DNA of 64,000 nt from a virus. The position numbers were made by a program, and so were the translations under genes. Position 1 is the first letter of the stretch. Each line of letters begins with the position of its first letter. The stretch lies in the IMG/VR virus record IMGVR_UViG_3300020391_000005, positions 20,833 to 84,832 of that record. One strand, 5' to 3'. The notes beneath the pieces are model-generated. The model ran no database searches, was not told the origin of the DNA, and saw only the letters and a program-made list of their open reading frames with translations. This document shows, piece by piece, positions 1 through 64,000 of the stretch.

Positions 1-2
1 GG

Positions 3-3000
3 TATTTAGACTTAGATTCTGATCAAATTTTTCCTTTTACTCTAGTATCTTCATCAGTTGGAACAGATTTTAGTATTTTTAAGCAAAATCTCACTATTGC
101 AAACCAGCACCTGCCACTAAGTATAACTGGTGAAGCATCTTTAAGAGGTCCATTCGCAGAAACACACGTTGGTGGTATGCCACATCAAAAAACAGAAATA
201 AGCCAGTCAAATAGGCCAGAGGCATATGCAATTTCTGCAGATTCTAGCACCTTAACTATGACACAGGTACCTATTGCTAATCCTAAGTCAATGTTTTTTA
301 GACATCGAAGCGCCACAAGTTTTTCGACTATTTCAAACATAAGGCACACTACCGCTTCGTTTTTCTTAGGAAATTACAGTAACAATTACGAGATTGTTCA
401 AACTGCCGGCAGATTTAACAACAATAGATTTTTTGTAGATCAAGAAGGTTCATTTGTTACAGACGCGCCTGTCGCGTCTCAATATATATCTGGTGTTATT
501 GATTATGCTCGACCAACTAGAACTAGAACAACTCATATCTTTGTCAATAAATTTGGAGCCCCAGGTGGACCAGAGTCTATTTCAGATATTGGCTTAGATC
601 GCGCTTCGGGAGAATTTTCAGTTTATAACTCTTTAAATTATAGAAATCCTGTTGTCAGAGACGTTGTAGATATACTAGCTTCAGAACACACAGAACAATT
701 TGGGTTTAGAGCAGAGCATACAGCCGAAGACGAAGCAAAAGCTACTGCAACAATAGAATTTGTATCCGGTGCTTTACCTCAAAATGATGCTAAATTTGTA
801 ATAACATCAGCACCATCTCTTAGTCTGGATGTTGAGGCACTATCTGTAACATATACATTTAAAAATAGTAGCCCAACAGCATCAAACCAAGAGTTTTCCG
901 GAACTAATCATCAATTGGCAGCGACTAATTTAGCAAATTTAATAACTTCAGTTAATGGTCATCTGGATAGAATAACTGTTAGTAATGATCATGATGGAAA
1001 AATTACATTAACTCAGCACTTTCCTGGTGCTGCAGGTAATGTAGCTATAGTCTCTAATGCAAATAATGTAAACATATCTGGATTTAATAGTGGTAAATCA
1101 ATATTGGGGTCAACTCACAAAACAAATAGAAATCCACAAAGATTTACTGGTTCTTTAGGAAGAGAATTTAATCGAGACAACTTTTTTGTTCAACACCCAA
1201 TTCCACAATCAGAATATCAATATTCTTGGATAACTGCGTCTGTTAACGATAGTGTATATGATTTTTTAAATCGAAATGAAAACATGGGATATGTTCACAA
1301 CTTCGGAATAAAAACATCTAAAATTACTGATACATTTAACGATAACACTACTAGCAAAGCGCCGTCTGTATTCACAACAAATCAGTCTGACGAAAGTAAA
1401 ATAATAACAACAACAACATTTGTAACGGGTGTTTTTGGATCGGATGATTCAGAGTCTGGCCCCACTGACAACCCGGAGGAATTTGGAAAATTTGTTTCCT
1501 CCATGAAGATTAGAAATAATCGCGCAATAGTCGGCAATCCCAATGATGATTTTACTGCTTTTTTTGGCTTCAAGGCTAGAGGAAAAGTATTTACCTATGT
1601 ATCAGGTAGTCCATGGTCATCTATGGCAATACTAACATCATCACAATCTTATAGTATGTTAGGGACTAGTAATTCAGATAAATTTGGATCCTCTGTACAA
1701 CTTTCAAATAATTTCGCGTTTGTTGGAGCACCAGAAAATGATGCACATGGCACCACCAGTGCTGGCGCCATATACATATATTCTGCTTCCGGTGGGACTT
1801 GGAACAATTATCAATTTATCACAGCTTCCACCATCGCCGCCTCCGGAAAATTTGGACAAGAGTATATATCTGCTACTGACGATAAGATGATTACAATTGG
1901 AAAACAGCGTACAGATAATTTATATGGTCAAGTATATGTATTTGACAGGACTGGATCACACTGGGATGAAACACAGGTTATAAATCTTTCATCTAGTCAA
2001 GTTAGACCTACTGCGGCATCTTTCAACGACACGCATCTTTTTGTAAATGGAAAAGATTTAACTGACGAAGAAGGTGATACTTATAGGGTTTATATATATG
2101 CTTCATCATCAGGTGCTGGATATTCTCTAAATCAAACAATAAATAGCAGCGCAAGAGTTATTCCAGCTTGTACTAACACACATTTAGCTGTTGCTCAAGG
2201 TGTGGATAATCTATTTGATACAACTGCATCTGTGGGGGTTTATACGTACAATGGTTCATCGTGGACAATACAGCAAACTGTAACAGGTAGTGATACTGTT
2301 CCGGGAGATGGATTTGTGGCACCGTATCAAACAGATACTGGTCTGCCTCCTTCCTCTCCTACAATCGCAATAAGTGGTAATGTTTTGGTTGTTGGGTCTT
2401 GGATAGACGATATATCTTTAGGTCCAAAAAATTCAACAGAAGCTAAAAATAGTAATTACGGAAGTGTTTATTTGTTTGGCCTACATTCAGATTCTATCTG
2501 GCGACAGGAAAGAAAGTTACAGTTTAATAATTTTACCAATTTTGCAAATGCTAAATCTTTTGGCAGCTCTGTTGATATTTCTTCAAATTATATTGCCGCA
2601 GGTACCTCAAGAGCACACTTAGAAATTAGTAGTGATAATCAAATATCTCATTTTGCTATTTTATCATATGTAACCTCATCTACAGAACAAAGTAGATTAG
2701 ATGAAGGTCCAATAGTCAAAGAGTTATCAACTGATTCAACCAAAAAAATATTAGCTCTTGTGGGTGATAAAGACGTTCCGATGGAAGTGGATCAGATACC
2801 AGATATTTATAAAAACTCACTCGATATTGAACACAGATTTGTATCTAGAGTTATAAATACGAAATCTGAATTCGTAAATATATCATTTGACTATATCAGA
2901 GGATCTTCAAATAGTAACGATTTATCTTACAAATATGGCTTAACGGCTGCACCTAGGGAAAATGATTACTTAGTAGTGCAGTATAAGATCGGTTCTGGTA

Positions 3001-6000
3001 ATTACCAGACTCTTGAAAATATTGCAGGCGGTGCAATATCAGGCTCTACAGATCAAAATAATTTCAGCAGAAAAGTTTATTCGATTCAAAATACAGAAAA
3101 AGATAAAATTACAGTTCGTTTAGTCGCAGGCACTTCAACCACTGGTACTGATGCCAATTGGGGTATAGATAATTTTATACATGAAAAAGCTGCTTATTCT
3201 GTAAAACCATCTAATCAAATTGGCTTTACAAGAGATCTTAGATTTGATAGAACAAGCACAGAATTAGATATAAATTGTGCAGAGCTGAATGTGTTCAACA
3301 CACAAGATATTGGTTCGGCAGGAGAAGGTTTTCAAACCTTAAATACCAGACAGGTTCAATCACCTCATTTAGCTTTTTCTGGCTCAGATGGTACCGACGA
3401 TCCTTTTTCTGTGGCGGCTTGGATTAAGCCTAATATTGTAGATCATTCATCTGTAGAAAGTTCGGTATCTGGCAGTGCAATTGTTACCAATGAGGGGAAC
3501 TATTCTATTCATTATGACTATCAGGGAAAAATAACTTTTAAACTTTTAGGAGATACAACTCAAAAAAAGGTAAATTTTATAAGTACAGTTTTTTATTCAG
3601 ATAAAACACCATTTTTAGCTGTTCAGACAGCAAATAAAGTTTTATCTTCTGGTGATTGGAAAATGGTGACCTGCACATATGATGGATCAAAAGACGCTTC
3701 CGGTTTAAGCATATACGTTAATGGGGTCAAGCAGGCAGTTGAAGTACGAAAAGCTGGTTCATATCAGGGAATGATCGGAGTAGACAACGGAACAGATGCA
3801 AAACTTGGAGCAGGCCTTGTCAACATCGGCTATCACCAGTATATACATGAAACTAATTTTGGATCTGGTTTTCCAGTAGATGATACTGAAAGATACCTTT
3901 CAGATTTCAATATAAGATCTTTGCTGGTACATAATGAAAAACTTTCTCAAGAAAAAGTAACTGAGCTTTACAATCTTAGAAATATAAAGCCATTTGAAAA
4001 TAATGCTAAGGGAGTTTATATACCATTTGAAAATTTTTCATCTTACAGTAATGTTGTCGCACACTGGAGATTTTCGAATCCAACTACAATAACAACAGGT
4101 AGTCAAACATACATAGCGTATGTTGATAAAAAGAATTCTATTGCTTTATTGCATGCAACTAGAACATTGAGAAATGCTTCAGCATCTAATGCTCCCGGTT
4201 TTCGATTCGCAAATGCATTTGGTAAATCTCCAGAGGTATCAAACAAATTTGCTAAATTTGAAACAGAAAGAAATTTAGTGAATGAAATCTCTTCATCTAT
4301 GTCAGACACTAGTGATACATTTCAGTATTTAGGATTAACAATAGGAGAAAATAGTTACCCTTCTTGGAAGCAAATAAGAGCAGGTGAGACACCAATTGGC
4401 AGATATCAAAAATCTAAAAATATAATAACAATATCAACAAGAGATACTGAAGTTTTTCCTAGTCCTATAGTAGATTATAAATATGATATCAATAAAGACC
4501 TTGCAAATCTCCCGCTTGAGTCAACTAGGACTAGTGCCAGAGAAGTGTCTAGTTTTAATGAAATATTAACAACTAATAGATTTAAACCTATAACTATAAC
4601 TTTTCACAGTGAAATACCCACAGAGAGAAATATAAGAGAGGAGATAGATCAAAAAACTCAAGAAAATTTGTGGATCCAAGATTTAACATCTTTAATGTCA
4701 TTTAGTCAAAATTTCTCTGCAAAAGATTCTAGAATAATATCTATAAAATCAACTCTTCAAAATGATTTAACTTCTTTTTCTAATAAGTCATTAACAGATA
4801 AATTAAAAATCAATGATTACAAGCATAATAAATTTAGTGATCCTGAAACCGGCACCTTTTCTAGATTGTCAAGTATCGCAGGATCATTCGAAAGTGTTTT
4901 TGGTGTAGAAATTAACTATGTAGAAACTTTATATCCTAAAGAAGTAAATACGTTTACTGAAAACGCCCGCAGAAGAACTTTATTTGATTTTTTTGGATGG
5001 AGAACATTAAGAAGTGATCGATCTTTAATTCTAACAGGATCAAATGTATATGGTAATTTTATCACTAGATTTGGAGATAATATAGCATTCCCTGAAATAA
5101 GCATAGATAAAAATAATTTTAAAAATACAAATAGCAGTTTTGTTGATGTAGTTGATTTTGAATCTAAGTTTAAGCCTTTAACGTATTCCCATATAACATC
5201 TTCACGATGGCCTTTAGATTCTAGATCAGATTTTACAAAAAAGCCATTAGATATTTCTGTTTCATATTTTAATAAGGGTGATAAGTTTTATAATTCTAAG
5301 CAATCAGGTAGAGATGGTTCTGGTGTATTCCAAAATGATTATAGTATTTTTGGATTAGGTTACAATGGCGTACACGGCACGCCACCTGTTGCTCTAATAT
5401 ATAATAGGCGTATACCACAGGTATCAGGGTCTAGTGTGTATTTATCGGGAGAATCTAGATGGCAAGCAGCAGAACAATCAAACTATGCACCATTTGGAAA
5501 TAGCTATTTGGATCACATAGATAACTTATCTCCACTGGCTCAAGATCACTCATTAGTGCCAGAATATAAGGTGTCTGATTTTGTAGAAGATATAGTGAAT
5601 CAATCAGAAGGTGATTATACAAAAGTTAGTGAAAAGGTAAATTATTTATCAGTAACTGGTGCCGTATATCACACTTCGTCTCAGGAACTATTAGTTGGAT
5701 CTAAATTTTTTAAAACATATGGAACAACTGATTTCATGAAATACTTTGGACTAGTTTCAGAGATGGTGGAAGACAATAATATTGGCTCTGCTTCGCGAAT
5801 AACATTAAGGTGCAAAGCAGCACTAAAATTTACTCCATATAGAGGATTTTACCCTGCAGAAAGAGTGCTACAAATAGGAGAGCTTTTTTCTAGAGGATAT
5901 ATGCCAGATTTTAGTTTTGATGATATTAGAGACACAACACCCGGTAGTGCAGATTTGAAGCAAGTTTCAGATCCTACAAAATTATTAGAAAAGAAAATAA

Positions 6001-8825
6001 GAGCAAATTTACAGCAAACTATAAAGCCTTTCATGGCACCTGGTGTTTTAATGAATTCTATAAAAAGTGGAATTGCTGTTGATTATCCGATTTTTGGATC
6101 TGATTCAAATGATACTGCACTAAATAATTTTAATACAGCCATAAAACAAACAACCACTTCAAAAACCTCTTTTGATAGTAGTTTAAACAATTTAACCATG
6201 TTTACAGGTTCAATTATTAACTCAACTCATGGCATTGGTGGCGTACCTAGACTTAGTGGTTCTGTGACAAGAAGAATTACCTTTGATGACCTACTTGACC
6301 CACAGCGAGTTATTGGAACAAAAATTTATGATAATGAGCCTCATCAGTCTGCAAGCATATATTATGGTGATGGAGCATTAACAAAAGTGTTTGATTATCC
6401 TTTTACTTTTGGAAGGTTGGATGATACTAACAATAAGCAAAAGATATTTGCAGACGACTTTGTGCTGAAAAAATCATTAAACGATACATTAACACCGTAC
6501 AAAATGGCCATCAATAACTTTTGTGCTGAAACTGTAAACTTCTTTTTAGAAGGAGGTAAATTATCAAGTTTTGAATCAGATCAGGTTGTGTCGCCATTTT
6601 TATCTGCTAGCGCTAACTATAAAATGAGAATAACTTTTAAAAATAGTAATTTAAAAATGTATGACAGACATTCAGCCTTCGGACCGCCTGTAGACGAAGG
6701 TGCAGGTCTGACAAAGACAAGGATTACTGGATCTCTTACAACCGCACCTGGGGCTGGCTCTACCGCGGATTTTGGAGATACGCGACCTGCAGGTTTTCTT
6801 GTGGTATCATCGGATTTAACTGGCTCGACAGATGCTAAACTACATGGATTCACAATGACCACACCAGCATCAAACACTGTTTCAGTTAAAGTGTTCAAGT
6901 CAGGATCTTACATGCCTTCATCTAGTGCAGGTGAATACCTTTACATATCATCTGGGTCAGAGGGATTTCAAACATCATCATATGATGTATCTTCTTTTGG
7001 TGATGTTTACGCAAATGGTACGAGTTCATACATTGACCTTGCAAGTATAGAAAGTAAGCAAACCGGAACTGCTGCCAGGGGCCTAGCCTTTAACAGACTG
7101 CTTGAGGTCGCAATTAATCATCATCGATGGCATAGTGGTTCTAAAATAGAAGCTGGTTTCGTAGATGGTAATAATGTTAGGGTTAGGCAGATTTTAACCG
7201 GCACCGCCGGTGATACAACTATAACTCAACATGGTGGCACTAGTTCATTTGGTGTTGCAAGCCCAATGGCAAATTATTTTTCATCATTTCCCTCTTCTTT
7301 TTCATCGGGAATAAACCAGGCGACAACTTTAACAAATGTTACAACCAGCACCATAACTGAAAACGATTCGCATGAATATGCACCATTTGTGCCGCCTTTC
7401 TTAGACAAAGGATCTGACCCATATGTAGAAATAAATTTTACACCAGATAAATCAGAGGAATATACATTGAGCAAAATATTTGACGGTGCACAGTATACCT
7501 ATAGAAACTTTAAAGATACACCTTCAAATCACAATGTAAATACAAACTTTAAAGAAGCTATGAACCTGTCAGCTTCATTTGATTTATCTAATTTTTCCGT
7601 ATATAAAGAAGATGAATCACAGGCTGGTGTAACAACACTTGAACAGAGAAAAAGGTGGGTGATACAAACTAAGTGGGAAACACCAATACTTAATTTTATA
7701 AATGCATCTTCAAGTGCACTAAACTTAAGCAGTAGCACCGTTGATCAAGTTGTAGGATCACCATGGCAAGATAGAACATGGGATAGGTATCTAACAAAAT
7801 CTGTTATTAGTACACCAACCCCGTATATAACTTCTTCAACAGGTATGTGGCATCAATATGGATCAAATCTGGAAAGTGATCAGGAAGGTTACATAATATC
7901 AATAGATAAAGTACCAGGAGTATCTGACAATCATCAACTTGCTAGAATCTTAGGATTCATTCCAGAATCTATGGAGCCAGTTCAAATCAGACCAGGTAAA
8001 ATAGCTGAAAGAAAAGAAATATCAGAAGCGGTTGTCGCAATACCTTTTTATTATAAGAGCGAACTAATACAAGGATCGTCACAAGCGCCGAAACTTTTTA
8101 CTATGAAAGAGTCAAATCTTCAAGCAGCAATTGATTTAAATTCTGGCAAAAAAAGATCATTCGAGGAAGTAGTTCTTGGTCGCAGTAAAGACGATCCAAC
8201 TTCTGGGTATAACATTGAATTAGAAAAGTATTTAAAATTTTACAATACACCTGGACAAGCACCAGAAGAAGTTTTAGCATATCAATTGAGAATGATGGAA
8301 AAATATGTTTTTCCTCCTCAATTTGATTTTTTAAATTATCCTGAAATGTTGCAAAAGCCAATGATGTATATATTTCAGTTTAATGCTGAACTCACTAAGC
8401 AAGACCTAACTAATATTTGGCAAAATTTAGCTCCTCAAACAGCTAGATCTGCAGCAAGGGCTAGAAACTCAGGAATAGATACTAATATAGAAAAATTTGG
8501 AGTTAGAGAAGACGTTCAATATGTATCTCATTTGTTTAATCAAAGAGATATACCGGTTGAAGAACGAGAGCAATTTTTAGAAAAAAATGTTAGATGGGTT
8601 ATATTCAAAGTCAAGCAAAGAGCGGAAGCTGATTTGTCAAAGATAAAGATTAATTCACTTCCAGGCTCCAGAAGAAACCTTGTTGTTGATCCATCAGTGT
8701 CATCCCTAAAGCCATCTGATTATTTAGTAGGAAAGAAGTATAGCTTTAACTGGCCATATGATTACTTTTCTTTAGTAGAACTAATTAAACTTGAGGCAAA
8801 AGTTGATTTCTTGCCTTTTGGATAA
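3..8825 (+). CDS. Giant virion structural protein with LamG and propeller-like repeats (5' partial)
   Basis: The frame is open to the left window edge, so this is the last 2,940 codons of a longer gene; the ATG at 177 is internal. Just before it the residues RGPFAETHVGG and, after it, RPEAYAI form a module I associate with giant structural proteins of marine myophages. About 1480-2650 encodes repeated FGSSV..NNFAFVGAP-type units that resemble FG-GAP beta-propeller blades. About 3360-3990 encodes a LamG/concanavalin-like domain (FSVAAWIKPN, a WKMVTCTYDG segment, IYVNGVKQA), which usually binds glycans. The C-terminal part is a different, aromatic-rich domain (PPQFDF, IFQFNAELTKQDLTNIWQNL). It is followed after 9 bp by the next structural gene. 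The likely role is a tail, baseplate-periphery or adsorption protein. The exact T4 counterpart is unknown and the function is inferred from composition and context. Confidence 0.75.
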   Translation, partial: YLDLDSDQIFPFTLVSSSVGTDFSIFKQNLTIANQHLPLSITGEASLRGPFAETHVGGMPHQKTEISQSNRPEAYAISADSSTLTMTQVPIANPKSMFFRHRSATSFSTISNIRHTTASFFLGNYSNNYEIVQTAGRFNNNRFFVDQEGSFVTDAPVASQYISGVIDYARPTRTRTTHIFVNKFGAPGGPESISDIGLDRASGEFSVYNSLNYRNPVVRDVVDILASEHTEQFGFRAEHTAEDEAKATATIEFVSGALPQNDAKFVITSAPSLSLDVEALSVTYTFKNSSPTASNQEFSGTNHQLAATNLANLITSVNGHLDRITVSNDHDGKITLTQHFPGAAGNVAIVSNANNVNISGFNSGKSILGSTHKTNRNPQRFTGSLGREFNRDNFFVQHPIPQSEYQYSWITASVNDSVYDFLNRNENMGYVHNFGIKTSKITDTFNDNTTSKAPSVFTTNQSDESKIITTTTFVTGVFGSDDSESGPTDNPEEFGKFVSSMKIRNNRAIVGNPNDDFTAFFGFKARGKVFTYVSGSPWSSMAILTSSQSYSMLGTSNSDKFGSSVQLSNNFAFVGAPENDAHGTTSAGAIYIYSASGGTWNNYQFITASTIAASGKFGQEYISATDDKMITIGKQRTDNLYGQVYVFDRTGSHWDETQVINLSSSQVRPTAASFNDTHLFVNGKDLTDEEGDTYRVYIYASSSGAGYSLNQTINSSARVIPACTNTHLAVAQGVDNLFDTTASVGVYTYNGSSWTIQQTVTGSDTVPGDGFVAPYQTDTGLPPSSPTIAISGNVLVVGSWIDDISLGPKNSTEAKNSNYGSVYLFGLHSDSIWRQERKLQFNNFTNFANAKSFGSSVDISSNYIAAGTSRAHLEISSDNQISHFAILSYVTSSTEQSRLDEGPIVKELSTDSTKKILALVGDKDVPMEVDQIPDIYKNSLDIEHRFVSRVINTKSEFVNISFDYIRGSSNSNDLSYKYGLTAAPRENDYLVVQYKIGSGNYQTLENIAGGAISGSTDQNNFSRKVYSIQNTEKDKITVRLVAGTSTTGTDANWGIDNFIHEKAAYSVKPSNQIGFTRDLRFDRTSTELDINCAELNVFNTQDIGSAGEGFQTLNTRQVQSPHLAFSGSDGTDDPFSVAAWIKPNIVDHSSVESSVSGSAIVTNEGNYSIHYDYQGKITFKLLGDTTQKKVNFISTVFYSDKTPFLAVQTANKVLSSGDWKMVTCTYDGSKDASGLSIYVNGVKQAVEVRKAGSYQGMIGVDNGTDAKLGAGLVNIGYHQYIHETNFGSGFPVDDTERYLSDFNIRSLLVHNEKLSQEKVTELYNLRNIKPFENNAKGVYIPFENFSSYSNVVAHWRFSNPTTITTGSQTYIAYVDKKNSIALLHATRTLRNASASNAPGFRFANAFGKSPEVSNKFAKFETERNLVNEISSSMSDTSDTFQYLGLTIGENSYPSWKQIRAGETPIGRYQKSKNIITISTRDTEVFPSPIVDYKYDINKDLANLPLESTRTSAREVSSFNEILTTNRFKPITITFHSEIPTERNIREEIDQKTQENLWIQDLTSLMSFSQNFSAKDSRIISIKSTLQNDLTSFSNKSLTDKLKINDYKHNKFSDPETGTFSRLSSIAGSFESVFGVEINYVETLYPKEVNTFTENARRRTLFDFFGWRTLRSDRSLILTGSNVYGNFITRFGDNIAFPEISIDKNNFKNTNSSFVDVVDFESKFKPLTYSHITSSRWPLDSRSDFTKKPLDISVSYFNKGDKFYNSKQSGRDGSGVFQNDYSIFGLGYNGVHGTPPVALIYNRRIPQVSGSSVYLSGESRWQAAEQSNYAPFGNSYLDHIDNLSPLAQDHSLVPEYKVSDFVEDIVNQSEGDYTKVSEKVNYLSVTGAVYHTSSQELLVGSKFFKTYGTTDFMKYFGLVSEMVEDNNIGSASRITLRCKAALKFTPYRGFYPAERVLQIGELFSRGYMPDFSFDDIRDTTPGSADLKQVSDPTKLLEKKIRANLQQTIKPFMAPGVLMNSIKSGIAVDYPIFGSDSNDTALNNFNTAIKQTTTSKTSFDSSLNNLTMFTGSIINSTHGIGGVPRLSGSVTRRITFDDLLDPQRVIGTKIYDNEPHQSASIYYGDGALTKVFDYPFTFGRLDDTNNKQKIFADDFVLKKSLNDTLTPYKMAINNFCAETVNFFLEGGKLSSFESDQVVSPFLSASANYKMRITFKNSNLKMYDRHSAFGPPVDEGAGLTKTRITGSLTTAPGAGSTADFGDTRPAGFLVVSSDLTGSTDAKLHGFTMTTPASNTVSVKVFKSGSYMPSSSAGEYLYISSGSEGFQTSSYDVSSFGDVYANGTSSYIDLASIESKQTGTAARGLAFNRLLEVAINHHRWHSGSKIEAGFVDGNNVRVRQILTGTAGDTTITQHGGTSSFGVASPMANYFSSFPSSFSSGINQATTLTNVTTSTITENDSHEYAPFVPPFLDKGSDPYVEINFTPDKSEEYTLSKIFDGAQYTYRNFKDTPSNHNVNTNFKEAMNLSASFDLSNFSVYKEDESQAGVTTLEQRKRWVIQTKWETPILNFINASSSALNLSSSTVDQVVGSPWQDRTWDRYLTKSVISTPTPYITSSTGMWHQYGSNLESDQEGYIISIDKVPGVSDNHQLARILGFIPESMEPVQIRPGKIAERKEISEAVVAIPFYYKSELIQGSSQAPKLFTMKESNLQAAIDLNSGKKRSFEEVVLGRSKDDPTSGYNIELEKYLKFYNTPGQAPEEVLAYQLRMMEKYVFPPQFDFLNYPEMLQKPMMYIFQFNAELTKQDLTNIWQNLAPQTARSAARARNSGIDTNIEKFGVREDVQYVSHLFNQRDIPVEEREQFLEKNVRWVIFKVKQRAEADLSKIKINSLPGSRRNLVVDPSVSSLKPSDYLVGKKYSFNWPYDYFSLVELIKLEAKVDFLPFG

Positions 8826-8834
8826 AACAGTAGT

Positions 8835-9662
8835 ATGACTTTTGTAAATAAAAAAGAAGATGTAGTTCAAATATCGCTCACTCAGCATGGTAAAAACCTA
8901 CTATCAAGAGGTGCTTTTAAGCCGGTATTTTATCAATTTTTTGATGATGATGTTATTTATGACCACAAATACGCCGGATGCACCGAAGCGCAAAACGAAA
9001 TAGCAGATAGAATAGAAACAAATATTAGATTATCCAATCAACATGTAGTTGCTAGTATCGAAGACAGATTTGATGACGAAACCGAAAAAATTGAACAGGG
9101 CCAAAGAGATATATTTTTGCCTATTACTAAAATTTTAAATGAAATAGAAAGAGAGAAGCTGCTCTCTTTTCCGATTTCCAATATGTCAACCGGTATTCAA
9201 AATACACCTTCATTTAATTTATCATCATTTGATTGCAAAATACAAAATTCTTCATCTGTGACGCATCTTACTCAATCTGGTTTTCCTGCAAAAATACCGC
9301 AAATAGACTTTAATCCTGTTTATTACTTAGAAAAAAATATAATAAACAAGCAAGATGATGACGGTTCGCTTGTAAGCGAAGAGGAGTTTAGAATAGACTT
9401 TTCAGAAACAAAAATAGAGTTTATTGATAAAACATTTTTAGAATTAAAGCCAGAAGATGTTGTGCTATTGCTAGAAGAAAATAATGTACCATTTACAAAA
9501 GAAAATTTTAAAATAGAAGTATATGAAATTTTTGATGATAATAGTGCATCTATTATAAATGATGTAAATGAAATATTTGAATTGTTTGAAATAGAAGTAG
9601 ATGAATCTGTCAAAGAGATACCAAATGAAAAAAATATAAATAAAAACTTTTTTTCTAAATAG
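8835..9662 (+). CDS. Structural protein with LTxxG(R/K)xxLxRGxFK N-terminal domain
   Basis: A 275-residue protein. Its N-terminus (ISLTQHGKNLLSRGAFK, then FYQFFDDDVIYD) matches the start of the protein at 15687 (VLTDAGRQRMARGEFK, then FALSDEEINY), so the two share a small conserved domain. The rest is different: acidic, Glu/Asp/Asn-rich and very AT-rich in DNA. It lies 9 bp after the giant protein and 11 bp before the next structural gene, in one tail/baseplate operon. I cannot assign a T4 homologue. It may be an accessory virion protein whose N-terminal domain docks on the same partner as the 15687 product. Confidence 0.7.
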   Translation: MTFVNKKEDVVQISLTQHGKNLLSRGAFKPVFYQFFDDDVIYDHKYAGCTEAQNEIADRIETNIRLSNQHVVASIEDRFDDETEKIEQGQRDIFLPITKILNEIEREKLLSFPISNMSTGIQNTPSFNLSSFDCKIQNSSSVTHLTQSGFPAKIPQIDFNPVYYLEKNIINKQDDDGSLVSEEEFRIDFSETKIEFIDKTFLELKPEDVVLLLEENNVPFTKENFKIEVYEIFDDNSASIINDVNEIFELFEIEVDESVKEIPNEKNINKNFFSK

Positions 9663-9673
9663 GAGTTTAAAAA

Positions 9674-12600
9674 ATGTTATCTGAAAATTTGGGACCTTTT
9701 CCGTATCTAACTGTTAGAAGTGTTATTTTAGATCAGAATGAAACAACTGTAAATGCTGCCATTACAGTTAGAGATGATTCCCCACGTCCGTTTTGGCTTA
9801 ACGAAAGAGAGTTTTCCGCATTTGTAAAAATATATTTGATTATGATTCCTCATACAGAACTCAGAGGCAGAGTGACTGATTTAGGTCCAACTCAGCTTGT
9901 AAATTATAAAACAAGAGCTTTTGCACAGAATAACGGACAAGATGTCTCTGCGGCGCTTAACTGGGATAAAGAATTCTATGATTCTTGTGATCATAGCATC
10001 ATAACATTAACAGAGGCACTTGATAGTGCGAGTGACTCTCTTGTAACAACGTCAGAAATAGATAGAAACGTAGATAATTTAAATGATTTAAATTTTACTG
10101 TAACTATCCCACGTACAAAATATAACTATGAAAACGAACAATTAGTTCAGCTGGACTTATACGCGCTAACACATTTAGATGTAAAGGGCCTAGTAGAACA
10201 CTATAATATGACAAGTAGAAGCTCTACAATATATAACCTTTTAGAAATTGGAGGTAATTTTTCTGTAGAGACTTTGTTAGAGAGACCTTCATCAGGACCA
10301 CTACAGGTTCCTGCTACAAAAGAAATTTTAGCATATCAGGATAATACTATATTTAATGGAATATATCATTTTCATCCGTCATCTTCACCTGGCCCTGGAG
10401 GATATGTTGGATTTATGGAGGGTCCTTCAGACCCTATGCATCCAAATGCTAAAAGGCTTAAAACAATTACAGTTGAGTATAATAAAGTTACAGCTAATTT
10501 TCTGCTAGATGACAGTCTTTTTCTATCGGGATACAATGGGTCAAGACAGGAACTTGAAGCGCTAGATTATTCATTTTTAACACCATATGTAGAAACCAGA
10601 TCAATATATGATTCTGCAGATACAACGCTTGGTTTTCAAACAGGTTTATCAGCTGGTGTTTATGATAATGCAGAGCAACAAAATTTGAGAAAAGAATATT
10701 TTGAAGAGTTAGCAAGAAATTCAGACTTTGAAATTGTATCCAAAACCGCTGGGTGGATTCATACAGCAGAAGATGAGGATGGGAATATTAAGGGATCTCA
10801 CTCTTTATTGTTTGAAATTGATTGGGAAAAAATAGTAAGAGTCAAATCAAAATATGGATTTTTTTTAGACCTTCTTAGAAAAAATCCAATAACTCCCTCT
10901 TCGGGTGTTGGCTTTGTATTAAAAACAGACTTAAGAACACTTCTTAATAAAGTTGATATTAAAGAGATTACCATATATAGAACTAGGGTATCTAATCAGC
11001 CAAGGTCTAACAACCCAGTTGGCACAGCTGACTATGATACTTTTAACTTAAATGAACTACCTAAGAAACTAATATCTACGCGTGATGAGTATAACGAAGA
11101 AGTTAATAAAAATATTTTGATTAAAAAACAAAACGAAAATTGTGTTATTGCACAAATAAATCTTAGTCGTCCATATTATAAAAAAAGGACGATAAGATTA
11201 GAAGATAAAGATATGTTTAAAAACATTAGTTTTGGCAATTATGAATACCATTTTGAAATGCGAATAGAAGATAAGATAAAGGGAATTTTTATGTTGGCTG
11301 CTAGCACCCTCCAAATCTATGCAAAAGAATATAAAAGCTTTCTTAATGCTGCATCAATACCATATATAGAAAGACCATTTTTTGGCGCTGACAGCAGTTT
11401 TATTGAACCTGGTGACACTATCGCTAGAGTAGGAAATTACATTATAAAATCGGAGCAGTACACACCAGCATTTAAGTCGGAGTCAGAAAATACTTTTGAT
11501 TATAATACTCGTAGATTAATAAATCTTTATATCATAATGTCTGCATGGATAGGTCAATATGGAGAAGATGCTGACCTTCAAGCTAGAAATAGATTAGTAC
11601 AATTGTTAGAAAATTCTATAATACCAAAGAAGGGAGGAAATCTTGAATCAGCATATAAGTTTTTAGAAGCATGTCAAAGATTAATTATAGAATATAGAAG
11701 GTTACTTGATAGAGAAAACGTAGAACAAATTGATTCATTCATTCTAAATTCTTCAGTAGATTCTTACGCAAAAATAGGCAAGAAACACCCCACAAAGAGT
11801 CCAGGTAATATTGAAATTATAAAAAAAGTTATACCTGGAACAGTTACTGCTTTTAGAAAGGGTGAGATATTTCTTTCCTATGATATGGATGACGTAAACG
11901 AAGTTCTACAAAGAAGACAAACATATTTGGACTCACCAGTAAATTTAGATGATCCTCTCGGTATCAGAGATCTTTTGCCACCATCACGATATTTAACTCA
12001 ATTAGATTCTGAAAATATTCAAATGTTAGCACAAATTAATACGATGACAGGCGGTGACTTGCAAGCGGGTATGACTGGAATAGATCTTTCTGTATTAGAA
12101 AACACACTAACAACCCCTCCTGAAAATACTTCTATTGATTTGTCTAGAGGAAGCCGACAAATTGATAATGTTTTTGGTGCTGGAGGTGTGACTGTAACAT
12201 TTCCAACTAATGAGTTCTCATTACCTAATGATGCAGATATTAGCCGGCCATTAACAGATACAAAACCACTAGACTTAACCAGTGGACTATCTCAAAATTT
12301 AGAACAAGGATTAACAGACTCTATAACAAGAGAAGACATTACACAAACTTACACTAGAAATAGTGATGCTTTTGCTTCTCAGGCTAACTCAAGAACAGCA
12401 AATAACATTTTAGGAGAAGTTCAAAACGCACTTGGCCAAAGTGATATTTTAGAATCTGGATCACCTGCAAATCGTCGAACTGCGTTACCAAGCACAACAG
12501 ATAGATTATTTGGTCAAAAAGCGTCGAGAATATCTATGGTAGTTAACCGCAATGGTCCATTTTCTGAAACAGTTCCACTAACAGAAGAAGCAATAAATTC

Positions 12601-12895
12601 TGCAGACTCAGATGTTATTGTTTTAGCTGTAAGTGGAGAAGAAGGGCGCTCTTCGGGTCAAAGCTATCTACCAGCTAATAATGTAGCAGCAGTATCAGTT
12701 CAACAAGCAAGGGCTCTTGCCTCTGAGTCTACATCAGATTCTGATTCCAATACTAATCAATCAAATGCTTCTTCGGCGTACTCACCGCCAAGAGCTGCTC
12801 AAAACATCGAAGCGGCTCTCCCTAGAACAAATATTCCAAGGGTTGGTTCAGCTGGAAACAGGAACTTACCCGGACGAGGAGGTTATTCTTTGTGA
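9674..12895 (+). CDS. Large virion structural protein
   Basis: 1,073 residues with a clear AGGAG ribosome site 8-12 bases before the ATG. The first ~700 residues look globular. A central segment (NTIFNGIYHFHPS, then VGFMEGPSDPMHP) resembles a His/Pro-rich module seen in large structural proteins of marine T4-like phages. The last ~300 residues are Ser/Thr/Asn/Gln-rich and probably disordered (ASESTSDSDSNTNQ, RAAQNIEAALPR), with a Gly/Arg-rich end. It sits between two other structural genes in the same direction. The function is unknown; a baseplate or fibre-attachment role is inferred from position only. Confidence 0.65.
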   Translation: MLSENLGPFPYLTVRSVILDQNETTVNAAITVRDDSPRPFWLNEREFSAFVKIYLIMIPHTELRGRVTDLGPTQLVNYKTRAFAQNNGQDVSAALNWDKEFYDSCDHSIITLTEALDSASDSLVTTSEIDRNVDNLNDLNFTVTIPRTKYNYENEQLVQLDLYALTHLDVKGLVEHYNMTSRSSTIYNLLEIGGNFSVETLLERPSSGPLQVPATKEILAYQDNTIFNGIYHFHPSSSPGPGGYVGFMEGPSDPMHPNAKRLKTITVEYNKVTANFLLDDSLFLSGYNGSRQELEALDYSFLTPYVETRSIYDSADTTLGFQTGLSAGVYDNAEQQNLRKEYFEELARNSDFEIVSKTAGWIHTAEDEDGNIKGSHSLLFEIDWEKIVRVKSKYGFFLDLLRKNPITPSSGVGFVLKTDLRTLLNKVDIKEITIYRTRVSNQPRSNNPVGTADYDTFNLNELPKKLISTRDEYNEEVNKNILIKKQNENCVIAQINLSRPYYKKRTIRLEDKDMFKNISFGNYEYHFEMRIEDKIKGIFMLAASTLQIYAKEYKSFLNAASIPYIERPFFGADSSFIEPGDTIARVGNYIIKSEQYTPAFKSESENTFDYNTRRLINLYIIMSAWIGQYGEDADLQARNRLVQLLENSIIPKKGGNLESAYKFLEACQRLIIEYRRLLDRENVEQIDSFILNSSVDSYAKIGKKHPTKSPGNIEIIKKVIPGTVTAFRKGEIFLSYDMDDVNEVLQRRQTYLDSPVNLDDPLGIRDLLPPSRYLTQLDSENIQMLAQINTMTGGDLQAGMTGIDLSVLENTLTTPPENTSIDLSRGSRQIDNVFGAGGVTVTFPTNEFSLPNDADISRPLTDTKPLDLTSGLSQNLEQGLTDSITREDITQTYTRNSDAFASQANSRTANNILGEVQNALGQSDILESGSPANRRTALPSTTDRLFGQKASRISMVVNRNGPFSETVPLTEEAINSADSDVIVLAVSGEEGRSSGQSYLPANNVAAVSVQQARALASESTSDSDSNTNQSNASSAYSPPRAAQNIEAALPRTNIPRVGSAGNRNLPGRGGYSL

Positions 12896-12929
12896 ATAGT
12901 GCCTATATAAATATAGAGGATTACGATTA

Positions 12930-15620
12930 ATGCCGTTTGAGGAAGAAATATTAAATCCATGTGGCGAACCAGACAACGATAGTGGTACAGACAACAACGA
13001 TGGCGGTGGTGGCGGTACTGGTGGAGAAGTTGATGAATCCACTGATATTATTTTAGAAGAGAAGTTTCTTGTACCAAATCAAACGTTGCAAAACGAAAAT
13101 GGAATTTTAACTTCTGCAGATAGAGAAATAAATTTAATACAACCAAACTTATTTTTTGACACTTCCGGTATGAGTAGACTGTCATTACGTACACAGGATT
13201 ACAGAGAAAAAACAAAATTTCAAATAGCTACAACATCTTCTGCTAGTATAGATCTTTTTAGGGTATGTTTAAACAAACTGTGGTCTTGGACCGGAGTTTC
13301 TGAACAGTGGCTAGAGAATGACACTTTCTTCGGCGAACCTACTACGTACAACCAGCCGAAGGACATTTTTCAATACGAAATATCTAATGAAAGTTTTGAA
13401 AATGGATGGGGCAAATTTTGGCAGAACGATTTAAAAATAGTTTTTAATTCTGAAGATGATAGAGGCAGATTTATAGATATTAATGATTCGACCGGTCAAA
13501 CAAGTTTAAAATTTATAAAGCCATATATGATGACTGAAAATGGTGAACAACAAGGTGTATTTAACGATTATGTTTTTTCTACAGAGCAACCATTTTTCAA
13601 AGAAGAAACCGACAAGATGATGCTATCTCAATTTACTAGTGCCGAAATAAGCGCAGAAGTTGACTATTTTAAAACACTACCAGAAGAAAAACTTGTGTTT
13701 GAGGTTCCAGAAGGAGAAACTGTAGGCGCTTATCAAGTTGAGCCTCTAGAGAGAAGATTAACAAGTTTATATAGATATTACGATAAAACTATTAATGAAG
13801 AAGATTATATATGCTTTGAAGATGGTCACGTTCAAAAATTTACTTGTGATGCTGTAAAGAAATTAAATGAGGCAAATGAATCAGTAGCAAATGTCTTCCC
13901 AGCAAGAGTAAACATATCTATAAATACGCAGCAAGGATCTAGAATATCAACGCTATTAGACACCTATCAAATGGATAAATATGTATTAGAATTTTTGAAT
14001 AGTGATCAAATTGAGGAAAAAGATTTTGTTTTAATTTTAGATGAAACTTTATTCAACAGAGAATATACTCTTAATGGTTTTACATTTGAGGGTGAAAATG
14101 AAAATGATAGAATTGTGAAAGAAGCAAAACAAAGAACTAGTTTAGACTTTCCAGATCCTTTTGGCCCTTCAGGTATATTTTTTAATATTCAAAACACACT
14201 GGAGCCACCAGATGGAGACTTAATTGGTATTGATAGATTAACTTATCCAATACCATTTGAATATGCTTCTAGTAATGAATATGAAATGTTATTGTTTACA
14301 GACACTATTCGATCACAAATATTTAGAAATAAATTTGAATCACTGATAATGACATCTAGAAATATAAGATCCTTTTCAGATATAATGTCTGGTAAAAAAG
14401 CATTTTCAGAAATACTTGGATATAAAATAGAAAAATACAATATTGGAAAAGAAGTTGAAATAATAGAATCTGATAGACCGGTACAAACATTTTATTTAAT
14501 GGATAGTGATGAAATAACAACTATAAACTTTATAGACACACAAGTGAGACCTGGTTCTAAATATATTTATAGAATTTCAACAATTAATTTTGTTTTAGGG
14601 TCTCAATATTATTATTTTCCAAATCCACAAGATCCAACAAAACCACTAGAGTATACTTACCTTGTGCAAACACTTCCACTTGGTAGAATAGTCGAAGCTC
14701 CGTTTTTTGAAAAAGTAGTGAGATTATCAGAAAAACCACCATTATCGCCTCAAGTGTCTTTTCTACCATTTCAAGGTATTGATAATAAAATGCAAATTTT
14801 AATACAATCTAATTTTGGAGAAAGAAAAGAGATACCGATATCAATTTTACCATCAGATCAGGAAATAATTCAAAAGATGCTAGAATCACAACAGACATCT
14901 ACAGATGGATCTTTAGAATATGCAACAGATTCACTGCCAAAAATGTTTCAAGTGTTTAGACTGTCATCTCCACCTGAATCTTATGAAGATTTTAAACAAT
15001 CAGATTTTATTACAGATGTAACTGTATCTGGTAGGTCTTTTTTATTTTTAGATGAAAATTTTCAACCAAATAAAAATTATTACTATATGTTCAGAGCTTT
15101 TGACGAAGTAGGAGTATCAAACCCTACAGATGTTTACAGAGTTAAAATGATTAGCTATGAAAATGGTATATACATGGATTTAGAACAATATGAAATGCGA
15201 CCAAAAGTAGATCCACTAGAAAATATATTATTTCAAAAGCTTCTTAAAATATCACCATCAAATAGACAAATAGGATTGCAGTTTGGGCCAGATGTAAGTT
15301 CTGTAGACTCTAGAGATTTTGCGTTGTCAGCACCAGATATTGAGTCAATCAAGTTAGGTTTAGTTCAAGAAAACTCTGTTTGGGGTAGAAAATTTAGGTT
15401 CAGAATAACATCACAAATATCAGGAAGAAAGATGGATATTAATGTTAGGTTTAATAAAGTTAAACAGACTATAAGCGATTTAGAACAAAACCCTAGCGAT
15501 CCAACTGATCCGTGTTCAGGTACAGATGCCTTTGATGCGAAGACTCAAAGAGCTTTGTCTAGTGGTACTTTTGATGGTTCTATGGGTTCTGGAGAAGATT
15601 CTGGTGGCGCGTTTTATTAA
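12930..15620 (+). CDS. Large virion structural protein, Gly-rich N-terminus
   Basis: 896 residues. A short acidic, Gly-rich leader (DGGGGGTGGEVDES) precedes a long globular region. Two segments (SKYIYRISTINFVLGSQYYY and NYYYMFRAFDEVGVSNPT) look like fibronectin-III-type strands, common in phage tail proteins. The C-terminus is Ser/Gly-rich. The 34-bp gap upstream holds TATAAATA at 12906-12913 and a GAGG ribosome site. The gene continues the tail-structural operon and ends 66 bp before the next gene. No specific T4 homologue is recognised. Confidence 0.65.
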   Translation: MPFEEEILNPCGEPDNDSGTDNNDGGGGGTGGEVDESTDIILEEKFLVPNQTLQNENGILTSADREINLIQPNLFFDTSGMSRLSLRTQDYREKTKFQIATTSSASIDLFRVCLNKLWSWTGVSEQWLENDTFFGEPTTYNQPKDIFQYEISNESFENGWGKFWQNDLKIVFNSEDDRGRFIDINDSTGQTSLKFIKPYMMTENGEQQGVFNDYVFSTEQPFFKEETDKMMLSQFTSAEISAEVDYFKTLPEEKLVFEVPEGETVGAYQVEPLERRLTSLYRYYDKTINEEDYICFEDGHVQKFTCDAVKKLNEANESVANVFPARVNISINTQQGSRISTLLDTYQMDKYVLEFLNSDQIEEKDFVLILDETLFNREYTLNGFTFEGENENDRIVKEAKQRTSLDFPDPFGPSGIFFNIQNTLEPPDGDLIGIDRLTYPIPFEYASSNEYEMLLFTDTIRSQIFRNKFESLIMTSRNIRSFSDIMSGKKAFSEILGYKIEKYNIGKEVEIIESDRPVQTFYLMDSDEITTINFIDTQVRPGSKYIYRISTINFVLGSQYYYFPNPQDPTKPLEYTYLVQTLPLGRIVEAPFFEKVVRLSEKPPLSPQVSFLPFQGIDNKMQILIQSNFGERKEIPISILPSDQEIIQKMLESQQTSTDGSLEYATDSLPKMFQVFRLSSPPESYEDFKQSDFITDVTVSGRSFLFLDENFQPNKNYYYMFRAFDEVGVSNPTDVYRVKMISYENGIYMDLEQYEMRPKVDPLENILFQKLLKISPSNRQIGLQFGPDVSSVDSRDFALSAPDIESIKLGLVQENSVWGRKFRFRITSQISGRKMDINVRFNKVKQTISDLEQNPSDPTDPCSGTDAFDAKTQRALSSGTFDGSMGSGEDSGGAFY

Positions 15621-15649
15621 TATAAAAAAGAATTAATGAAACGAAAATA

Positions 15650-15657
15650 CTATTTAT
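15650..15657 (+). promoter_or_regulatory. CTATTTAT element, candidate late promoter
   Basis: CTATTTAT lies in the 66-bp gap 37 nt before the ATG at 15687, with the wider context TACTATTTATTAT. It is one of eight CTATTTAY copies at similar distance before starts in this window. Promoter function is inferred from recurrence and strand agreement. Confidence 0.45.
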
Positions 15658-15686
15658 TATTGATTTAAATACATAAGGAGCAAAAC

Positions 15687-16670
15687 ATGGCTTTTCTAGA
15701 CAACTCAGGAGACATAATCTTAGATGCAGTTCTAACCGATGCAGGTCGACAAAGAATGGCAAGAGGTGAATTTAAGATTGTTAAGTTTGCGTTAAGTGAC
15801 GAAGAAATAAATTATACAACATACAATTCAAATCACCCCAGCGGTTCAGCTTTTTCAGACTTAGAAATAATGCAAACACCAGTATTAGAAGCGTTCACTA
15901 ATAACACTTCTTTAATGAAAACCAAACTAATATCAATAAATAGAAATAATATTTTATATCTACCTCTCTTGAGACTTAACAACTTACGTCCTGGAACAAA
16001 AACTTTTGGTACTTTCAATGGCTTTTATTTATTAGCTGACGAAGCAACACGGAACGCTGTAGGTGCAACCAACCCTTCTGATGGGGTTATAGACGGTACA
16101 GGTAATAATACCTTTAATAACCTAAAGCGTTATATTTCAATAGAGCAAGGTATAGAGTCTGGTGGAGAGCCACCTAGAACAACAGATATGCCGGACGACT
16201 TAGTAGAAACAGCTTTTTTGATAAGAATAGATCACAGACTATTAAGGCTAAAAGGATACAACGGAGTGGGTTATGATACAAAAACAAACTCTTTTGTTGA
16301 TGATGATGCAATAGCTTCTTACTATATAGGGCTAGATGATAGTTCAATCGAATTGCCTGAAATTCGTAGAGCTGACTTTGTAGATGGAAATGGAGCGGAG
16401 AACACTTCAGCAACTTCACTAGAGATGTTTAACGGTCCGATTGGTACGACTGTAAGGTTAGCTTTGGAAACCTCAATAAATGTAAAACAATCAACAGCCC
16501 TATTTAATGAACTAGGAACAACACCCAGCCCAGGAACTCTAGATTTAAATAACGATGGTGCAAATGAAATTGCAACGCATTCATTTATTGATACTGTGCT
16601 AAACGTTGTGGGAGTCACAACAGGATATTCGATAGATATACCAATAAGAATTATAAAAAAGTTAACATAA
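15687..16670 (+). CDS. Virion structural protein, LTDAGRxRxARGEFK family
   Basis: 327 residues, preceded by an AAGGAG ribosome site. The N-terminus (FLDNSGDIILDAVLTDAGR, then RMARGEFKIVKFALSDEEINY) is a motif I associate with structural proteins encoded next to tail genes in marine jumbo and T4-like phages, and it is shared with the shorter 8835 product. The body is rich in Asn, Thr and Gly, and has a DLNNDGANEI acidic turn near residue 290. The neighbours are two paralogous structural proteins downstream. A tail or baseplate-periphery role is inferred; the precise function is unknown. Confidence 0.65.
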   Translation: MAFLDNSGDIILDAVLTDAGRQRMARGEFKIVKFALSDEEINYTTYNSNHPSGSAFSDLEIMQTPVLEAFTNNTSLMKTKLISINRNNILYLPLLRLNNLRPGTKTFGTFNGFYLLADEATRNAVGATNPSDGVIDGTGNNTFNNLKRYISIEQGIESGGEPPRTTDMPDDLVETAFLIRIDHRLLRLKGYNGVGYDTKTNSFVDDDAIASYYIGLDDSSIELPEIRRADFVDGNGAENTSATSLEMFNGPIGTTVRLALETSINVKQSTALFNELGTTPSPGTLDLNNDGANEIATHSFIDTVLNVVGVTTGYSIDIPIRIIKKLT

Positions 16671-16684
16671 ACTAGGAGATTACA

Positions 16685-17755
16685 ATGTCAGCAGGTACAT
16701 TTTTTAAAACATTTAGCAACTCGGATAAGACAACAACAAGAACACTTTTGCATGAATCAATACCGATTACAGGAACTTTAGTATCAGGAACTTATGCCGT
16801 ATCATCAGATAGAAACGTAAACACTAAAACTTACTCACATGGAATGTTTCAATCCCAGTACGATTATCCATTTTTAAGTTCATCTGCAAATCACCTATTT
16901 GATGTTACTGTCGGTGTATCATCAGTGACAGGTGCAGGGGCAGGTCTAGACTCTTTATCAGGCTCAATAACAAATCAGCGGTCTAAGAAAGTAAATGTGT
17001 ATTCGCAAATGGCACAGGTATTGGCAGGGTATGACACTTCTGGTAATGTTAGGTCTTTTGATGCAGATGGAGATTATTCTTCCGCCGGCGGCCATGAAAA
17101 TGCTATATTTATTAATTTTTCTAGACTTCTTGTAAAAGATGAAATTAAAAAAGGATCTTTTTCGATGGTAATATCGCAGGAATTTGGTCTAGGGAACCCT
17201 GTTACAGCATCGGCAAGTTTGAGAACCATTACAGATGCTGGTTCAGCGACATCCTATAAAGTAAACTCACCAGCCGGCGAATACGGAATTTTGAAGAGTG
17301 GATCTGCCAATGTAGGTTTAATTTATTATCAGGCAGGAGTAGCAGTTTTAACATCGTCAATATTTATTCCGGAAGCGGCCGGCGTAGATCCTCAAATATC
17401 AACCGCAGGAGGTATGCAAGCTACACTAAAAGCATCAACCATTGATACTGCTTGTGATGGAATAAGGAACAGAATATCTAACATATCTTTCAACAATACA
17501 ACAGAGCTTAACTCTTCAATTTATTTTTGTAGAGCAAATCACAATGAATTTAATTACAGTTCTAATCCGACATATCTAGATGGATCATCAATAAGAGTTA
17601 AGGGTAATGACCGCCTAGCGCCACCTAGATCGTATGTCACTACAGTTGGGCTATATTCAGCTGATAATGAATTGTTGGCAGTTGCGAAATTATCTGAGCC
17701 CTTGAGAAAAGATCCAACTAACGAATTAACATTGAGGGTCCGCTTGGATTATTAA
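16685..17755 (+). CDS. Virion structural protein, paralogue of the 17757 product
   Basis: 356 residues, with CTAGGAGA as ribosome site. The second half aligns with the next gene product: HNEFNYSSNPTYLDG versus MELNYSTNPTFVDY, and C-termini VGLYSADNELLAVAKLSEP versus IGIYDEYKNLIAIAHLANP. Both proteins end in an aromatic after L(R/K)LD. The two genes are 1 bp apart, so this is a diverged tandem duplication. Likely a tail or appendage protein; I know no characterised homologue. Confidence 0.65.
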   Translation: MSAGTFFKTFSNSDKTTTRTLLHESIPITGTLVSGTYAVSSDRNVNTKTYSHGMFQSQYDYPFLSSSANHLFDVTVGVSSVTGAGAGLDSLSGSITNQRSKKVNVYSQMAQVLAGYDTSGNVRSFDADGDYSSAGGHENAIFINFSRLLVKDEIKKGSFSMVISQEFGLGNPVTASASLRTITDAGSATSYKVNSPAGEYGILKSGSANVGLIYYQAGVAVLTSSIFIPEAAGVDPQISTAGGMQATLKASTIDTACDGIRNRISNISFNNTTELNSSIYFCRANHNEFNYSSNPTYLDGSSIRVKGNDRLAPPRSYVTTVGLYSADNELLAVAKLSEPLRKDPTNELTLRVRLDY

Positions 17756-17756
17756 A

Positions 17757-18977
17757 ATGACATTCAAGAAGTTTTATAAGGATGATATTTTTTACAATAC
17801 GATTGTAACGCATCCTGAGTTTGAATTCTTTGTACACAATCAAAAAGTCTATATTAATAGAGAATCTGAAGTAAATGGTGACTTTTCCAACAAAGTCAAC
17901 CATGTAACACAAGGTCACATCTCTTTACACGAAATAAATGTTAATAGACCAAGTAATAGCCTTGTTACGCCGTTTATTACAAAAGACGGTACTCGAACAG
18001 CTTTCAGAACAGTAACGACATCTAATTTTCAAGACTCATCACAATTTAGCTTTGGAGATACAATAACCGGTAAGTATCCTTTATCATCTAGTATAGGAAG
18101 AATTTTTGTCCCCGCAGGTCAAGAATCTACATCAATTAGTGGATACCCAGGACCTAATCCAGCAGAAGTTGCAGCCGCGGCAAATAAAAAATATATTAGA
18201 GCCTTAAAAAATCCTATAGAACTTAGCGGAGAAATTAATTCAGAATTTAAATATGAAAACCTAGGAACTAAGCAAGTTAATATTATTTCAATACCTTCAA
18301 TATTTTATGGGTCTTCTGTGAAAAGAGGATCATTGCAGCTTGATTTTTATGTAACAGGGACACTAACGGCACAATTAAAAGATGATAAAAAAGATGGAAG
18401 ATTGATGCAAACATATGGAACTAATTCCGGCTCATGCGCAGGAATAGTTTTATACGATTATGGAACGTGTGTCTTAACAGGATCTTGGTCTTTACATGAT
18501 TCTCACGTTGATAATTATTTTGACGCATCATCTACGGTACCACCTTCTTGGTTGAGTTTTGGATCTGGCATAATAGAGCCAGGACTAGATTCAACTAAAT
18601 CAGGTCAAGTTGCTAGTGCTAATTCTGCATACTTAGTTAAATTAGATGGCACAAACAAAATTCCGACTGTAACGATGCTGGCACATGCTAATAAGATGGA
18701 ACTTAATTACTCTACAAATCCCACTTTTGTAGATTACGATAATCAACTAACAGCTAGTATTGACTCTATATCATATAATGAAAAACCTGGATTAATCAAA
18801 AATATTACAAAAACAAAATATGGAAATCATATAGAAGATTTTCAAAATACAACGTACATATCAAAGATAGGAATTTATGATGAATATAAAAATCTAATAG
18901 CCATAGCACATCTTGCTAATCCTGTTAAAAAAACAGAAGTTCAAGATTATTTATTTAAACTTAAATTGGATTTCTAA
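17757..18977 (+). CDS. Virion structural protein, paralogue of the 16685 product
   Basis: 406 residues. The start ATG is 1 bp after the upstream TAA, so translation is probably coupled. The C-terminal ~80 residues match the preceding paralogue; the N-terminal half (FYKDDIFYNTIVTHPEFEFF) differs. The gene closes the structural block: DNA-metabolism genes begin 13 bp later. Function is inferred only from operon position. Confidence 0.65.
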   Translation: MTFKKFYKDDIFYNTIVTHPEFEFFVHNQKVYINRESEVNGDFSNKVNHVTQGHISLHEINVNRPSNSLVTPFITKDGTRTAFRTVTTSNFQDSSQFSFGDTITGKYPLSSSIGRIFVPAGQESTSISGYPGPNPAEVAAAANKKYIRALKNPIELSGEINSEFKYENLGTKQVNIISIPSIFYGSSVKRGSLQLDFYVTGTLTAQLKDDKKDGRLMQTYGTNSGSCAGIVLYDYGTCVLTGSWSLHDSHVDNYFDASSTVPPSWLSFGSGIIEPGLDSTKSGQVASANSAYLVKLDGTNKIPTVTMLAHANKMELNYSTNPTFVDYDNQLTASIDSISYNEKPGLIKNITKTKYGNHIEDFQNTTYISKIGIYDEYKNLIAIAHLANPVKKTEVQDYLFKLKLDF

Positions 18978-18989
18978 TAAAATATATTT

Positions 18990-19538
18990 ATGATTAAAAA
19001 ACAAACTGTACTTGGACTTGACATATCAACTTCTATCACAGGTGCCACGGTAATACAAGAGGGTAAAATTTTAAAAACAGAGTTTTGGGATACTAGAAAT
19101 AAAAACAAGTTTCCTACTTTTTATGAAAAAGCAAAATTTATTAAACAAAAAATCTTGACAGTAAAAGGTAATCATAATATAAACAGTATATATATTGAAC
19201 AATCTTTACATTCTTTTAGGTCAGGCTTTTCTTCTGCTCAGACATTATCAACATTATCTAGGTTTAATGGTGTTGTATCGTGGTTCTGTTATGAGTTGTT
19301 CGGTATTCAGCCTGAAATGATCGCCGCCACCTCCGCTCGTAAACAAGCAGGCGTGGCTATCAAACGCGGTGATAATGCAAAAGAAAAGGTTCTACAATTT
19401 ATTATTGACAAATACCCTGATATTGATATACAATATACAAAGCATGGAAATCCAAAACCAGGCACATTAGATATGTGCGATAGTATTGTAATCGCGTTAG
19501 CAGGAGATAAACTTGTCAGAGAAGCTCAAACTACTTAA
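18990..19538 (+). CDS. RuvC-like Holliday junction resolvase
   Basis: 182 residues with an RNase H-like fold signature. Acidic catalytic residues appear in the expected order: D11 in VLGLDIS, E70 in SIYIEQS, and D161/D164 in LDMCDSIVIAL. RuvC-family enzymes cut four-way DNA junctions; in this phage it would resolve recombination or replication branches before packaging, the job T4 gives to the unrelated gp49. No good ribosome site precedes the ATG. The next gene (primase) starts inside its 3' end. Confident as a RuvC-superfamily nuclease; the substrate is inferred. Confidence 0.8.
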   Translation: MIKKQTVLGLDISTSITGATVIQEGKILKTEFWDTRNKNKFPTFYEKAKFIKQKILTVKGNHNINSIYIEQSLHSFRSGFSSAQTLSTLSRFNGVVSWFCYELFGIQPEMIAATSARKQAGVAIKRGDNAKEKVLQFIIDKYPDIDIQYTKHGNPKPGTLDMCDSIVIALAGDKLVREAQTT

Positions 19539-20430
19539 GAAAGCCTTAGGCCGTTGTTGGTCTAATGATGACGAGCATCAGTTTCACTGCCCAAAGTGTA
19601 ATCACCACAAACTAAAATTATCAGTCAACATAGAAAAGGATGTGTTCAAGTGTTGGATATGTGATTACTCTGGCACAAAGATATCTCCGCTTATCCGCAG
19701 GTATGCACCAGCTTACTATGCAGACTGGCGTAGTCTTGCAGGTGAAGTGGACCTGTCAAAATATGACACTATCTTCGCAGAACATGTACCAGAGCCGCCA
19801 CAGATCATTGACTTACCAGAAAACTTTCAAACACTAACAGGCAAAAAGACAAGACTTAAGCGCCGCGCTTTGGAATATCTTTACTTCCGAGGGTTTACAG
19901 ACAGAGACATACTAACTTGGAAAATCGGCTTTTGTGACTATGGAGAGTATCATGATAGGATTATCATCCCGAGCTTTGATGATGATGGTAACGTTAACTT
20001 CTTTGTGGCCAGATCATATACGGACGACTGGATGAAATACAAGAACCCAAGAGTCAGCAAAGATATTATCTTCAATGACCTAAACATCGACTGGGACGAT
20101 GATGTAATCTTGGCCGAAGGTGTGTTCGATGCAATGAAGTGTAAGAACGCTGTACCCTTACTTGGGTCGACCTTGCGAGAGAACTCAAGGCTATTCCAAA
20201 AGATATGTGAACGCAAACCAGATGTATACTTGGCCCTAGACGAAGATGTCAAAGGAAAAGAGTTCGGGATAGCAAAGAAACTAAGAGAATATGGTATAAA
20301 GGTTATGTCTATTGATGTCAGCGGCTATTCAGACATCGGAGAGATGCCACAAGAGGTGGTAGAACAGAGAAAACAAAATGCGGATATTGTATCCGATTTA
20401 GACTATTTACATTATAAATTAGATTTTTAG
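19513..20430 (+). CDS. DNA primase (DnaG/gp61-type, zinc finger plus Toprim)
   Basis: 305 residues. A zinc-binding module (C26, C29, C47, C50) is followed by a Toprim domain with E202 in DDVILAEGVFDAMK and D243/D245 in VYLALDEDVKG. It would make RNA primers for lagging-strand synthesis with the helicase at 62617. The start is TTG, chosen because AGGAGAT lies 5-11 bases before it inside ruvC and because it gives the full zinc module; it overlaps ruvC by 26 bp. Codon use is noticeably more GC-rich (CGC, CTG, GGC) than in the flanking genes. Confidence 0.85.
   Translation: MSEKLKLLKKALGRCWSNDDEHQFHCPKCNHHKLKLSVNIEKDVFKCWICDYSGTKISPLIRRYAPAYYADWRSLAGEVDLSKYDTIFAEHVPEPPQIIDLPENFQTLTGKKTRLKRRALEYLYFRGFTDRDILTWKIGFCDYGEYHDRIIIPSFDDDGNVNFFVARSYTDDWMKYKNPRVSKDIIFNDLNIDWDDDVILAEGVFDAMKCKNAVPLLGSTLRENSRLFQKICERKPDVYLALDEDVKGKEFGIAKKLREYGIKVMSIDVSGYSDIGEMPQEVVEQRKQNADIVSDLDYLHYKLDF
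20403..20410 (+). promoter_or_regulatory. CTATTTAC element inside primase 3' end
   Basis: CTATTTAC, 38 nt before the ATG at 20441, matches the recurrent intergenic element in sequence and spacing, but lies inside the primase coding region. It could give the following small genes their own transcript. Inference only. Confidence 0.25.
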
Positions 20431-20440
20431 GAGCACAATA

Positions 20441-20638
20441 ATGAAAAAATCAGAACTTAGAAAAATAATCGCAGAAGAAGTAAAGACAGTTATCAACGAA
20501 GATATTGGTAAATTATTTGATTTGTCTACCAAAGCAGGAGACAATGCTGCGAAGAACCCACCGCTTGCCATAGGCCAGTTAGTACAGGTGCTTCAAGGTG
20601 TTTTACAAGAACTATCAACACTAAAAGGAGCACAATAA
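20441..20638 (+). CDS. Small protein with MKKSELRKIIAEE N-terminal tag
   Basis: 65 residues, with an AGGAG ribosome site. The N-terminus MKKSELRKIIAEEV resembles the starts of the next gene (MELTKRRLKEIIAEEM) and of the 32171 gene (MKKSELKSIVKE), although the bodies differ. In T4, a similar short amphipathic leader (capsid-targeting sequence, MKTYQEFIAE) sends internal proteins into the prohead and is cut by gp21 after (I/L)-x-E; here IAE is present. The body is a Leu-rich helix. Function unknown; an internal head protein is a hypothesis. Confidence 0.6.
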   Translation: MKKSELRKIIAEEVKTVINEDIGKLFDLSTKAGDNAAKNPPLAIGQLVQVLQGVLQELSTLKGAQ

Positions 20639-20808
20639 TGGAACTTACTAAAAGAAGACTAAAAGAAATCATCGCAGAAGAGATGAACCACTTAGCAGAA
20701 ACAGGTGACCTCAACATGATCACCGAAGCAGAAAAGAAAGCATTCGCTATCATTCTTGAAAAGCTTACGCCAAAACAACTGGAAGATCTCGGCCTTAAGA
20801 GGCTGTAA
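20638..20808 (+). CDS. Small 56-residue protein with KEIIAEE N-terminal tag
   Basis: A 56-residue gene with an AAGGAG ribosome site. It overlaps the previous stop (TAATG), and its own TAA overlaps the next ATG, so it is embedded in a coupled chain. The N-terminus MELTKRRLKEIIAEEM resembles the preceding gene; the C-terminal LEKLTPKQLEDLGLKRL is an amphipathic helix. GC content is higher than in the surroundings. The product is unknown; the shared tag suggests the same destination as the 20441 product. Confidence 0.6.
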   Translation: MELTKRRLKEIIAEEMNHLAETGDLNMITEAEKKAFAIILEKLTPKQLEDLGLKRL

Positions 20809-21131
20809 TGATATCTTTAACAGAATTAGCAGCACAAAAGATTATAGAGATTTTTGATTCTCTAGATAATAAACCTGTTGGAATCCAAGCAGGTGTTAAA
20901 GGCGGTGGATGTTCCGGTTTTAGTTATTATCTAGATTATGTACATGAGCATAGGGAAGATTTTAAAATGTTTGATTCTAACGGCGTCAAAGTTTATATGG
21001 ACCATAAAAGTTTTTTATATCTAATGGGCACTGAAATAGATTTTGAAGATGGTCTTTCTGGTGCCGGATTTAAATTTGTTAACCCTAACGCAAAAAGAAC
21101 TTGCGGATGCGGAGAAAGTTTTAGTATTTAG
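20808..21131 (+). CDS. A-type iron-sulfur carrier protein (IscA/ErpA/HesB-like)
   Basis: 107 residues, the usual family length. The three cluster-binding cysteines are in place: C35 in GGGCSGF, and C99 and C101 in the C-terminal TCGCGESF. Known A-type carriers accept 2Fe-2S or 4Fe-4S clusters and hand them to apo-enzymes. In a phage this is an auxiliary metabolic gene that may mature host or phage Fe-S enzymes during infection. It is coupled to the upstream small gene by a TAATG overlap, and a promoter for the following nuclease begins right after its stop. Confidence 0.88.
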   Translation: MISLTELAAQKIIEIFDSLDNKPVGIQAGVKGGGCSGFSYYLDYVHEHREDFKMFDSNGVKVYMDHKSFLYLMGTEIDFEDGLSGAGFKFVNPNAKRTCGCGESFSI

Positions 21132-21132
21132 C

Positions 21133-21161
21133 TTGACATACCTAAAATATTTTGATAAACT
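21133..21161 (+). promoter_or_regulatory. Sigma-70-like promoter for the SbcDC fusion
   Basis: TTGACA (21133-21138), a 17-bp spacer, then TAAACT (21156-21161). The -35 is perfect, the spacing ideal and the -10 a 4/6 match. It lies in the 60-bp gap before the nuclease gene and suggests early/middle expression by host-type sigma factor. Confidence 0.55.
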
Positions 21162-21191
21162 TATATTACAATAACCATTTACGGAGAATAA

Positions 21192-24100
21192 ATGAAGTTT
21201 GCTCATATTGCGGATACCCATATCCGAAATTTAAAATACCATTTTGAATACAGAGAAGTATTTAAACAATTATATCAATCATTAAAAAAAGAAAAAGTAG
21301 ACTACATTATCCACTGCGGTGATATCGCCCACACAAAGACGCAGATATCACCAGAGTTTGTTGATATGTGTAGAGACTTTTTTGAGAACCTTGCAGATAT
21401 AGCTCCGACTTACATCATCTTAGGTAATCATGATGGTAATCTACGCAATGGTTCAAGACAAGATGCTTTGTCCCCCATTGCAAAAGCTATTAATAATCCA
21501 AATCTTATATTGTTAAAGAACGCTGGAGAGGTAAAGATTAATGATAAGTTTTGCTTAAATGTTTTATCAGTATTTGACGAAGATAATTGGGTAGAGCCAT
21601 CTGATTATAATGTAATTAATATTGCTTTATATCATGGAGCTATTGACAAATCAAAGACAGATAGTAACTGGACTCTAGGAGGAGATCACAGTATTGAAAT
21701 CTTCGAAGAGTTTGACTTTGGTTTTTTAGGAGACATCCATAAAACTCAGCAGTTAGATAAAGAAGCGCGCATTTGGTATGCAGGGTCAACAGTGCAGCAA
21801 AACTTTGGAGAAACTTTAGACAAAGGTTATTTACTTTGGGATATTGAAAGTAAAGACGAGTTTAGTACAAAGCTCATCACTTTTGACAATCCAAAGCCCT
21901 TTGTGACACTTACTTTGAGTGAGAAGGGTAACCTTCCTAGAGCGAAGCCACCAGAAGGAGCTAGGCTTCGTATTGTATCTGAAAGTAACGTATCTTTAGA
22001 TAAGGTGCGCAAAGCTGTGGATGTTGCAAAGTTTAGATATAATCCAGAGTCAGTGACTTATTTAAACAGAGCAGCCGGTAAACAAATCAAAGTTGCCGCG
22101 CCCGAAGGTATAAAAAAGCAAGACTTACGAGACTTAAAGACACAAGAAACTTTGATGGCTGAATATTTGAAAGAATATGAAGCAACTGAAGAGGTGCTTG
22201 AAAGGGTTTATCAATTAAACAAAGACTTTAATAAGCAAATAGAAGAGAACGAAGATGTCATGAGAAATGTTAACTGGTCTTTACAAAGTTTAGAGTGGGA
22301 TAGTTTATTCAACTATGCAGAGGGCAACTTCATAGATTTTACAAAACTAGAAGGGATTGTAGGTATTTTTGGAAAAAACTACTCAGGTAAGTCTTCTATT
22401 GTAGATACTTTATTATATTCTATGTACAATTCTACTTCCAAATCTATTCGCAAAAATTTGAATATTATTAATCAAAATAAAGATGAGTGTGTTGCAACAG
22501 CAACAATTAAAATTGATGGAACAAATTATATTATTGAGCGTAAATCCAATAAATATACAAAGAGATTGAAGGGTGTTGAAACTCAAGAAGCAACAACCGA
22601 TCTAGAATTTTATTCGCAGGATCCTATCGGTAATCATGTAAGTTTAAATGGCACTTCAAGACAAGATACGGATAAAAATGTAAGAAAATATTTCGGAACA
22701 CTTCAGGATTTTTTAGCAACCTCTATGGCATCTCAATTAGATTCTTTATCATTTATCAATGAAGGTTCTACTAAGAGAAAAGAATTTCTTGCAAAATTTT
22801 TAGATTTAGAGATCTTTGATAAAAAATTTAAAATGGCTAAAGAAGCATCTGCGGATATTAAAGCATCTTTAAAACGCCTGGAGGGTATTGATTTTGATAC
22901 AAACATTAAATCAATAAAATCAGAAATAACAAGAGGAGAACTTGCTATTGAAAAAAATAAGGCTTTTTGTGCAATTTTAAAAAAAGAACTGGCTGATCTA
23001 ATATACCAAATTAAAAATCTACAAGATAAAATAGATTCTGTACCGGCAGAAATTATTGATCCCGTTATAACGGCTAAGAATATTGCTAAAAAAGAAAAAG
23101 CTATTTTAGAAATAAACTCAAAAAAAATAGAAGCACAAAAAAGTCTTAGTGAAGATAAGGTCAAGTATGAAAAAATAGAAATTTTTCTAAAAGATTTTGA
23201 AATTGAAAAATATACAGAGAAAAAAGAATCGTTTACTAAAGCTAAAGAGGAACTAGATAATCTAATTTTACTTTTAAAAAACTTGTCTGAACAAAAAGCT
23301 TTACTTGTTACTGAGCAGAATAAAGTATGTGACAGTTGTGTTCCATTAGTTGGTGAAACTGTTGAACAGAAGTCTCATCAAATATCTTTAGTCTCTAAGC
23401 AGATTAATGAGATCGGAAAAGTATTCTCATATGAAGAACAAATTAAAATTAATGATTATATAAAAAAATATAAATCGTTAATTGAAAAAAGAGATAATCT
23501 TGCAAATTCAATAGCCACTAACAATCTTATTGTTGAGCGCGCCGATAGTCTATTATTTAAGGAGCAAATTCATTTAGACGATCTAAGAGGCAAGGCTACA
23601 GAATACGAAGACAACAAAGAAGCGATCGAAAATTTAAAGCAACTTATGTCAAATAAAGACAAGTTGAACAATCAAGTAAAAGATAAAGAACTTGACCTAA
23701 ATTCTTGTAATCAAAAGATTATGCATCTTCATAAAAAGCATGGATCTTCAGAGCAGAAGCTTCTTCATATGCAACAACAATATAAAGAATTCCAAGAATT
23801 AGAACAAGATTTTGCTGCATACCATCTTTTTATGGTCTGTTGTCATCCCAACGGCGTTTCATATGAAATTATTAAGGAAAGATTGCCTTTCATTAATCAG
23901 GAAATTTCTAAGATACTGACCAATATTGTAGAGTTTGAAGTGTTTATTTCTAACAACGAAGATAAATTAGATATCTTTATCAAGCATCCCAGCCATGACC
24001 CTAGACCACTGGAGATGGGATCCGGAGCAGAAAAGACTATAGCTAGTATGGCAATTAGGCTGGCGTTTTTAACAGTGTCCAGTTTACCAAAGTCTGACCT

Positions 24101-24290
24101 ATTTATACTTGACGAGCCAGGAACTGCTCTTGATGAAGAAAATATGGAAGGTTTTGTGCGTATCTTAGACATGGTTAAAGGTTACTTCAAAACTGTTCTC
24201 CTTATCTCGCACTTAGATAGTCTAAAAGACTGTGTAGATATGCAAATAAACATCGAGAAAATAAATGGCTATGCGCATGTAAATATATAG
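21192..24290 (+). CDS. Single-chain SbcD-SbcC (Mre11-Rad50; gp47-gp46-like) recombination nuclease
   Basis: 1,032 residues holding both subunits usually encoded by two genes. Residues 1-~340 are a metallophosphoesterase nuclease: D8/H10 in ADTHIRN, GDIAHT (43-48), GNHD (78-81), H148, D181/H183. Residues ~360-1032 are the SMC-like ATPase: Walker A GKNYSGKS with K400, coiled coil, zinc hook C713-x-x-C716, signature LEMGSGAEKT from about 940, Walker B LFILDEP with D974/E975. In T4, gp46/gp47 resect DNA ends for recombination-dependent replication and host DNA breakdown. There is no stop or frameshift between the halves. The upstream ribosome site is CGGAG. Confidence 0.9.
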   Translation: MKFAHIADTHIRNLKYHFEYREVFKQLYQSLKKEKVDYIIHCGDIAHTKTQISPEFVDMCRDFFENLADIAPTYIILGNHDGNLRNGSRQDALSPIAKAINNPNLILLKNAGEVKINDKFCLNVLSVFDEDNWVEPSDYNVINIALYHGAIDKSKTDSNWTLGGDHSIEIFEEFDFGFLGDIHKTQQLDKEARIWYAGSTVQQNFGETLDKGYLLWDIESKDEFSTKLITFDNPKPFVTLTLSEKGNLPRAKPPEGARLRIVSESNVSLDKVRKAVDVAKFRYNPESVTYLNRAAGKQIKVAAPEGIKKQDLRDLKTQETLMAEYLKEYEATEEVLERVYQLNKDFNKQIEENEDVMRNVNWSLQSLEWDSLFNYAEGNFIDFTKLEGIVGIFGKNYSGKSSIVDTLLYSMYNSTSKSIRKNLNIINQNKDECVATATIKIDGTNYIIERKSNKYTKRLKGVETQEATTDLEFYSQDPIGNHVSLNGTSRQDTDKNVRKYFGTLQDFLATSMASQLDSLSFINEGSTKRKEFLAKFLDLEIFDKKFKMAKEASADIKASLKRLEGIDFDTNIKSIKSEITRGELAIEKNKAFCAILKKELADLIYQIKNLQDKIDSVPAEIIDPVITAKNIAKKEKAILEINSKKIEAQKSLSEDKVKYEKIEIFLKDFEIEKYTEKKESFTKAKEELDNLILLLKNLSEQKALLVTEQNKVCDSCVPLVGETVEQKSHQISLVSKQINEIGKVFSYEEQIKINDYIKKYKSLIEKRDNLANSIATNNLIVERADSLLFKEQIHLDDLRGKATEYEDNKEAIENLKQLMSNKDKLNNQVKDKELDLNSCNQKIMHLHKKHGSSEQKLLHMQQQYKEFQELEQDFAAYHLFMVCCHPNGVSYEIIKERLPFINQEISKILTNIVEFEVFISNNEDKLDIFIKHPSHDPRPLEMGSGAEKTIASMAIRLAFLTVSSLPKSDLFILDEPGTALDEENMEGFVRILDMVKGYFKTVLLISHLDSLKDCVDMQINIEKINGYAHVNI

Positions 24291-24298
24291 GAGGATTT

Positions 24299-24499
24299 AT
24301 GGTGGCACGTTTAAAAGCAATTGCAGATAAATATACAGAAAGATTTATATCAAGAAAATTTTTAGCATGGATCACAGCTACAACTTTATGCGGAATTGGA
24401 ATGGTTACAAGCGGTGATTGGGTTGCTGTGACTTTAGCATACATTGGATCTCAAGCTTTGGTAGATCTTGCTGTACAATGGAAGCATGGTCCAAAATGA
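24299..24499 (+). CDS. Small membrane protein, candidate holin
   Basis: 66 residues after a strong AGGAGG ribosome site. Basic N-terminus, then two short hydrophobic segments (LAWITATTLCGIGMV and WVAVTLAYIGSQALVDLAV) separated by SGD, and a charged end. Size and topology fit a small class II holin or another phage inner-membrane protein. It leads a chain of overlapping membrane and coiled-coil genes that could be a lysis cassette, but no endolysin was recognised nearby, so the function is inferred. Confidence 0.5.
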   Translation: MVARLKAIADKYTERFISRKFLAWITATTLCGIGMVTSGDWVAVTLAYIGSQALVDLAVQWKHGPK

Positions 24500-24885
24500 T
24501 TTTTAAAATTAAAATAGCTTGGGAGTGCATTAAGAAAAACTGGAAAATAGCAATTCTCTCCATATGGTCAGTTTTAGTATGGTTTCTTTCACGAAGGTCG
24601 TCGTCAGCTGCTATTGAAGCTATGAAAGCAAATAAAAAATCTTATGAAGATCAAATAAAATCTTTAAAAGAGCAACATAAAATTGAAGTTAAAAAAAGAG
24701 AAGAACTTCGCTTAAAATATGAAGAAACTCTTGTTAAGATAGAAGAGAAGTATAAAAAGAAAAAACAAGAACTTTCAAGAATTGAAAAAAATAAAGTCAA
24801 AGAGATTGTAGAAAAAGCAAAGGATAACCCTGATGAGATTGATAAAAAGATACAAGAGTTGTTTGGTTTTACTTCTGACGCTTAG
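24496..24885 (+). CDS. Membrane-anchored coiled-coil protein, candidate i-spanin
   Basis: 129 residues from the ATG that overlaps the upstream stop (ATGA); a longer upstream extension of the frame is unlikely. A single N-terminal transmembrane segment (IAILSIWSVLVWFL) is followed by a long, highly charged Lys/Glu coiled coil, the layout of Rz-type inner-membrane spanins, which link inner and outer membranes at lysis. The next gene overlaps by 53 bp, as Rz/Rz1 pairs often do. No lipobox partner is seen in the overlap, so the spanin call is tentative. Confidence 0.45.
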   Translation: MIFKIKIAWECIKKNWKIAILSIWSVLVWFLSRRSSSAAIEAMKANKKSYEDQIKSLKEQHKIEVKKREELRLKYEETLVKIEEKYKKKKQELSRIEKNKVKEIVEKAKDNPDEIDKKIQELFGFTSDA

Positions 24886-25267
24886 TCTAGCATCAACAAC
24901 TTTTGCATCTCCTGGAAAATATGTTCGCCTAAAAGAGGGTGAAAAAATACCATGGCAAGGCTGGTGCTTTGATGGTCAAGCCGTAGCTGAACTAGTAGCG
25001 AGTAAAGAACTTGCAGAACAAAAGTGTGAACTGCACACAATGCAGGAGTTAGACCAACAAAAAGCACGATTTGACTTACAGATTGGCGAGCTTCTTGCAT
25101 CAATGGAATATGAAGTTCAAACAAGAGATGTTACAATTCAAGCTTTACAAGAAGAGAATTTAAAAATTGAACAAGCTTTAATACACGATACTAAGTATGG
25201 ATGGATCGCCCCCACCGCGCTTGGATTTATCGCCGGCGCCTTAACTATATTTTTGGTAACATTGTGA
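24833..25267 (+). CDS. Exported coiled-coil protein with C-terminal membrane anchor
   Basis: 144 residues. N-terminal signal peptide (LVLLLTLSLASTTFASP, cleavage probably after FAS), a Cys pair (C45 and C65) in a charged periplasmic region, a coiled coil rich in Gln/Glu, and a C-terminal hydrophobic helix (TALGFIAGALTIFLVTL). It overlaps the preceding coiled-coil gene by 53 bp and the next by 4 bp. A two-anchor periplasmic protein would fit an envelope-spanning lysis or exclusion role. No homologue is recognised. Confidence 0.5.
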   Translation: MRLIKRYKSCLVLLLTLSLASTTFASPGKYVRLKEGEKIPWQGWCFDGQAVAELVASKELAEQKCELHTMQELDQQKARFDLQIGELLASMEYEVQTRDVTIQALQEENLKIEQALIHDTKYGWIAPTALGFIAGALTIFLVTL

Positions 25268-25635
25268 AGAAAAAAGATTTAAATGAAATAGCAAAGATTG
25301 AAAAGGCAATAAGAGAAAAGTATGGAGAGGAGACGATACAAAATCCAAAAAAAGATTGGGATCCTGAAAAAGAAAAAAAATACTTAGAAAACCTTAGATC
25401 ATTTTACTCGGAAACATCTAGAAAAAAAGAAACAACTCAAGTTAACGGATTTTTAGTAAGGAAAAGTAAAACTAAAACTGATATTAAAAGAACGTGCCCT
25501 GTATGCGGAGCTTACTCTTTTTCCTCTCAAGATGATTTATATATGACTAAGTTTAGCTGTTGCTTCAAATGTTACATACAGTATGTTGAGGATCGAGAGG
25601 ATAGATGGAAATCGGGCTGGAGACCAAACAGCTGA
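25264..25635 (+). CDS. Zinc-ribbon protein
   Basis: 123 residues from a GTG that overlaps the previous TGA; the frame is longer upstream, but that part shadows the membrane anchor of the preceding gene. The N-terminal two thirds is charged and helical. The C-terminal part carries CPVCGAY and, 20 residues on, SCCFKCYIQYV, a four-cysteine zinc ribbon. It sits directly before the packaging genes. Nucleic-acid or protein binding is likely but unproven. Confidence 0.6.
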   Translation: MKKKDLNEIAKIEKAIREKYGEETIQNPKKDWDPEKEKKYLENLRSFYSETSRKKETTQVNGFLVRKSKTKTDIKRTCPVCGAYSFSSQDDLYMTKFSCCFKCYIQYVEDREDRWKSGWRPNS

Positions 25636-25643
25636 CTATTTAT
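25636..25643 (+). promoter_or_regulatory. CTATTTAT element before packaging genes
   Basis: CTATTTAT (context GACTATTTATATT) 40 nt before the ATG at 25676, in the only gap between the zinc-ribbon gene and the terminase operon. It belongs to the recurrent set and is a candidate late promoter for packaging and head genes. Confidence 0.45.
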
Positions 25644-25675
25644 ATTAGTACACTATTTTAAGAGGAAACAAAAAC

Positions 25676-26161
25676 ATGGCAACTACTTTAGAAATTATTA
25701 ATGGCATATCACAAGTATTGGCAAATAGTTATGACGGCGCTCACGACGAATCAGGAGAGCTTGTGACTATAGGTCTCAGAAGAGAAGAGGGAAACCCCTT
25801 GGTGGACCATCGTATTATGGATGGTTTTTCAGCTTGTGTTAAAGGCGGCCGCTTACACATCAAATATCATGCTGAAATACCACTTAAAGAGACACATACA
25901 AATGATTTTGAGGGTGAAATGGAGCAGATGGTAGAAAAAGTAAAATCATTTATTCAAAAAGAATATAAAAAAGTTACAAAACAAGCGCTTTCACTGTCAG
26001 ACCCAAGTGAAGTAGATGTGTTGGTAGAGTATCTGTCGCGTGTTAGAACAAGCGTTAAAGTACGCAAGTGTTACAAAATTGGTTCGATGCCTGTCGAGCC
26101 TGAAGTTGAAACAGACCCTCAATACGAAAAATTTGTAACGCTTAGCGGTTTAAAATCTTAA
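25676..26161 (+). CDS. Conserved phage protein upstream of terminase
   Basis: 161 residues with an AGAGG ribosome site. The sequence (EIINGISQVLANSYDGAHDE, IGLRREEGNPLVD, KEYKKVTKQALSL) looks like a conserved hypothetical of large marine myophages. It lies 9 bp before the large terminase gene and is close in size to T4 gp16, so it is a positional candidate for the small terminase subunit. No DNA-binding motif is visible, and that assignment is weak. Confidence 0.55.
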   Translation: MATTLEIINGISQVLANSYDGAHDESGELVTIGLRREEGNPLVDHRIMDGFSACVKGGRLHIKYHAEIPLKETHTNDFEGEMEQMVEKVKSFIQKEYKKVTKQALSLSDPSEVDVLVEYLSRVRTSVKVRKCYKIGSMPVEPEVETDPQYEKFVTLSGLKS

Positions 26162-26170
26162 GAGAAGCCA

Positions 26171-27757
26171 GTGCCAATAAAACTTACAAAGCAAGAAATA
26201 ATGAGAGAAATAGTTAAGTGTGGCAAGAACCCTGACTATTTTATTTATACGTATGCTAAAATTACACACCCCATAAAAGGCTTGATACCTTTTCACCTAT
26301 ATCCATTTCAAAAACAATTGATAGAAGATTTCGAAGACAATCGATTCAATGTAATATTAAAAGCTAGGCAACTTGGCATATCTACTGTAACAGCTGCATA
26401 TGTAGCTTGGATGATGTTATTTCGTAGAGAAAAAAATGTGCTAGTTATTGCAACTAAATTTAACACTGCTGCAAATCTGGTAAAAAAAGTAAAAGCCATT
26501 ATAAAAAATCTACCAGACTGGTTAAAAATCTCTACAGTTGAGATCGATAATAGAACATCATTCGTTTTAGACAATGGGTCACAGATAAAGGCATCTTCAA
26601 CTTCTGGGGATGCAGGACGTTCCGAAGCTCTATCTCTTCTTGTTATTGATGAGGCAGCGCATGTTGAGGGATTGGAGGACTTATGGATGGGCCTGTATCC
26701 TACATTGTCAACTGGTGGTCGCTGTATTGCTTTGTCTACTCCAAACGGTGTTGGAAACTGGTTTCACAAGACATATTCCGAAGCAGAGAATAAAATAAAT
26801 GATTTTTTCCCTACAAAATTACCATGGGATGTACACCCTGATAGAAATTACGACTGGTTTGAAAAAGAAACTAAAAACATGTCCAAGAGAGAGATAGCTC
26901 AAGAGCTTAAGTGTAATTTTAATATGTCTGGAGAAACAGTATTTGCTTCGGAAAATATTCAATCATATTTAAATATGGTTTGTGAACCAAAACATAGAAC
27001 AGGCTTTGATAGAAATCTTTGGATCTGGGAGGAACGAAAGCAAGAAAATACGTATTTAGTTTCTGCAGATGTCGCACGAGGAGATGGAAAAGATTATTCA
27101 GTCTGTCATGTTTTAAAATTAGAAACTATGGAGATAGTTGCAGAATATCAAGGAAAAGTTACACCCGATATATTTTCTAGAGTATTAAACGATGTTGGTA
27201 GAGAGTATGGAGACGCTCTCTTGGTTGTAGAAAATAATTCTGTTGGGTTTGCGGTTTTAGAAAAATTAAAAGAATTACAATATCCAAACTTATATCACTC
27301 GATAAAGTCAACTCATGAATTTGTAGAGGAATATCAAGCAGATCAAATGTCAAATGCAGTATCTGGGTTTTCGACAACTTCTAAAACTCGTCCTCTAATC
27401 GTAGCGAAGATGGAAGAATTCATTAGAAACAATCTAATTAAAATATATTCTTCAAGGCTTCTTATGGAGATGGAGACTTTTGTATGGAATAACGGCCGCG
27501 CTGAGGCGATGAGATCATACAATGATGATTTAATAATGTCTTGCGCCGTCGCCTGTTGGGTTAGGGATACTGCTTTGTCAAAAAACCATAAAGATCTAGA
27601 ATACAATAAAGCCTTTATTGGAGCGATAACAATGAGTTCAAACCAACTAGATACTAGAATAAAAGGTATGACTGGAACTAGAAAACTAAAAATGTCTGAA
27701 GAAATCAATAAACATGCAAAAGCAACAACTGACTTCCCTTGGTTGTTTAAAGGATAA
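26171..27757 (+). CDS. Terminase large subunit (gp17-like)
   Basis: 528 residues from a GTG start. The N-terminal ATPase has KARQLGIST (64-72) as Walker A, lacking the usual lysine after LG (Ile in its place, as I recall from T4-like cyanophage terminases), and Walker B LLVIDEAAHVE with D160/E161. The C-terminal RNase H-like nuclease has D300 in VSADVARGDGKDYS, VVENNSVGFAVLEKL, and YNDDLIMSCAVA near the end. It drives DNA into the prohead through the portal encoded next and cuts the concatemer. Confidence 0.93.
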   Translation: MPIKLTKQEIMREIVKCGKNPDYFIYTYAKITHPIKGLIPFHLYPFQKQLIEDFEDNRFNVILKARQLGISTVTAAYVAWMMLFRREKNVLVIATKFNTAANLVKKVKAIIKNLPDWLKISTVEIDNRTSFVLDNGSQIKASSTSGDAGRSEALSLLVIDEAAHVEGLEDLWMGLYPTLSTGGRCIALSTPNGVGNWFHKTYSEAENKINDFFPTKLPWDVHPDRNYDWFEKETKNMSKREIAQELKCNFNMSGETVFASENIQSYLNMVCEPKHRTGFDRNLWIWEERKQENTYLVSADVARGDGKDYSVCHVLKLETMEIVAEYQGKVTPDIFSRVLNDVGREYGDALLVVENNSVGFAVLEKLKELQYPNLYHSIKSTHEFVEEYQADQMSNAVSGFSTTSKTRPLIVAKMEEFIRNNLIKIYSSRLLMEMETFVWNNGRAEAMRSYNDDLIMSCAVACWVRDTALSKNHKDLEYNKAFIGAITMSSNQLDTRIKGMTGTRKLKMSEEINKHAKATTDFPWLFKG

Positions 27758-27762
27758 TAAAA

Positions 27763-29814
27763 ATGGCAACTGGAAAGAAAAATAAAAACAATACAAGAAA
27801 TCCTCAAAGTCTACTGTTTAGAAGACTAACAAGGCTTTTATCGGGCCCCATCACTCAATATAGAACACAAAATAATCACAGGTTACGAAGAATAGACCTA
27901 GACAGGTACGCTAATAATTTCACTTCAGCGTCTGGAAAAGATTTTAAAAAAACTGCGTATAATCCATATGACAATCTTACTGCAGCCTATATGCAAGGCC
28001 AAGTTAGAGTTGAAAGATATGTAGATTTTGATCAGATGGAATACACCCCTGAGATTGCATCGGCATTAGATATATACGCGGATGAAATGACAACTCATTC
28101 GTCTTTGACACCGATGTTAAAAGTAGATTGTGATAATCAGGAAATAAAAGCTATTTTAGAATCATTGTATGAAAGTGTTTTAAATGTTCAACATAATTTA
28201 TTTTCGTGGTGTAGAACAATGTGTAAATACGGAGATTTTTTTCTTTATTTAGATATTGATGATAGTTTGGGAATTACATCTGCGATTGGTCTCCCAGCAA
28301 CAGAAATAGAAAGGCTAGAAGGAGAAGACAAAAAAAACCCTAATTACGTACAGTTTCAGTGGAACTCAGCAGGTCTTACGTTTGAGAACTGGCAAGTAGG
28401 TCACTTTAGGATTTTGGGTCAAGATAAATTCAATCCTTATGGTACATCTGTTCTAGATCCAGCAAGAAGAATATGGCGTCAGTTAACCCTACTTGAAGAC
28501 GCGATGATGGCATATAGAATTGTAAGATCACCAGAAAGAAGAGCATTCTACATTGATGTTGGAAATATTCCTCCGCAAGATGTGGAGCAATATATGCAAA
28601 AGGTGATGACAACTATGAAGAGAAATCAAGTAGTTGATGCTCAAACTGGCAGAGTTGACTTGAGATATAACCCGCTATCAATTGAAGAAGATTATTTCAT
28701 ACCGGTGCGTGGCCAAAGCGCAACTAAAATTGAACCAGTAGCTGGGGGTAAATATACCGGAGACATTGATGATGTTAAATATCTTAGAGATAAATTGTTC
28801 TCTGCCTTAAAGGTTCCAGCAGCATATATTTCTTCTGATTCTGACAAAGCATCGGAAGATAAAACTACCTTAGCTCAAAAAGATATTCGCTTTGCAAGAA
28901 CTATTCAAAGGCTTCAAAGATCTGTTATTACTGAACTAGAAAAAATTGGAATTATTCACCTTTACACACTGGGATATAGAGATGAAGATTTAGTTTCATT
29001 CACTTGTCACCTGAACAATCCCTCCAAGATTGCGGAAATGCAGGAACTCGAACACTGGAAAACTAGATTTGAAATTGTCGGTGGTGCTACTGAAGGATTC
29101 TTTTCAAAGCAGTGGCTTGCGAAAAAACTATTTGGATTGTCAGATGAAGAATTTGTTCAGTGTAGAAGACAATTGTTTTACGACAAGAAATTTGATGCTA
29201 TGTTAGAGACTGCCGGCGAAGCAGCACAAGCTGAAATGACTGCTGGGTTAGATGCTGGCCCAGATACACTTGATACAGGCACCACTCCAGGCGGCGATCT
29301 TGGAGAGCCAGGTGGCACCGGTGCAGTAGGCGCAGAACCTGATTTGGCCGCGGCAGGAGCTGACGCTGGCGCTCCCGGAGAGCCCGGAACAGGCACTCCG
29401 CCCGCTACACCTGATACAGGAGCCGGAGGCACACCCGCTGATGGTGGTCTCTTAACAGCACCACCGGGAAACAAAAGAGATGAAATATCAAAAATAACTT
29501 ATAAAGATGGAAGCACTTCAACGCCTAAATCACATGGCAAGTATAAGCCAGTAGGTAACAAAGACGGGCGCAAATCTCGAGGCCCTAGGCTAAAAAATAT
29601 GAAAAGAGCAGCATCTCCAGAATTTGGTACAATGAGGAGTTTGTTTGCTGGTTCTGGTGAACTATCACAATTAGTAAGAGGTACAAGTACTTATGCTACT
29701 GAAAATACTATTTATAAAGTAGAGGAAAAAAAGATCTTAAAAAATCAAAAAGAATTAGATTCTTTATTTGAAAGCTTGAAAGCAAGGAATAAAAAAGATG
29801 AGACTAAAACATAA
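27763..29814 (+). CDS. Portal protein (gp20-like) with low-complexity C-terminal tail
   Basis: 683 residues, longer than T4 gp20 (524). The T4 portal core is recognisable: EIASALDIYADEMTT, RIVRSPERRAFYIDVGNIP, KYTGDIDDVKYLRDKLF, and LKVPAAYI. The dodecameric portal is the DNA gateway and head nucleation site. The extra length is a Gly/Ala/Pro/Thr-rich, locally GC-rich segment (about 29210-29470) followed by a basic stretch and a charged end. It starts 5 bp after terminase and overlaps the next gene by 17 bp. Confidence 0.92.
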   Translation: MATGKKNKNNTRNPQSLLFRRLTRLLSGPITQYRTQNNHRLRRIDLDRYANNFTSASGKDFKKTAYNPYDNLTAAYMQGQVRVERYVDFDQMEYTPEIASALDIYADEMTTHSSLTPMLKVDCDNQEIKAILESLYESVLNVQHNLFSWCRTMCKYGDFFLYLDIDDSLGITSAIGLPATEIERLEGEDKKNPNYVQFQWNSAGLTFENWQVGHFRILGQDKFNPYGTSVLDPARRIWRQLTLLEDAMMAYRIVRSPERRAFYIDVGNIPPQDVEQYMQKVMTTMKRNQVVDAQTGRVDLRYNPLSIEEDYFIPVRGQSATKIEPVAGGKYTGDIDDVKYLRDKLFSALKVPAAYISSDSDKASEDKTTLAQKDIRFARTIQRLQRSVITELEKIGIIHLYTLGYRDEDLVSFTCHLNNPSKIAEMQELEHWKTRFEIVGGATEGFFSKQWLAKKLFGLSDEEFVQCRRQLFYDKKFDAMLETAGEAAQAEMTAGLDAGPDTLDTGTTPGGDLGEPGGTGAVGAEPDLAAAGADAGAPGEPGTGTPPATPDTGAGGTPADGGLLTAPPGNKRDEISKITYKDGSTSTPKSHGKYKPVGNKDGRKSRGPRLKNMKRAASPEFGTMRSLFAGSGELSQLVRGTSTYATENTIYKVEEKKILKNQKELDSLFESLKARNKKDETKT

Positions 29815-30619
29815 TAAGAAAAGAAACACTGCATTTGTTTATGAGGCATTAGTTAGGGAACTAACTGAGTCAGTTGTCAAGAATAATAAAAACAAGCAAA
29901 ACAAAATAGTTTCAATCTTAAAAGATCACTTTAAAAAAGGATCTATGTTGAATGAGGAATTAAATCTTTACAAATCAATATATGAAACAAGAGAAATAGA
30001 AAAAAATATAGCAGAAAAAATAGTTGTAGAAGTAAAACAAAAGCACGATAGCATTAGCAAAAAACATTTATTTCAAGAGCAATCTGCTCTTATAAATAAG
30101 ATAAATAGAATACTTTCTAATAAGGTCTATAATAATTTTGTTCCAAATTACAAAACAATAGCATCTGTTTATTCTATTTTTCAAGATGCCCTTCCTGTTA
30201 AGGATAGAGTCTTATTAGAAGAAAATATAGTAGAACAAATGTCTTCATCTGTTGAGCAGAAGCAAGAAATTCAACAGCCAATAGATTCTATTGTCTACGG
30301 TACATTTGTAAATAAATTTAATGAAGAATATTCAGAAATTCTTAGTGAAAATCAAAAGCAACTTTTATGTCATTATATATCGTCTTTTGCAGATGAAGGT
30401 CTAGAGATGAAGCTTTATCTAAACGAAGAAATAGGAAGATTAAAAAATAAACTTACTGAATCTATAAAAGGACAGTCATTGGGAGATGTTATGAAAGAAA
30501 AAGTAACAAAAGTATATAGTATTCTCGATAATACTAAAACTTCTGAAATCTCTACTGATACGATAGAAATCGTGTTAAAAACACAAGATTTAGTGGAAGA
30601 ACTAGATAATGACGATTAA
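29798..30619 (+). CDS. Conserved helical protein between portal and protease
   Basis: 273 residues, Lys/Glu/Ile-rich and predicted mostly helical (RNTAFVYEALVRELTESVVK, LLEENIVEQMSSSVEQKQ). It overlaps portal by 17 bp and the next gene by 11 bp, so it is translationally coupled to head assembly genes. A role in prohead assembly is inferred from position. No family is recognised. Confidence 0.6.
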   Translation: MRLKHNKKRNTAFVYEALVRELTESVVKNNKNKQNKIVSILKDHFKKGSMLNEELNLYKSIYETREIEKNIAEKIVVEVKQKHDSISKKHLFQEQSALINKINRILSNKVYNNFVPNYKTIASVYSIFQDALPVKDRVLLEENIVEQMSSSVEQKQEIQQPIDSIVYGTFVNKFNEEYSEILSENQKQLLCHYISSFADEGLEMKLYLNEEIGRLKNKLTESIKGQSLGDVMKEKVTKVYSILDNTKTSEISTDTIEIVLKTQDLVEELDNDD

Positions 30620-31151
30620 GGCAAGTATAAAATTAGATCCTAGAATTAAACTAAAGGCTAGAAGAAGTTTAAGTGGTGACATAATGATATTAGATCATGA
30701 AGATATAGATATAGTCTTGATGAACGAAAAGAAGAAATGTGTCGCCTTTCAAAAAGAATCTTCAATCGAAAAAACATATGATGCTCAAAATCGCATGTTT
30801 GAGTTTTTGGCAAAAAAAGGGCTGATAAATAGGGAAACTGTTCAGGGTGGTAACGTATTTGGCTCAATAGAAGCAAATTTTCAAGAGTCAAAAATTCCCG
30901 GCGTTGATACTATTCAAGCTTTACTGTTTGGCATAAACGAATATATAACAGGTGAAAAGCCATTCTTTAAACAATCAATACAATATGATGATGAAAGATT
31001 GGATGCCATGCTTCGCCCGTCACCAGAAGACTCCACTGAACTGGGTGATGTACCACAATCTGATAGAAAAGGTAGCATGCATAAACAAGTTGGTCCATAT
31101 GGGTTTGAATACAACTACTCTCTCTTGCGAGAGGATGAAAGTGAGGATTAA
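30609..31151 (+). CDS. Conserved hypothetical head-module protein
   Basis: 180 residues. A compact N-terminal beta-rich part (DPRIKLKARRSLSGDIMILD, IDIVLM) is followed by a helical part (EKTYDAQNRMFEFLAKKGLI) and a polar tail. It overlaps the preceding gene by 11 bp and the following membrane protein by 1 bp. It belongs to the coupled head operon; the function is unknown. Confidence 0.58.
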   Translation: MTIKASIKLDPRIKLKARRSLSGDIMILDHEDIDIVLMNEKKKCVAFQKESSIEKTYDAQNRMFEFLAKKGLINRETVQGGNVFGSIEANFQESKIPGVDTIQALLFGINEYITGEKPFFKQSIQYDDERLDAMLRPSPEDSTELGDVPQSDRKGSMHKQVGPYGFEYNYSLLREDESED

Positions 31152-31474
31152 TGACATTTATCTGGTTTTGTCTTATTTCATATGGCCTAACACAAATAAT
31201 CGTATACGGAAAAATATTCGACCCAATTCGTCCAACAAAAGGAAAGTTAGGGCAATTGCTTGAGTGTCCAATGTGTACTGGCTTTTGGGTGGGTGTATTT
31301 TTATGGTTCGTAAACGATTACACACAACTATTTACTTTTGATAAATCTATGATCACAGGTATGCTACTTGGTTTTGCAGGTTCTGCCGCAGCCTATATTG
31401 GTAATATGATATTTGGCGACTATGGATTTAGAATAGAACAGAAAATTGTAAGTGATAGGAGTAAAAATGAATAA
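31151..31474 (+). CDS. Membrane protein with CPMCTGFW motif
   Basis: 107 residues with about three hydrophobic segments: FIWFCLISYGLTQIIV, then the motif LECPMCTGFWVGVFLWFV, then MLLGFAGSAAAYIGNMI. The CxxC-x-GFWVG element resembles the core of DUF1360-type small membrane proteins of bacteria. It lies within head genes (start overlaps the upstream stop by 1 bp). In this position it could serve prohead membrane attachment or envelope modification; neither is established. Confidence 0.6.
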   Translation: MTFIWFCLISYGLTQIIVYGKIFDPIRPTKGKLGQLLECPMCTGFWVGVFLWFVNDYTQLFTFDKSMITGMLLGFAGSAAAYIGNMIFGDYGFRIEQKIVSDRSKNE

Positions 31475-31532
31475 GTTAGTGAGCAAAAAAAGAATATTGA
31501 GACCTGTTCGTCGCTGCAAAGCTGGCTGCTGA
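31467..31532 (+). CDS. Possible 21-residue basic peptide
   Basis: A short frame with a well-placed AGGAG ribosome site (31457-31461), starting 8 bp inside the preceding gene. It encodes a Lys/Arg-rich peptide ending RRCKAGC. It fills the gap before the protease gene's ribosome site and could be a leader peptide or a coupling device. It has no homology evidence and may be fortuitous. Confidence 0.3.
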   Translation: MNKLVSKKRILRPVRRCKAGC

Positions 31533-31565
31533 CTGATGCGGGTGATCCCCGCAATGAGGAAAGTT

Positions 31566-32174
31566 ATGAAACTTATAAGAGAATATTATGAATTATGCGA
31601 TGGAGGCATATGCCAAGACCTTTTAACAGAGGCTGAAAAAAGAGAGGTATCAGAAGGAGCTATTTATCTTTCTGGCGTTGTACAAAAATGTAACACTGAA
31701 AATGCTAATGGTAGAATATACGAGAAAAAAACTTTGTTTAGAGAGGTTGAAAAATATAAAAAGCTTGTATCAGAAAGGAGAGCATTGGGGGAGCTAGATC
31801 ATCCAGATAATTCTGTTATATCTTTAGATCGTGTCTCCCATATGGTAACAGCGATCTGGTGTGAGGGCGATGAAGTCCGTGCAAAAATAAAAGTTTTGCA
31901 AGAGCTTCCGTGCGGTAAAATTTTAGCAGGTCTTATAAACGAGGGTGTTAAATGCGGAATATCATCTAGAGGTACAGGATCTGTGAGAGAGCAAAACGGA
32001 ATCACAATGGTCGAAGATGACTTCCAACTTATTTGTTTTGATATGGTCTCAGACCCTTCTACTCCTGGCGCTTTTATGTTAAAAGAGGCAAAACAAATAG
32101 CGCAAAACGCAACTAAAATAAATTCAGCCACAAATATGGTCGATAATATTATCAATAAGTTTGGAGTGAAATGA
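31566..32174 (+). CDS. Prohead maturation protease (gp21-like)
   Basis: 202 residues from the ATG at 31566, which has GAGGA at 31556-31560; an upstream ATG at 31536 has no ribosome site. The T4 gp21 pattern is clear: ALGELDHP with H79, CGISSRGTGS with S133/S134, and FDMVSDPSTPGAF with D159/D163, a Ser-His-type herpesvirus-like fold. It cleaves scaffold, capsid and internal proteins after (I/L)-x-E, and the capsid product here has a suitable site. It overlaps the next gene by 4 bp. Confidence 0.9.
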   Translation: MKLIREYYELCDGGICQDLLTEAEKREVSEGAIYLSGVVQKCNTENANGRIYEKKTLFREVEKYKKLVSERRALGELDHPDNSVISLDRVSHMVTAIWCEGDEVRAKIKVLQELPCGKILAGLINEGVKCGISSRGTGSVREQNGITMVEDDFQLICFDMVSDPSTPGAFMLKEAKQIAQNATKINSATNMVDNIINKFGVK

Positions 32175-32584
32175 AAAAGTCAGAATTAAAAAGTATCGTA
32201 AAAGAATGTATAAAAGAAATTTTATTTGACGAGGGAGTGTTATCAAATCTGGTAGCTGAAGTTGCGGTTGGTATAACTAGGGCCCAAGGTATGGTTTTAG
32301 AAAACCAACACACTGAGCAAGCCATAGCTAATAAAGAATCTGATCTTGTCAGAGAACATCAAAGAAAACAAAAATTAATGGAAACAAAGAAGAAAATGTT
32401 AGATGCAATATCCGATTCTAAAATGCAGAATGTTTTTGAAGGAACAACGCCGTTAAGAGAGGCAGGTACACCTAATCAGGCATCACCTCATTCACCATTA
32501 GCGAACAGAGATCCTTCGGATTCAGGTGTAGATATATCTGGTCTTTTTAATATGGCCGGACACAAATGGAATACTCTAAAGTGA
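32171..32584 (+). CDS. Head-module protein with MKKSEL N-terminal tag
   Basis: 137 residues whose ATG overlaps the protease stop (ATGA). The N-terminus MKKSELKSIVKECIKEILF matches the tag of the 20441 protein. A Lys/Glu/Gln-rich helix follows (residues ~50-85), then a Pro/Ser-rich segment, with GLFNMAGHKWNTLK at the end. Directly after the protease and before the scaffold, it is a good candidate prohead core or internal protein (T4 gp67/gp68-like by position). The function is inferred. Confidence 0.6.
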   Translation: MKKSELKSIVKECIKEILFDEGVLSNLVAEVAVGITRAQGMVLENQHTEQAIANKESDLVREHQRKQKLMETKKKMLDAISDSKMQNVFEGTTPLREAGTPNQASPHSPLANRDPSDSGVDISGLFNMAGHKWNTLK

Positions 32585-32594
32585 AGGAGATACA

Positions 32595-32831
32595 ATGAGT
32601 AGAGGTAAACCATGTCACGTTGAAATAGTGATACATGATCAGAATCAAGTAGAGAGGATGATCAAAAAATTTACAAGAAAATGTAAAAAGCAAGGTCTTT
32701 TTGATGAATTAAAAAACAGGAGATATTTTAAAAAGAAATCTCTTAAAATGAAAGAAAAAAGGGAAAATAAAAAGAGGTTGTCCCAAAAATCAACCCAAAA
32801 ATATAAAGATAAGTTTAATAAATTAGATTAG
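32595..32831 (+). CDS. rpsU: Ribosomal protein bS21 homologue
   Basis: 78 residues. The pattern VERMIKKFTRKCKKQGLFDE, then R-x-YFKKKSLKMKEKRENKKR, follows bacterial bS21: a short helix with R-F-x-R-x-C/S-x-K-x-G, an E-x-R-x-R(E)-F/Y-x-K block and a long basic C-terminal helix. bS21 binds the 30S platform near the anti-Shine-Dalgarno helix. Phage copies are known from pelagiphages and other aquatic phages and are thought to bias host ribosomes to phage mRNAs. A GGAG ribosome site precedes it, and it lies amid head genes, implying late expression. Confidence 0.85.
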   Translation: MSRGKPCHVEIVIHDQNQVERMIKKFTRKCKKQGLFDELKNRRYFKKKSLKMKEKRENKKRLSQKSTQKYKDKFNKLD

Positions 32832-32843
32832 GAGAATAAAAAA

Positions 32844-33284
32844 ATGGCAGGATTTAATAACACGCCCCCACCATCAGAGTTTCACAGATACAGTAGCTGG
32901 GGCCGAACGCGCAGACCAAAGAACATTGCTGGGCCAGACGGGACAAAAGTGGTCTCTGTAGCTAATCTCACAGCATGTAAAAACATTACAGATTTGATTG
33001 CTGATATTAATAAAGCAAAACCGTCAAGTGGAGTGTACAGCACGCAAAATCAGCGATTTTTGCATGTAACAACCACCAACGGTGGCCAAGTAGATGAAAT
33101 TTACGTTTATCATTATGCTTCAGCGGTTTGGTCACAACTAGTTTATTCCGGACACGATCAAAATAATGCCAGCATTACTGTTCCTGGTAATACTTGTAAG
33201 GTAATTGAAATCGCTGGTGCTGATTTGGTTGCGTTCAAACTATCAGACAGTACTGATGTATACGCTGCTTGTTCCACCTTCTAA
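32844..33284 (+). CDS. Probable head decoration or minor structural protein
   Basis: 146 residues with an AGGAG ribosome site. Beta-rich and polar, with a Pro-rich start (NTPPPSEFHRYSSWGRTRRP), Thr/Gly-rich middle and a strand-like end (GADLVAFKLSDSTDVYAA). It is the last gene before the scaffold promoter region. Composition and position suggest a small capsid-surface or structural protein. No homologue is recognised. Confidence 0.55.
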   Translation: MAGFNNTPPPSEFHRYSSWGRTRRPKNIAGPDGTKVVSVANLTACKNITDLIADINKAKPSSGVYSTQNQRFLHVTTTNGGQVDEIYVYHYASAVWSQLVYSGHDQNNASITVPGNTCKVIEIAGADLVAFKLSDSTDVYAACSTF

Positions 33285-33324
33285 AGCCTCAAAAATTTTT
33301 CCTTCCCTTTACAGGCTCTTAGCA

Positions 33325-33332
33325 CTATTTAC
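33325..33332 (+). promoter_or_regulatory. CTATTTAC element before scaffold gene
   Basis: CTATTTAC (context GCACTATTTACTTAG) 63 nt before the scaffold ATG, in a 103-bp gap. It is a member of the recurrent set and would drive scaffold and capsid genes if it is a late promoter. Confidence 0.45.
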
Positions 33333-33387
33333 TTAGAGGCAAACCCTTTTGTCTGTATACGTACATTTTGTTAGGAGTTAAAAAACA

Positions 33388-34578
33388 ATGTCAGATTTAC
33401 TCGAAAAAGCCATTATTGATGCAAAGGCTTTGAAAGAAGCAGCACTCAAAAATGCAGAGCAGCTTGTTATCGAAAAGTATTCTCAAGAAATAAAACAAGC
33501 TATGACTAGAATCCTCGAAGAAGAAGATGAAAATTTAACAGAAGCCCCAGAAGATGACCCAATGGCTGACCTGTTTGGTGATGATGCACAAACACCGACA
33601 CCAGGCCCCGAAGATCCAAACGCAGAAAATCCAGCTACAGACAATAAAATAGATTCCGAAGATATAAGAGCAGAAATTCCAGACTCATTCAGAACAGATG
33701 AAGAAGAACTTATAAGTATACAACTTGATTCTTTAGAAGATGATTTTGATTTTGATGACACCGGCGCTTTCGCAAGCGGAGATGAACTAGGCGATGACGA
33801 TATTGGAATAGATTTAACTGATGATGAAGTAAGTTCAGATGTAGAAGCAACGCCAGACATAGATACAACCCCAGACACTGAAGCAGGTTTAGGAATAGAC
33901 GTTGCAGGAATTGAGCCAGCAGCTTTGGAAGAAATGATAAAAGATGCAATTGAGGGTGCTATTGGAGAACAATTAGAACAAGAAGAAATAGAATCAGACG
34001 AACTTGCTGAAAGAGTTAGAGTAGAAGGCATGCCACAAAAATCCGGCTGGGCTGGTACTCCAGAATCTATTATGCAAGAATATGAAGCGTTACTATTAGC
34101 CACAGAGCAGGACACCGAAGTTAAGGAACAGAATGCCGAACTTCGAAAAATAGTATCAAATTTACAAAAAGAAAATAAAAAGTTAACATCCGCTGCTAGA
34201 AAATTAGTAGAACGGAACAAGAAATATGAATCAGCATTTGATACTTTGCAAGAAAAGTTAGAAACCATGAATGTTTCCAACGCAAAGTTGCTGTACATAA
34301 ACCAGGCTCTAGAAAATGCCTCCTTGAATGAGCGACAAAAGAGAAAAATTGTCGAAGCCATTTCAAAAGCCGAAACTGTACAAGAAGCAAAGATAGTTTT
34401 TAATACGATTACTGAAACTGTCTCCACTACTTTGGACGCAAAGAAGGAGATGACGTTAAATGAAATGGTATCTAGAAAATCTTCACTACTTGTCGCGGCT
34501 CGTAAAGAGCAACCCACAAAGGATGCCAATCCTATGTATACAAGATTACAGAAATTGGCAGGAATAAAGACAACATAA
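33388..34578 (+). CDS. Prohead scaffold protein (gp22-like)
   Basis: 396 residues. A helical N-terminus (EKAIIDAKALKEAALKNAEQ), a very acidic Asp/Glu-rich middle (residues ~45-200), then a long coiled coil (ENKKLTSAARKLVERNKKYE) and a C-terminal YTRLQKLAGIK. This composition, plus position between protease and capsid genes, matches the T4 core scaffold, which shapes the prohead and is then degraded by gp21. The acidic tract gives a long artefactual frame on the opposite strand. Confidence 0.82.
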   Translation: MSDLLEKAIIDAKALKEAALKNAEQLVIEKYSQEIKQAMTRILEEEDENLTEAPEDDPMADLFGDDAQTPTPGPEDPNAENPATDNKIDSEDIRAEIPDSFRTDEEELISIQLDSLEDDFDFDDTGAFASGDELGDDDIGIDLTDDEVSSDVEATPDIDTTPDTEAGLGIDVAGIEPAALEEMIKDAIEGAIGEQLEQEEIESDELAERVRVEGMPQKSGWAGTPESIMQEYEALLLATEQDTEVKEQNAELRKIVSNLQKENKKLTSAARKLVERNKKYESAFDTLQEKLETMNVSNAKLLYINQALENASLNERQKRKIVEAISKAETVQEAKIVFNTITETVSTTLDAKKEMTLNEMVSRKSSLLVAARKEQPTKDANPMYTRLQKLAGIKTT

Positions 34579-34612
34579 TTCTAAAATTTATAGAAAAGGA
34601 GGTGAATTTATA

Positions 34613-36421
34613 ATGTCTATTTTACAAAAATTAACAGAAGGCGTTCAGAACCGTAATATGGAAGCTGAAGGAAACGCTCTTCTTCAAAAGTGGGAAGCAA
34701 CTGGATTGCTTGAAGGTCTTAATGAAGGCCACAACAAGCAGGGAATGGCAGTTCTTCTCGAAAACCAGGCAAAAGAACTTCTTCGCGAAGCATCCGCAAT
34801 GGGTAGCGGCGATGTTGAAGGTTTTGCGTCTGTAGCATTCCCAATCGTTCGCCGTGTTTTCGGCGGCTTGATTGCAAATGATCTTGTATCGGTACAGCCA
34901 ATGAGCTTACCATCAGGACTTATTTTCTTTCTTGACTTTCTTAAGAGCCCAGACGTCCGTCCTAACCAGCCTGGTTCCGACCAGTCTGTATATGGCGGAA
35001 ACGTCATCGGTAGCCAAATAACCGGTGGTGTCGATCTCGGTAGCGAGACAAAAGTTGAACCAGGTCAGTTCTATGATCTTGATACTGGCTTTTCTCACGC
35101 CACAGGTTCAGCTGTTGCTGCAAAAGACGCCAACAGCTACTCTGGAGGTCTTCAAGTAGATACAGTTCAAGTACAAAACAAGCTTGTTTCTGAACTTACA
35201 GAAGCAGAAAAGAAGCTAATTCGTTTTGATGCGGACTTGCTTGAAAACAATTCTGCAGATAAGATTGTAATCCTTGACTGTGATATTACAAAGCTTGATA
35301 ACTTTAACAGAGATGCCGCAACTGCAGTTCATGCAGGTTCTGGTACGTCTATTAAGTTTGTTGATGACTCGGTTGGCGATAACGTTATCACCGACGCCGG
35401 CGCAAATGTACGTCAAGTTCGAAGGCTTACTCAAGTTGTTGATAATGCAACGTTACGTATTGTACTCGTTGATCTCAGCGGTGCAGACATTGGACCAAGC
35501 GCCGGACAAACATGGGCCGCAGACGATGCCGTTGGTATCTTGGCATATCCATTTACCGATGATCGTGAAGCTGTAACGAACGGTCTTGGTGCAATCAACC
35601 TTGATACTACCGCAACAGGCTTTGGCATACCGCTTGAAAAGGCGCAAGACATGGCTGAAATCGATATTAAGGTCGATTCAATCGCCGTGACCGCACAGAC
35701 CAAGAAGTTGAAGGCTAAGTGGACTCCTGAGTTGGGACAAGACCTTAATGCTTATCACAATTTGGATGCTGAGGTTGAGCTTACAGGTATTCTTTCAGAG
35801 CAAATCGCTCTAGAAATTGATCGTGAGCTTCTTGGTGATCTTGTTCAGGGTGCAAAGGCTGGTACACGTTACTGGAGCCGCGCCCCGGGTCTTTTCGTTG
35901 ACTCACAAGGTAGAGAACTTGGTGCTTCTTCGGCAGCTCCTGACTTCACCGGTACAGTTAGCGAGTGGTATGAGACTCTCATTGAAACAATCAATGACGT
36001 AAGCGCTCAGATCCACAGAAAGACACTTCGTGGCGGTGCAAACTTTGTTGTTTGCTCTCCAGAGATTGCTAACATCCTTGAGTTCACAAGTGGTTTCCGC
36101 GCAAGCGTTACTGCTGATCAGGACCGAGGCACCATCGGCGCTATCCGCGCTGGTAGCTTGAGTAAGAAGTTTGACGTTTACGTTGATCCTTACTTCTTGC
36201 GTAACGTTATCCTCGTAGGTCGTAAGGGTAGCTCGTTCCTTGAGAGCGGCTTTGTATATGCTCCTTATGTACCATTGCAGGTAACACCTACCATTTTCGG
36301 TACGGAAGACTTCGTACCACGTAAGGGCGTTATGACCCGTTACGCTAAGAAGATGGTACGACCTGATATGTACGGTCTTGTTATTTGTCGTGGTCTCCTC
36401 GGTGAGGAAGGCTCTAAGTAA
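34613..36421 (+). CDS. Major capsid protein (gp23-like)
   Basis: 602 residues after a near-perfect AAAGGAGGTGAA ribosome site, fitting very high expression. The N-terminal 59 residues form a helical propeptide; ELLRE (55-59) gives an L-x-E protease site close to the T4 gp23 cut after E65. Downstream are the T4 capsid elements VAFPIVRRVFGGLIANDLVS and VQPMSLPSG, and the C-terminal TRYAKKMVRPDMYGLVICR. Arginine is mostly CGT/CGC here, unlike AGA in neighbours, a sign of translational optimisation. A terminator follows. Confidence 0.94.
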   Translation: MSILQKLTEGVQNRNMEAEGNALLQKWEATGLLEGLNEGHNKQGMAVLLENQAKELLREASAMGSGDVEGFASVAFPIVRRVFGGLIANDLVSVQPMSLPSGLIFFLDFLKSPDVRPNQPGSDQSVYGGNVIGSQITGGVDLGSETKVEPGQFYDLDTGFSHATGSAVAAKDANSYSGGLQVDTVQVQNKLVSELTEAEKKLIRFDADLLENNSADKIVILDCDITKLDNFNRDAATAVHAGSGTSIKFVDDSVGDNVITDAGANVRQVRRLTQVVDNATLRIVLVDLSGADIGPSAGQTWAADDAVGILAYPFTDDREAVTNGLGAINLDTTATGFGIPLEKAQDMAEIDIKVDSIAVTAQTKKLKAKWTPELGQDLNAYHNLDAEVELTGILSEQIALEIDRELLGDLVQGAKAGTRYWSRAPGLFVDSQGRELGASSAAPDFTGTVSEWYETLIETINDVSAQIHRKTLRGGANFVVCSPEIANILEFTSGFRASVTADQDRGTIGAIRAGSLSKKFDVYVDPYFLRNVILVGRKGSSFLESGFVYAPYVPLQVTPTIFGTEDFVPRKGVMTRYAKKMVRPDMYGLVICRGLLGEEGSK

Positions 36422-36447
36422 TAAAACTTAGCAACAGCCAAAAGATT

Positions 36448-36485
36448 AAGCCTCATCATTAATTTGGTGGGGCTTTTCTTTTTTC
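36448..36485 (+). terminator. Rho-independent terminator after capsid gene
   Basis: Ten-base-pair stem (AAGCCTCATC at 36448-36457 with GGTGGGGCTT at 36466-36475, including G-U pairs), an 8-nt loop and a T-rich tail. It begins 27 bp after the capsid stop. Confidence 0.85.
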
Positions 36486-36491
36486 TGAAAG

Positions 36492-36626
36492 CTATTTATT
36501 ATAACTTGGAATAACCTCCTGGGTCGTAAAGCCACTGGCCCTTGAAGAGATACAACAGAGGTGGCTGGTTGTGTTTCGTGGAAGTTCGAGGTTAACGTTA
36601 ACCACATAATAAGGAGGAAATAAATT
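36492..36626 (+). promoter_or_regulatory. CTATTTAT element and structured leader
   Basis: CTATTTAT at 36492-36499 follows the capsid terminator and starts a 135-nt leader, the longest in the head region. The leader holds GCCAC (36531-36535) with GTGGC (36561-36565), a perfect 14-bp palindrome GGTTAACGTTAACC (36590-36603), and CCTCCT (36515-36520), complementary to the AGGAGG ribosome site (36612-36617). It may be a late promoter plus an RNA that can mask the ribosome site of the next gene. Confidence 0.4.
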
Positions 36627-37211
36627 ATGGGTAGTAGAAGATTAGGTAGAAGGAGATTATTCTCTTTAGATAAAGCAGGTCAGGAAGTAGACCTCGGTGC
36701 CGGAGAAGGAATTAAAGACGCTATTGTGTCAACAACACAAAAAAGAGAAGGTCATCAAATAATCACAGAAATTGCATTAGACCTTGGTACGTCGAAGGCT
36801 GAAATAAAAACCTCAGGTACCGGAGGCAACGGCGCGAGGAAGCCTTTCGGTGTTGCTGACAAGGAGGCTAGTATAGGACAGTTAACAGTAGCAAAGGTTG
36901 GGGTAGTCAATGAAGTGAGAGTTCAGGTCTTAGAAGCCATAGTCGGTGGTACCACCACATTTGATCTTGAGAGCGCCAACGATGGAGTTGGTAAATCAGG
37001 CGCTGTCGGGGCCCTAGGTACGGGCAACACTGCTCAACTCGACGCTATAACAAACACTGTCGGTGTAGACATATCAAAATTGTTTGACGCTAACGAGCTA
37101 GCAGATAAATTTCTTTATGTTTGCCAGGGTGAAGACGACAACGCTGCAGCACTCACAGCTGGAAAGCTTCTTATTACGATCTATGGGGCTGCGGTCCCAG
37201 CGGATCTGTAA
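36627..37211 (+). CDS. Capsid-associated protein, probable decoration
   Basis: 194 residues with an AAGGAGGA ribosome site. The start MGSRRLGRRRLFSLDKAGQE, then EIALDLGTSKAEIK and LLITIYGAAVP at the end, is a pattern I associate with proteins encoded beside the major capsid gene in large marine myophages. Beta-rich and Gly/Ala/Val-rich after a basic N-terminus. A capsid decoration or stabilising role is inferred; it is not a recognisable Soc or Hoc. Confidence 0.6.
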   Translation: MGSRRLGRRRLFSLDKAGQEVDLGAGEGIKDAIVSTTQKREGHQIITEIALDLGTSKAEIKTSGTGGNGARKPFGVADKEASIGQLTVAKVGVVNEVRVQVLEAIVGGTTTFDLESANDGVGKSGAVGALGTGNTAQLDAITNTVGVDISKLFDANELADKFLYVCQGEDDNAAALTAGKLLITIYGAAVPADL

Positions 37212-37224
37212 GGAGGAGTGAATC

Positions 37225-37335
37225 ATGTCTAGAGCAAGAAGAGCGAAAGCGAGAAAATCTACCTCTAAAAAGGCACCACCAAAAAAGGTGAAGAAGGCCG
37301 AAAAGCCAAAGGCTGAAGAGGTCAAAGAAGAGTAA
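37225..37335 (+). CDS. 36-residue lysine-rich basic protein
   Basis: A 36-residue gene with an AAGGAGG ribosome site, closed by a strong terminator 10 bp downstream. Composition is almost entirely Lys, Arg, Ala, Pro and Glu (RARRAKARKSTSKKAPPKK), like a histone H1 tail. It could neutralise packaged DNA or bind RNA. The ribosome site, spacing and terminator argue that it is real; the function is unknown. Confidence 0.6.
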   Translation: MSRARRAKARKSTSKKAPPKKVKKAEKPKAEEVKEE

Positions 37336-37344
37336 AACCTTCAC

Positions 37345-37371
37345 GCCCCCCTGCAAAGGGGGGCTTTTTAT
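37345..37371 (+). terminator. Rho-independent terminator
   Basis: Perfect 7-bp GC stem (GCCCCCC at 37345-37351 with GGGGGGC at 37358-37364), a 6-nt loop and a TTTTTA tail; the strongest terminator in the window. Confidence 0.92.
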
Positions 37372-37389
37372 TTCACGAAAGGAAAAACA

Positions 37390-37671
37390 ATGGGAAAGAA
37401 AAAGAAAGCAATCTTAAAAAATAAGAGAATTGGAAATTTAGGCAAGTATGCAGCAAAGTTTTCAGCATTAATAAAAACAACCACAGAAATTATAGAAGAT
37501 AAAGTAGAAGAAGTTTTAGACAAGGTGGAAGAAACTTTGGACAAGACTCAAGAAATTATAGATTCTGCAAAGGAAGAGCCAAAGGTTGAGAAACCAAAGA
37601 CCACAACGAAAAAGAAAACTACCCCTACAACACGTAGAAAGCGAACCACTAAAACTAAAACAGACACCTAG
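37390..37671 (+). CDS. Histone-like protein: coiled coil plus Lys/Thr-rich tail
   Basis: 93 residues with a GAAAGGAAA ribosome site. Basic N-terminus (GKKKKAILKNKR), then a heptad-like acidic helix (EDKVEEVLDKVEETLDK), then a Lys/Thr/Pro tail (TTTKKKTTPTTRRKRTTKTK). The layout resembles H1-like condensing proteins and follows the 36-residue basic protein and the capsid genes, so a role in packaged DNA is plausible but unproven. Confidence 0.6.
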   Translation: MGKKKKAILKNKRIGNLGKYAAKFSALIKTTTEIIEDKVEEVLDKVEETLDKTQEIIDSAKEEPKVEKPKTTTKKKTTPTTRRKRTTKTKTDT

Positions 37672-37732
37672 GTGAAATGCTATCTTGAACAACTAGTTAT
37701 AATGAATAGCTATAACTTGTGAGGGTCTATGC

Positions 37733-38992
37733 ATGTCAGCACCAATTTTAACACCGGCAAGTACTTTGTCTGCGATTGTCTTACCTATAACAGGCACGTT
37801 ATCAAATGTAAATGATACATTGCCATATAAAATTTATTCAGATACATCTTCGCCTTTGTTTTCATCAGCTTTTGTGAGTGGTGCTGTTGACCAAGTTTCA
37901 TATGTATTTAAGAAACTTGGAGGCGATATATTAGATGTTGAGCTAACAGAAGGTAATGTTTATACTGCATATGAAGAATCGGTATTAGAATACTCTTACC
38001 TTGTAAATGTCCACCAAGCATCTAATATTTTATCTGATGCACTAGGAAATACTACAGGGTCTTTTGATTCAAAGGGTAACATTCAAGCTGGATCTTTATC
38101 TTCATCTTTAGGTGGTGAACATGTAGCTTTAAAATATCCAAAATTTGATTATAGTATGACAAGGAGAATTTCAGATGGTATTGGTTCTGAAGTTGGTTTA
38201 AATGGTTCTGTTCAGTTTTCTGCTTCGTTTGATATTGTTAGAAATCAGCAAGATTATGATTTGCAAGAAATTGTATCTACATCCACAGCATATTCCGGAT
38301 CGGTCGCCGGGAAAAAGATTTTAATAAAAAAGGTTTTTTATAAAACGCCTCACGCGATGTGGAGGTTCTATGGCTACTATGGAGGCTTAAATGTGGTTGG
38401 GAATCTACACAACTATGGTCAATTTTCAGATGATTCTACATTTCAACTTGTTCCTACATGGCAAAACAAGCAACAAGCTTTGGCTTTTGAAGATGCAATA
38501 TATACAAGGATGTCTCACTTTTCTTATGAGTTAAGGAACAATAAATTAAGATTATTTCCAATACCATTGCATGGCACACCAGAATCAATGTGGGTTGAAT
38601 TTTCGATACCGACTGATATTTGGGATAATACTGAAACAGAAACTGATGGTATTAATAACATGAATACTTTGCCACTGGGTAATTTGCCTTTTGAAAATAT
38701 AAACGCAATAGGAAAGCAATGGATTCGTAGGTTTGCATTATCACTTTGTAAAGAAATGCTAGGACAGGTAAGGTCTAAATTTGGAAACATACCAATACCA
38801 GGAGATCAAGTAACTCTTAATGGAACTGCCCTTTTATCAGAAGCAAAAGCAGAACAAGATAAGCTAAGAGAGGAGCTTAAAACCACCTTAGCAGAATTAA
38901 CTTACGCTAAACTAGCGGAAAAAGATGCAACAATGTTAGATAATACAGAAAAGGTATTAGATAAAGTGCCAAATTATATTTTCGTGGGGTAG
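37733..38992 (+). CDS. Probable neck/structural protein (gp13 position)
   Basis: 419 residues. The N-terminal half is variable and Ser-rich; the C-terminal half has FSYELRNNKLRLFPIPLHG and WVEFSIPTDIWDN, a pattern I associate with conserved virion proteins of T4-like marine phages, then a helical end (AKAEQDKLREELKTTLAEL). It precedes gp14-like and gp15-like genes, where T4 has gp13. Upstream, 37685-37716 holds TTGAAC and AT-rich hexamers that could be a promoter but lack ideal spacing. The neck assignment rests mainly on gene order. Confidence 0.55.
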   Translation: MSAPILTPASTLSAIVLPITGTLSNVNDTLPYKIYSDTSSPLFSSAFVSGAVDQVSYVFKKLGGDILDVELTEGNVYTAYEESVLEYSYLVNVHQASNILSDALGNTTGSFDSKGNIQAGSLSSSLGGEHVALKYPKFDYSMTRRISDGIGSEVGLNGSVQFSASFDIVRNQQDYDLQEIVSTSTAYSGSVAGKKILIKKVFYKTPHAMWRFYGYYGGLNVVGNLHNYGQFSDDSTFQLVPTWQNKQQALAFEDAIYTRMSHFSYELRNNKLRLFPIPLHGTPESMWVEFSIPTDIWDNTETETDGINNMNTLPLGNLPFENINAIGKQWIRRFALSLCKEMLGQVRSKFGNIPIPGDQVTLNGTALLSEAKAEQDKLREELKTTLAELTYAKLAEKDATMLDNTEKVLDKVPNYIFVG

Positions 38993-38997
38993 TGTGA

Positions 38998-39486
38998 ATG
39001 TCAGATGATAATAAATGGGAACAACCAGCACAGCCACCTCCACCTCTTTTTACTGGAAAAAAAGAGAAAGACTTTGTTAAACAAGTAAATGACGAAGTTA
39101 TAGAGAGAGTTGTCGGTCAGACTATAGCTTACTATCCAGTTAGTTTGGAACATACTAATTTTCATCCGATATACGGCGAGGCAATAGAAAAAAGTTTTTT
39201 AAATCCGATTAGAGTTTATGCAATGGTTAAGTATGAATCGCAAAATACTACAACAACGCCATTAGGCGTAGATAGAGTGGAAAAAATAAGTGTTTTCTTT
39301 CATAAAAGAAGGCTATCAGAAGATCAAGATCTTTTTGTTAGAGAGGGAGATTTTGTTCAATATGGAGAACACTTTTATGAAATTCTTAGTTTGGTAGAAC
39401 CAAAATGGCTTTTCGGTCAAGTAGAGTCAAGGTTTGAAATTGCTGCATCATGTATTAGGGCTAGAGAGGGCTTATTTAATGTCTAA
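38998..39486 (+). CDS. Neck protein, gp14-like
   Basis: 162 residues. After a Pro-rich start comes HPIYGEAIEKSFLNPIRVYA, KRRLSEDQDLFVREGDFVQY, and YEILSLVEPKWLFGQ, the ligand-loop pattern of head-completion proteins of the T4 gp14 kind, though shorter (T4 gp14: 256). It would join the portal to the tail. It overlaps the following tail-completion gene by 8 bp. Confidence 0.55.
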   Translation: MSDDNKWEQPAQPPPPLFTGKKEKDFVKQVNDEVIERVVGQTIAYYPVSLEHTNFHPIYGEAIEKSFLNPIRVYAMVKYESQNTTTTPLGVDRVEKISVFFHKRRLSEDQDLFVREGDFVQYGEHFYEILSLVEPKWLFGQVESRFEIAASCIRAREGLFNV

Positions 39487-40723
39487 AAAAATAACAGATC
39501 AAGAATCATCACTAAGAAAAGTACATTTTGAGCCGTCGACGTTGGAAACTATAGATAAATCCATGCTTAATTATATAGAAGGTTTAGATCTCTTTACTAA
39601 CACTAATACTGGATGGCGGAAGGTGCCGATAATTTGGGGCTCTGCAGAGAGATCATATCAAGCAAAAAAACACAGTGAAGTTAGAGATACTCAAGGTATG
39701 TTAATTTTACCTATCATAACAATAAGAAGAATGTCAGTTGAAAAAGATATGGCGAGTAAAGGTGTTTTTCATGGAACAATTCCAGATTTCAAAGATCAGC
39801 AGGGAGGTACATTAGCTGTCTCCAGAGTTATATACCAAGAAAAAACCTCAAAATTTGCAGATGCGGATGCTCTTAGATTACATAACCAATCTAATTACCC
39901 TAGACCTAACGCAAAGATTGTATATAGAACAGTGTCTGTACCAATGCCAGTTAATGTTACGGTTATGTATGAGATAACTGTTAGGACAGAATATCAGCAA
40001 CAGCTAAATCAACTAGTTCTTCCTTTTATAACTAACCCTGGAACGATAAACTACATTAGATTGTTTGAAGGTGATCATCGATTTGAAGGTTTTATCCAGG
40101 GCAATTTTTCATCAAATGATAATTTATCAGATTTTTCATCCGACGAAAGAAAATTTGAATTAAAAATTCCCATAAAAGTGATAGGATATCTTGTAGGCCA
40201 AAGTGATAATAGAGACAAGCCTCATTATGCTATTAGAGAAAATGCTGTGGAAGTAAAAATACCAAGAGAAAGAATCTCTTTGAACGAAATACCAGAACAT
40301 GAGTATGGAGCTTATTACGGACTCTCAGGTGTACCTGGTAACATTATTCATCCTGGTTTTCCAACCCCTTTTATTTTATCTAACGTTCCAGCGGTCGGCG
40401 CTGGTTCAAGCACGGGAGGCGGAGGCGGTGGAGGCTCTTCTACCTCTGGCAATATCATTACAACAGAAAACTTTAGCGAAACTTTATCTAATAATATGGT
40501 AATCCGTGAAGTTTTGAAGTTAGACGGTGCTGCCCCACCAGACCCTAGGCAATACACTGTTACTGCAGCGACTGTAAGAGCAAACACTGAGTCCGTATAT
40601 GTAAACGGCATGATTCAAGCAGTTGGTGCATCTAACGATTATACTATAAGTGGGAATATTATAACTTTTACATATGATATAATAGATAAAGATTCTATTT
40701 ATGTAACCTACATAAAAGGTTAG
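39479..40723 (+). CDS. Tail sheath stabiliser/completion protein (gp15-like) with Ig-like C-terminal extension
   Basis: 414 residues from the ATG at 39479 (GAGAGGG upstream; an in-frame ATG at 39434 lies deep in the previous gene). KVPIIWGSAERSYQAKK and MPVNVTVMYEITVRTEYQQQ, followed by LVLPF, match the T4 gp15 core, the terminator ring that locks tube and sheath. After a Gly-rich linker (from ~40420) comes an extra ~90-residue domain ending VYVNGMIQAVG and SIYVTYIKG, similar in pattern to the end of the fibre protein at 41536. T4 gp15 (272 residues) lacks it. Confidence 0.75.
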   Translation: MSKKITDQESSLRKVHFEPSTLETIDKSMLNYIEGLDLFTNTNTGWRKVPIIWGSAERSYQAKKHSEVRDTQGMLILPIITIRRMSVEKDMASKGVFHGTIPDFKDQQGGTLAVSRVIYQEKTSKFADADALRLHNQSNYPRPNAKIVYRTVSVPMPVNVTVMYEITVRTEYQQQLNQLVLPFITNPGTINYIRLFEGDHRFEGFIQGNFSSNDNLSDFSSDERKFELKIPIKVIGYLVGQSDNRDKPHYAIRENAVEVKIPRERISLNEIPEHEYGAYYGLSGVPGNIIHPGFPTPFILSNVPAVGAGSSTGGGGGGGSSTSGNIITTENFSETLSNNMVIREVLKLDGAAPPDPRQYTVTAATVRANTESVYVNGMIQAVGASNDYTISGNIITFTYDIIDKDSIYVTYIKG

Positions 40724-40747
40724 TGACAAAAAAGAAAGGAAAAAACA

Positions 40748-41095
40748 ATGTCATCAGAAAATACAACAGAAGAATTACTAAATGAAAATAATGAAGAGAG
40801 TCAAGAAACATTTGACCCTTCTGAAATAGTAGAGGTTCCTTGGGAACAGGTAGAAAAGCTTTACAACCAAAGAAATGCTGTAATACAATTTGAAAAAGAT
40901 GTTTCAGACTTTATATTACAGTCAGAAAAGCAAAAAAATAGATTATTAAGTCAATTATCAGAAGCAGAAAGAGGCTTATATTCCACAGCAACAGAGCTTC
41001 AACAGGAAATGAGTTTAAGTTCAGATCTTACTTATGAATTAAAAATGCCAGCTTCTCCTGGAGAAAAGGCATACTTTATAAGAAAAGACTCGTAA
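40748..41095 (+). CDS. Small acidic coiled-coil protein
   Basis: 115 residues with an AAAGGAA ribosome site. Acidic N-terminus (TTEELLNENNEESQETF), then a helical region (QVEKLYNQRNAVIQFEKDV) and a short C-terminal strand. It lies between tail-completion and fibre genes. Function unknown; a chaperone for a neighbouring fibre is possible. Confidence 0.55.
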   Translation: MSSENTTEELLNENNEESQETFDPSEIVEVPWEQVEKLYNQRNAVIQFEKDVSDFILQSEKQKNRLLSQLSEAERGLYSTATELQQEMSLSSDLTYELKMPASPGEKAYFIRKDS

Positions 41096-41107
41096 ATCTC
41101 AATACTT

Positions 41108-41148
41108 TTGAACTAGTTATGGTATCTATATATATAATATTTATTAGG
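41108..41148 (+). promoter_or_regulatory. Promoter-like region before DUF5659-like gene
   Basis: TTGAAC (41108-41113), a 17- or 19-bp spacer, then TATATA/TATAAT (41131-41138), followed by ATATTTATTAG, a degenerate copy of the CTATTTAY element 21 nt before the ATG. Either could start transcription. Confidence 0.35.
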
Positions 41149-41158
41149 GTGAGATGAT

Positions 41159-41395
41159 ATGGAGAACCAAAAAAATTTAAATACTTACGCTACTAGTGAC
41201 ATCGGCATCGCAGCTTACTTACAACTTAAAAAATTTAAATTATTACAATGCAAGCGTTTAGTATCGGGTAAATTTTATTTTTGTTTTGAAGACGAAAATA
41301 TAGAGTGTCCCACAATAGCATTGGAATATTTAGATTCAGACTTTTGTCGGTTTGACAATAATGTTCGAAACCTTAAAAAAATATTATTTTCATAA
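41159..41395 (+). CDS. Small DUF5659-like protein
   Basis: 78 residues with GGTGAG as ribosome site. TYATSDIGIAAYLQLKKFKL, a strand ending FYFCFED, and a C-terminal DNNVRNLKKIL follow the DUF5659 layout, a small domain frequent in phages and of unknown function. Its own promoter-like region and an AT-rich gap on both sides suggest separate expression from the tail operon. Confidence 0.6.
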   Translation: MENQKNLNTYATSDIGIAAYLQLKKFKLLQCKRLVSGKFYFCFEDENIECPTIALEYLDSDFCRFDNNVRNLKKILFS

Positions 41396-41535
41396 TTTTA
41401 TATTCTATTTAAAGAAGACAGTTTTTTTCTTTTATTAAAATCCCCTATTTTATAATATTACATTACCTTTATTCCATTCAAATTTGTTTATTAATATAAT
41501 ATTGAATATTGAACATATTTAGGAGGTAATAAAAT

Positions 41536-44367
41536 ATGGCTAATTCAAAACTAAGAAATTTTCAGCTCGAAAAGTTGACCGATTTTAACAAAGTTGATTC
41601 AGCAGCTGTCAACTTGACGGGCTCTTCTGCACACAGTTCTGCAATCGCTGACGAAGATGTGTTACTAATCCAAGCAAACGCCGGTGGCGGTGCAAAAAAA
41701 GTAACGGCAGCGATACTTCAGAATTATTTTTCAAAAGTAGATATCTCTGAAAGTCAAGACGACGCAGATCAGAGAATCATTTTCGCAAACGCAGGATCAG
41801 GAGATTTAAACTCTGATGCTTCTGCAGGTTCTGTCCTTGAGTTCGCTCATGGTGATGAACCATTTACCTTTAACGCGTCTTCGGGCTTGTTGAAGGTACC
41901 AGCTCTTCAAAATAGAAGTGGCTCTTTTACAGTTTCTTCAGCAGGTGCTCTAGTTGCATCAACAGCAAGAGTTTCTGACCTTTCAAGCGGCCGCGTTGTA
42001 CTCGCTGGCAGCTCCGGTGAAATTGAAGATAGTGCAAATCTTTTGTTCGATGGGACAGTGTTAACACTTTCGGCATCATCTGGAACAGTCCTACGAAATA
42101 ACGGATCTGAGTTTACTGTAACGGCTGCCGGTGCACTCGTAGCTGCAACCGCAAAAATTTCAGATCTTACTTCTGGTCGCGTAACATTTGCTGGTACTAG
42201 TGGTGAACTTGAAGATAGTTCTAATCTTACATTTGATGGTACAGATTTGACAGTAGCTAGTGCTAAGGTATCTGATTTAACGTCTGGTAGAATCGTACTA
42301 GCAGGCACATCTGGTGCTCTTGAAGATAGTAACAAACTAACATTTGATGGTTCAACATTAGTAGTGACTGGCGCTGTGGCAAACAGTGGAGGAACATTTT
42401 CAGTTACATCTGGCGGCGCTCTTGTAGCTGCTAGTGCCAAAGTATCTGATCTATCATCTGGCAGGGTTGTTCTTGCTGGTGGCTCTGGTGAGCTTGAGGA
42501 TAGCAGTAACTTAACCTTTAATGGTTCGCAGTTAGCAGTAACTGGTATCATTTCGGGCTCTAGTCATCTTCACATCAATGGCGCAGCTGTGATTGCATCT
42601 TCTGCATCCGTTGGAGAAACATTAGGTGTCACTGGTATTGCTACCTTTAGTTCTGCTATAGATGCTAATAGCACTGCAGACATTGCTGACACCCTTACAT
42701 TAAGCAAGGGTTCCGGAACAGCATTGAGCGTAAGCTCCGGCGGCGGTGCAGTATTTTTAGGCACTGTCTCTGGCTCTAGCACACTACAAATTGGTGGCCA
42801 GGGTACTTTTGGAGATGTACTTACAGCTAATGGCGCAGGTAACGGTCTTGTTGTGGCTAACAATGCGGACATTAACGGCGATCTTGATGCTGCCGGTACA
42901 GTACAACTTGGTACAAGCGGTGGTTCCGCCGACACAACTGTACGTGGTGATCTTGCAGTTGGTGAAAATCTTACTGTAACTGGTAATTTTACCGTTAATG
43001 GTACAAGCACTGTTGTTGATAGTACAATCACAACGTTGAAAGACCCATTGATTGTTTTAGGTTCTGGCAACACAAGCAATATAAGAGACTTAGGTCTTAT
43101 TCTTGAGCAGTCTGGATCAAGCACAAATCTAGGTTTCTTCTATGATAGAGATCAGTCAGAGTTTGCAGCAAAGTCAGGCTTAAGTGAGGACGGCACAACT
43201 AATGGTGACATTAGTGGCGGTTCATATGCGGATCTTCATATTGGGGCACTTGATGCAGATTCAGCTTCAACAATCGCTTCTTTGAAAGTTGAAGACTTAA
43301 CTTCTGGTCGAATTGTTCTCGCCGGTACCGGTGGTGAAATAGAAGACAGTAACAAGCTTACTTTTGATGGATCAACATTAATTGTAACTGGTGCCGTAGC
43401 TAATAGTGGCGGAACCTTCTCGGTTACGTCTGGCGGCGCACTTGTAGCTGCTAGCGCTAAGGTTTCTGATTTGACATCTGGTAGAGTGGTTCTTGCAGGT
43501 GGCTCTGGTGAACTTGAAGATAGTTCTAATCTTACTTTTAATGGTTCACAGTTGGCTGTAACTGGTATTATTTCTGGTTCTAGTCACCTTCATATTAATG
43601 GTGCAGCAGTAATTGCATCTTCTGCATCCATTGGTCAGACGCTAGCTGTTACAGGTATTTCTACATTTACCGGTGATATAGACGCTAATAGTGCTGCAGA
43701 CATTGCTGGTACTCTTACATTAAGTAAGGGCTCAGGCACAGCATTAAGTGTAAGTGCTGGCGGTGCTTCGGCACTTCAGGCAACAACTGTGACAACACTT
43801 TCTGGTTCTTCAACACTTCAAATTGGTGGTGTTTCGACATTGGGAGGTGATGTAGATCTTACCGCAACCGGTGGAGCAACAGGTGATCCAGATCTTTCTG
43901 TTGCAGGTTATGCTAAATTTGCAGGATCGGTTGAGCTTGATGGTACCATTCAGCCTGACGGCGCTGGAGAGACCGGTATTGATGTATCTGCAGACGCTAT
44001 ATACTACAGAGATTCTGACGCGTCAATGAAGAGAGACACAGTGGCAAATATCGCAACTGCTCAGGCAGGCGCTGGTATTACAGCTACAAATGGTGTGTTT
44101 AGTATTGACCAGAGAGAAGAATTATTCTTATCTTCATCTGTTGCAGTAACAAGTGGAACTACAATTCAGATTTCAGTATCTGGCTCGAGTCACTTAAGTA
44201 ACTCTTTGGATGTATTCCTTAACGGTATGCGTCTGGTACAGAGTGGATCTTCAGGTCCTGCAGCCACAACATTTGATTACACTTTCAGTGGTGCAACGGT
44301 TACGCTTTCAAATGGTGTATCGATGGACAATGATGACATAGTAGTAGTTAAGTACATCGTATCCTAA
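41536..44367 (+). CDS. Tail fibre-like protein built from beta-strand repeats
   Basis: 943 residues after TAGGAGGTAA. The body is made of ~35-60-residue units around DLTSGRVVLAGGSGELEDS and LTFNGSQLAVTG, followed by a fibre module (LTVTGNFTVNGTSTVVDS, LGFFYDRDQSEF) common in marine phage fibres. Two 478-bp blocks (42265-42742 and 43285-43762) encode nearly the same protein but differ at many third positions. The C-terminal domain (LDVFLNGMRLVQSG ... VVVKYIVS) resembles the gp15-like extension. Likely a trimeric beta-helical adsorption fibre; no receptor can be named. The 140 bp before it is AT-rich with no gene or clear terminator. Confidence 0.75.
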   Translation: MANSKLRNFQLEKLTDFNKVDSAAVNLTGSSAHSSAIADEDVLLIQANAGGGAKKVTAAILQNYFSKVDISESQDDADQRIIFANAGSGDLNSDASAGSVLEFAHGDEPFTFNASSGLLKVPALQNRSGSFTVSSAGALVASTARVSDLSSGRVVLAGSSGEIEDSANLLFDGTVLTLSASSGTVLRNNGSEFTVTAAGALVAATAKISDLTSGRVTFAGTSGELEDSSNLTFDGTDLTVASAKVSDLTSGRIVLAGTSGALEDSNKLTFDGSTLVVTGAVANSGGTFSVTSGGALVAASAKVSDLSSGRVVLAGGSGELEDSSNLTFNGSQLAVTGIISGSSHLHINGAAVIASSASVGETLGVTGIATFSSAIDANSTADIADTLTLSKGSGTALSVSSGGGAVFLGTVSGSSTLQIGGQGTFGDVLTANGAGNGLVVANNADINGDLDAAGTVQLGTSGGSADTTVRGDLAVGENLTVTGNFTVNGTSTVVDSTITTLKDPLIVLGSGNTSNIRDLGLILEQSGSSTNLGFFYDRDQSEFAAKSGLSEDGTTNGDISGGSYADLHIGALDADSASTIASLKVEDLTSGRIVLAGTGGEIEDSNKLTFDGSTLIVTGAVANSGGTFSVTSGGALVAASAKVSDLTSGRVVLAGGSGELEDSSNLTFNGSQLAVTGIISGSSHLHINGAAVIASSASIGQTLAVTGISTFTGDIDANSAADIAGTLTLSKGSGTALSVSAGGASALQATTVTTLSGSSTLQIGGVSTLGGDVDLTATGGATGDPDLSVAGYAKFAGSVELDGTIQPDGAGETGIDVSADAIYYRDSDASMKRDTVANIATAQAGAGITATNGVFSIDQREELFLSSSVAVTSGTTIQISVSGSSHLSNSLDVFLNGMRLVQSGSSGPAATTFDYTFSGATVTLSNGVSMDNDDIVVVKYIVS
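42265..42742 (+). repeat. Internal coding repeat, copy 1
   Basis: Encodes KVSDLTSGRIVLAG through GTALSVSSGG. Copy 2 is 1,020 bp downstream, with nearly identical protein and many synonymous differences. Confidence 0.8.
43285..43762 (+). repeat. Internal coding repeat, copy 2
   Basis: Encodes KVEDLTSGRIVLAG through GTALSVSAGG; in register with copy 1 at an offset of 340 codons. Confidence 0.8.
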
Positions 44368-44397
44368 TCTTAATAATCCTACCAACTTTCTCACCAC

Positions 44398-44426
44398 AGC
44401 CCGGTTTTTCCGGGCTTTTCTTTTTC
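44398..44426 (+). terminator. Rho-independent terminator after fibre gene
   Basis: AGCCCGG (44398-44404), a TTTTT loop, then CCGGGCT (44410-44416) and a T-rich tail; a perfect 7-bp stem 31 bp after the stop. Confidence 0.92.
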
Positions 44427-44451
44427 TTAATGCCATTGGAGTAAAGAAAAA

Positions 44452-44459
44452 CTATTTAT
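44452..44459 (+). promoter_or_regulatory. CTATTTAT element before tail sheath gene
   Basis: CTATTTAT (context AACTATTTATTAAG) lies after the terminator and 51 nt before the sheath ATG, exactly where a new transcript must start. Confidence 0.5.
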
Positions 44460-44502
44460 TAAGTAAAATAACATTTATTTGATTCTTTAAGGAGATATTA
44501 AC

Positions 44503-47292
44503 ATGGCAGCTAGAAAATATAAGTTTGTCTCACCCGGCGTTTTTCTAAGGGAGATAGATAACTCACAACTTCCTAAGATTGCACCTGCAGTCGGTCCGGT
44601 TATAATCGGTAGAACAAGAAAGGGCCCATCCTTTCGACCAACAACAGTTCAATCATTTGCAGATTTTGTAGAAGTATTTGGTAATCCGATTCCGGGCGGT
44701 CAAGGTAGCGACGTTTGGAGAGAGGGCAATGGATATTTGGCACCTTCATACGCAGGTTATGCTGCAAAAGCTTATTTAGCATCAGACATAGATTCTCCTG
44801 TCACCGTTGTAAGGTTACTAGGTGTAAAAGGCGATAACGCTCCGACCGACGCCGGCGCACCAGGATGGACTACGGTCAACGCACATGGTCTTTTTGTTTT
44901 TGCATCAGGCGCGCTAAATGGAACGAAACATAAGTTGGCGGCAATATTTTATTCAGAAACTGGTACAGATTTTCAACTTAAAGGTACCGGAATGCATAAA
45001 TCTGCACTTACTTCGTCTGGGAGATTGATTAACGACACCAGCAACGGCGAATTCACATTGCACATATCCCACAGTGATGGTCGTACTTTGGATACTCTAG
45101 TAAATTTTACAGCTGGAAGCAAGAATTATATAAGAGATGTTTTAAACACAAATCCGGTGCAGACTAATTCAGATATTAGTTATGTTACAACCTCATCAAT
45201 AGCAGATAAATATTGGTTGGGTGAAACTTTTGAAGATATTGTGCCTAGCGGTGATTTGGTGGGATACACAATACCTCTTCGATCTGAAACGTTTGATTTT
45301 GGAGATTTTACGCTTGAAGCAACTGCAGCCAGAACTGGATGGGTTATTTCTCAAGACACCGGAGTTAATACACAGTACATAGCAGACAAGCAAACTAAGC
45401 TTTTTAGAGTAATAGCTTTAGCTGAAGGTGAAGAGATGTCAAAAGATTTTGTTGTTGACATTGAAGATATTAGAGTTCCTCAGGATGGAGATGTTGATCC
45501 TTATGGGTCATTTACGGTGTCAGTTCGTAGAAGATACGGAAACAATCTAGAAGTAGTAGAGAGTTTTCCAGGATGCAATCTAAATCCAAATTCTTCTAAT
45601 TACGTTGCTAGACAAGTTGGAAGCCAATTTGTAAAATGGAGTGCCACAGAAAAAAGAAATAAAGTCTATGGAGACTATCAAAATCAATCAAAGTATATAA
45701 GATTGGATATGGATTCATCAGTCGATGCAGGCTTAATTTCACCAAATTTAGTTCCGTTCGGTTTTCTTGGACCAATCATACCAAAAAGTGAAACCATTAC
45801 TTTATCTGGTGGGTCTAAGGCTACAAATGGTGTGTTTTTAAAAACTCAAACTATTGCTAGTAATGGAGCAGCAGATGCAACAGCTTCATTTACAGTTGAA
45901 TGGCCAGCACTAAAACAAACAATAAGTGGTTCAACGCGTGGAGTCGACTATTTCGGAGCAGCAGTTTACAAGGTCAGTAACAATACGTTGTCTAGTGAAA
46001 TAGACCCAGGATATATTGACTACATTAGAACATTACCAGATAGTGCTCTTAGAACTGCTCAAAACACAGGTGAAGCAGACGGCAATACTAAACATGCGTT
46101 TGTTTTCTCTTTAGATGAAATTAGGATTTTAGGATCAAACTTAACTGATTCTACCAACGCTAATGTTACAGCGTCATTTTATTTGTCAGGTTCTCGGAAA
46201 GATGGACTCTCTTTTACGCATCTGCAGGCTGCAAGTAATGGTATTGATACCATGCTTGAATTAGGGTTTGATAAATTTAGAATGCCTTTAGTTGGGGGAT
46301 TCGATGGTGTTGATGTTACAAAGCCGGATCCATTTGCAAATTCAATAACTAAAGATAAGACATCAGACACATCATATGCTGTTGCATCGATTGAAAGAGC
46401 CATAGACTTGATTAAGGATCCAGAAACACTAGAACATAATATTGCAGTTATGCCAGGTATCACCACCGAAGCATTAACAACTAAACTTGTGCAAACATGC
46501 GAAGCGCGCGCAGATTCATTGGCTATTATTGATCTACCAGATGTTTATCTGCCACCACATGAAAAAAAGTGCAAGGATTATTCACTAAGAATACCTAGTA
46601 CTCCCGATCAAGTTGCGAAAAACTTAAAAAAGAGACAACTAAATTCATCTTATGGTGCAACTTATTATCCATGGGTAAAAATTAGAGATGATAGAAATGC
46701 ATCAGATCTTTGGGTACCACCTTCTGTTGTTGCTTTGGGCGTAATGGCTTATACAGAACAACGAGATGAAGTTTGGTTTGCGCCCGCGGGATTCAATAGA
46801 GGCGGATTAAATGAAGGTAATGCTGGACTTCCGGTCTTACAAGTTTCAGAACAGCTTTTATCAAAACAAAGAGATACTTTGTATGAAGCCAACATTAACC
46901 CTATTGCATCTTTTGTAACCGAAGGTCTTGTAATATTTGGCCAAAAGACACTACAAAGCACTCAATCAGCACTCGATAGGATTAATGTAAGAAGGTTGTT
47001 AATATTTATTAAAAAGAGAGTTTCTAGAATAGCAAACTCATTACTTTTTGATCAGAATGTACCAGCTACTTGGAACAGATTTTTAGGTCAAGTAAACCCA
47101 TTTTTGCAAAGTGTACAAACAAGACTCGGTTTGTCAGATTTTAAAGTTATACTAGATAATTCAACGACGACACCAGATCTTGTTGATAGAAATGTTTTGT
47201 ACGCAAAGATATTTTTGAAGCCTGCGAGAGCTATTGAGTTTATTGCGGTGGATTTTGTTATAACAAATACAGGTGCTTCTTTTGACGATTAA
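44503..47292 (+). CDS. Tail sheath protein (gp18-like)
   Basis: 929 residues after AAGGAGAT. The start KFVSPGVFLREIDNSQLPK, then PAVGPVIIGRTRKGPS, is the gp18 N-terminal signature. The C-terminal third has the phage sheath core (AVMPGITTEALTTKL, VWFAPAGFNRGGL, FVTEGLVIFGQKTLQS, INVRRLLIFIKKRVSR), the part that forms the contractile lattice. It is longer than T4 gp18 (659 residues) through inserted surface domains in the middle. Confidence 0.94.
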   Translation: MAARKYKFVSPGVFLREIDNSQLPKIAPAVGPVIIGRTRKGPSFRPTTVQSFADFVEVFGNPIPGGQGSDVWREGNGYLAPSYAGYAAKAYLASDIDSPVTVVRLLGVKGDNAPTDAGAPGWTTVNAHGLFVFASGALNGTKHKLAAIFYSETGTDFQLKGTGMHKSALTSSGRLINDTSNGEFTLHISHSDGRTLDTLVNFTAGSKNYIRDVLNTNPVQTNSDISYVTTSSIADKYWLGETFEDIVPSGDLVGYTIPLRSETFDFGDFTLEATAARTGWVISQDTGVNTQYIADKQTKLFRVIALAEGEEMSKDFVVDIEDIRVPQDGDVDPYGSFTVSVRRRYGNNLEVVESFPGCNLNPNSSNYVARQVGSQFVKWSATEKRNKVYGDYQNQSKYIRLDMDSSVDAGLISPNLVPFGFLGPIIPKSETITLSGGSKATNGVFLKTQTIASNGAADATASFTVEWPALKQTISGSTRGVDYFGAAVYKVSNNTLSSEIDPGYIDYIRTLPDSALRTAQNTGEADGNTKHAFVFSLDEIRILGSNLTDSTNANVTASFYLSGSRKDGLSFTHLQAASNGIDTMLELGFDKFRMPLVGGFDGVDVTKPDPFANSITKDKTSDTSYAVASIERAIDLIKDPETLEHNIAVMPGITTEALTTKLVQTCEARADSLAIIDLPDVYLPPHEKKCKDYSLRIPSTPDQVAKNLKKRQLNSSYGATYYPWVKIRDDRNASDLWVPPSVVALGVMAYTEQRDEVWFAPAGFNRGGLNEGNAGLPVLQVSEQLLSKQRDTLYEANINPIASFVTEGLVIFGQKTLQSTQSALDRINVRRLLIFIKKRVSRIANSLLFDQNVPATWNRFLGQVNPFLQSVQTRLGLSDFKVILDNSTTTPDLVDRNVLYAKIFLKPARAIEFIAVDFVITNTGASFDD

Positions 47293-47342
47293 GTTAAAAA
47301 AAGTATTTAAAAAGATATATACTTATAGGAGATAAATAAATA

Positions 47343-47924
47343 ATGAGTTTTTGGAGTCAAAAGAGCTTAGAGCCAAAAAGACAATTTAGATGGTTACTTT
47401 ACATCGCAGGTATGCCACAGTTTATAGTTAAGAATGTCAAAAAACCACAGTTCAGTGTGGCTGCGACACCTCATGACTTTATAAACTATAAATTTCATTT
47501 TCCAGGTAGAGTGGAGTGGCAAGATATTCAAGTTACAATAGTTGACCCGGTTCAGCCAGATTCCACAGCTAGCTTATTCAATATATTGACAGCAGCAGGT
47601 TATGTATTACCAGATAAGTATACATCACAGCCAAATGAACCTAGAACTATTTCTAAAGAAAAATTTGTCGATGCCCTTGGTGGACAAATACAGCTTGTTC
47701 AATTTGGTGCAAATACTGGTGCTCAAGAAGAGAATGTGTTAGAACGGTGGGTTTTAAATAATCCATTTTTAACAAGCGTTGATTTTGGAAACTTAGATTA
47801 TTCATCTGATGACCTAGTTAATATTTCAATGACAATAAAATATGATTGGGCCAATCTAGAGCTTCCTGAAATAACTCCTGGAAAAGTATGGACTCTAAAC
47901 CCAACAAGCGAAACAGTAGAATAA
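47343..47924 (+). CDS. Tail tube protein (gp19-like)
   Basis: 193 residues, against 163 in T4. SFWSQKSLEPKRQFRWLLYI, KKPQFSVAATPHDFINYKF, FPGRVEWQDIQVTIVDP and ISMTIKYDWANLE are characteristic of the gp19 family, whose hexamers stack inside the sheath. A TAGGAG ribosome site precedes it, with a degenerate element GTATTTAA (47303-47310) 40 nt before the start. Confidence 0.93.
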   Translation: MSFWSQKSLEPKRQFRWLLYIAGMPQFIVKNVKKPQFSVAATPHDFINYKFHFPGRVEWQDIQVTIVDPVQPDSTASLFNILTAAGYVLPDKYTSQPNEPRTISKEKFVDALGGQIQLVQFGANTGAQEENVLERWVLNNPFLTSVDFGNLDYSSDDLVNISMTIKYDWANLELPEITPGKVWTLNPTSETVE

Positions 47925-47938
47925 GAAAAGAGGTATAA

Positions 47939-48787
47939 ATGTCAAGAAATTCTAGTCGAACAAAGGTTGCACCAAAACCGGAGCAACCTCAATTCAGACC
48001 ACCAACCCCACAGAATCCATTTGGTATTGATCTTGTGGCTGCAACTGAAACTGTATCTTTGCCATCGCAAGGATTGTACTATACTTCAGAATCTACACTT
48101 TTTGAAAAAGATTCTGTTGAAATAAAACATATGACCGCCCGCGAAGAGGATATTTTAGCAAATCAAAAATTTATTGTAGATGGCAGTTTATTTGATCGCT
48201 TGTTAAAAAGTATTCTTGTAGACAAGTCAATAAATCCTAGTGATTTTACTGCGGGAGATAAAAATGCAGTTTTAATAGCTGCTAGAATAACTGGTTACGG
48301 TAACGACTACAAAACTCAAAGGGTATGTGAAAGCTGCGGCGCAAAAAATGAAGTATGCTTTGATTTAACAAAACAAAAAGTTATTCATGATCTACCGCAA
48401 GGTGTAACATTTGATGACTTTAGTAAAACGTTTGTTTTTGAAACACCAAAAACAAATTTGAAAGTAAACGTTAAAATTCTAACTGGTCAAGATGAAGAGT
48501 TTTTAAGAAAACAAAATGAAAAAGCCGAATCATTAGGTATTTCTAACAACTCTACAGTAAATTTATTTAGAAGAGCAGTTGTTAGCGTTAATGATATATC
48601 AGACCCTGCAGCTTTGAATCAACTCTTTGAAGCTTTGCCGGCAATAGATTCTAGAAAAATAAGAACTGTTATAAATAATATTACCCCGGTTGTTTCCACT
48701 AGACAGCCAATCGTTTGCGTTTCTTGCGGAGAAGAGACGGAAAGCGAGGTGCCCTTCTCGTTGGGCTTCTTTTGGCCTGACGTCTGA
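47939..48787 (+). CDS. Baseplate hub assembly protein (gp26-family-like), zinc-binding
   Basis: 282 residues with an AGAGG ribosome site. After a Pro-rich leader, VSLPSQGLYYTSESTL and VEIKHMTAREEDILANQKFI fit the T4 base-plate (gp26) family. Four cysteines (C130, C133, C260, C263) form a probable zinc site not known in T4 gp26. It lies between tube and tape-measure genes, where many phages encode the tail assembly chaperone with a frameshifted extension; such an extension seems present here. Confidence 0.65.
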   Translation: MSRNSSRTKVAPKPEQPQFRPPTPQNPFGIDLVAATETVSLPSQGLYYTSESTLFEKDSVEIKHMTAREEDILANQKFIVDGSLFDRLLKSILVDKSINPSDFTAGDKNAVLIAARITGYGNDYKTQRVCESCGAKNEVCFDLTKQKVIHDLPQGVTFDDFSKTFVFETPKTNLKVNVKILTGQDEEFLRKQNEKAESLGISNNSTVNLFRRAVVSVNDISDPAALNQLFEALPAIDSRKIRTVINNITPVVSTRQPIVCVSCGEETESEVPFSLGFFWPDV

Positions 48788-48938
48788 GTATACTAGGAAC
48801 GTAACATACGAAGAAATAATATTTTTACAACACTATGGTAATTTTACATTTACAGAGGCATATAACCTTCCAATAGCACTAAGATCTTGGTTTGTAGAGA
48901 AGAACTTAGAAATACTAGAAGAAAGAAACAAGAAATAA
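48690..48938 (+). CDS. C-terminal extension frame, probably expressed by +1 (or -2) frameshift from the gp26-like gene
   Basis: The conserved-looking part is only 48786-48938 (EYTRNVTYEEIIFLQHYGNF ... EAYNLPIALRSWFVEKNLEI), a compact helical module I associate with T4-like phages. This frame has no ATG, GTG or TTG in that part; the only canonical start is a TTG at 48690 without a ribosome site, deep inside the gp26-like zinc region. A +1 shift at the upstream stop (GTC TGA G, 48782-48788) would join them in frame. A CTG or ACG start at 48777-48782 is an alternative. Confidence 0.55.
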   Translation: MFPLDSQSFAFLAEKRRKARCPSRWASFGLTSEYTRNVTYEEIIFLQHYGNFTFTEAYNLPIALRSWFVEKNLEILEERNKK

Positions 48939-48950
48939 CTCAGTTTCGGA

Positions 48951-48961
48951 ATATTTACTAA
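48951..48961 (+). promoter_or_regulatory. Degenerate ATATTTAC element before tape-measure gene
   Basis: ATATTTACTAA, 44 nt before the ATG at 48995, differs from CTATTTAY at the first base only and has the usual spacing. Confidence 0.3.
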
Positions 48962-48994
48962 GATACCAGTTTATTTAATGGGAGAAATTTAATA

Positions 48995-50659
48995 ATGGCA
49001 AACGGTGTTGGTATGATGGGTCCTAAAGACTTAATAGCCTTGATTAAGAAACTTGACCCAACTCAGCAGGGTGAAGTAAAACAGGCTCTAGGTATTACAG
49101 GCTTAACTGGAGGCGTCACGCTCGATCCTTTAGGGGGTATTACCAGGTCTTCAGATGAGCTTAATCAAAGATATCAGACTCAGCAAGAACTATTAAAACA
49201 AGTTGGTACAGCTGCAAAAGGTCTCAGAGGTGAGTTAAGTGAGCTTGAGGCATTTTCAAAAGACTTAACAAATACCACTGGTGCCGCGAACGAAGCAATT
49301 CGAGGCTTGGGTTCAAGTATGCAGTCTTTAACGTTTTTCACATCAGAAAACGTTATTGAATTTGGAAAACAAGCTATAGTCTTAAATAAATTAGGCGTTT
49401 CATATACTGACTTCGGCCAAATATTAGACACAGCGGCGATGGCTTTTGGCGCAAATGCTTCTGAGCTTACAAAATTAGGAAACCAATTGGGAACTTTGGT
49501 GTCAGCTTTTCCTGGTCAAGCATCTACAATTGCTAGAAATTTTCAAAAAGCTCAAAGTAGCTTAGCCTACAATTCAGGTAAGATTATGGATGTATTCAAA
49601 AAATTGCAAGCCACATCTTCAGCAACAGGAGTTAGTTTTGACAAGTTAACAAGTGCGTTTGGAGATTCTATGGATACTTTTCAAGGATCCTCTCAGAAAG
49701 CAGGTACTCTAAACGCAATCTTGGGTAAAAATGTGTTTAATTCTATTGATTTATTAGGAAAATCAGAAGAGGAAAGAGTGGAGACGGTAATATCCGGCTT
49801 GCGAAGAAATATGGGTGGTAGTGTTAATCAGTTAGGTAAATTTCAGCTTAAAGCAATAGCTCAAGGTTTGGGATTAGGAGTAGAAGACACTAGAAGATTA
49901 CTTTCAGGAGAAACTACTGTTGATAAAGCTCTTGCTTCAAAAGAGACGTCAGATCCTAGAGTACGCGCACAACAACTTGCAACACAAGCTCTTAATCAAA
50001 ATACTTCTAGCTTACAAGACCTTGAAGGAGTATTTAAAGAAACACTACCAGAGCTTCAACTCGCACTGCTTGGTGTAAATAAATCAATAAGAGAGGGTAT
50101 TTTAAACGCAGCTACGGGCGTCCTGGGTCTAAACAGTACAGAAATTCAAACACAATCGGATATTTTCGATAGAGCTATGCAAGCACTTGGAACTATGACT
50201 GAAGCTGATTTTAGTCTCAAAGTTCTTCAAGATAGAATGAATATGACTGCTGCTGATCTTAGGGAATTAAAGAGGCCCCAGGGAGGCAGTATTACAGAAG
50301 TCGAAAAACTTGGGACAGGAGTTGCAAAAAAAGTTTTCGATGCAGTTAAAAATAAGGATCTTATGGCTTTGACCGACGCATTCGGCGTTGATGAAGATGA
50401 TTCGCGCCGAATAAAACTACAAGAGGAAATTGCTAAAAGAAAAGAAGAGCTTCGCCAAAGACGGCGCGCCAGTAGTGAAGATATTGATTTAGGTAGTGGC
50501 ACTGGCGGCGGGGGCGGCGGAAGCTCAAGTGGATTCGCAGATCGTTTTCTAAATTGGTTAGGCTCTAATACAGTAAAAATAAAATTAGAATCTGATGGAT
50601 CCGGAATTGTTTTTAGATCAGATTTACAAGAAGCCATCAAAAAAGCAAAGAGAGGCTAA
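48995..50659 (+). CDS. Tail tape measure protein (gp29-like)
   Basis: 554 residues, close to T4 gp29 (590). Long helical, Gly/Ala/Leu-rich sequence with TMP-like segments (QELLKQVGTAAKGLRGELSE, AGTLNAILGKNVFNSIDLLG, LGKFQLKAIAQGLGLGVEDT). The C-terminus has a Gly linker (GTGGGGGGSSSG) and a small domain. It sets tail length and sits inside the tube. Position after tube and chaperone-like genes supports the call. Confidence 0.75.
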   Translation: MANGVGMMGPKDLIALIKKLDPTQQGEVKQALGITGLTGGVTLDPLGGITRSSDELNQRYQTQQELLKQVGTAAKGLRGELSELEAFSKDLTNTTGAANEAIRGLGSSMQSLTFFTSENVIEFGKQAIVLNKLGVSYTDFGQILDTAAMAFGANASELTKLGNQLGTLVSAFPGQASTIARNFQKAQSSLAYNSGKIMDVFKKLQATSSATGVSFDKLTSAFGDSMDTFQGSSQKAGTLNAILGKNVFNSIDLLGKSEEERVETVISGLRRNMGGSVNQLGKFQLKAIAQGLGLGVEDTRRLLSGETTVDKALASKETSDPRVRAQQLATQALNQNTSSLQDLEGVFKETLPELQLALLGVNKSIREGILNAATGVLGLNSTEIQTQSDIFDRAMQALGTMTEADFSLKVLQDRMNMTAADLRELKRPQGGSITEVEKLGTGVAKKVFDAVKNKDLMALTDAFGVDEDDSRRIKLQEEIAKRKEELRQRRRASSEDIDLGSGTGGGGGGSSSGFADRFLNWLGSNTVKIKLESDGSGIVFRSDLQEAIKKAKRG

Positions 50660-50682
50660 AAAATTAAAAGAGGATTAAACTT

Positions 50683-51372
50683 ATGGTATCATTTATAGAC
50701 ATAGCAAAAGGAAGCGACCACTTAGTTAAATTTTTACATGTCGCGACAAATACAAGAGTCGAATTTCCAGCTTTTATCAACGACTATTCAGATACTTATG
50801 CAGTGAATTGGGGCACTGAAAACATTTTTGGTCGAATGGATCCAATAAAACCATACCAGGGCACAACAAGAAGTATAACATTGGGTTTCGACATTGTTGC
50901 ACCTAGTTTGAGTCAAGCTAAAAAAAATATGTTTAATTATAGTAAACTTGTGCAGATGTTATATCCTGTTTATAGTACGCCACTAAACGGTGGAATGGAA
51001 GGCAGAGGTAGAGTTATACTAGCACCCCCTCTAATGAGGGTGCAATTTTTAAACCTAATAAAGAACAATTCGTCCACCAATCAGGAGCAGGGTTTACTGG
51101 GATGTATAAGTGGATTTTCATTTTCTCCTAATACAGAGGCTGGATATTATACTCAGGAGAACGAGTTGTTACCAAAAGTTTTTTCATTGTCGTTTGTTTT
51201 CGACCCTCAGCACGAAGAATCTTTGGGCTTTCAGGGTAATACCTTTATAACTCCTAACTTTCCTTACGGAAGATCCGAAACAGCGGACCCTTCTTCAAAC
51301 TCAATAGGCTCTACAAATGCGGATGTAACACAGGCAAATCTTAACTCTACATTAAACTCAGGAGATTCATGA
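50683..51372 (+). CDS. Baseplate-tube junction protein (gp48/gp54-like)
   Basis: 229 residues. YAVNWGTENIFGRMDPIKPY, TTRSITLGFDIVAPSLSQAK, LAPPLMRVQFLNLI and VFSLSFVFDPQHEESLGFQ outline a tube-like beta-barrel subunit of the kind that caps the hub and starts tube polymerisation. The gene lies between tape measure and gp53-like genes, overlapping the latter by 4 bp. Which of gp48 or gp54 it corresponds to cannot be decided here. Confidence 0.55.
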   Translation: MVSFIDIAKGSDHLVKFLHVATNTRVEFPAFINDYSDTYAVNWGTENIFGRMDPIKPYQGTTRSITLGFDIVAPSLSQAKKNMFNYSKLVQMLYPVYSTPLNGGMEGRGRVILAPPLMRVQFLNLIKNNSSTNQEQGLLGCISGFSFSPNTEAGYYTQENELLPKVFSLSFVFDPQHEESLGFQGNTFITPNFPYGRSETADPSSNSIGSTNADVTQANLNSTLNSGDS

Positions 51373-51716
51373 TGTTAGATAGAAACGAAAAAAGAGAAAT
51401 TGTTGTCAACAGTCATAAGATGTACAAAACACTCGCTAAAAATAGAGGAATACGTAATTTCAGACACTATACCAGGATGAAATTAAGCAATATAACTCCG
51501 TCTGATATATCAGAAATGACAATTATTGATCATATATATAAAACTGGTGATTCCTTAGCAAAAATCTCTTTTGAATACTACGGCGATACAAGATATTGGT
51601 GGGTTCTTGCAGCATTTAATAAAAAACCCATTGACAATTTGATAAACTTAGGAGAGGTTATACATGTTCCACTTCCACTAGAGGATATTATGTATTTTTT
51701 AACAAGAGATGAATAA
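51369..51716 (+). CDS. Baseplate wedge protein gp53-like (LysM-type)
   Basis: 115 residues; ATG overlaps the previous TGA, with a second ATG 3 bases on. The central GDSLAKISFEYYGDTRYWWV, then LAAFNKKPID and EVIHVPLPLEDI, is the LysM-like core of T4 gp53, which clamps wedges around the hub. T4 gp53 is 196 residues, so this is a minimal version. Overlaps the next gene by 8 bp. Confidence 0.72.
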   Translation: MMLDRNEKREIVVNSHKMYKTLAKNRGIRNFRHYTRMKLSNITPSDISEMTIIDHIYKTGDSLAKISFEYYGDTRYWWVLAAFNKKPIDNLINLGEVIHVPLPLEDIMYFLTRDE

Positions 51717-54015
51717 AAAAGATATAAAGTTCAGTGAGCAAGGTTACTTGATTTACGAAAAATTTATTAAAAACAAAGGGATTAGAACACGATCTAAAGA
51801 TTCCAAAAGTGATATAAATTTGGAAGCTTTAAAAGATAGTATTACTGTACATAAAGTTATAGGTCAATATACGCCTGTAGATTTTATTTCTAAAGTAACT
51901 AAAAAAAATAAATTAAACACTTATAAAAATCTGTTTGATTTGGAAACACATAAATTAACATCTTTAGTACCATACGTTAAGCTATTCAAAGTGGAAAATA
52001 ACAAAAATATACCCTTTTATTTTCCTACTGCCGCAGAAAAAACCACAATTCAAAGTATTTTACAGCAAGGGTCTGGTATCAACGCATCAGCAATTCAATC
52101 TTTTGATATGAAGTTCACTGGACAAGATCCCTTTACTCTTGATAAGCAAATTGAGTGCTCTTTAGTGATATTTGTTGATACATTAGAAAATATATTTAAA
52201 GAGCCACCAGCCGGCTTTGCAACACTTGCAGACATTTTTACTATTTCCAGAACTAAGTATAAATCGCTAAAAGAAAGCATGTCAAAAGAGGTCTCTTCAC
52301 AGCAGATAAATAGAGCATCTAGTCATGAAATATTAGCATCTGTTGGTTATCATGTAGATTCAAAATCAACTATTTTTAGTAGGAAAGAAAGACAAGCAGT
52401 AGAGAACACAGTAACGACCGTTAGGTTAACAATAACAAATCACAACATCAGTTTAAACCAAGATGGAACGGCTACAATAAGCATAGATTTCATAGGCAGG
52501 CTTAGTGGCCTGTTAAATGATTCTTTTTATAATGTTTTAGCAAACGAGGCCGATTTACTAGCTTTAAGCGATTTTCAAGACGAAAAGGAGGACATACTAC
52601 TAGAGCCGGATGAGGCTATAAGAAAAGAAAAAAGAGAGGCACTAGATAAGAGAATTAGGCAATCCGTAAGAACAAGATTTAGAAAAGTTTTAGAATATCT
52701 TGAAGTGGGTGGAAAGGTCGCAGATATAGCATATGAAAACACTAGAATTCACAATTTATCATTATCAAATAGCGATATTAAAGAATATTTGGATTTTGTA
52801 ACTACTGCAAAAAAATCTTCAGTAGCTACTCAATCTTCAAATCCTAAACCTGCCGCAGATAAAATAGATGAAAATTCAGACAGCCCTGATGATAAAGAGG
52901 CAGCAAGTAAAACTAAAAGTAAAATTGAGTCTAAAGCTTTTATAGCCAATACTAAATCTATAGACTACATTTTTCTAGGAGATTTTTTGGAGTCTCTTAT
53001 TGTTATAACAAAGAATACTATCGAAGAGGCTATAAACGACGTTGAAAAGGACAGAAAATTAACAAATTCATTAAAAACAAGCAAAAAGCTAAAACCCCTA
53101 ACAGAATCTTTAGAAAGTTTAAAAACAACAAAACTTTTATTAGGTAATTTTGTCTACCCCGTAGGTAAAGAAGAATCAATAACTGTAAATGCTGCAGATA
53201 TACCATTATCACTAAGAGTTATTCAGGATTATGTATTCGAGAACATTGAACAACAACATAAAATTAGGCATACGCTTGGAAATTTATTTACAGATGTTGT
53301 TACTAAAATATTACCAAGGGCCCTCAAGCAGCACACTTATATTGATGCGCCTGAGATTGATGATGTAACATACAAATCTATTATATTGACAGGTGATAAA
53401 GTAAAGGATTTGGAGTTTGGTGTTGATGTAGATATAAAAAATCTGCCCGATTTTGTAAAGCAGAAAAGTAGAAAAAGATCAGCAGATGACGATATTGATT
53501 ATCTTGTAATGTATGCAGAAATTTCTAAAAAAATGCCATCTGGCTTAGATGGCAATTTAAGAAAAGATGCATCAAATGGTATATATCATTTTAATTTGGG
53601 CAAAGATAGGGGTATGTTAAAGTCCATAAATTTTTCTCAAATAAACCAACAGTTTAGAAGAGAGGCTCTAATGATGGAGTCTGTTAGTTTATATGATGAG
53701 CTTAAGATGCCGTATAGTGCATCGATTACCATGTTTGGTAATGGATTGTTTCTACCCGGATCGGTCGTTTACATAAATCCTTCAAGTGTAGGTTTTGGAG
53801 ACCCTAGAAACAAAAGGTCGGCCTCAGCCAGACTTGGTCTAGGTGGATATTATACAGTGATTTCAGTACAGACTACGTTTAATAGTGGACAATTAAATAC
53901 GACCTTGCAAGCTGAGTATTTATCTTGGGCTGATGCAGATACTACTAGAATGTCAGAGACAATAGATTCACTCAGACTGCAGGCACTTGCAACTATTGAT
54001 AGAGGAGAAAGATAG
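51709..54015 (+). CDS. Large baseplate protein, probable hub component (gp27-like position)
   Basis: 768 residues. The N-terminal half contains strand-rich segments (AIQSFDMKFTGQDPFTLDKQ, TTVRLTITNHNISLNQDG); a low-complexity Ser/Asp/Lys stretch (~380-410) follows; the C-terminus (LKMPYSASITMFGNGLFLPG, GGYYTVISVQTTFNSGQLNT) has the closing pattern of hub/VgrG-type domains. It overlaps gp53-like and is followed 1 bp later by another structural gene. Hub assignment is from pattern and position. Confidence 0.55.
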   Translation: MNKKDIKFSEQGYLIYEKFIKNKGIRTRSKDSKSDINLEALKDSITVHKVIGQYTPVDFISKVTKKNKLNTYKNLFDLETHKLTSLVPYVKLFKVENNKNIPFYFPTAAEKTTIQSILQQGSGINASAIQSFDMKFTGQDPFTLDKQIECSLVIFVDTLENIFKEPPAGFATLADIFTISRTKYKSLKESMSKEVSSQQINRASSHEILASVGYHVDSKSTIFSRKERQAVENTVTTVRLTITNHNISLNQDGTATISIDFIGRLSGLLNDSFYNVLANEADLLALSDFQDEKEDILLEPDEAIRKEKREALDKRIRQSVRTRFRKVLEYLEVGGKVADIAYENTRIHNLSLSNSDIKEYLDFVTTAKKSSVATQSSNPKPAADKIDENSDSPDDKEAASKTKSKIESKAFIANTKSIDYIFLGDFLESLIVITKNTIEEAINDVEKDRKLTNSLKTSKKLKPLTESLESLKTTKLLLGNFVYPVGKEESITVNAADIPLSLRVIQDYVFENIEQQHKIRHTLGNLFTDVVTKILPRALKQHTYIDAPEIDDVTYKSIILTGDKVKDLEFGVDVDIKNLPDFVKQKSRKRSADDDIDYLVMYAEISKKMPSGLDGNLRKDASNGIYHFNLGKDRGMLKSINFSQINQQFRREALMMESVSLYDELKMPYSASITMFGNGLFLPGSVVYINPSSVGFGDPRNKRSASARLGLGGYYTVISVQTTFNSGQLNTTLQAEYLSWADADTTRMSETIDSLRLQALATIDRGER

Positions 54016-54016
54016 A

Positions 54017-55183
54017 GTGGCTATAGAATACGGTGGCGGTGCTACAAGCGGTACGCGGGATAATTTTCTTCAAAGAAAAAAATATAAAGAATCAGTTTCG
54101 ATTCCTGGTGTTATGATGTTGGATACTTGGTATGAAAAGCCAAATTATGGTTTATTGACAAAAAATTATGAACCCACTATACTTAGTACTGATGAATTAA
54201 CATTTGAAAGATTTAACAAAGGCGGCTCAAGTAATTTGTTACCATTTGGAATATACACTTCTCCAACTGCTAGGTGTGCTACATTTGTTGTTCAAGCGTT
54301 TAATGATTTTAGAAATGAATATATCGAAAGAGAGAATACTTCTTTATTATCTTATCCAAAATTTATAGAATCATTAATCCCAGCAAAAGGGTACGTGAAT
54401 TTTGACTCTGCCTATCAGCTTTACATATCTACATTAATAGAAAAAGTACTGCCATCTTTGTTAGAAAAAGTTACAGGCATTGAAAACTTTGACTTTTATT
54501 TTGATGAAATTATTGAATCTAACATATCAAAATTTCCCATAACTAGAAGTGGGTTTCTCTTATCGAATAAGTGCCCTATAAATGTTTCAGGTTTGTGCGT
54601 TGAGTTGGCTAGTGTCTCATATTCAGATGACAAAAGCAAAGGGGAAATGATAGCATCAAAAGATTTCCAGTGTTACGCAGAATTAGCAAATGAATATGGG
54701 TTTTATGTAGACAAAAATACGCCATGGAGAATAATAGCCAATCTAGAGTCAGAAAAAATGAAAGAATATATATCATTTACTAGAGAAGATACAAGCACTG
54801 AAATTATATTAAATAAAACATTTAGAACAAAAACTCACTACGATGATATTTCCAGCTTTTATTTTTTTTACAATTCAATTCTATCAAGATTAAAAAAATT
54901 AAAACCTATTAATCTGGGAAGACCCATGTCAGAACTTAAAGCTATTGAAAAAACTTTAAAAATTAGGATGATAGAGGTTGGCTGCAATATGAATAATTAT
55001 CAAGAAAATTTACAAACTGTTCTTGACTTACACAATACTTATAGTGTATACTATCCTAGTAACACATTAAAGCCAGCATCTGCAAAAATAGGTAAAATAT
55101 GTTCCGAACAACTAAAAAATATATATGAAAAAAAAGAAAGTACTAGTAGTAATAACACCACAACACTAAAAAATTATTTATGA
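54017..55183 (+). CDS. Virion structural protein of unknown role
   Basis: 388 residues from the GTG at 54017, chosen because GAGGAGAAAG lies just upstream and the start is 1 bp after the previous stop; an in-frame ATG at 53987 is inside that gene. SIPGVMMLDTWYEKPNYGLL, TAR-C-ATFVVQAFNDFRNEY, and SGFLLSNKCPINVSGL are patterns I associate with structural genes of marine myophages. It ends the tail operon, overlapping the polymerase gene by 4 bp. Confidence 0.6.
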   Translation: MAIEYGGGATSGTRDNFLQRKKYKESVSIPGVMMLDTWYEKPNYGLLTKNYEPTILSTDELTFERFNKGGSSNLLPFGIYTSPTARCATFVVQAFNDFRNEYIERENTSLLSYPKFIESLIPAKGYVNFDSAYQLYISTLIEKVLPSLLEKVTGIENFDFYFDEIIESNISKFPITRSGFLLSNKCPINVSGLCVELASVSYSDDKSKGEMIASKDFQCYAELANEYGFYVDKNTPWRIIANLESEKMKEYISFTREDTSTEIILNKTFRTKTHYDDISSFYFFYNSILSRLKKLKPINLGRPMSELKAIEKTLKIRMIEVGCNMNNYQENLQTVLDLHNTYSVYYPSNTLKPASAKIGKICSEQLKNIYEKKESTSSNNTTTLKNYL

Positions 55184-56310
55184 TATTACAAACATTAGAT
55201 ATTGAAAATAACTGCACCGGCGTTTTCCATGATAATAAAATTATTTTAGATAACTATCAAGATATTTTACAAAATTACAATTTGGCATGGAGGCATACGC
55301 CAATGTTAAATGATGAAAAGTATAAATATTTATTTCTTCTACTAAAACAAGAAGAATTATCACATTTTTGTCATGATTCGGAACTGTTTAAAAAGTGTAA
55401 AATAAAGATGTTAGCACATCAGAAAGCAGCCACAGCAGCTAAAATTAATTTTCAAGAGTCTTGTTTTTTTGACTTGATACCAGAACATCAACTTTTAAAA
55501 TGGTTTCAGATTCGTAAAGATGCTTTATTAAATTTATATAATACTAAGTCATTTGATGAAGATTATAATATACTGCATAAAATTCACGTACTCACAACAA
55601 ATATATCTAGGCAAAACATTATTTTTAATAAAGCCATTGGGAGAGTTGTGTATAATATGTTCGGTTCAGCAACCGGAAGGTTGACAACAAACAAGGGATC
55701 TGTTCCTGTGCTAACATTAAAAAAGGAGCAAAGAAATTTACTTGAACCAAGCAATGATGCGTTTGTAGAACTCGACCTAAATGCAGCTGAGATTAGAATG
55801 CTTATGGCACTGTCTGGCAAAGAACAGCCTCAAGGAGATATTCACAATCATTTACAAAACAAGATTTTTGGTCAAAATCTTTCACGCTCGAGTTTTAAAG
55901 AAAAACTCTTCGCATGGTTATACAATCCCGTATCTAAAGATCTAGATTTTGACAGCTTCTTTTCTCGGAAAACATTTAAAAATTTTTATGATTTAAAGAA
56001 TCATATATTAAAGACTCCTTTTGGTCGTAAGTTGCAAGTAGAAGAAAGAAAGGCTCAAAATTATTTACTTCAATCAACGACTTCAGATCAGGTTCTCGAA
56101 AACGCATATAAAATTCAAAAAATGCTTAAGCATAAGAAGTCTAAAATTGCATTTACACTTCACGATTCAATTATTCTTGACATGTCGTTAAAAGATGCTA
56201 TAATGTTAAAAGATATAAAAAACCAGTTTGAGTATACTCGATGGGGTATGTTTCCAAGCACCTGCAAAATAGGCAAAACTTTTGGAACTTTGAAGGAAAT
56301 TAAAATTTGA
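55180..56310 (+). CDS. Compact family A (Pol I-type) DNA polymerase
   Basis: 376 residues. Polymerase landmarks are in order: SATGRLTTNKGS (163-174, the TGRLSS motif), motif A VELDLNAAEIRML with D199, a reduced motif B around FKEKLFAWLYNP (239-250), the NYLLQSTTSDQV segment (294-305), and motif C LHDSIIL with D329. The N-terminal ~140 residues are too short for a 3'-5' exonuclease domain. T4 uses a family B enzyme, so this is a different replicase or an accessory polymerase. ATGA overlap with the upstream gene; the next gene starts inside its stop. Confidence 0.75.
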   Translation: MILQTLDIENNCTGVFHDNKIILDNYQDILQNYNLAWRHTPMLNDEKYKYLFLLLKQEELSHFCHDSELFKKCKIKMLAHQKAATAAKINFQESCFFDLIPEHQLLKWFQIRKDALLNLYNTKSFDEDYNILHKIHVLTTNISRQNIIFNKAIGRVVYNMFGSATGRLTTNKGSVPVLTLKKEQRNLLEPSNDAFVELDLNAAEIRMLMALSGKEQPQGDIHNHLQNKIFGQNLSRSSFKEKLFAWLYNPVSKDLDFDSFFSRKTFKNFYDLKNHILKTPFGRKLQVEERKAQNYLLQSTTSDQVLENAYKIQKMLKHKKSKIAFTLHDSIILDMSLKDAIMLKDIKNQFEYTRWGMFPSTCKIGKTFGTLKEIKI

Positions 56311-57164
56311 AAACAGTATTAGGAATAGGAACAGCAGGTTCCAACATAGTGAAACAATTTTCAAAGTATAAAATGTATAAAATTTATACTGTTTGCGCCG
56401 AAAATACTAAAACAACAAAATACAATTTCAAAATACCAGAACTTGACGGTCCAGAAGAGTACGAAATTATGGATACGAAAAAATTAGAAAAATGGCTTTC
56501 TACAATCGATAGAAATTGCACTGTTTTTTTGTGCGGAGCTTCAAATTCTTCAGGTCTAACTTTGAAAGCATTGCACTCTCTCTACAAAAAAGGTGTTAAA
56601 TTAGATATTGTATACTTTATGCCAGAGATAGAAGTGTTATCAGAAGAAAAAACATTGAATGAAAGAGCAGTTAGAAATATATTACAAAATTATGCAAGAA
56701 GTGGCTTATTTGAAAAAATATGTCTTGTATCCAATCTTAATTTAGAGCATCTAGTTGGCTCAGCCAGTGTATATGATTATTACGAAAAAATAAATAATGT
56801 TTTTACAAGTACATATTATATGTTGGATGTGTTTAAAAATACAAAACCGATTACATCTACATTTAAGAGGCCGAAAGAATCATGCCGAATAACAACAATT
56901 GGAATATCTTCCTTAGATGAAGAAGATAAATTATTTTTTCCTTTTAAGCAAGAAGTCGATGTAGTATACTACTACGGTATTGAAGAAGAAAAATTAAAAA
57001 CAGAGGAAAATTTGTTTAGAACAATTACAAACAGAGTAAAATCAAAAATCACAGAAGAAAAAAAAGTCTCATTTGGGATCTATCCAACACAATACGAAAA
57101 CGATTATATCTATGCAGAGTACTTTTCTCCAAAAATACAAGAAATAATTGTTGACTCAGAATAA
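56307..57164 (+). CDS. FtsZ/tubulin-like GTP-binding protein (candidate)
   Basis: 285 residues from a TTG (AAGGAAA upstream; overlaps the polymerase stop). N-terminal TVLGIGTAGSNIVKQF matches the G-x-G-x-x-G nucleotide loop of FtsZ/TubZ. A strand and Gly/Ser loop CGASNSSGLTLKAL (76-89) sits where the tubulin G-box (GGGTGSG) lies, though degenerate. NERAVRNILQNYARSGLFEK, then ICLVSNLNLEHLVG and a long helix (INNVFTSTYYMLDVF), follow the FtsZ order, and a second beta-rich domain ends the chain. Phage tubulins (PhuZ) centre and transport DNA or capsids. A Rossmann-type protein of other function is the main alternative. Confidence 0.45.
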   Translation: MKTVLGIGTAGSNIVKQFSKYKMYKIYTVCAENTKTTKYNFKIPELDGPEEYEIMDTKKLEKWLSTIDRNCTVFLCGASNSSGLTLKALHSLYKKGVKLDIVYFMPEIEVLSEEKTLNERAVRNILQNYARSGLFEKICLVSNLNLEHLVGSASVYDYYEKINNVFTSTYYMLDVFKNTKPITSTFKRPKESCRITTIGISSLDEEDKLFFPFKQEVDVVYYYGIEEEKLKTEENLFRTITNRVKSKITEEKKVSFGIYPTQYENDYIYAEYFSPKIQEIIVDSE

Positions 57165-57179
57165 AAAATAAGATATTAT
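57151..57179 (+). promoter_or_regulatory. Sigma-70-like promoter for SSB
   Basis: TTGACT (57151-57156), a 17-bp spacer, TATTAT (57174-57179): 5/6 matches at both boxes. It overlaps the 3' end of the FtsZ-like gene and would start a transcript carrying the SSB leader hairpin. Confidence 0.65.
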
Positions 57180-57189
57180 ATAAAGAGTT

Positions 57190-57209
57190 GGTCAGGATAT
57201 TTGCTGACC
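57190..57209 (+). promoter_or_regulatory. SSB leader hairpin, candidate translational operator
   Basis: GGTCAG (57190-57195), an 8-nt loop and CTGACC (57204-57209), followed by an A-rich unstructured stretch up to AGGAGG. T4 gp32 represses its own mRNA by binding a pseudoknot and adjacent unstructured RNA; the same layout suggests autoregulation. Confidence 0.5.
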
Positions 57210-57263
57210 TGCTATAGCCAAGAGTGTGCAAAAAAAACAACAAACCAATAGGAGGTATTAAAA

Positions 57264-58016
57264 ATGGCACTTAATTTAGACGCAATGAAAGCGAAGTTAG
57301 ATAAACTTAACGGAAAAGGTGACGGAGGAAAAAAGAACTTTTGGAGACCCGAGGACGGTGAAAGTAATATTCGTATTGTTTCCACGCCAGACGGCGATCC
57401 GTTCAAGGAAAAGTTTTTCCACTATGGAATCGGTGGACAATCCTTTTTGTGTCCCAAAAGAAATTTCGGAGATGATTGCCCAGCCTGCAACTTTGCAAAT
57501 AAACTTTGGAACGAGGGCACTGAAGAAAGTAAAAGGCAAGCAAAAGAAATGTTTGCAAAGCAAAGATTCTTTTCTCCTGTTCTCGTTCGTGGAGAAGAGT
57601 CTGAAGGTATTAGAGTATGGGGTTATGGCAAAATGGCCTATGAAAAACTTCTTACAATTGTACTTGACCCTGACTATGGAGACATTACAGATCCGGAAAC
57701 TGGAAATGATCTTAAATTAATGTACGGTAAGTTACCAGGTGCAAGTTTCCCGAGGACAGATATTAGACCTCGCCCAAGAAAAACTGTCCTTTGTGATGAG
57801 GCTGTTGGCGGCGATGATCGCTGCGCAGAATTACTTGAAACCATCCCAAATTTTGATGAGATTTTTGAGAGAAAAACAACAGAGGAAGTTCAGTCAATCA
57901 TGGATCAACACCTAGCCGGTGATTCTGGGAGACCAGAGGTCGAAAAGTTTGGTACAAGTTCAGACAACACGTCTGATTCAGTAGAAGCCGCTTTTAATGA
58001 TTTGTTGAATCAATAG
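57264..58016 (+). CDS. Single-stranded DNA-binding protein (gp32-like)
   Basis: 250 residues after AGGAGG. Basic N-terminus (cooperativity region), then KKNFWRPEDGESNIRIV, zinc-type residues FLCPKRNFGDDCPACNFANK, and an acidic, Ser/Asp C-terminal tail (DNTSDSVEAAFNDLLNQ) that normally recruits replication proteins. It coats single strands during replication and recombination and sits directly before uvsX, 10 bp apart. Confidence 0.88.
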   Translation: MALNLDAMKAKLDKLNGKGDGGKKNFWRPEDGESNIRIVSTPDGDPFKEKFFHYGIGGQSFLCPKRNFGDDCPACNFANKLWNEGTEESKRQAKEMFAKQRFFSPVLVRGEESEGIRVWGYGKMAYEKLLTIVLDPDYGDITDPETGNDLKLMYGKLPGASFPRTDIRPRPRKTVLCDEAVGGDDRCAELLETIPNFDEIFERKTTEEVQSIMDQHLAGDSGRPEVEKFGTSSDNTSDSVEAAFNDLLNQ

Positions 58017-58026
58017 GTAAATAACA

Positions 58027-59148
58027 ATGGCAAAAATTTCAAAATTAAAAAAAGGTGCCCTAGATATAGCATCTATTAGGGGCATTATAAATAAAAAAGC
58101 AGGGAGAGAAGTAGCACACTCTCTACAAGACAATAACCCAACACAAGTTAATGAGTGGATTCCTACTGGTTCGAGATGGTTAGATTCAATTGTTTGCAAA
58201 GGTAAATTAGCCGGCATTCCAGTTGGTAAAATTTCAGAAATTGCAGGATTAGAAGCTACAGGTAAATCTTTTATGGCTGCTAAAGTTGCAGCTAACGCAC
58301 AGGCAATGGGGGTAGACGTGGTTTATTTTGATTCCGAATCGGCTATTGACCCATCTTTTCTTGACCGCGCTGGTTGCGATCTTGAAAAATTAATGTATGT
58401 TCAGGCAGAGTCTGTAGAATTCGTGCTTGAAACAATTGAAGAATTATTATCAACTGGCAATAAATGGTTATTTATTTGGGATTCCCTAGCGTTAACCCCT
58501 TCAATCTCAGATATTGAAGGAGATTTTAACCCTCAATCTTCTATGGCAGTAAAACCTCGCATCTTAGCTAAAGGTTTGTCAAAATTAACTATACCAATTG
58601 CTGATGCTGATGCAACGCTCTTAGTTCTAAATCAGTTAAAAACTAATCTGGGTGCTCGAACTCCAGCGCAAGCCATGACAACACCATATGTAACTCCTGG
58701 TGGTAAAGCGCTTCCATATGCTTACTCTCTACGTATTTGGCTAACTGCAAGAAAAGCAAAAGCCAGCTTTATTTTAGACGATAATGGTTATCGAATTGGA
58801 TCAGAAGTAAAAGTAAAGCTAGAAAAATCTAGATTTGGTACCGCAGGTAGAACTTGTAATTTTAAAATACTGTGGGGTGATGAGTCTGTTGGGGTGCAAG
58901 ATGAAGAAAGTTGGTTTGACGCTATTCAAATTTCTGAAAGACTCAAACAATCTGGAGCTTGGTTTTCAATCGTTCACAAAGATGGCACTGAAACAAAATT
59001 TCAAAGAAAACAGTGGTTAGACAAACTATGTGATGATAAATTTAGAGATACTGTATTGACTATTATGGATGAAGATGTAATTATGAAATTCAGCAATAGA
59101 GAAGGAAATGCAGCAGATTTCTATGATGATGAGGAAAACAAAGAATAA
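58027..59148 (+). CDS. uvsX: UvsX/RecA-like recombinase
   Basis: 373 residues. Walker A GLEATGKS (74-81), a FDSESAIDPSFLDRAG stretch, Walker B LFIWDSLALTP, and loop region VLNQLKTNLGARTPAQAMTT followed by TPGGKALPYAYS are those of T4 UvsX. It forms filaments on ssDNA and drives strand invasion for recombination-dependent replication, with the SSB upstream and the SbcDC-type nuclease at 21192. It ends exactly where the minus-strand gene ends. Confidence 0.93.
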   Translation: MAKISKLKKGALDIASIRGIINKKAGREVAHSLQDNNPTQVNEWIPTGSRWLDSIVCKGKLAGIPVGKISEIAGLEATGKSFMAAKVAANAQAMGVDVVYFDSESAIDPSFLDRAGCDLEKLMYVQAESVEFVLETIEELLSTGNKWLFIWDSLALTPSISDIEGDFNPQSSMAVKPRILAKGLSKLTIPIADADATLLVLNQLKTNLGARTPAQAMTTPYVTPGGKALPYAYSLRIWLTARKAKASFILDDNGYRIGSEVKVKLEKSRFGTAGRTCNFKILWGDESVGVQDEESWFDAIQISERLKQSGAWFSIVHKDGTETKFQRKQWLDKLCDDKFRDTVLTIMDEDVIMKFSNREGNAADFYDDEENKE

Positions 59149-59913
59149 TTAAGAAATTGACCCATCTTTGATTGGAATAGCAATTTTTATAGGATACCCT
59201 TCATACCCAGATGCCTGCCTATATGGAGCAAGTCTTCTAACAGCACTGTAAACACTATCGTCCATTAGCTTGCCAAGATCATCTTTTAAAGACTTTAAAT
59301 TATTTTTTCGGTTAGCGTCGTTAAAATCATAATGGTCTATAAAAACAAACATATTTCCAGCCCTTTGGACAGTTGCAGCACCCAAAAATCTAGAAAGTGA
59401 ATTGAATATTTCAGGTTCAAATACTCCAGTTTTTTGACTGAGTGGTGTTTCTCCTCTTGCTTTCATTTTGGCAAGTTCTCTACGTGAATATTGTTTATAG
59501 TCTTTGCCTAACTGTTGTTTGGATAGATTTCTCCAAACTTGATAGGTGATTGTTCTTTTTCTTCGGGTTCTGTGAGCCCCTAAATATAGAGCAGTTTTTC
59601 TAAGTGCTTCAATCTCTTTTGATGAAAGAAAACTAGCCTGTAAAGTGCTTTCATTTCCAGCTAAAAATCTTGCAAATCCTCTCATATGAATTGGGCCTGG
59701 AGCTTTTATAAAATCCATAAGGCCATCAATAGCATCTTTAGCGCTACCAACTACTCCGGTCATTGCACCACCAAATTTACCAAGAACGTTTCCTATGGCA
59801 TCTCCTGCTTTATCGAGAAATCCTTTTTTATCGTCAGAAGTTTCCTCATTCAATAATTTTTGTTCTCTTTCAAATTTTCTCCAGTTTTCCATGATTTTTT
59901 TCATTTTTGACAT
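59149..59913 (-). CDS. Minus-strand protein with MKKIMENWRKF tag (paralogue A)
   Basis: 254 residues. The N-terminus MSKMKKIMENWRKFEREQK, then LLNEE, and the FLDKAGDAIGNVLGKFGGA segment match the neighbouring 60032-60982 product; so do PIHMRGFARFLAG, SSKEIEALRKTALYLG and RRLAPYRQASGYEGYPIKI. A D-x-Y-D-F motif (IDHYDFNDANR) near residue 195 is shared. The short tag could direct it into the capsid (compare the T4 capsid-targeting sequence; L-N-E is a possible gp21 site). An internal or ejected protein is a hypothesis. It abuts uvsX tail-to-tail with no gap. Confidence 0.6.
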   Translation of the reverse strand: MSKMKKIMENWRKFEREQKLLNEETSDDKKGFLDKAGDAIGNVLGKFGGAMTGVVGSAKDAIDGLMDFIKAPGPIHMRGFARFLAGNESTLQASFLSSKEIEALRKTALYLGAHRTRRKRTITYQVWRNLSKQQLGKDYKQYSRRELAKMKARGETPLSQKTGVFEPEIFNSLSRFLGAATVQRAGNMFVFIDHYDFNDANRKNNLKSLKDDLGKLMDDSVYSAVRRLAPYRQASGYEGYPIKIAIPIKDGSIS

Positions 59914-59958
59914 AGTAAGGTCCTTGTTTTAAAAACACCACCAAAGTAATGGCACAAA

Positions 59959-59966
59959 ATAAATAG
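59959..59966 (-). promoter_or_regulatory. CTATTTAT element on minus strand
   Basis: Reading the minus strand, CTATTTAT (context TACTATTTATTTTG) lies 53 nt before the start of the 59913 gene. The element follows the gene's strand, as in the plus-strand cases. Confidence 0.5.
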
Positions 59967-60031
59967 TATAAAAGTATCCAAAATCGAAACAATATTTATA
60001 TACTTAGGTAAACTGGGAGTATAAAAATAGA

Positions 60032-60982
60032 TTAAGGAGTTGTTGCATAACTAGCGTTATTTTTTTGATAGCCCGAGGATATTTGAAAATCTTTTTGCTG
60101 ACTATCAAGCGCGGCTAATGAATTTGTAGTAGCATCACTTAATTTAAAGGTTATTTGAACTTTAAACCCTTTGTAACCAGTCGCGGTCTGTCTATATGGA
60201 GCCATTCTTCTTATCGCTTGGTACATATCATCACCTCCATGCATTGATGGAGTCAGTGCGTTCTTAATATCAAACCAAAGTTCATCAAAATTTTCTTTAG
60301 CTTTAGCATTATTGAAGTCATAAAAATCTGAAATTGTTACATTTCCCGATCTATCGACGGTATATCTGGCATTCCCTAAAAATCTTTGAAATGAATTAAA
60401 AACCTCGCTTGAAAAGATACTTTTTTTCTGTGGAATGTTCATAGTCTTCCTTTTCCGATCTTTTTTTCTTTTTAATCTGGAATATACTTTAAATCCCTCT
60501 GGGTCATTTCTTCTAGAAAGATTCATCCAATGTCCATATGATATTCTTTTTGAGCCACCTAATCTAAGTCTTGAATCAACTTTTTTTGCATTGAACGCCT
60601 TAAATTCTTTGCTTGTTAAGCCCTCTACAGAGCCCAGCATTATTACAGATCTTTCTAAGGCTTCAATTTCTCTTTTTGTAAGATTTTTTTCTGTAAAAAC
60701 TGTTTCAGACCCCAGTAGAAATTTAGCAAAAGCCCTCATGTGTACTGGCATTTTAAAATCTAATGCTTTTTTTTCGATTTGTTTTAGAATTTTATCTTTT
60801 GTGCCAATGAGAGCAGCTTCAGAACTTTTGGCCAAAGTTGTTTCTGCTTCTCCGTACCCACCTAGTAATTTACCTAAAAAGTCGCCGGCTTTATCTAAAA
60901 AAGATTTTTCTTCCTTTTCTGTAATTAAATTAGAAGATTTAAAGCCTCTCCAGTTTTCCATAATTTTTTTCATTTCTGACAT
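60032..60982 (-). CDS. Minus-strand protein with MKKIMENWRGF tag (paralogue B)
   Basis: 316 residues, a paralogue of the downstream minus-strand gene: MSEMKKIMENWRGF, FLDKAGDFLGKLLGGYGEA, PVHMRAFAKFLLGSE, KREIEALERSVIMLG, VFNSFQRFLGNARY, SDFYDFNN, and IRRMAPYRQTATGYKGF. It has extra residues in the middle and a polar C-terminal tail. With its partner it is the only minus-strand gene pair in the window. The tag plus L/I-x-E-type sites (NLITE) suggest a packaged internal protein; function unknown. Confidence 0.6.
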   Translation of the reverse strand: MSEMKKIMENWRGFKSSNLITEKEEKSFLDKAGDFLGKLLGGYGEAETTLAKSSEAALIGTKDKILKQIEKKALDFKMPVHMRAFAKFLLGSETVFTEKNLTKREIEALERSVIMLGSVEGLTSKEFKAFNAKKVDSRLRLGGSKRISYGHWMNLSRRNDPEGFKVYSRLKRKKDRKRKTMNIPQKKSIFSSEVFNSFQRFLGNARYTVDRSGNVTISDFYDFNNAKAKENFDELWFDIKNALTPSMHGGDDMYQAIRRMAPYRQTATGYKGFKVQITFKLSDATTNSLAALDSQQKDFQISSGYQKNNASYATTP

Positions 60983-61030
60983 AATAAAAGCCTTGCTTTT
61001 TCACTAATCTAGTGGTAATATAGTTATATA

Positions 61031-61038
61031 GTAAATAG
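61031..61038 (-). promoter_or_regulatory. CTATTTAC element on minus strand
   Basis: CTATTTAC on the minus strand, 56 nt before the start of the 60982 gene, within the 72-bp divergent region shared with the lipoprotein gene. Confidence 0.45.
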
Positions 61039-61054
61039 AAAAAAAGAGGCAAAA

Positions 61055-61612
61055 ATGAAAAAAACATTTATTATTTTACTTTTAGCAATCACTCCAATAT
61101 TATTTATGATGGGGTGTAACAAGGAAATTAGCAGCTATGTAAATCATCTAACCTACAAAGAAAAACTTAACCCAGTTGAGAAAATGTTTGTCTATACCTC
61201 GTTTAACTCTATGTGGGTAATAGGATATCCTTTATTTCCAGAAGCTGCAGAAATACTGAAGCACTATTTGCATGGCGATGGTACAGAAAAGGTTATTTCA
61301 AATTCTTATATAAAAACGAGTCCCTTCATAAAAAATCTAATAAAAGAGAAAGGTGTAGGAACTCATGTGATACGATTTAAACAACACAGAGACTGGAGGC
61401 TGTCATATGCCTTAAACCCCTTTCGTTTGCAAGTTAAAGAAGATGGAGAAGTAAACATTTATCAATGGATTCATTTTCCAGAAAATAAGAAGATAGCAGT
61501 TAGATTAAATATTTTTGGCAGAGAACTAAGAGTAAACGATGCTTTAATACACAAACTTAACCCAAAGGCTTTTATGTTGAAAGTCGAACCGTGGAATCAT
61601 AAAAAAGGCTAA
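61055..61612 (+). CDS. Phage-encoded lipoprotein
   Basis: 185 residues with an AAAGAGG ribosome site. The N-terminus MKKTFIILLLAITPILFMMG followed by C21 is a lipoprotein signal with a lipobox-like LFMMGC. The mature part is mixed alpha/beta (VEKMFVYTSFNSMWVIGYPL, VIRFKQHRDWRLSYALNPF). It would be lipid-anchored in the host envelope. Surface exclusion of other phages or a lysis role are both possible; no homologue is recognised. It is divergent from the minus-strand pair and 4 bp before the nuclease gene. Confidence 0.6.
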   Translation: MKKTFIILLLAITPILFMMGCNKEISSYVNHLTYKEKLNPVEKMFVYTSFNSMWVIGYPLFPEAAEILKHYLHGDGTEKVISNSYIKTSPFIKNLIKEKGVGTHVIRFKQHRDWRLSYALNPFRLQVKEDGEVNIYQWIHFPENKKIAVRLNIFGRELRVNDALIHKLNPKAFMLKVEPWNHKKG

Positions 61613-61616
61613 AACA

Positions 61617-62579
61617 ATGAAAAGACTAATGATAGTAGACGCATATAATCAGTTTATCCGTGGATATATAGTAGACCCTAGTAAGAACCCAAATGGCTCT
61701 CCTATAGGCGGTATTCGTACCTTTATCAATATTTTTAATAAGCTAACAAGAGAGGTCAAACCAGACCTTCTTGTTCTTGTGTGGGATGGCAAAGGTGGAA
61801 GCAAGAAGCGTAGAGCCATGAACAAATCTTACAAGGGCGGTCGTAAACCACCCAGAACTAACTGGTCGCAGGTTGGAATGGCCGACGAGGAGATCATGGA
61901 CAATAAAGTGTGGCAGCAGATGAGGGTTATTGAATACTTTAATCAAACACCTGTCATTCAGTTCATGGAGCCCCTAGTAGAGGCAGATGACGTTATCTCT
62001 TATGTTAAAAACAGTCCGATTTTTAATGAATGGCAAAAAGTGATTGTATCAGCAGATAAAGATTTCATTCAACTTCTTGATGATAAGACAGTCTTGCATA
62101 GACCTATTCAAAAAGAGTACCTGAATAAAAACAGTGTCGTTGATAAATTTGGTATTCACCCCACTAACTTTGCCCTAGCCAGAGCAATCGTTGGAGATTC
62201 TTCCGACAACCTACCTGGTGTACCCAGAGTTGGCATGGAAACTGTTGCAAAACGATTTTCTTTTCTCAAAGAAGAAAATACATACTACTTATCTGATGTT
62301 ATAACTGAATGTGAAAAGCCAGACAATAAGCAAAAAGTATATACAAATATTTTAGATAATAAGGAGTTAATAGAAAATAATTATGATATTATGCAGTTAT
62401 CTTCGCCCATGCTATCTATTCAAGCCAAACAAGGGATTGACGATACGTTTGAGCAATATAAGCCCCACTACAATCAGACGGAAATAAGAAAACTAATGCT
62501 TCAGGACGGAGTACTTACTGTGACAACCACAGATCTGGAACAAAGATTTAATAATATTATCACTTCCTTTTCTGGATGA
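61617..62579 (+). CDS. 5'-3' exonuclease / RNase H (T4 Rnh, FEN family)
   Basis: 320 residues, T4 RNase H being 305. Metal-binding acids in family order: D8 (MIVDAYNQF), D57 (LVWDGKGG), E122/D124/D125 (VEADDVIS), D147/D149 (VSADKDFIQLL), D194/D197 (VGDSSDNLPGV). The helix-hairpin-helix following GVPRVGMETV binds duplex DNA. It removes RNA primers and flaps during lagging-strand synthesis and is the partner of the primase and helicase here. Confidence 0.9.
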   Translation: MKRLMIVDAYNQFIRGYIVDPSKNPNGSPIGGIRTFINIFNKLTREVKPDLLVLVWDGKGGSKKRRAMNKSYKGGRKPPRTNWSQVGMADEEIMDNKVWQQMRVIEYFNQTPVIQFMEPLVEADDVISYVKNSPIFNEWQKVIVSADKDFIQLLDDKTVLHRPIQKEYLNKNSVVDKFGIHPTNFALARAIVGDSSDNLPGVPRVGMETVAKRFSFLKEENTYYLSDVITECEKPDNKQKVYTNILDNKELIENNYDIMQLSSPMLSIQAKQGIDDTFEQYKPHYNQTEIRKLMLQDGVLTVTTTDLEQRFNNIITSFSG

Positions 62580-62616
62580 TTTGTGATATAGTCATATAAA
62601 TATAAAAGGAACTTTA

Positions 62617-64000
62617 ATGGAGCAAGAAAAGAAAAGCTTCTCTAAGTTTGGAAAATCATTTCAAGAAGATTTGTGTCACCTTATTTTAACCGATAGGACT
62701 TTTGCTGACCAAATGTTTGAAGTATTAGATCTAAATTTTTTGGAGTTAAAACATTTACGAATCTTTATAAAAAAGATCAAGGAGTATCGAGAAAAATATG
62801 GAGTCCATCCCACATCTAACATTATGTTGTCCATCATACGATCAGGTTTGGAAGGAGAAGCCGAATCTGTCAAGACGAGAATCAGAGATTACTATGCTAG
62901 AGTGCTGGCCAATGGTGAACTTCCGGACGGCTCTGAATTCATTAAAGATACTGCTCTTGACTTCTGTAAAAAACAAAAACTTAAAGAAGCTCTAATTAAA
63001 TCTGTTGAACTTATCAAATCTTCTTCTTTTGATGAGGTATCGAAAGTAATAGACAACGCTCTAAAATTAGGTTCAGATAATACATTAGGATATGACTACC
63101 TTGCAGACTTTGAAGCTCGTTTCATTAAAAAATTTCGCAACCCAATCACTACAGGTTGGCAAGACGTTGATGACATTTCTAAAGGAGGTCTTGGTAAAGG
63201 GGAACTTGGTGTTGTTGTTGCTCCTACTGGTGCGGGTAAATCAATGGTGTTGGTCCACCTCGGTGCCCAAGCTCTCAAAGCGGGAAAAAATGTTCTTCAT
63301 TACACTCTTGAGCTTGGAGACACTGTGGTGGGGAGCCGTTATGATGCTGCTATCACGGGTGTTGAGCTAAAAAATCTATCTGTTTTTAAAGAAAAAATAT
63401 ATGATGAGATAAGAGACATCGACGGTAAATTAATTATTAAAGAATATCCTACAAGAAGCGCCAATATCCAAACAATTAAGAATCACATTGAGAAGCTAAA
63501 AAGGCGAAATTTTATCCCAGATATGATCATTGTAGACTACGGAGACCTAATCCGACCAGAAAATAGTAGAAAAGATGAGAAAAGGCACCAACTAGAAACT
63601 ATTTACGAAGAGCTTAGAGGAATAGCTCAAATTTGTGAATGTCCACTCTGGACTGCATCACAAACTAACAGATCTGGGTTGAACGCAGAAGTGATCACAA
63701 TGGAGTCAATCTCCGAGGCGTTCAATAAATGTTTTGTAGCAGACTTTATCTTCACGGTGTCGAGAACCGTAGAAGACAAAAACACTAATCAGGGTCGCAT
63801 TTTTGTTGCTAAAAACAGAAACGGCCCAGATGGACTCGTGTATCCAATATTTATGGATACCAGCAATGTTAAAATAAAGGTTTTACCAAAAACAGGTGAG
63901 ACCGCAAATGATATTATTCATAAATCTTCTGCTCAACGATTAGCAAATCTTAAGGAGAAGTATAAGGTTTTTAAAAAAGAAAAGAAAGAAGGAGGAAACA
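62617..64000 (+). CDS. Replicative DNA helicase (DnaB/gp41-like), 3' partial
   Basis: Open from the ATG at 62617 (AAAGGA ribosome site) to the right edge, 461 codons so far; T4 gp41 is 475, so only the last few residues are probably missing. N-terminal helical domain (1-160), then the RecA-like motor: TTGWQDVDDISKGGLGKGEL, Walker A APTGAGKS with K208, Walker B MIIVDYGDLI, and TASQTNRSG sensor region. It unwinds DNA 5'-3' at the fork with the primase. An AGGAGG near 63990 may serve the next gene. Confidence 0.92.
   Translation, partial: MEQEKKSFSKFGKSFQEDLCHLILTDRTFADQMFEVLDLNFLELKHLRIFIKKIKEYREKYGVHPTSNIMLSIIRSGLEGEAESVKTRIRDYYARVLANGELPDGSEFIKDTALDFCKKQKLKEALIKSVELIKSSSFDEVSKVIDNALKLGSDNTLGYDYLADFEARFIKKFRNPITTGWQDVDDISKGGLGKGELGVVVAPTGAGKSMVLVHLGAQALKAGKNVLHYTLELGDTVVGSRYDAAITGVELKNLSVFKEKIYDEIRDIDGKLIIKEYPTRSANIQTIKNHIEKLKRRNFIPDMIIVDYGDLIRPENSRKDEKRHQLETIYEELRGIAQICECPLWTASQTNRSGLNAEVITMESISEAFNKCFVADFIFTVSRTVEDKNTNQGRIFVAKNRNGPDGLVYPIFMDTSNVKIKVLPKTGETANDIIHKSSAQRLANLKEKYKVFKKEKKEGGN

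Follow-up and report, generated by a model that had tools for sequence, protein, structure and literature searches.

The phage tubulins in the literature consulted come either from the nucleus-forming jumbo phages, including marine ones of the phiKZ type, which encode PhuZ, or from partition systems of the TubZ type. The filament interface of phiKZ PhuZ is formed by loop T7, the base of helix H8 and strand S9 (PMC3678025), and two distinct FtsZ/tubulin representatives have been noted in jumbo phages in a review (PMC7824862). In the archaeon Nitrosopumilus, FtsZ is reported to carry no recognisable GTP-binding or T7 motifs and to have formed no polymers when expressed in yeast (PMC3684127). Proteins named FtsZ from uncultured Caudovirales are already present in sequence databases; for an FtsZ-like gene as a constant member of a T4-type replication cassette, no description was found in the open-licence literature.

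The window analysed here (64,000 nucleotides) belongs to a virus record 84,832 bases long and contains an open reading frame of 285 codons, hereafter Z, which shares 4 bp (TTGA) with the polA-like gene before it (Table 1). Its relatives, the 13 positions invariant in an alignment of 67 diverse members (sharing 32-78% identity with the window protein) and a dN/dS of 0.03-0.07 (four close pairs with computable dS, which was saturated or zero in the remaining pairs) indicate that Z is a real gene rather than a chance reading frame, bearing out the frame proposed in the earlier note, and Z is under strong purifying selection. A single-protein search of IMG/VR with Z returned 22 relatives of 50-75% identity and nearly full length (one truncated by a contig end), and an alignment-based profile search returned at least 595. 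Beyond the single protein first noted, whose tubulin-like character was correctly recognised, Z is a large and strictly syntenic family. It is carried by hundreds of uncultured T4-type viruses of bacteria, which are apparently marine. No significant relative was detected by tblastn among 50,697 GenBank phage records with the window protein and one distant member as queries. A match in GTDB was located in a WOR-3 MAG (L183, CP070664.1), where a phage cassette with Z lies within the MAG chromosome; the phage piece is flanked by N runs on both sides and is probably a mis-joined scaffold, and it was therefore rejected as host evidence.

Table 1. Features of the Z locus and of its phage setting (window coordinates unless a locus is named)
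Feature	Position	Strand	Basis or remark
Terminase, T4-type gp17	26171-27757		family match
Portal, T4-type gp20	27763-29814		family match
Major capsid protein gp23, T4-type (lineage marker)	34613..36421	+	phrog_138 9.2e-70
Conserved 398-aa protein, upstream of polA	53987..55183	+	order kept in loci reaching it
Compact family-A DNA polymerase, 376 aa, no exonuclease domain	55180..56310	+	PF00476 1.8e-10; alignment A4
Z, divergent FtsZ/tubulin-superfamily protein (predicted)	56307..57164	+	285 aa, TTG start; AlphaFold2 model, Foldseek, relatives
T1 glycine loop GIGTAG, residues 6-11	56322..56339	+	alignment of 67 members
T4/G-box position CGASNSSG, residues 76-83	56532..56555	+	degenerate form of FtsZ GGGTGTG
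N143	56733..56735	+	aligned with E. coli FtsZ N165; 65/67
Central helix H7, residues 158-177, Y159-x3-N163	56778..56837	+	aligned with FtsZ F182/N186
T7/H8 position, residues 178-194, NTKPITSTFKRPKESCR	56838..56888	+	no NxDxxD; no helix H8 in model
C-terminal beta domain of Z	56889..57128	+	AlphaFold2 model; full-length superposition on FtsZ
gp32-like single-strand DNA-binding protein (SSB)	57264..58016	+	PF08804 7.7e-11; phrog_1192 3.2e-21
UvsX-like recombinase	58027..59148	+	phrog_97 9.2e-55
Exonuclease, 5'-3' type by similarity	61617..62579	+	phrog_107 8.2e-23
Second FtsZ-like family (L094 type, alignment A3)	L094:1027-2121	-	also L097-L176

Z is predicted to adopt the full two-domain FtsZ/tubulin fold, in which an N-terminal nucleotide-binding domain is followed by the central helix H7 and a C-terminal beta domain. 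AlphaFold2 with the 67 relatives gave five models in agreement (pLDDT 93.9, pTM 0.91), and with 16 close relatives it gave one confident model (pLDDT 86.4, pTM 0.85) and four poorer ones. In a Foldseek search of 350,542 PDB chains, the check set beforehand in the earlier note, the best 50 matches listed were all FtsZ except one TubZ; they aligned over 308-345 columns covering both domains, with a best match to 1fsz (E 2.6e-13) and query-normalised TM-scores of 0.62-0.71 (one outlier at 0.42); the model from 16 relatives gave the same picture. Among predicted viral proteins (BFVD), A0A6J5RW92 ranked first (TM 0.76); this 452-aa protein comes from an uncultured Caudovirales phage and is annotated 'FtsZ Cell division GTPase', and phage tubulins and PhuZ ranked next. 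Both models thus returned FtsZ, TubZ or PhuZ as best fold matches over both domains, as the note had expected of a tubulin-like protein. The assignment to the tubulin superfamily stands, while the nearest proteins in fold are FtsZ and not PhuZ, to which the TM-scores are lower. In the model the C-terminal domain (residues 195-274) consists of strands 195-201, 218-226, 253-261 and 267-274 and helices within 227-247, an order of elements that fits S7-S8-H10-S9-S10 of FtsZ without H9. The landmarks read from the sequence at the outset recur in this order: GIGTAG at 6-11, CGASNSSG at 76-83, a helix at 113-131 with N118, E119 and N128, a strand at 137-142 leading into VSNLNL, the central helix at 158-177 and the second beta-rich domain at 195-274. 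Prediction therefore gives good support for placing Z in the FtsZ/tubulin superfamily as a divergent and minimal form that lacks H8 and H9.

Profile-profile comparison, likewise proposed in advance, supported the GTPase half and gave no signal for the C-terminal half. With hhalign the Z profile scored 32.2 against FtsZ, 35.6 against PhuZ and 33.9 against the second phage FtsZ family described below, compared with maxima of 19.2, 20.4 and 28.7, respectively, in 40 column shuffles per target. The alignment with FtsZ comprised 160 columns of the GTPase domain in register, and that with PhuZ covered the first 100 residues (100 columns, P = 4e-4). Global hhalign of the family returned no usable match. 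As the C-terminal half is without profile signal, that half of Z rests on structure prediction. Curated families gave little: PF00091 matched two of the 67 members (best E 0.019) and the ftsZ model TIGR00065 five (best 0.063), all below the curated cut-offs, and nothing usable, nor any FtsZ match over cut-off, was returned by Pfam, PHROGs and NCBIfam for the window protein and the 67 members. PADLOC and an hmmsearch against PDB sequences also gave nothing usable, and a designer-PPR match in the latter was rejected as repeat noise.

The nucleotide pocket of Z appears to be kept in part. The T1 loop is largely retained (G8 in 67/67, A10 in 61/67, G6 in 60/67 and G11 in 59/67). The GGGTGTG-type phosphate-binding signature is lacking: the degenerate G-box, already remarked on in the single sequence, is found in every one of the 67 members, with the consensus GAGxxSG, G77 as its sole invariant residue and G83 in 49/67. 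In E. coli FtsZ, N165, F182 and N186 contact the nucleotide, the latter two being guanine contacts, and H7 of beta-tubulin has the same aromatic-x3-Asn spacing. Alignment with FtsZ places an asparagine after S5 and an aromatic-x3-N/D pattern in H7 of Z at the corresponding positions, which are predicted to be guanine contacts; N163 is present in 66/67 members, and the position of Y159 is aromatic in 57/67 (Y in 50, F in 7) and H in 7. Since the phosphate loops are degenerate, nucleotide binding itself may have been lost.

The region that supplies the catalytic loop in canonical relatives, where the NxDxxD motif of T7 and helix H8 complete the GTPase site of the adjoining subunit in the filament, is altered. 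NxDxxD is absent from the T7 region in all 67 members, and helix H8 is absent from the model between H7 (158-177) and the next strand (195-201). With a degenerate G-box and both of these elements missing, it is doubtful that Z is a GTPase of the canonical type or builds dynamic filaments as PhuZ does, and Z is no canonical FtsZ, PhuZ or TubZ. The conclusion that catalysis is lost is tempered by residues 178-180, which read N-x-[D/E] in about half of the distant members (NTK in the window clade), and by E191, conserved in 47/67, although neither lies at the canonical position; judged from the alignment, an unconventional catalytic acid is possible.

Z occupies a fixed place in a replication cassette. 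In all 79 loci, including the window, the order on one strand, as far as sequence reaches, is a large structural-looking gene, the 398-aa gene, polA, Z, SSB, UvsX and the exonuclease, and the position between polymerase and SSB first noted in the window is confirmed by matches of the two neighbours to the family-A polymerase (PF00476) and gp32-like SSB (PF08804) families. The polA stop and the Z start overlap in 46 of the 76 loci in which both ends are visible, by exactly 4 bp in 36 of these, and in 25 distant loci they are separated by about 280-530 bp with one or two small genes. Pairwise distances of Z correlate with those of polA (r = 0.92, 41 genomes) and with those of SSB, UvsX and the exonuclease (r = 0.85-0.91), indicating that Z is inherited vertically with the cassette. 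The T4-type late-promoter box TATAAATA occurs 17 times in the whole window (7.8 expected), with no occurrence at the polA-Z junction in the window scan.

The polymerase is compact across the family (376-430 aa in alignment A4), a length that leaves no space for a full exonuclease domain. Its relatives were recovered by profile search, a close search alone having confirmed none, and TGRL, DxNxxE, Rx3Kx3FxWLY and HDS, which we take to be family-A motifs, show little or no variation among 18 members. No proofreading exonuclease partner (PF00929, PF01612) was detected in the Z-bearing records searched, a search that distant families could escape. The polA-Z gap of L044, L046, L061 and others holds a gene of about 100 aa starting KLVRDRIPEII, with a MazG/phosphohydrolase-type look by eye and no Pfam match at 0.01 for the one tested. 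The interval between Z and SSB holds up to 3.6 kb of cargo in some loci, and the cargo site in L011, L012, L025, L031 and L061 includes genes for DNA methyltransferases and for an ATPase of the HSP90/gyrase type (HATPase_c_3, below cut-off). In the window, the neighbouring genes at 59149-59913 (-) and 60032-60982 (-) have similar starts (MSxMKKIMENWR) and sequences and are apparently paralogues.

The T4-type setting recognised at the outset is upheld by family matches to gp23, gp20 and gp17. Over most of its length the window gp23 is closest, among cultured phages, to the capsid proteins of Microcystis phage Mel-JY01 and Rhodothermus phage RM378, and Flavobacterium immuto phages match part of it; these matches place the phage close to the 'Far-T4' phages, a group of T4-type phages described before (PMC4360716). 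Profile searches found the compact polymerase without Z in Mel-JY01, a Flavobacterium immuto phage, a 484-kb uncultured phage and six long IMG/VR contigs. In these Z-less relatives (L223-L231) polA and SSB are separated by other genes, showing that this slot varies between lineages and that Z is fixed within its own. In three of them (G027, G028, G029) the slot holds an RNase_T-type exonuclease, and as the sequences of G027 and G028 match, these count as two independent cases.

A PF00091 scan of 20 Z-bearing records revealed a different FtsZ-like gene, encoding 364 aa, in one 166-kb contig. This second family has at least 107 relatives in IMG/VR, on uncultured phage contigs of up to 281 kb, and none among the GenBank phages. 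Its proteins, of about 360 aa with an acidic N-terminal extension, carry an intact GGGGGTGS G-box and FDxKD at T7 and match FtsZ at 97.5% in hhalign (E 8.6e-12); judged by this match and these motifs, the family is a clearer and more canonical FtsZ relative than Z. The two families occur together in six records (G016, G020-G023, G039). Searches of the other 19 Z records, among them 159-191 kb contigs of the window clade, did not detect the second family, although these records may be incomplete.

We propose that Z is a tubulin relative that binds GTP, hydrolyses it weakly or not at all and serves as a scaffold linked to replication, a functional reading that we regard as evenly poised between right and wrong. 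Judging from N143, Y159 and N163, Z would most likely still bind guanine nucleotide. Because the NxDxxD T7 loop and H8 are missing, the usual route to GTP hydrolysis across a filament interface would be closed to it, so that it would act as a slow or static GTP-dependent scaffold rather than a treadmilling or spindle-like motor. The conserved translational overlap with polA and the fixed place before SSB and UvsX suggest that Z may be made in step with the polymerase and may organise or anchor the phage replication complex or its DNA. This placement points to a part for a tubulin-like protein in organising DNA replication in viruses from which none had been described. For function the neighbourhood is only circumstantial: the upstream genes look structural, and the Z-less relatives fill the slot otherwise. 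A stronger version, in which Z is a dedicated replisome component, co-made with the polymerase, and organises the replicating DNA of T4-type phages, a lineage apart from the nucleus-forming jumbo phages, by forming scaffolds that are loaded with GTP but not dynamic, is distinctly more speculative, and we consider it possible but rather doubtful. The nearest precedent for the biochemical part of the proposal would be, by analogy, the Nitrosopumilus FtsZ (PMC3684127).

Three other readings are possible. A dynamic filament like that of PhuZ comes first, followed, in approximate order, by a polymerase accessory free of nucleotide and an antagonist of host FtsZ. Z could polymerise with GTP into a cytomotive filament of the PhuZ/TubZ kind that moves phage DNA or replication sites or brings them to the centre, with the altered T7 region providing catalysis; the shared fold, the best profile score of Z, which is with PhuZ, and the N-x-[D/E] after H7 in many distant members would agree with this. 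We nevertheless consider it unlikely, because the interface of phiKZ PhuZ uses T7, the base of H8 and S9 (PMC3678025), the canonical NxDxxD and H8 are absent from Z, and the capsid, portal and terminase are T4-type, unlike those of the nucleus-forming lineage. The degenerate G-box, with its poorly kept G83, and the tight coupling to polA could point to a structural relic that no longer binds nucleotide and whose only role is that of an accessory subunit of the polymerase that happens to retain the FtsZ fold. The conservation of G8, N143, Y158 and N163 in 65-67 of the 67 members, needless in a dead pocket, makes this improbable.

Phage inhibitors of cell division are typically small, early and sporadic proteins. 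That Z might act as a decoy of FtsZ, capping or poisoning the host Z-ring and so making the infected cell elongate, is thus hard to reconcile with its being a core, vertically inherited gene of the replication cassette in every examined locus, and we give this reading little credence, even though the missing T7 and H8 would presumably inactivate one filament end, as in a capping subunit. The possibility that a plain Rossmann-type dehydrogenase or TrkA-like protein had been misread as a tubulin draws on TrkA_N, the strongest Pfam signal in the family (17/67 members, best 8.8e-6), which is read as the beta-alpha-beta start common to Rossmann-like folds. The fold search leads us to reject it as very improbable, since FtsZ/TubZ accounted for all the listed matches over both domains and the central helix and the C-terminal domain are both present in the model; neither of the outcomes that would have spoken against a tubulin, a plain Rossmann dehydrogenase fold or a missing C-terminal domain, was seen.

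Compared with known systems, Z is like bacterial and archaeal FtsZ (PF00091, TIGR00065) in its full-length two-domain fold, its GxGxAG-type T1 loop and its H7 guanine-contact positions, and differs from it in an identity of about 12%, a length of 285 aa, the degenerate G-box and the lack of an NxDxxD T7 loop and of H8 and H9. A0A6J5RW92, the closest viral protein in predicted fold, is much longer and also shares 12% identity. The Nitrosopumilus maritimus FtsZ (Nmar_1262) resembles Z, by its published description, in missing the T7 motif, and is a cellular archaeal protein. PhuZ (phiKZ gp39) is likewise a phage-encoded tubulin relative found among the viral structure matches, but its structural similarity to Z (TM about 0.5) is lower than that of FtsZ, and Z belongs to a T4-type lineage, adjoins polA and SSB and is without the T7/H8 elements of the PhuZ interface. 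TubZ of plasmid and phage partition systems shares the fold (TM 0.70 to 4ei7), whereas Z is shorter, and no TubR-like adaptor was recognised among its neighbours in the 79 loci. The second phage family shares with Z its superfamily and some genomes, but lies elsewhere in the genome, is longer and keeps the G-box and FDxKD at T7. Some relatives have two FtsZ-superfamily genes, one with the catalytic loop and one without. The Z family offers a natural series for asking which parts of the FtsZ machinery, such as the T7 loop, H8 and the G-box, can go while strong selection maintains the fold, and makes a replication role of a tubulin-fold protein directly testable. Beside the PhuZ of jumbo phages and the TubZ of partition systems, Z represents a different, stripped-down FtsZ relative that is a fixed member of the replication cassette in a large uncultured T4-type group.
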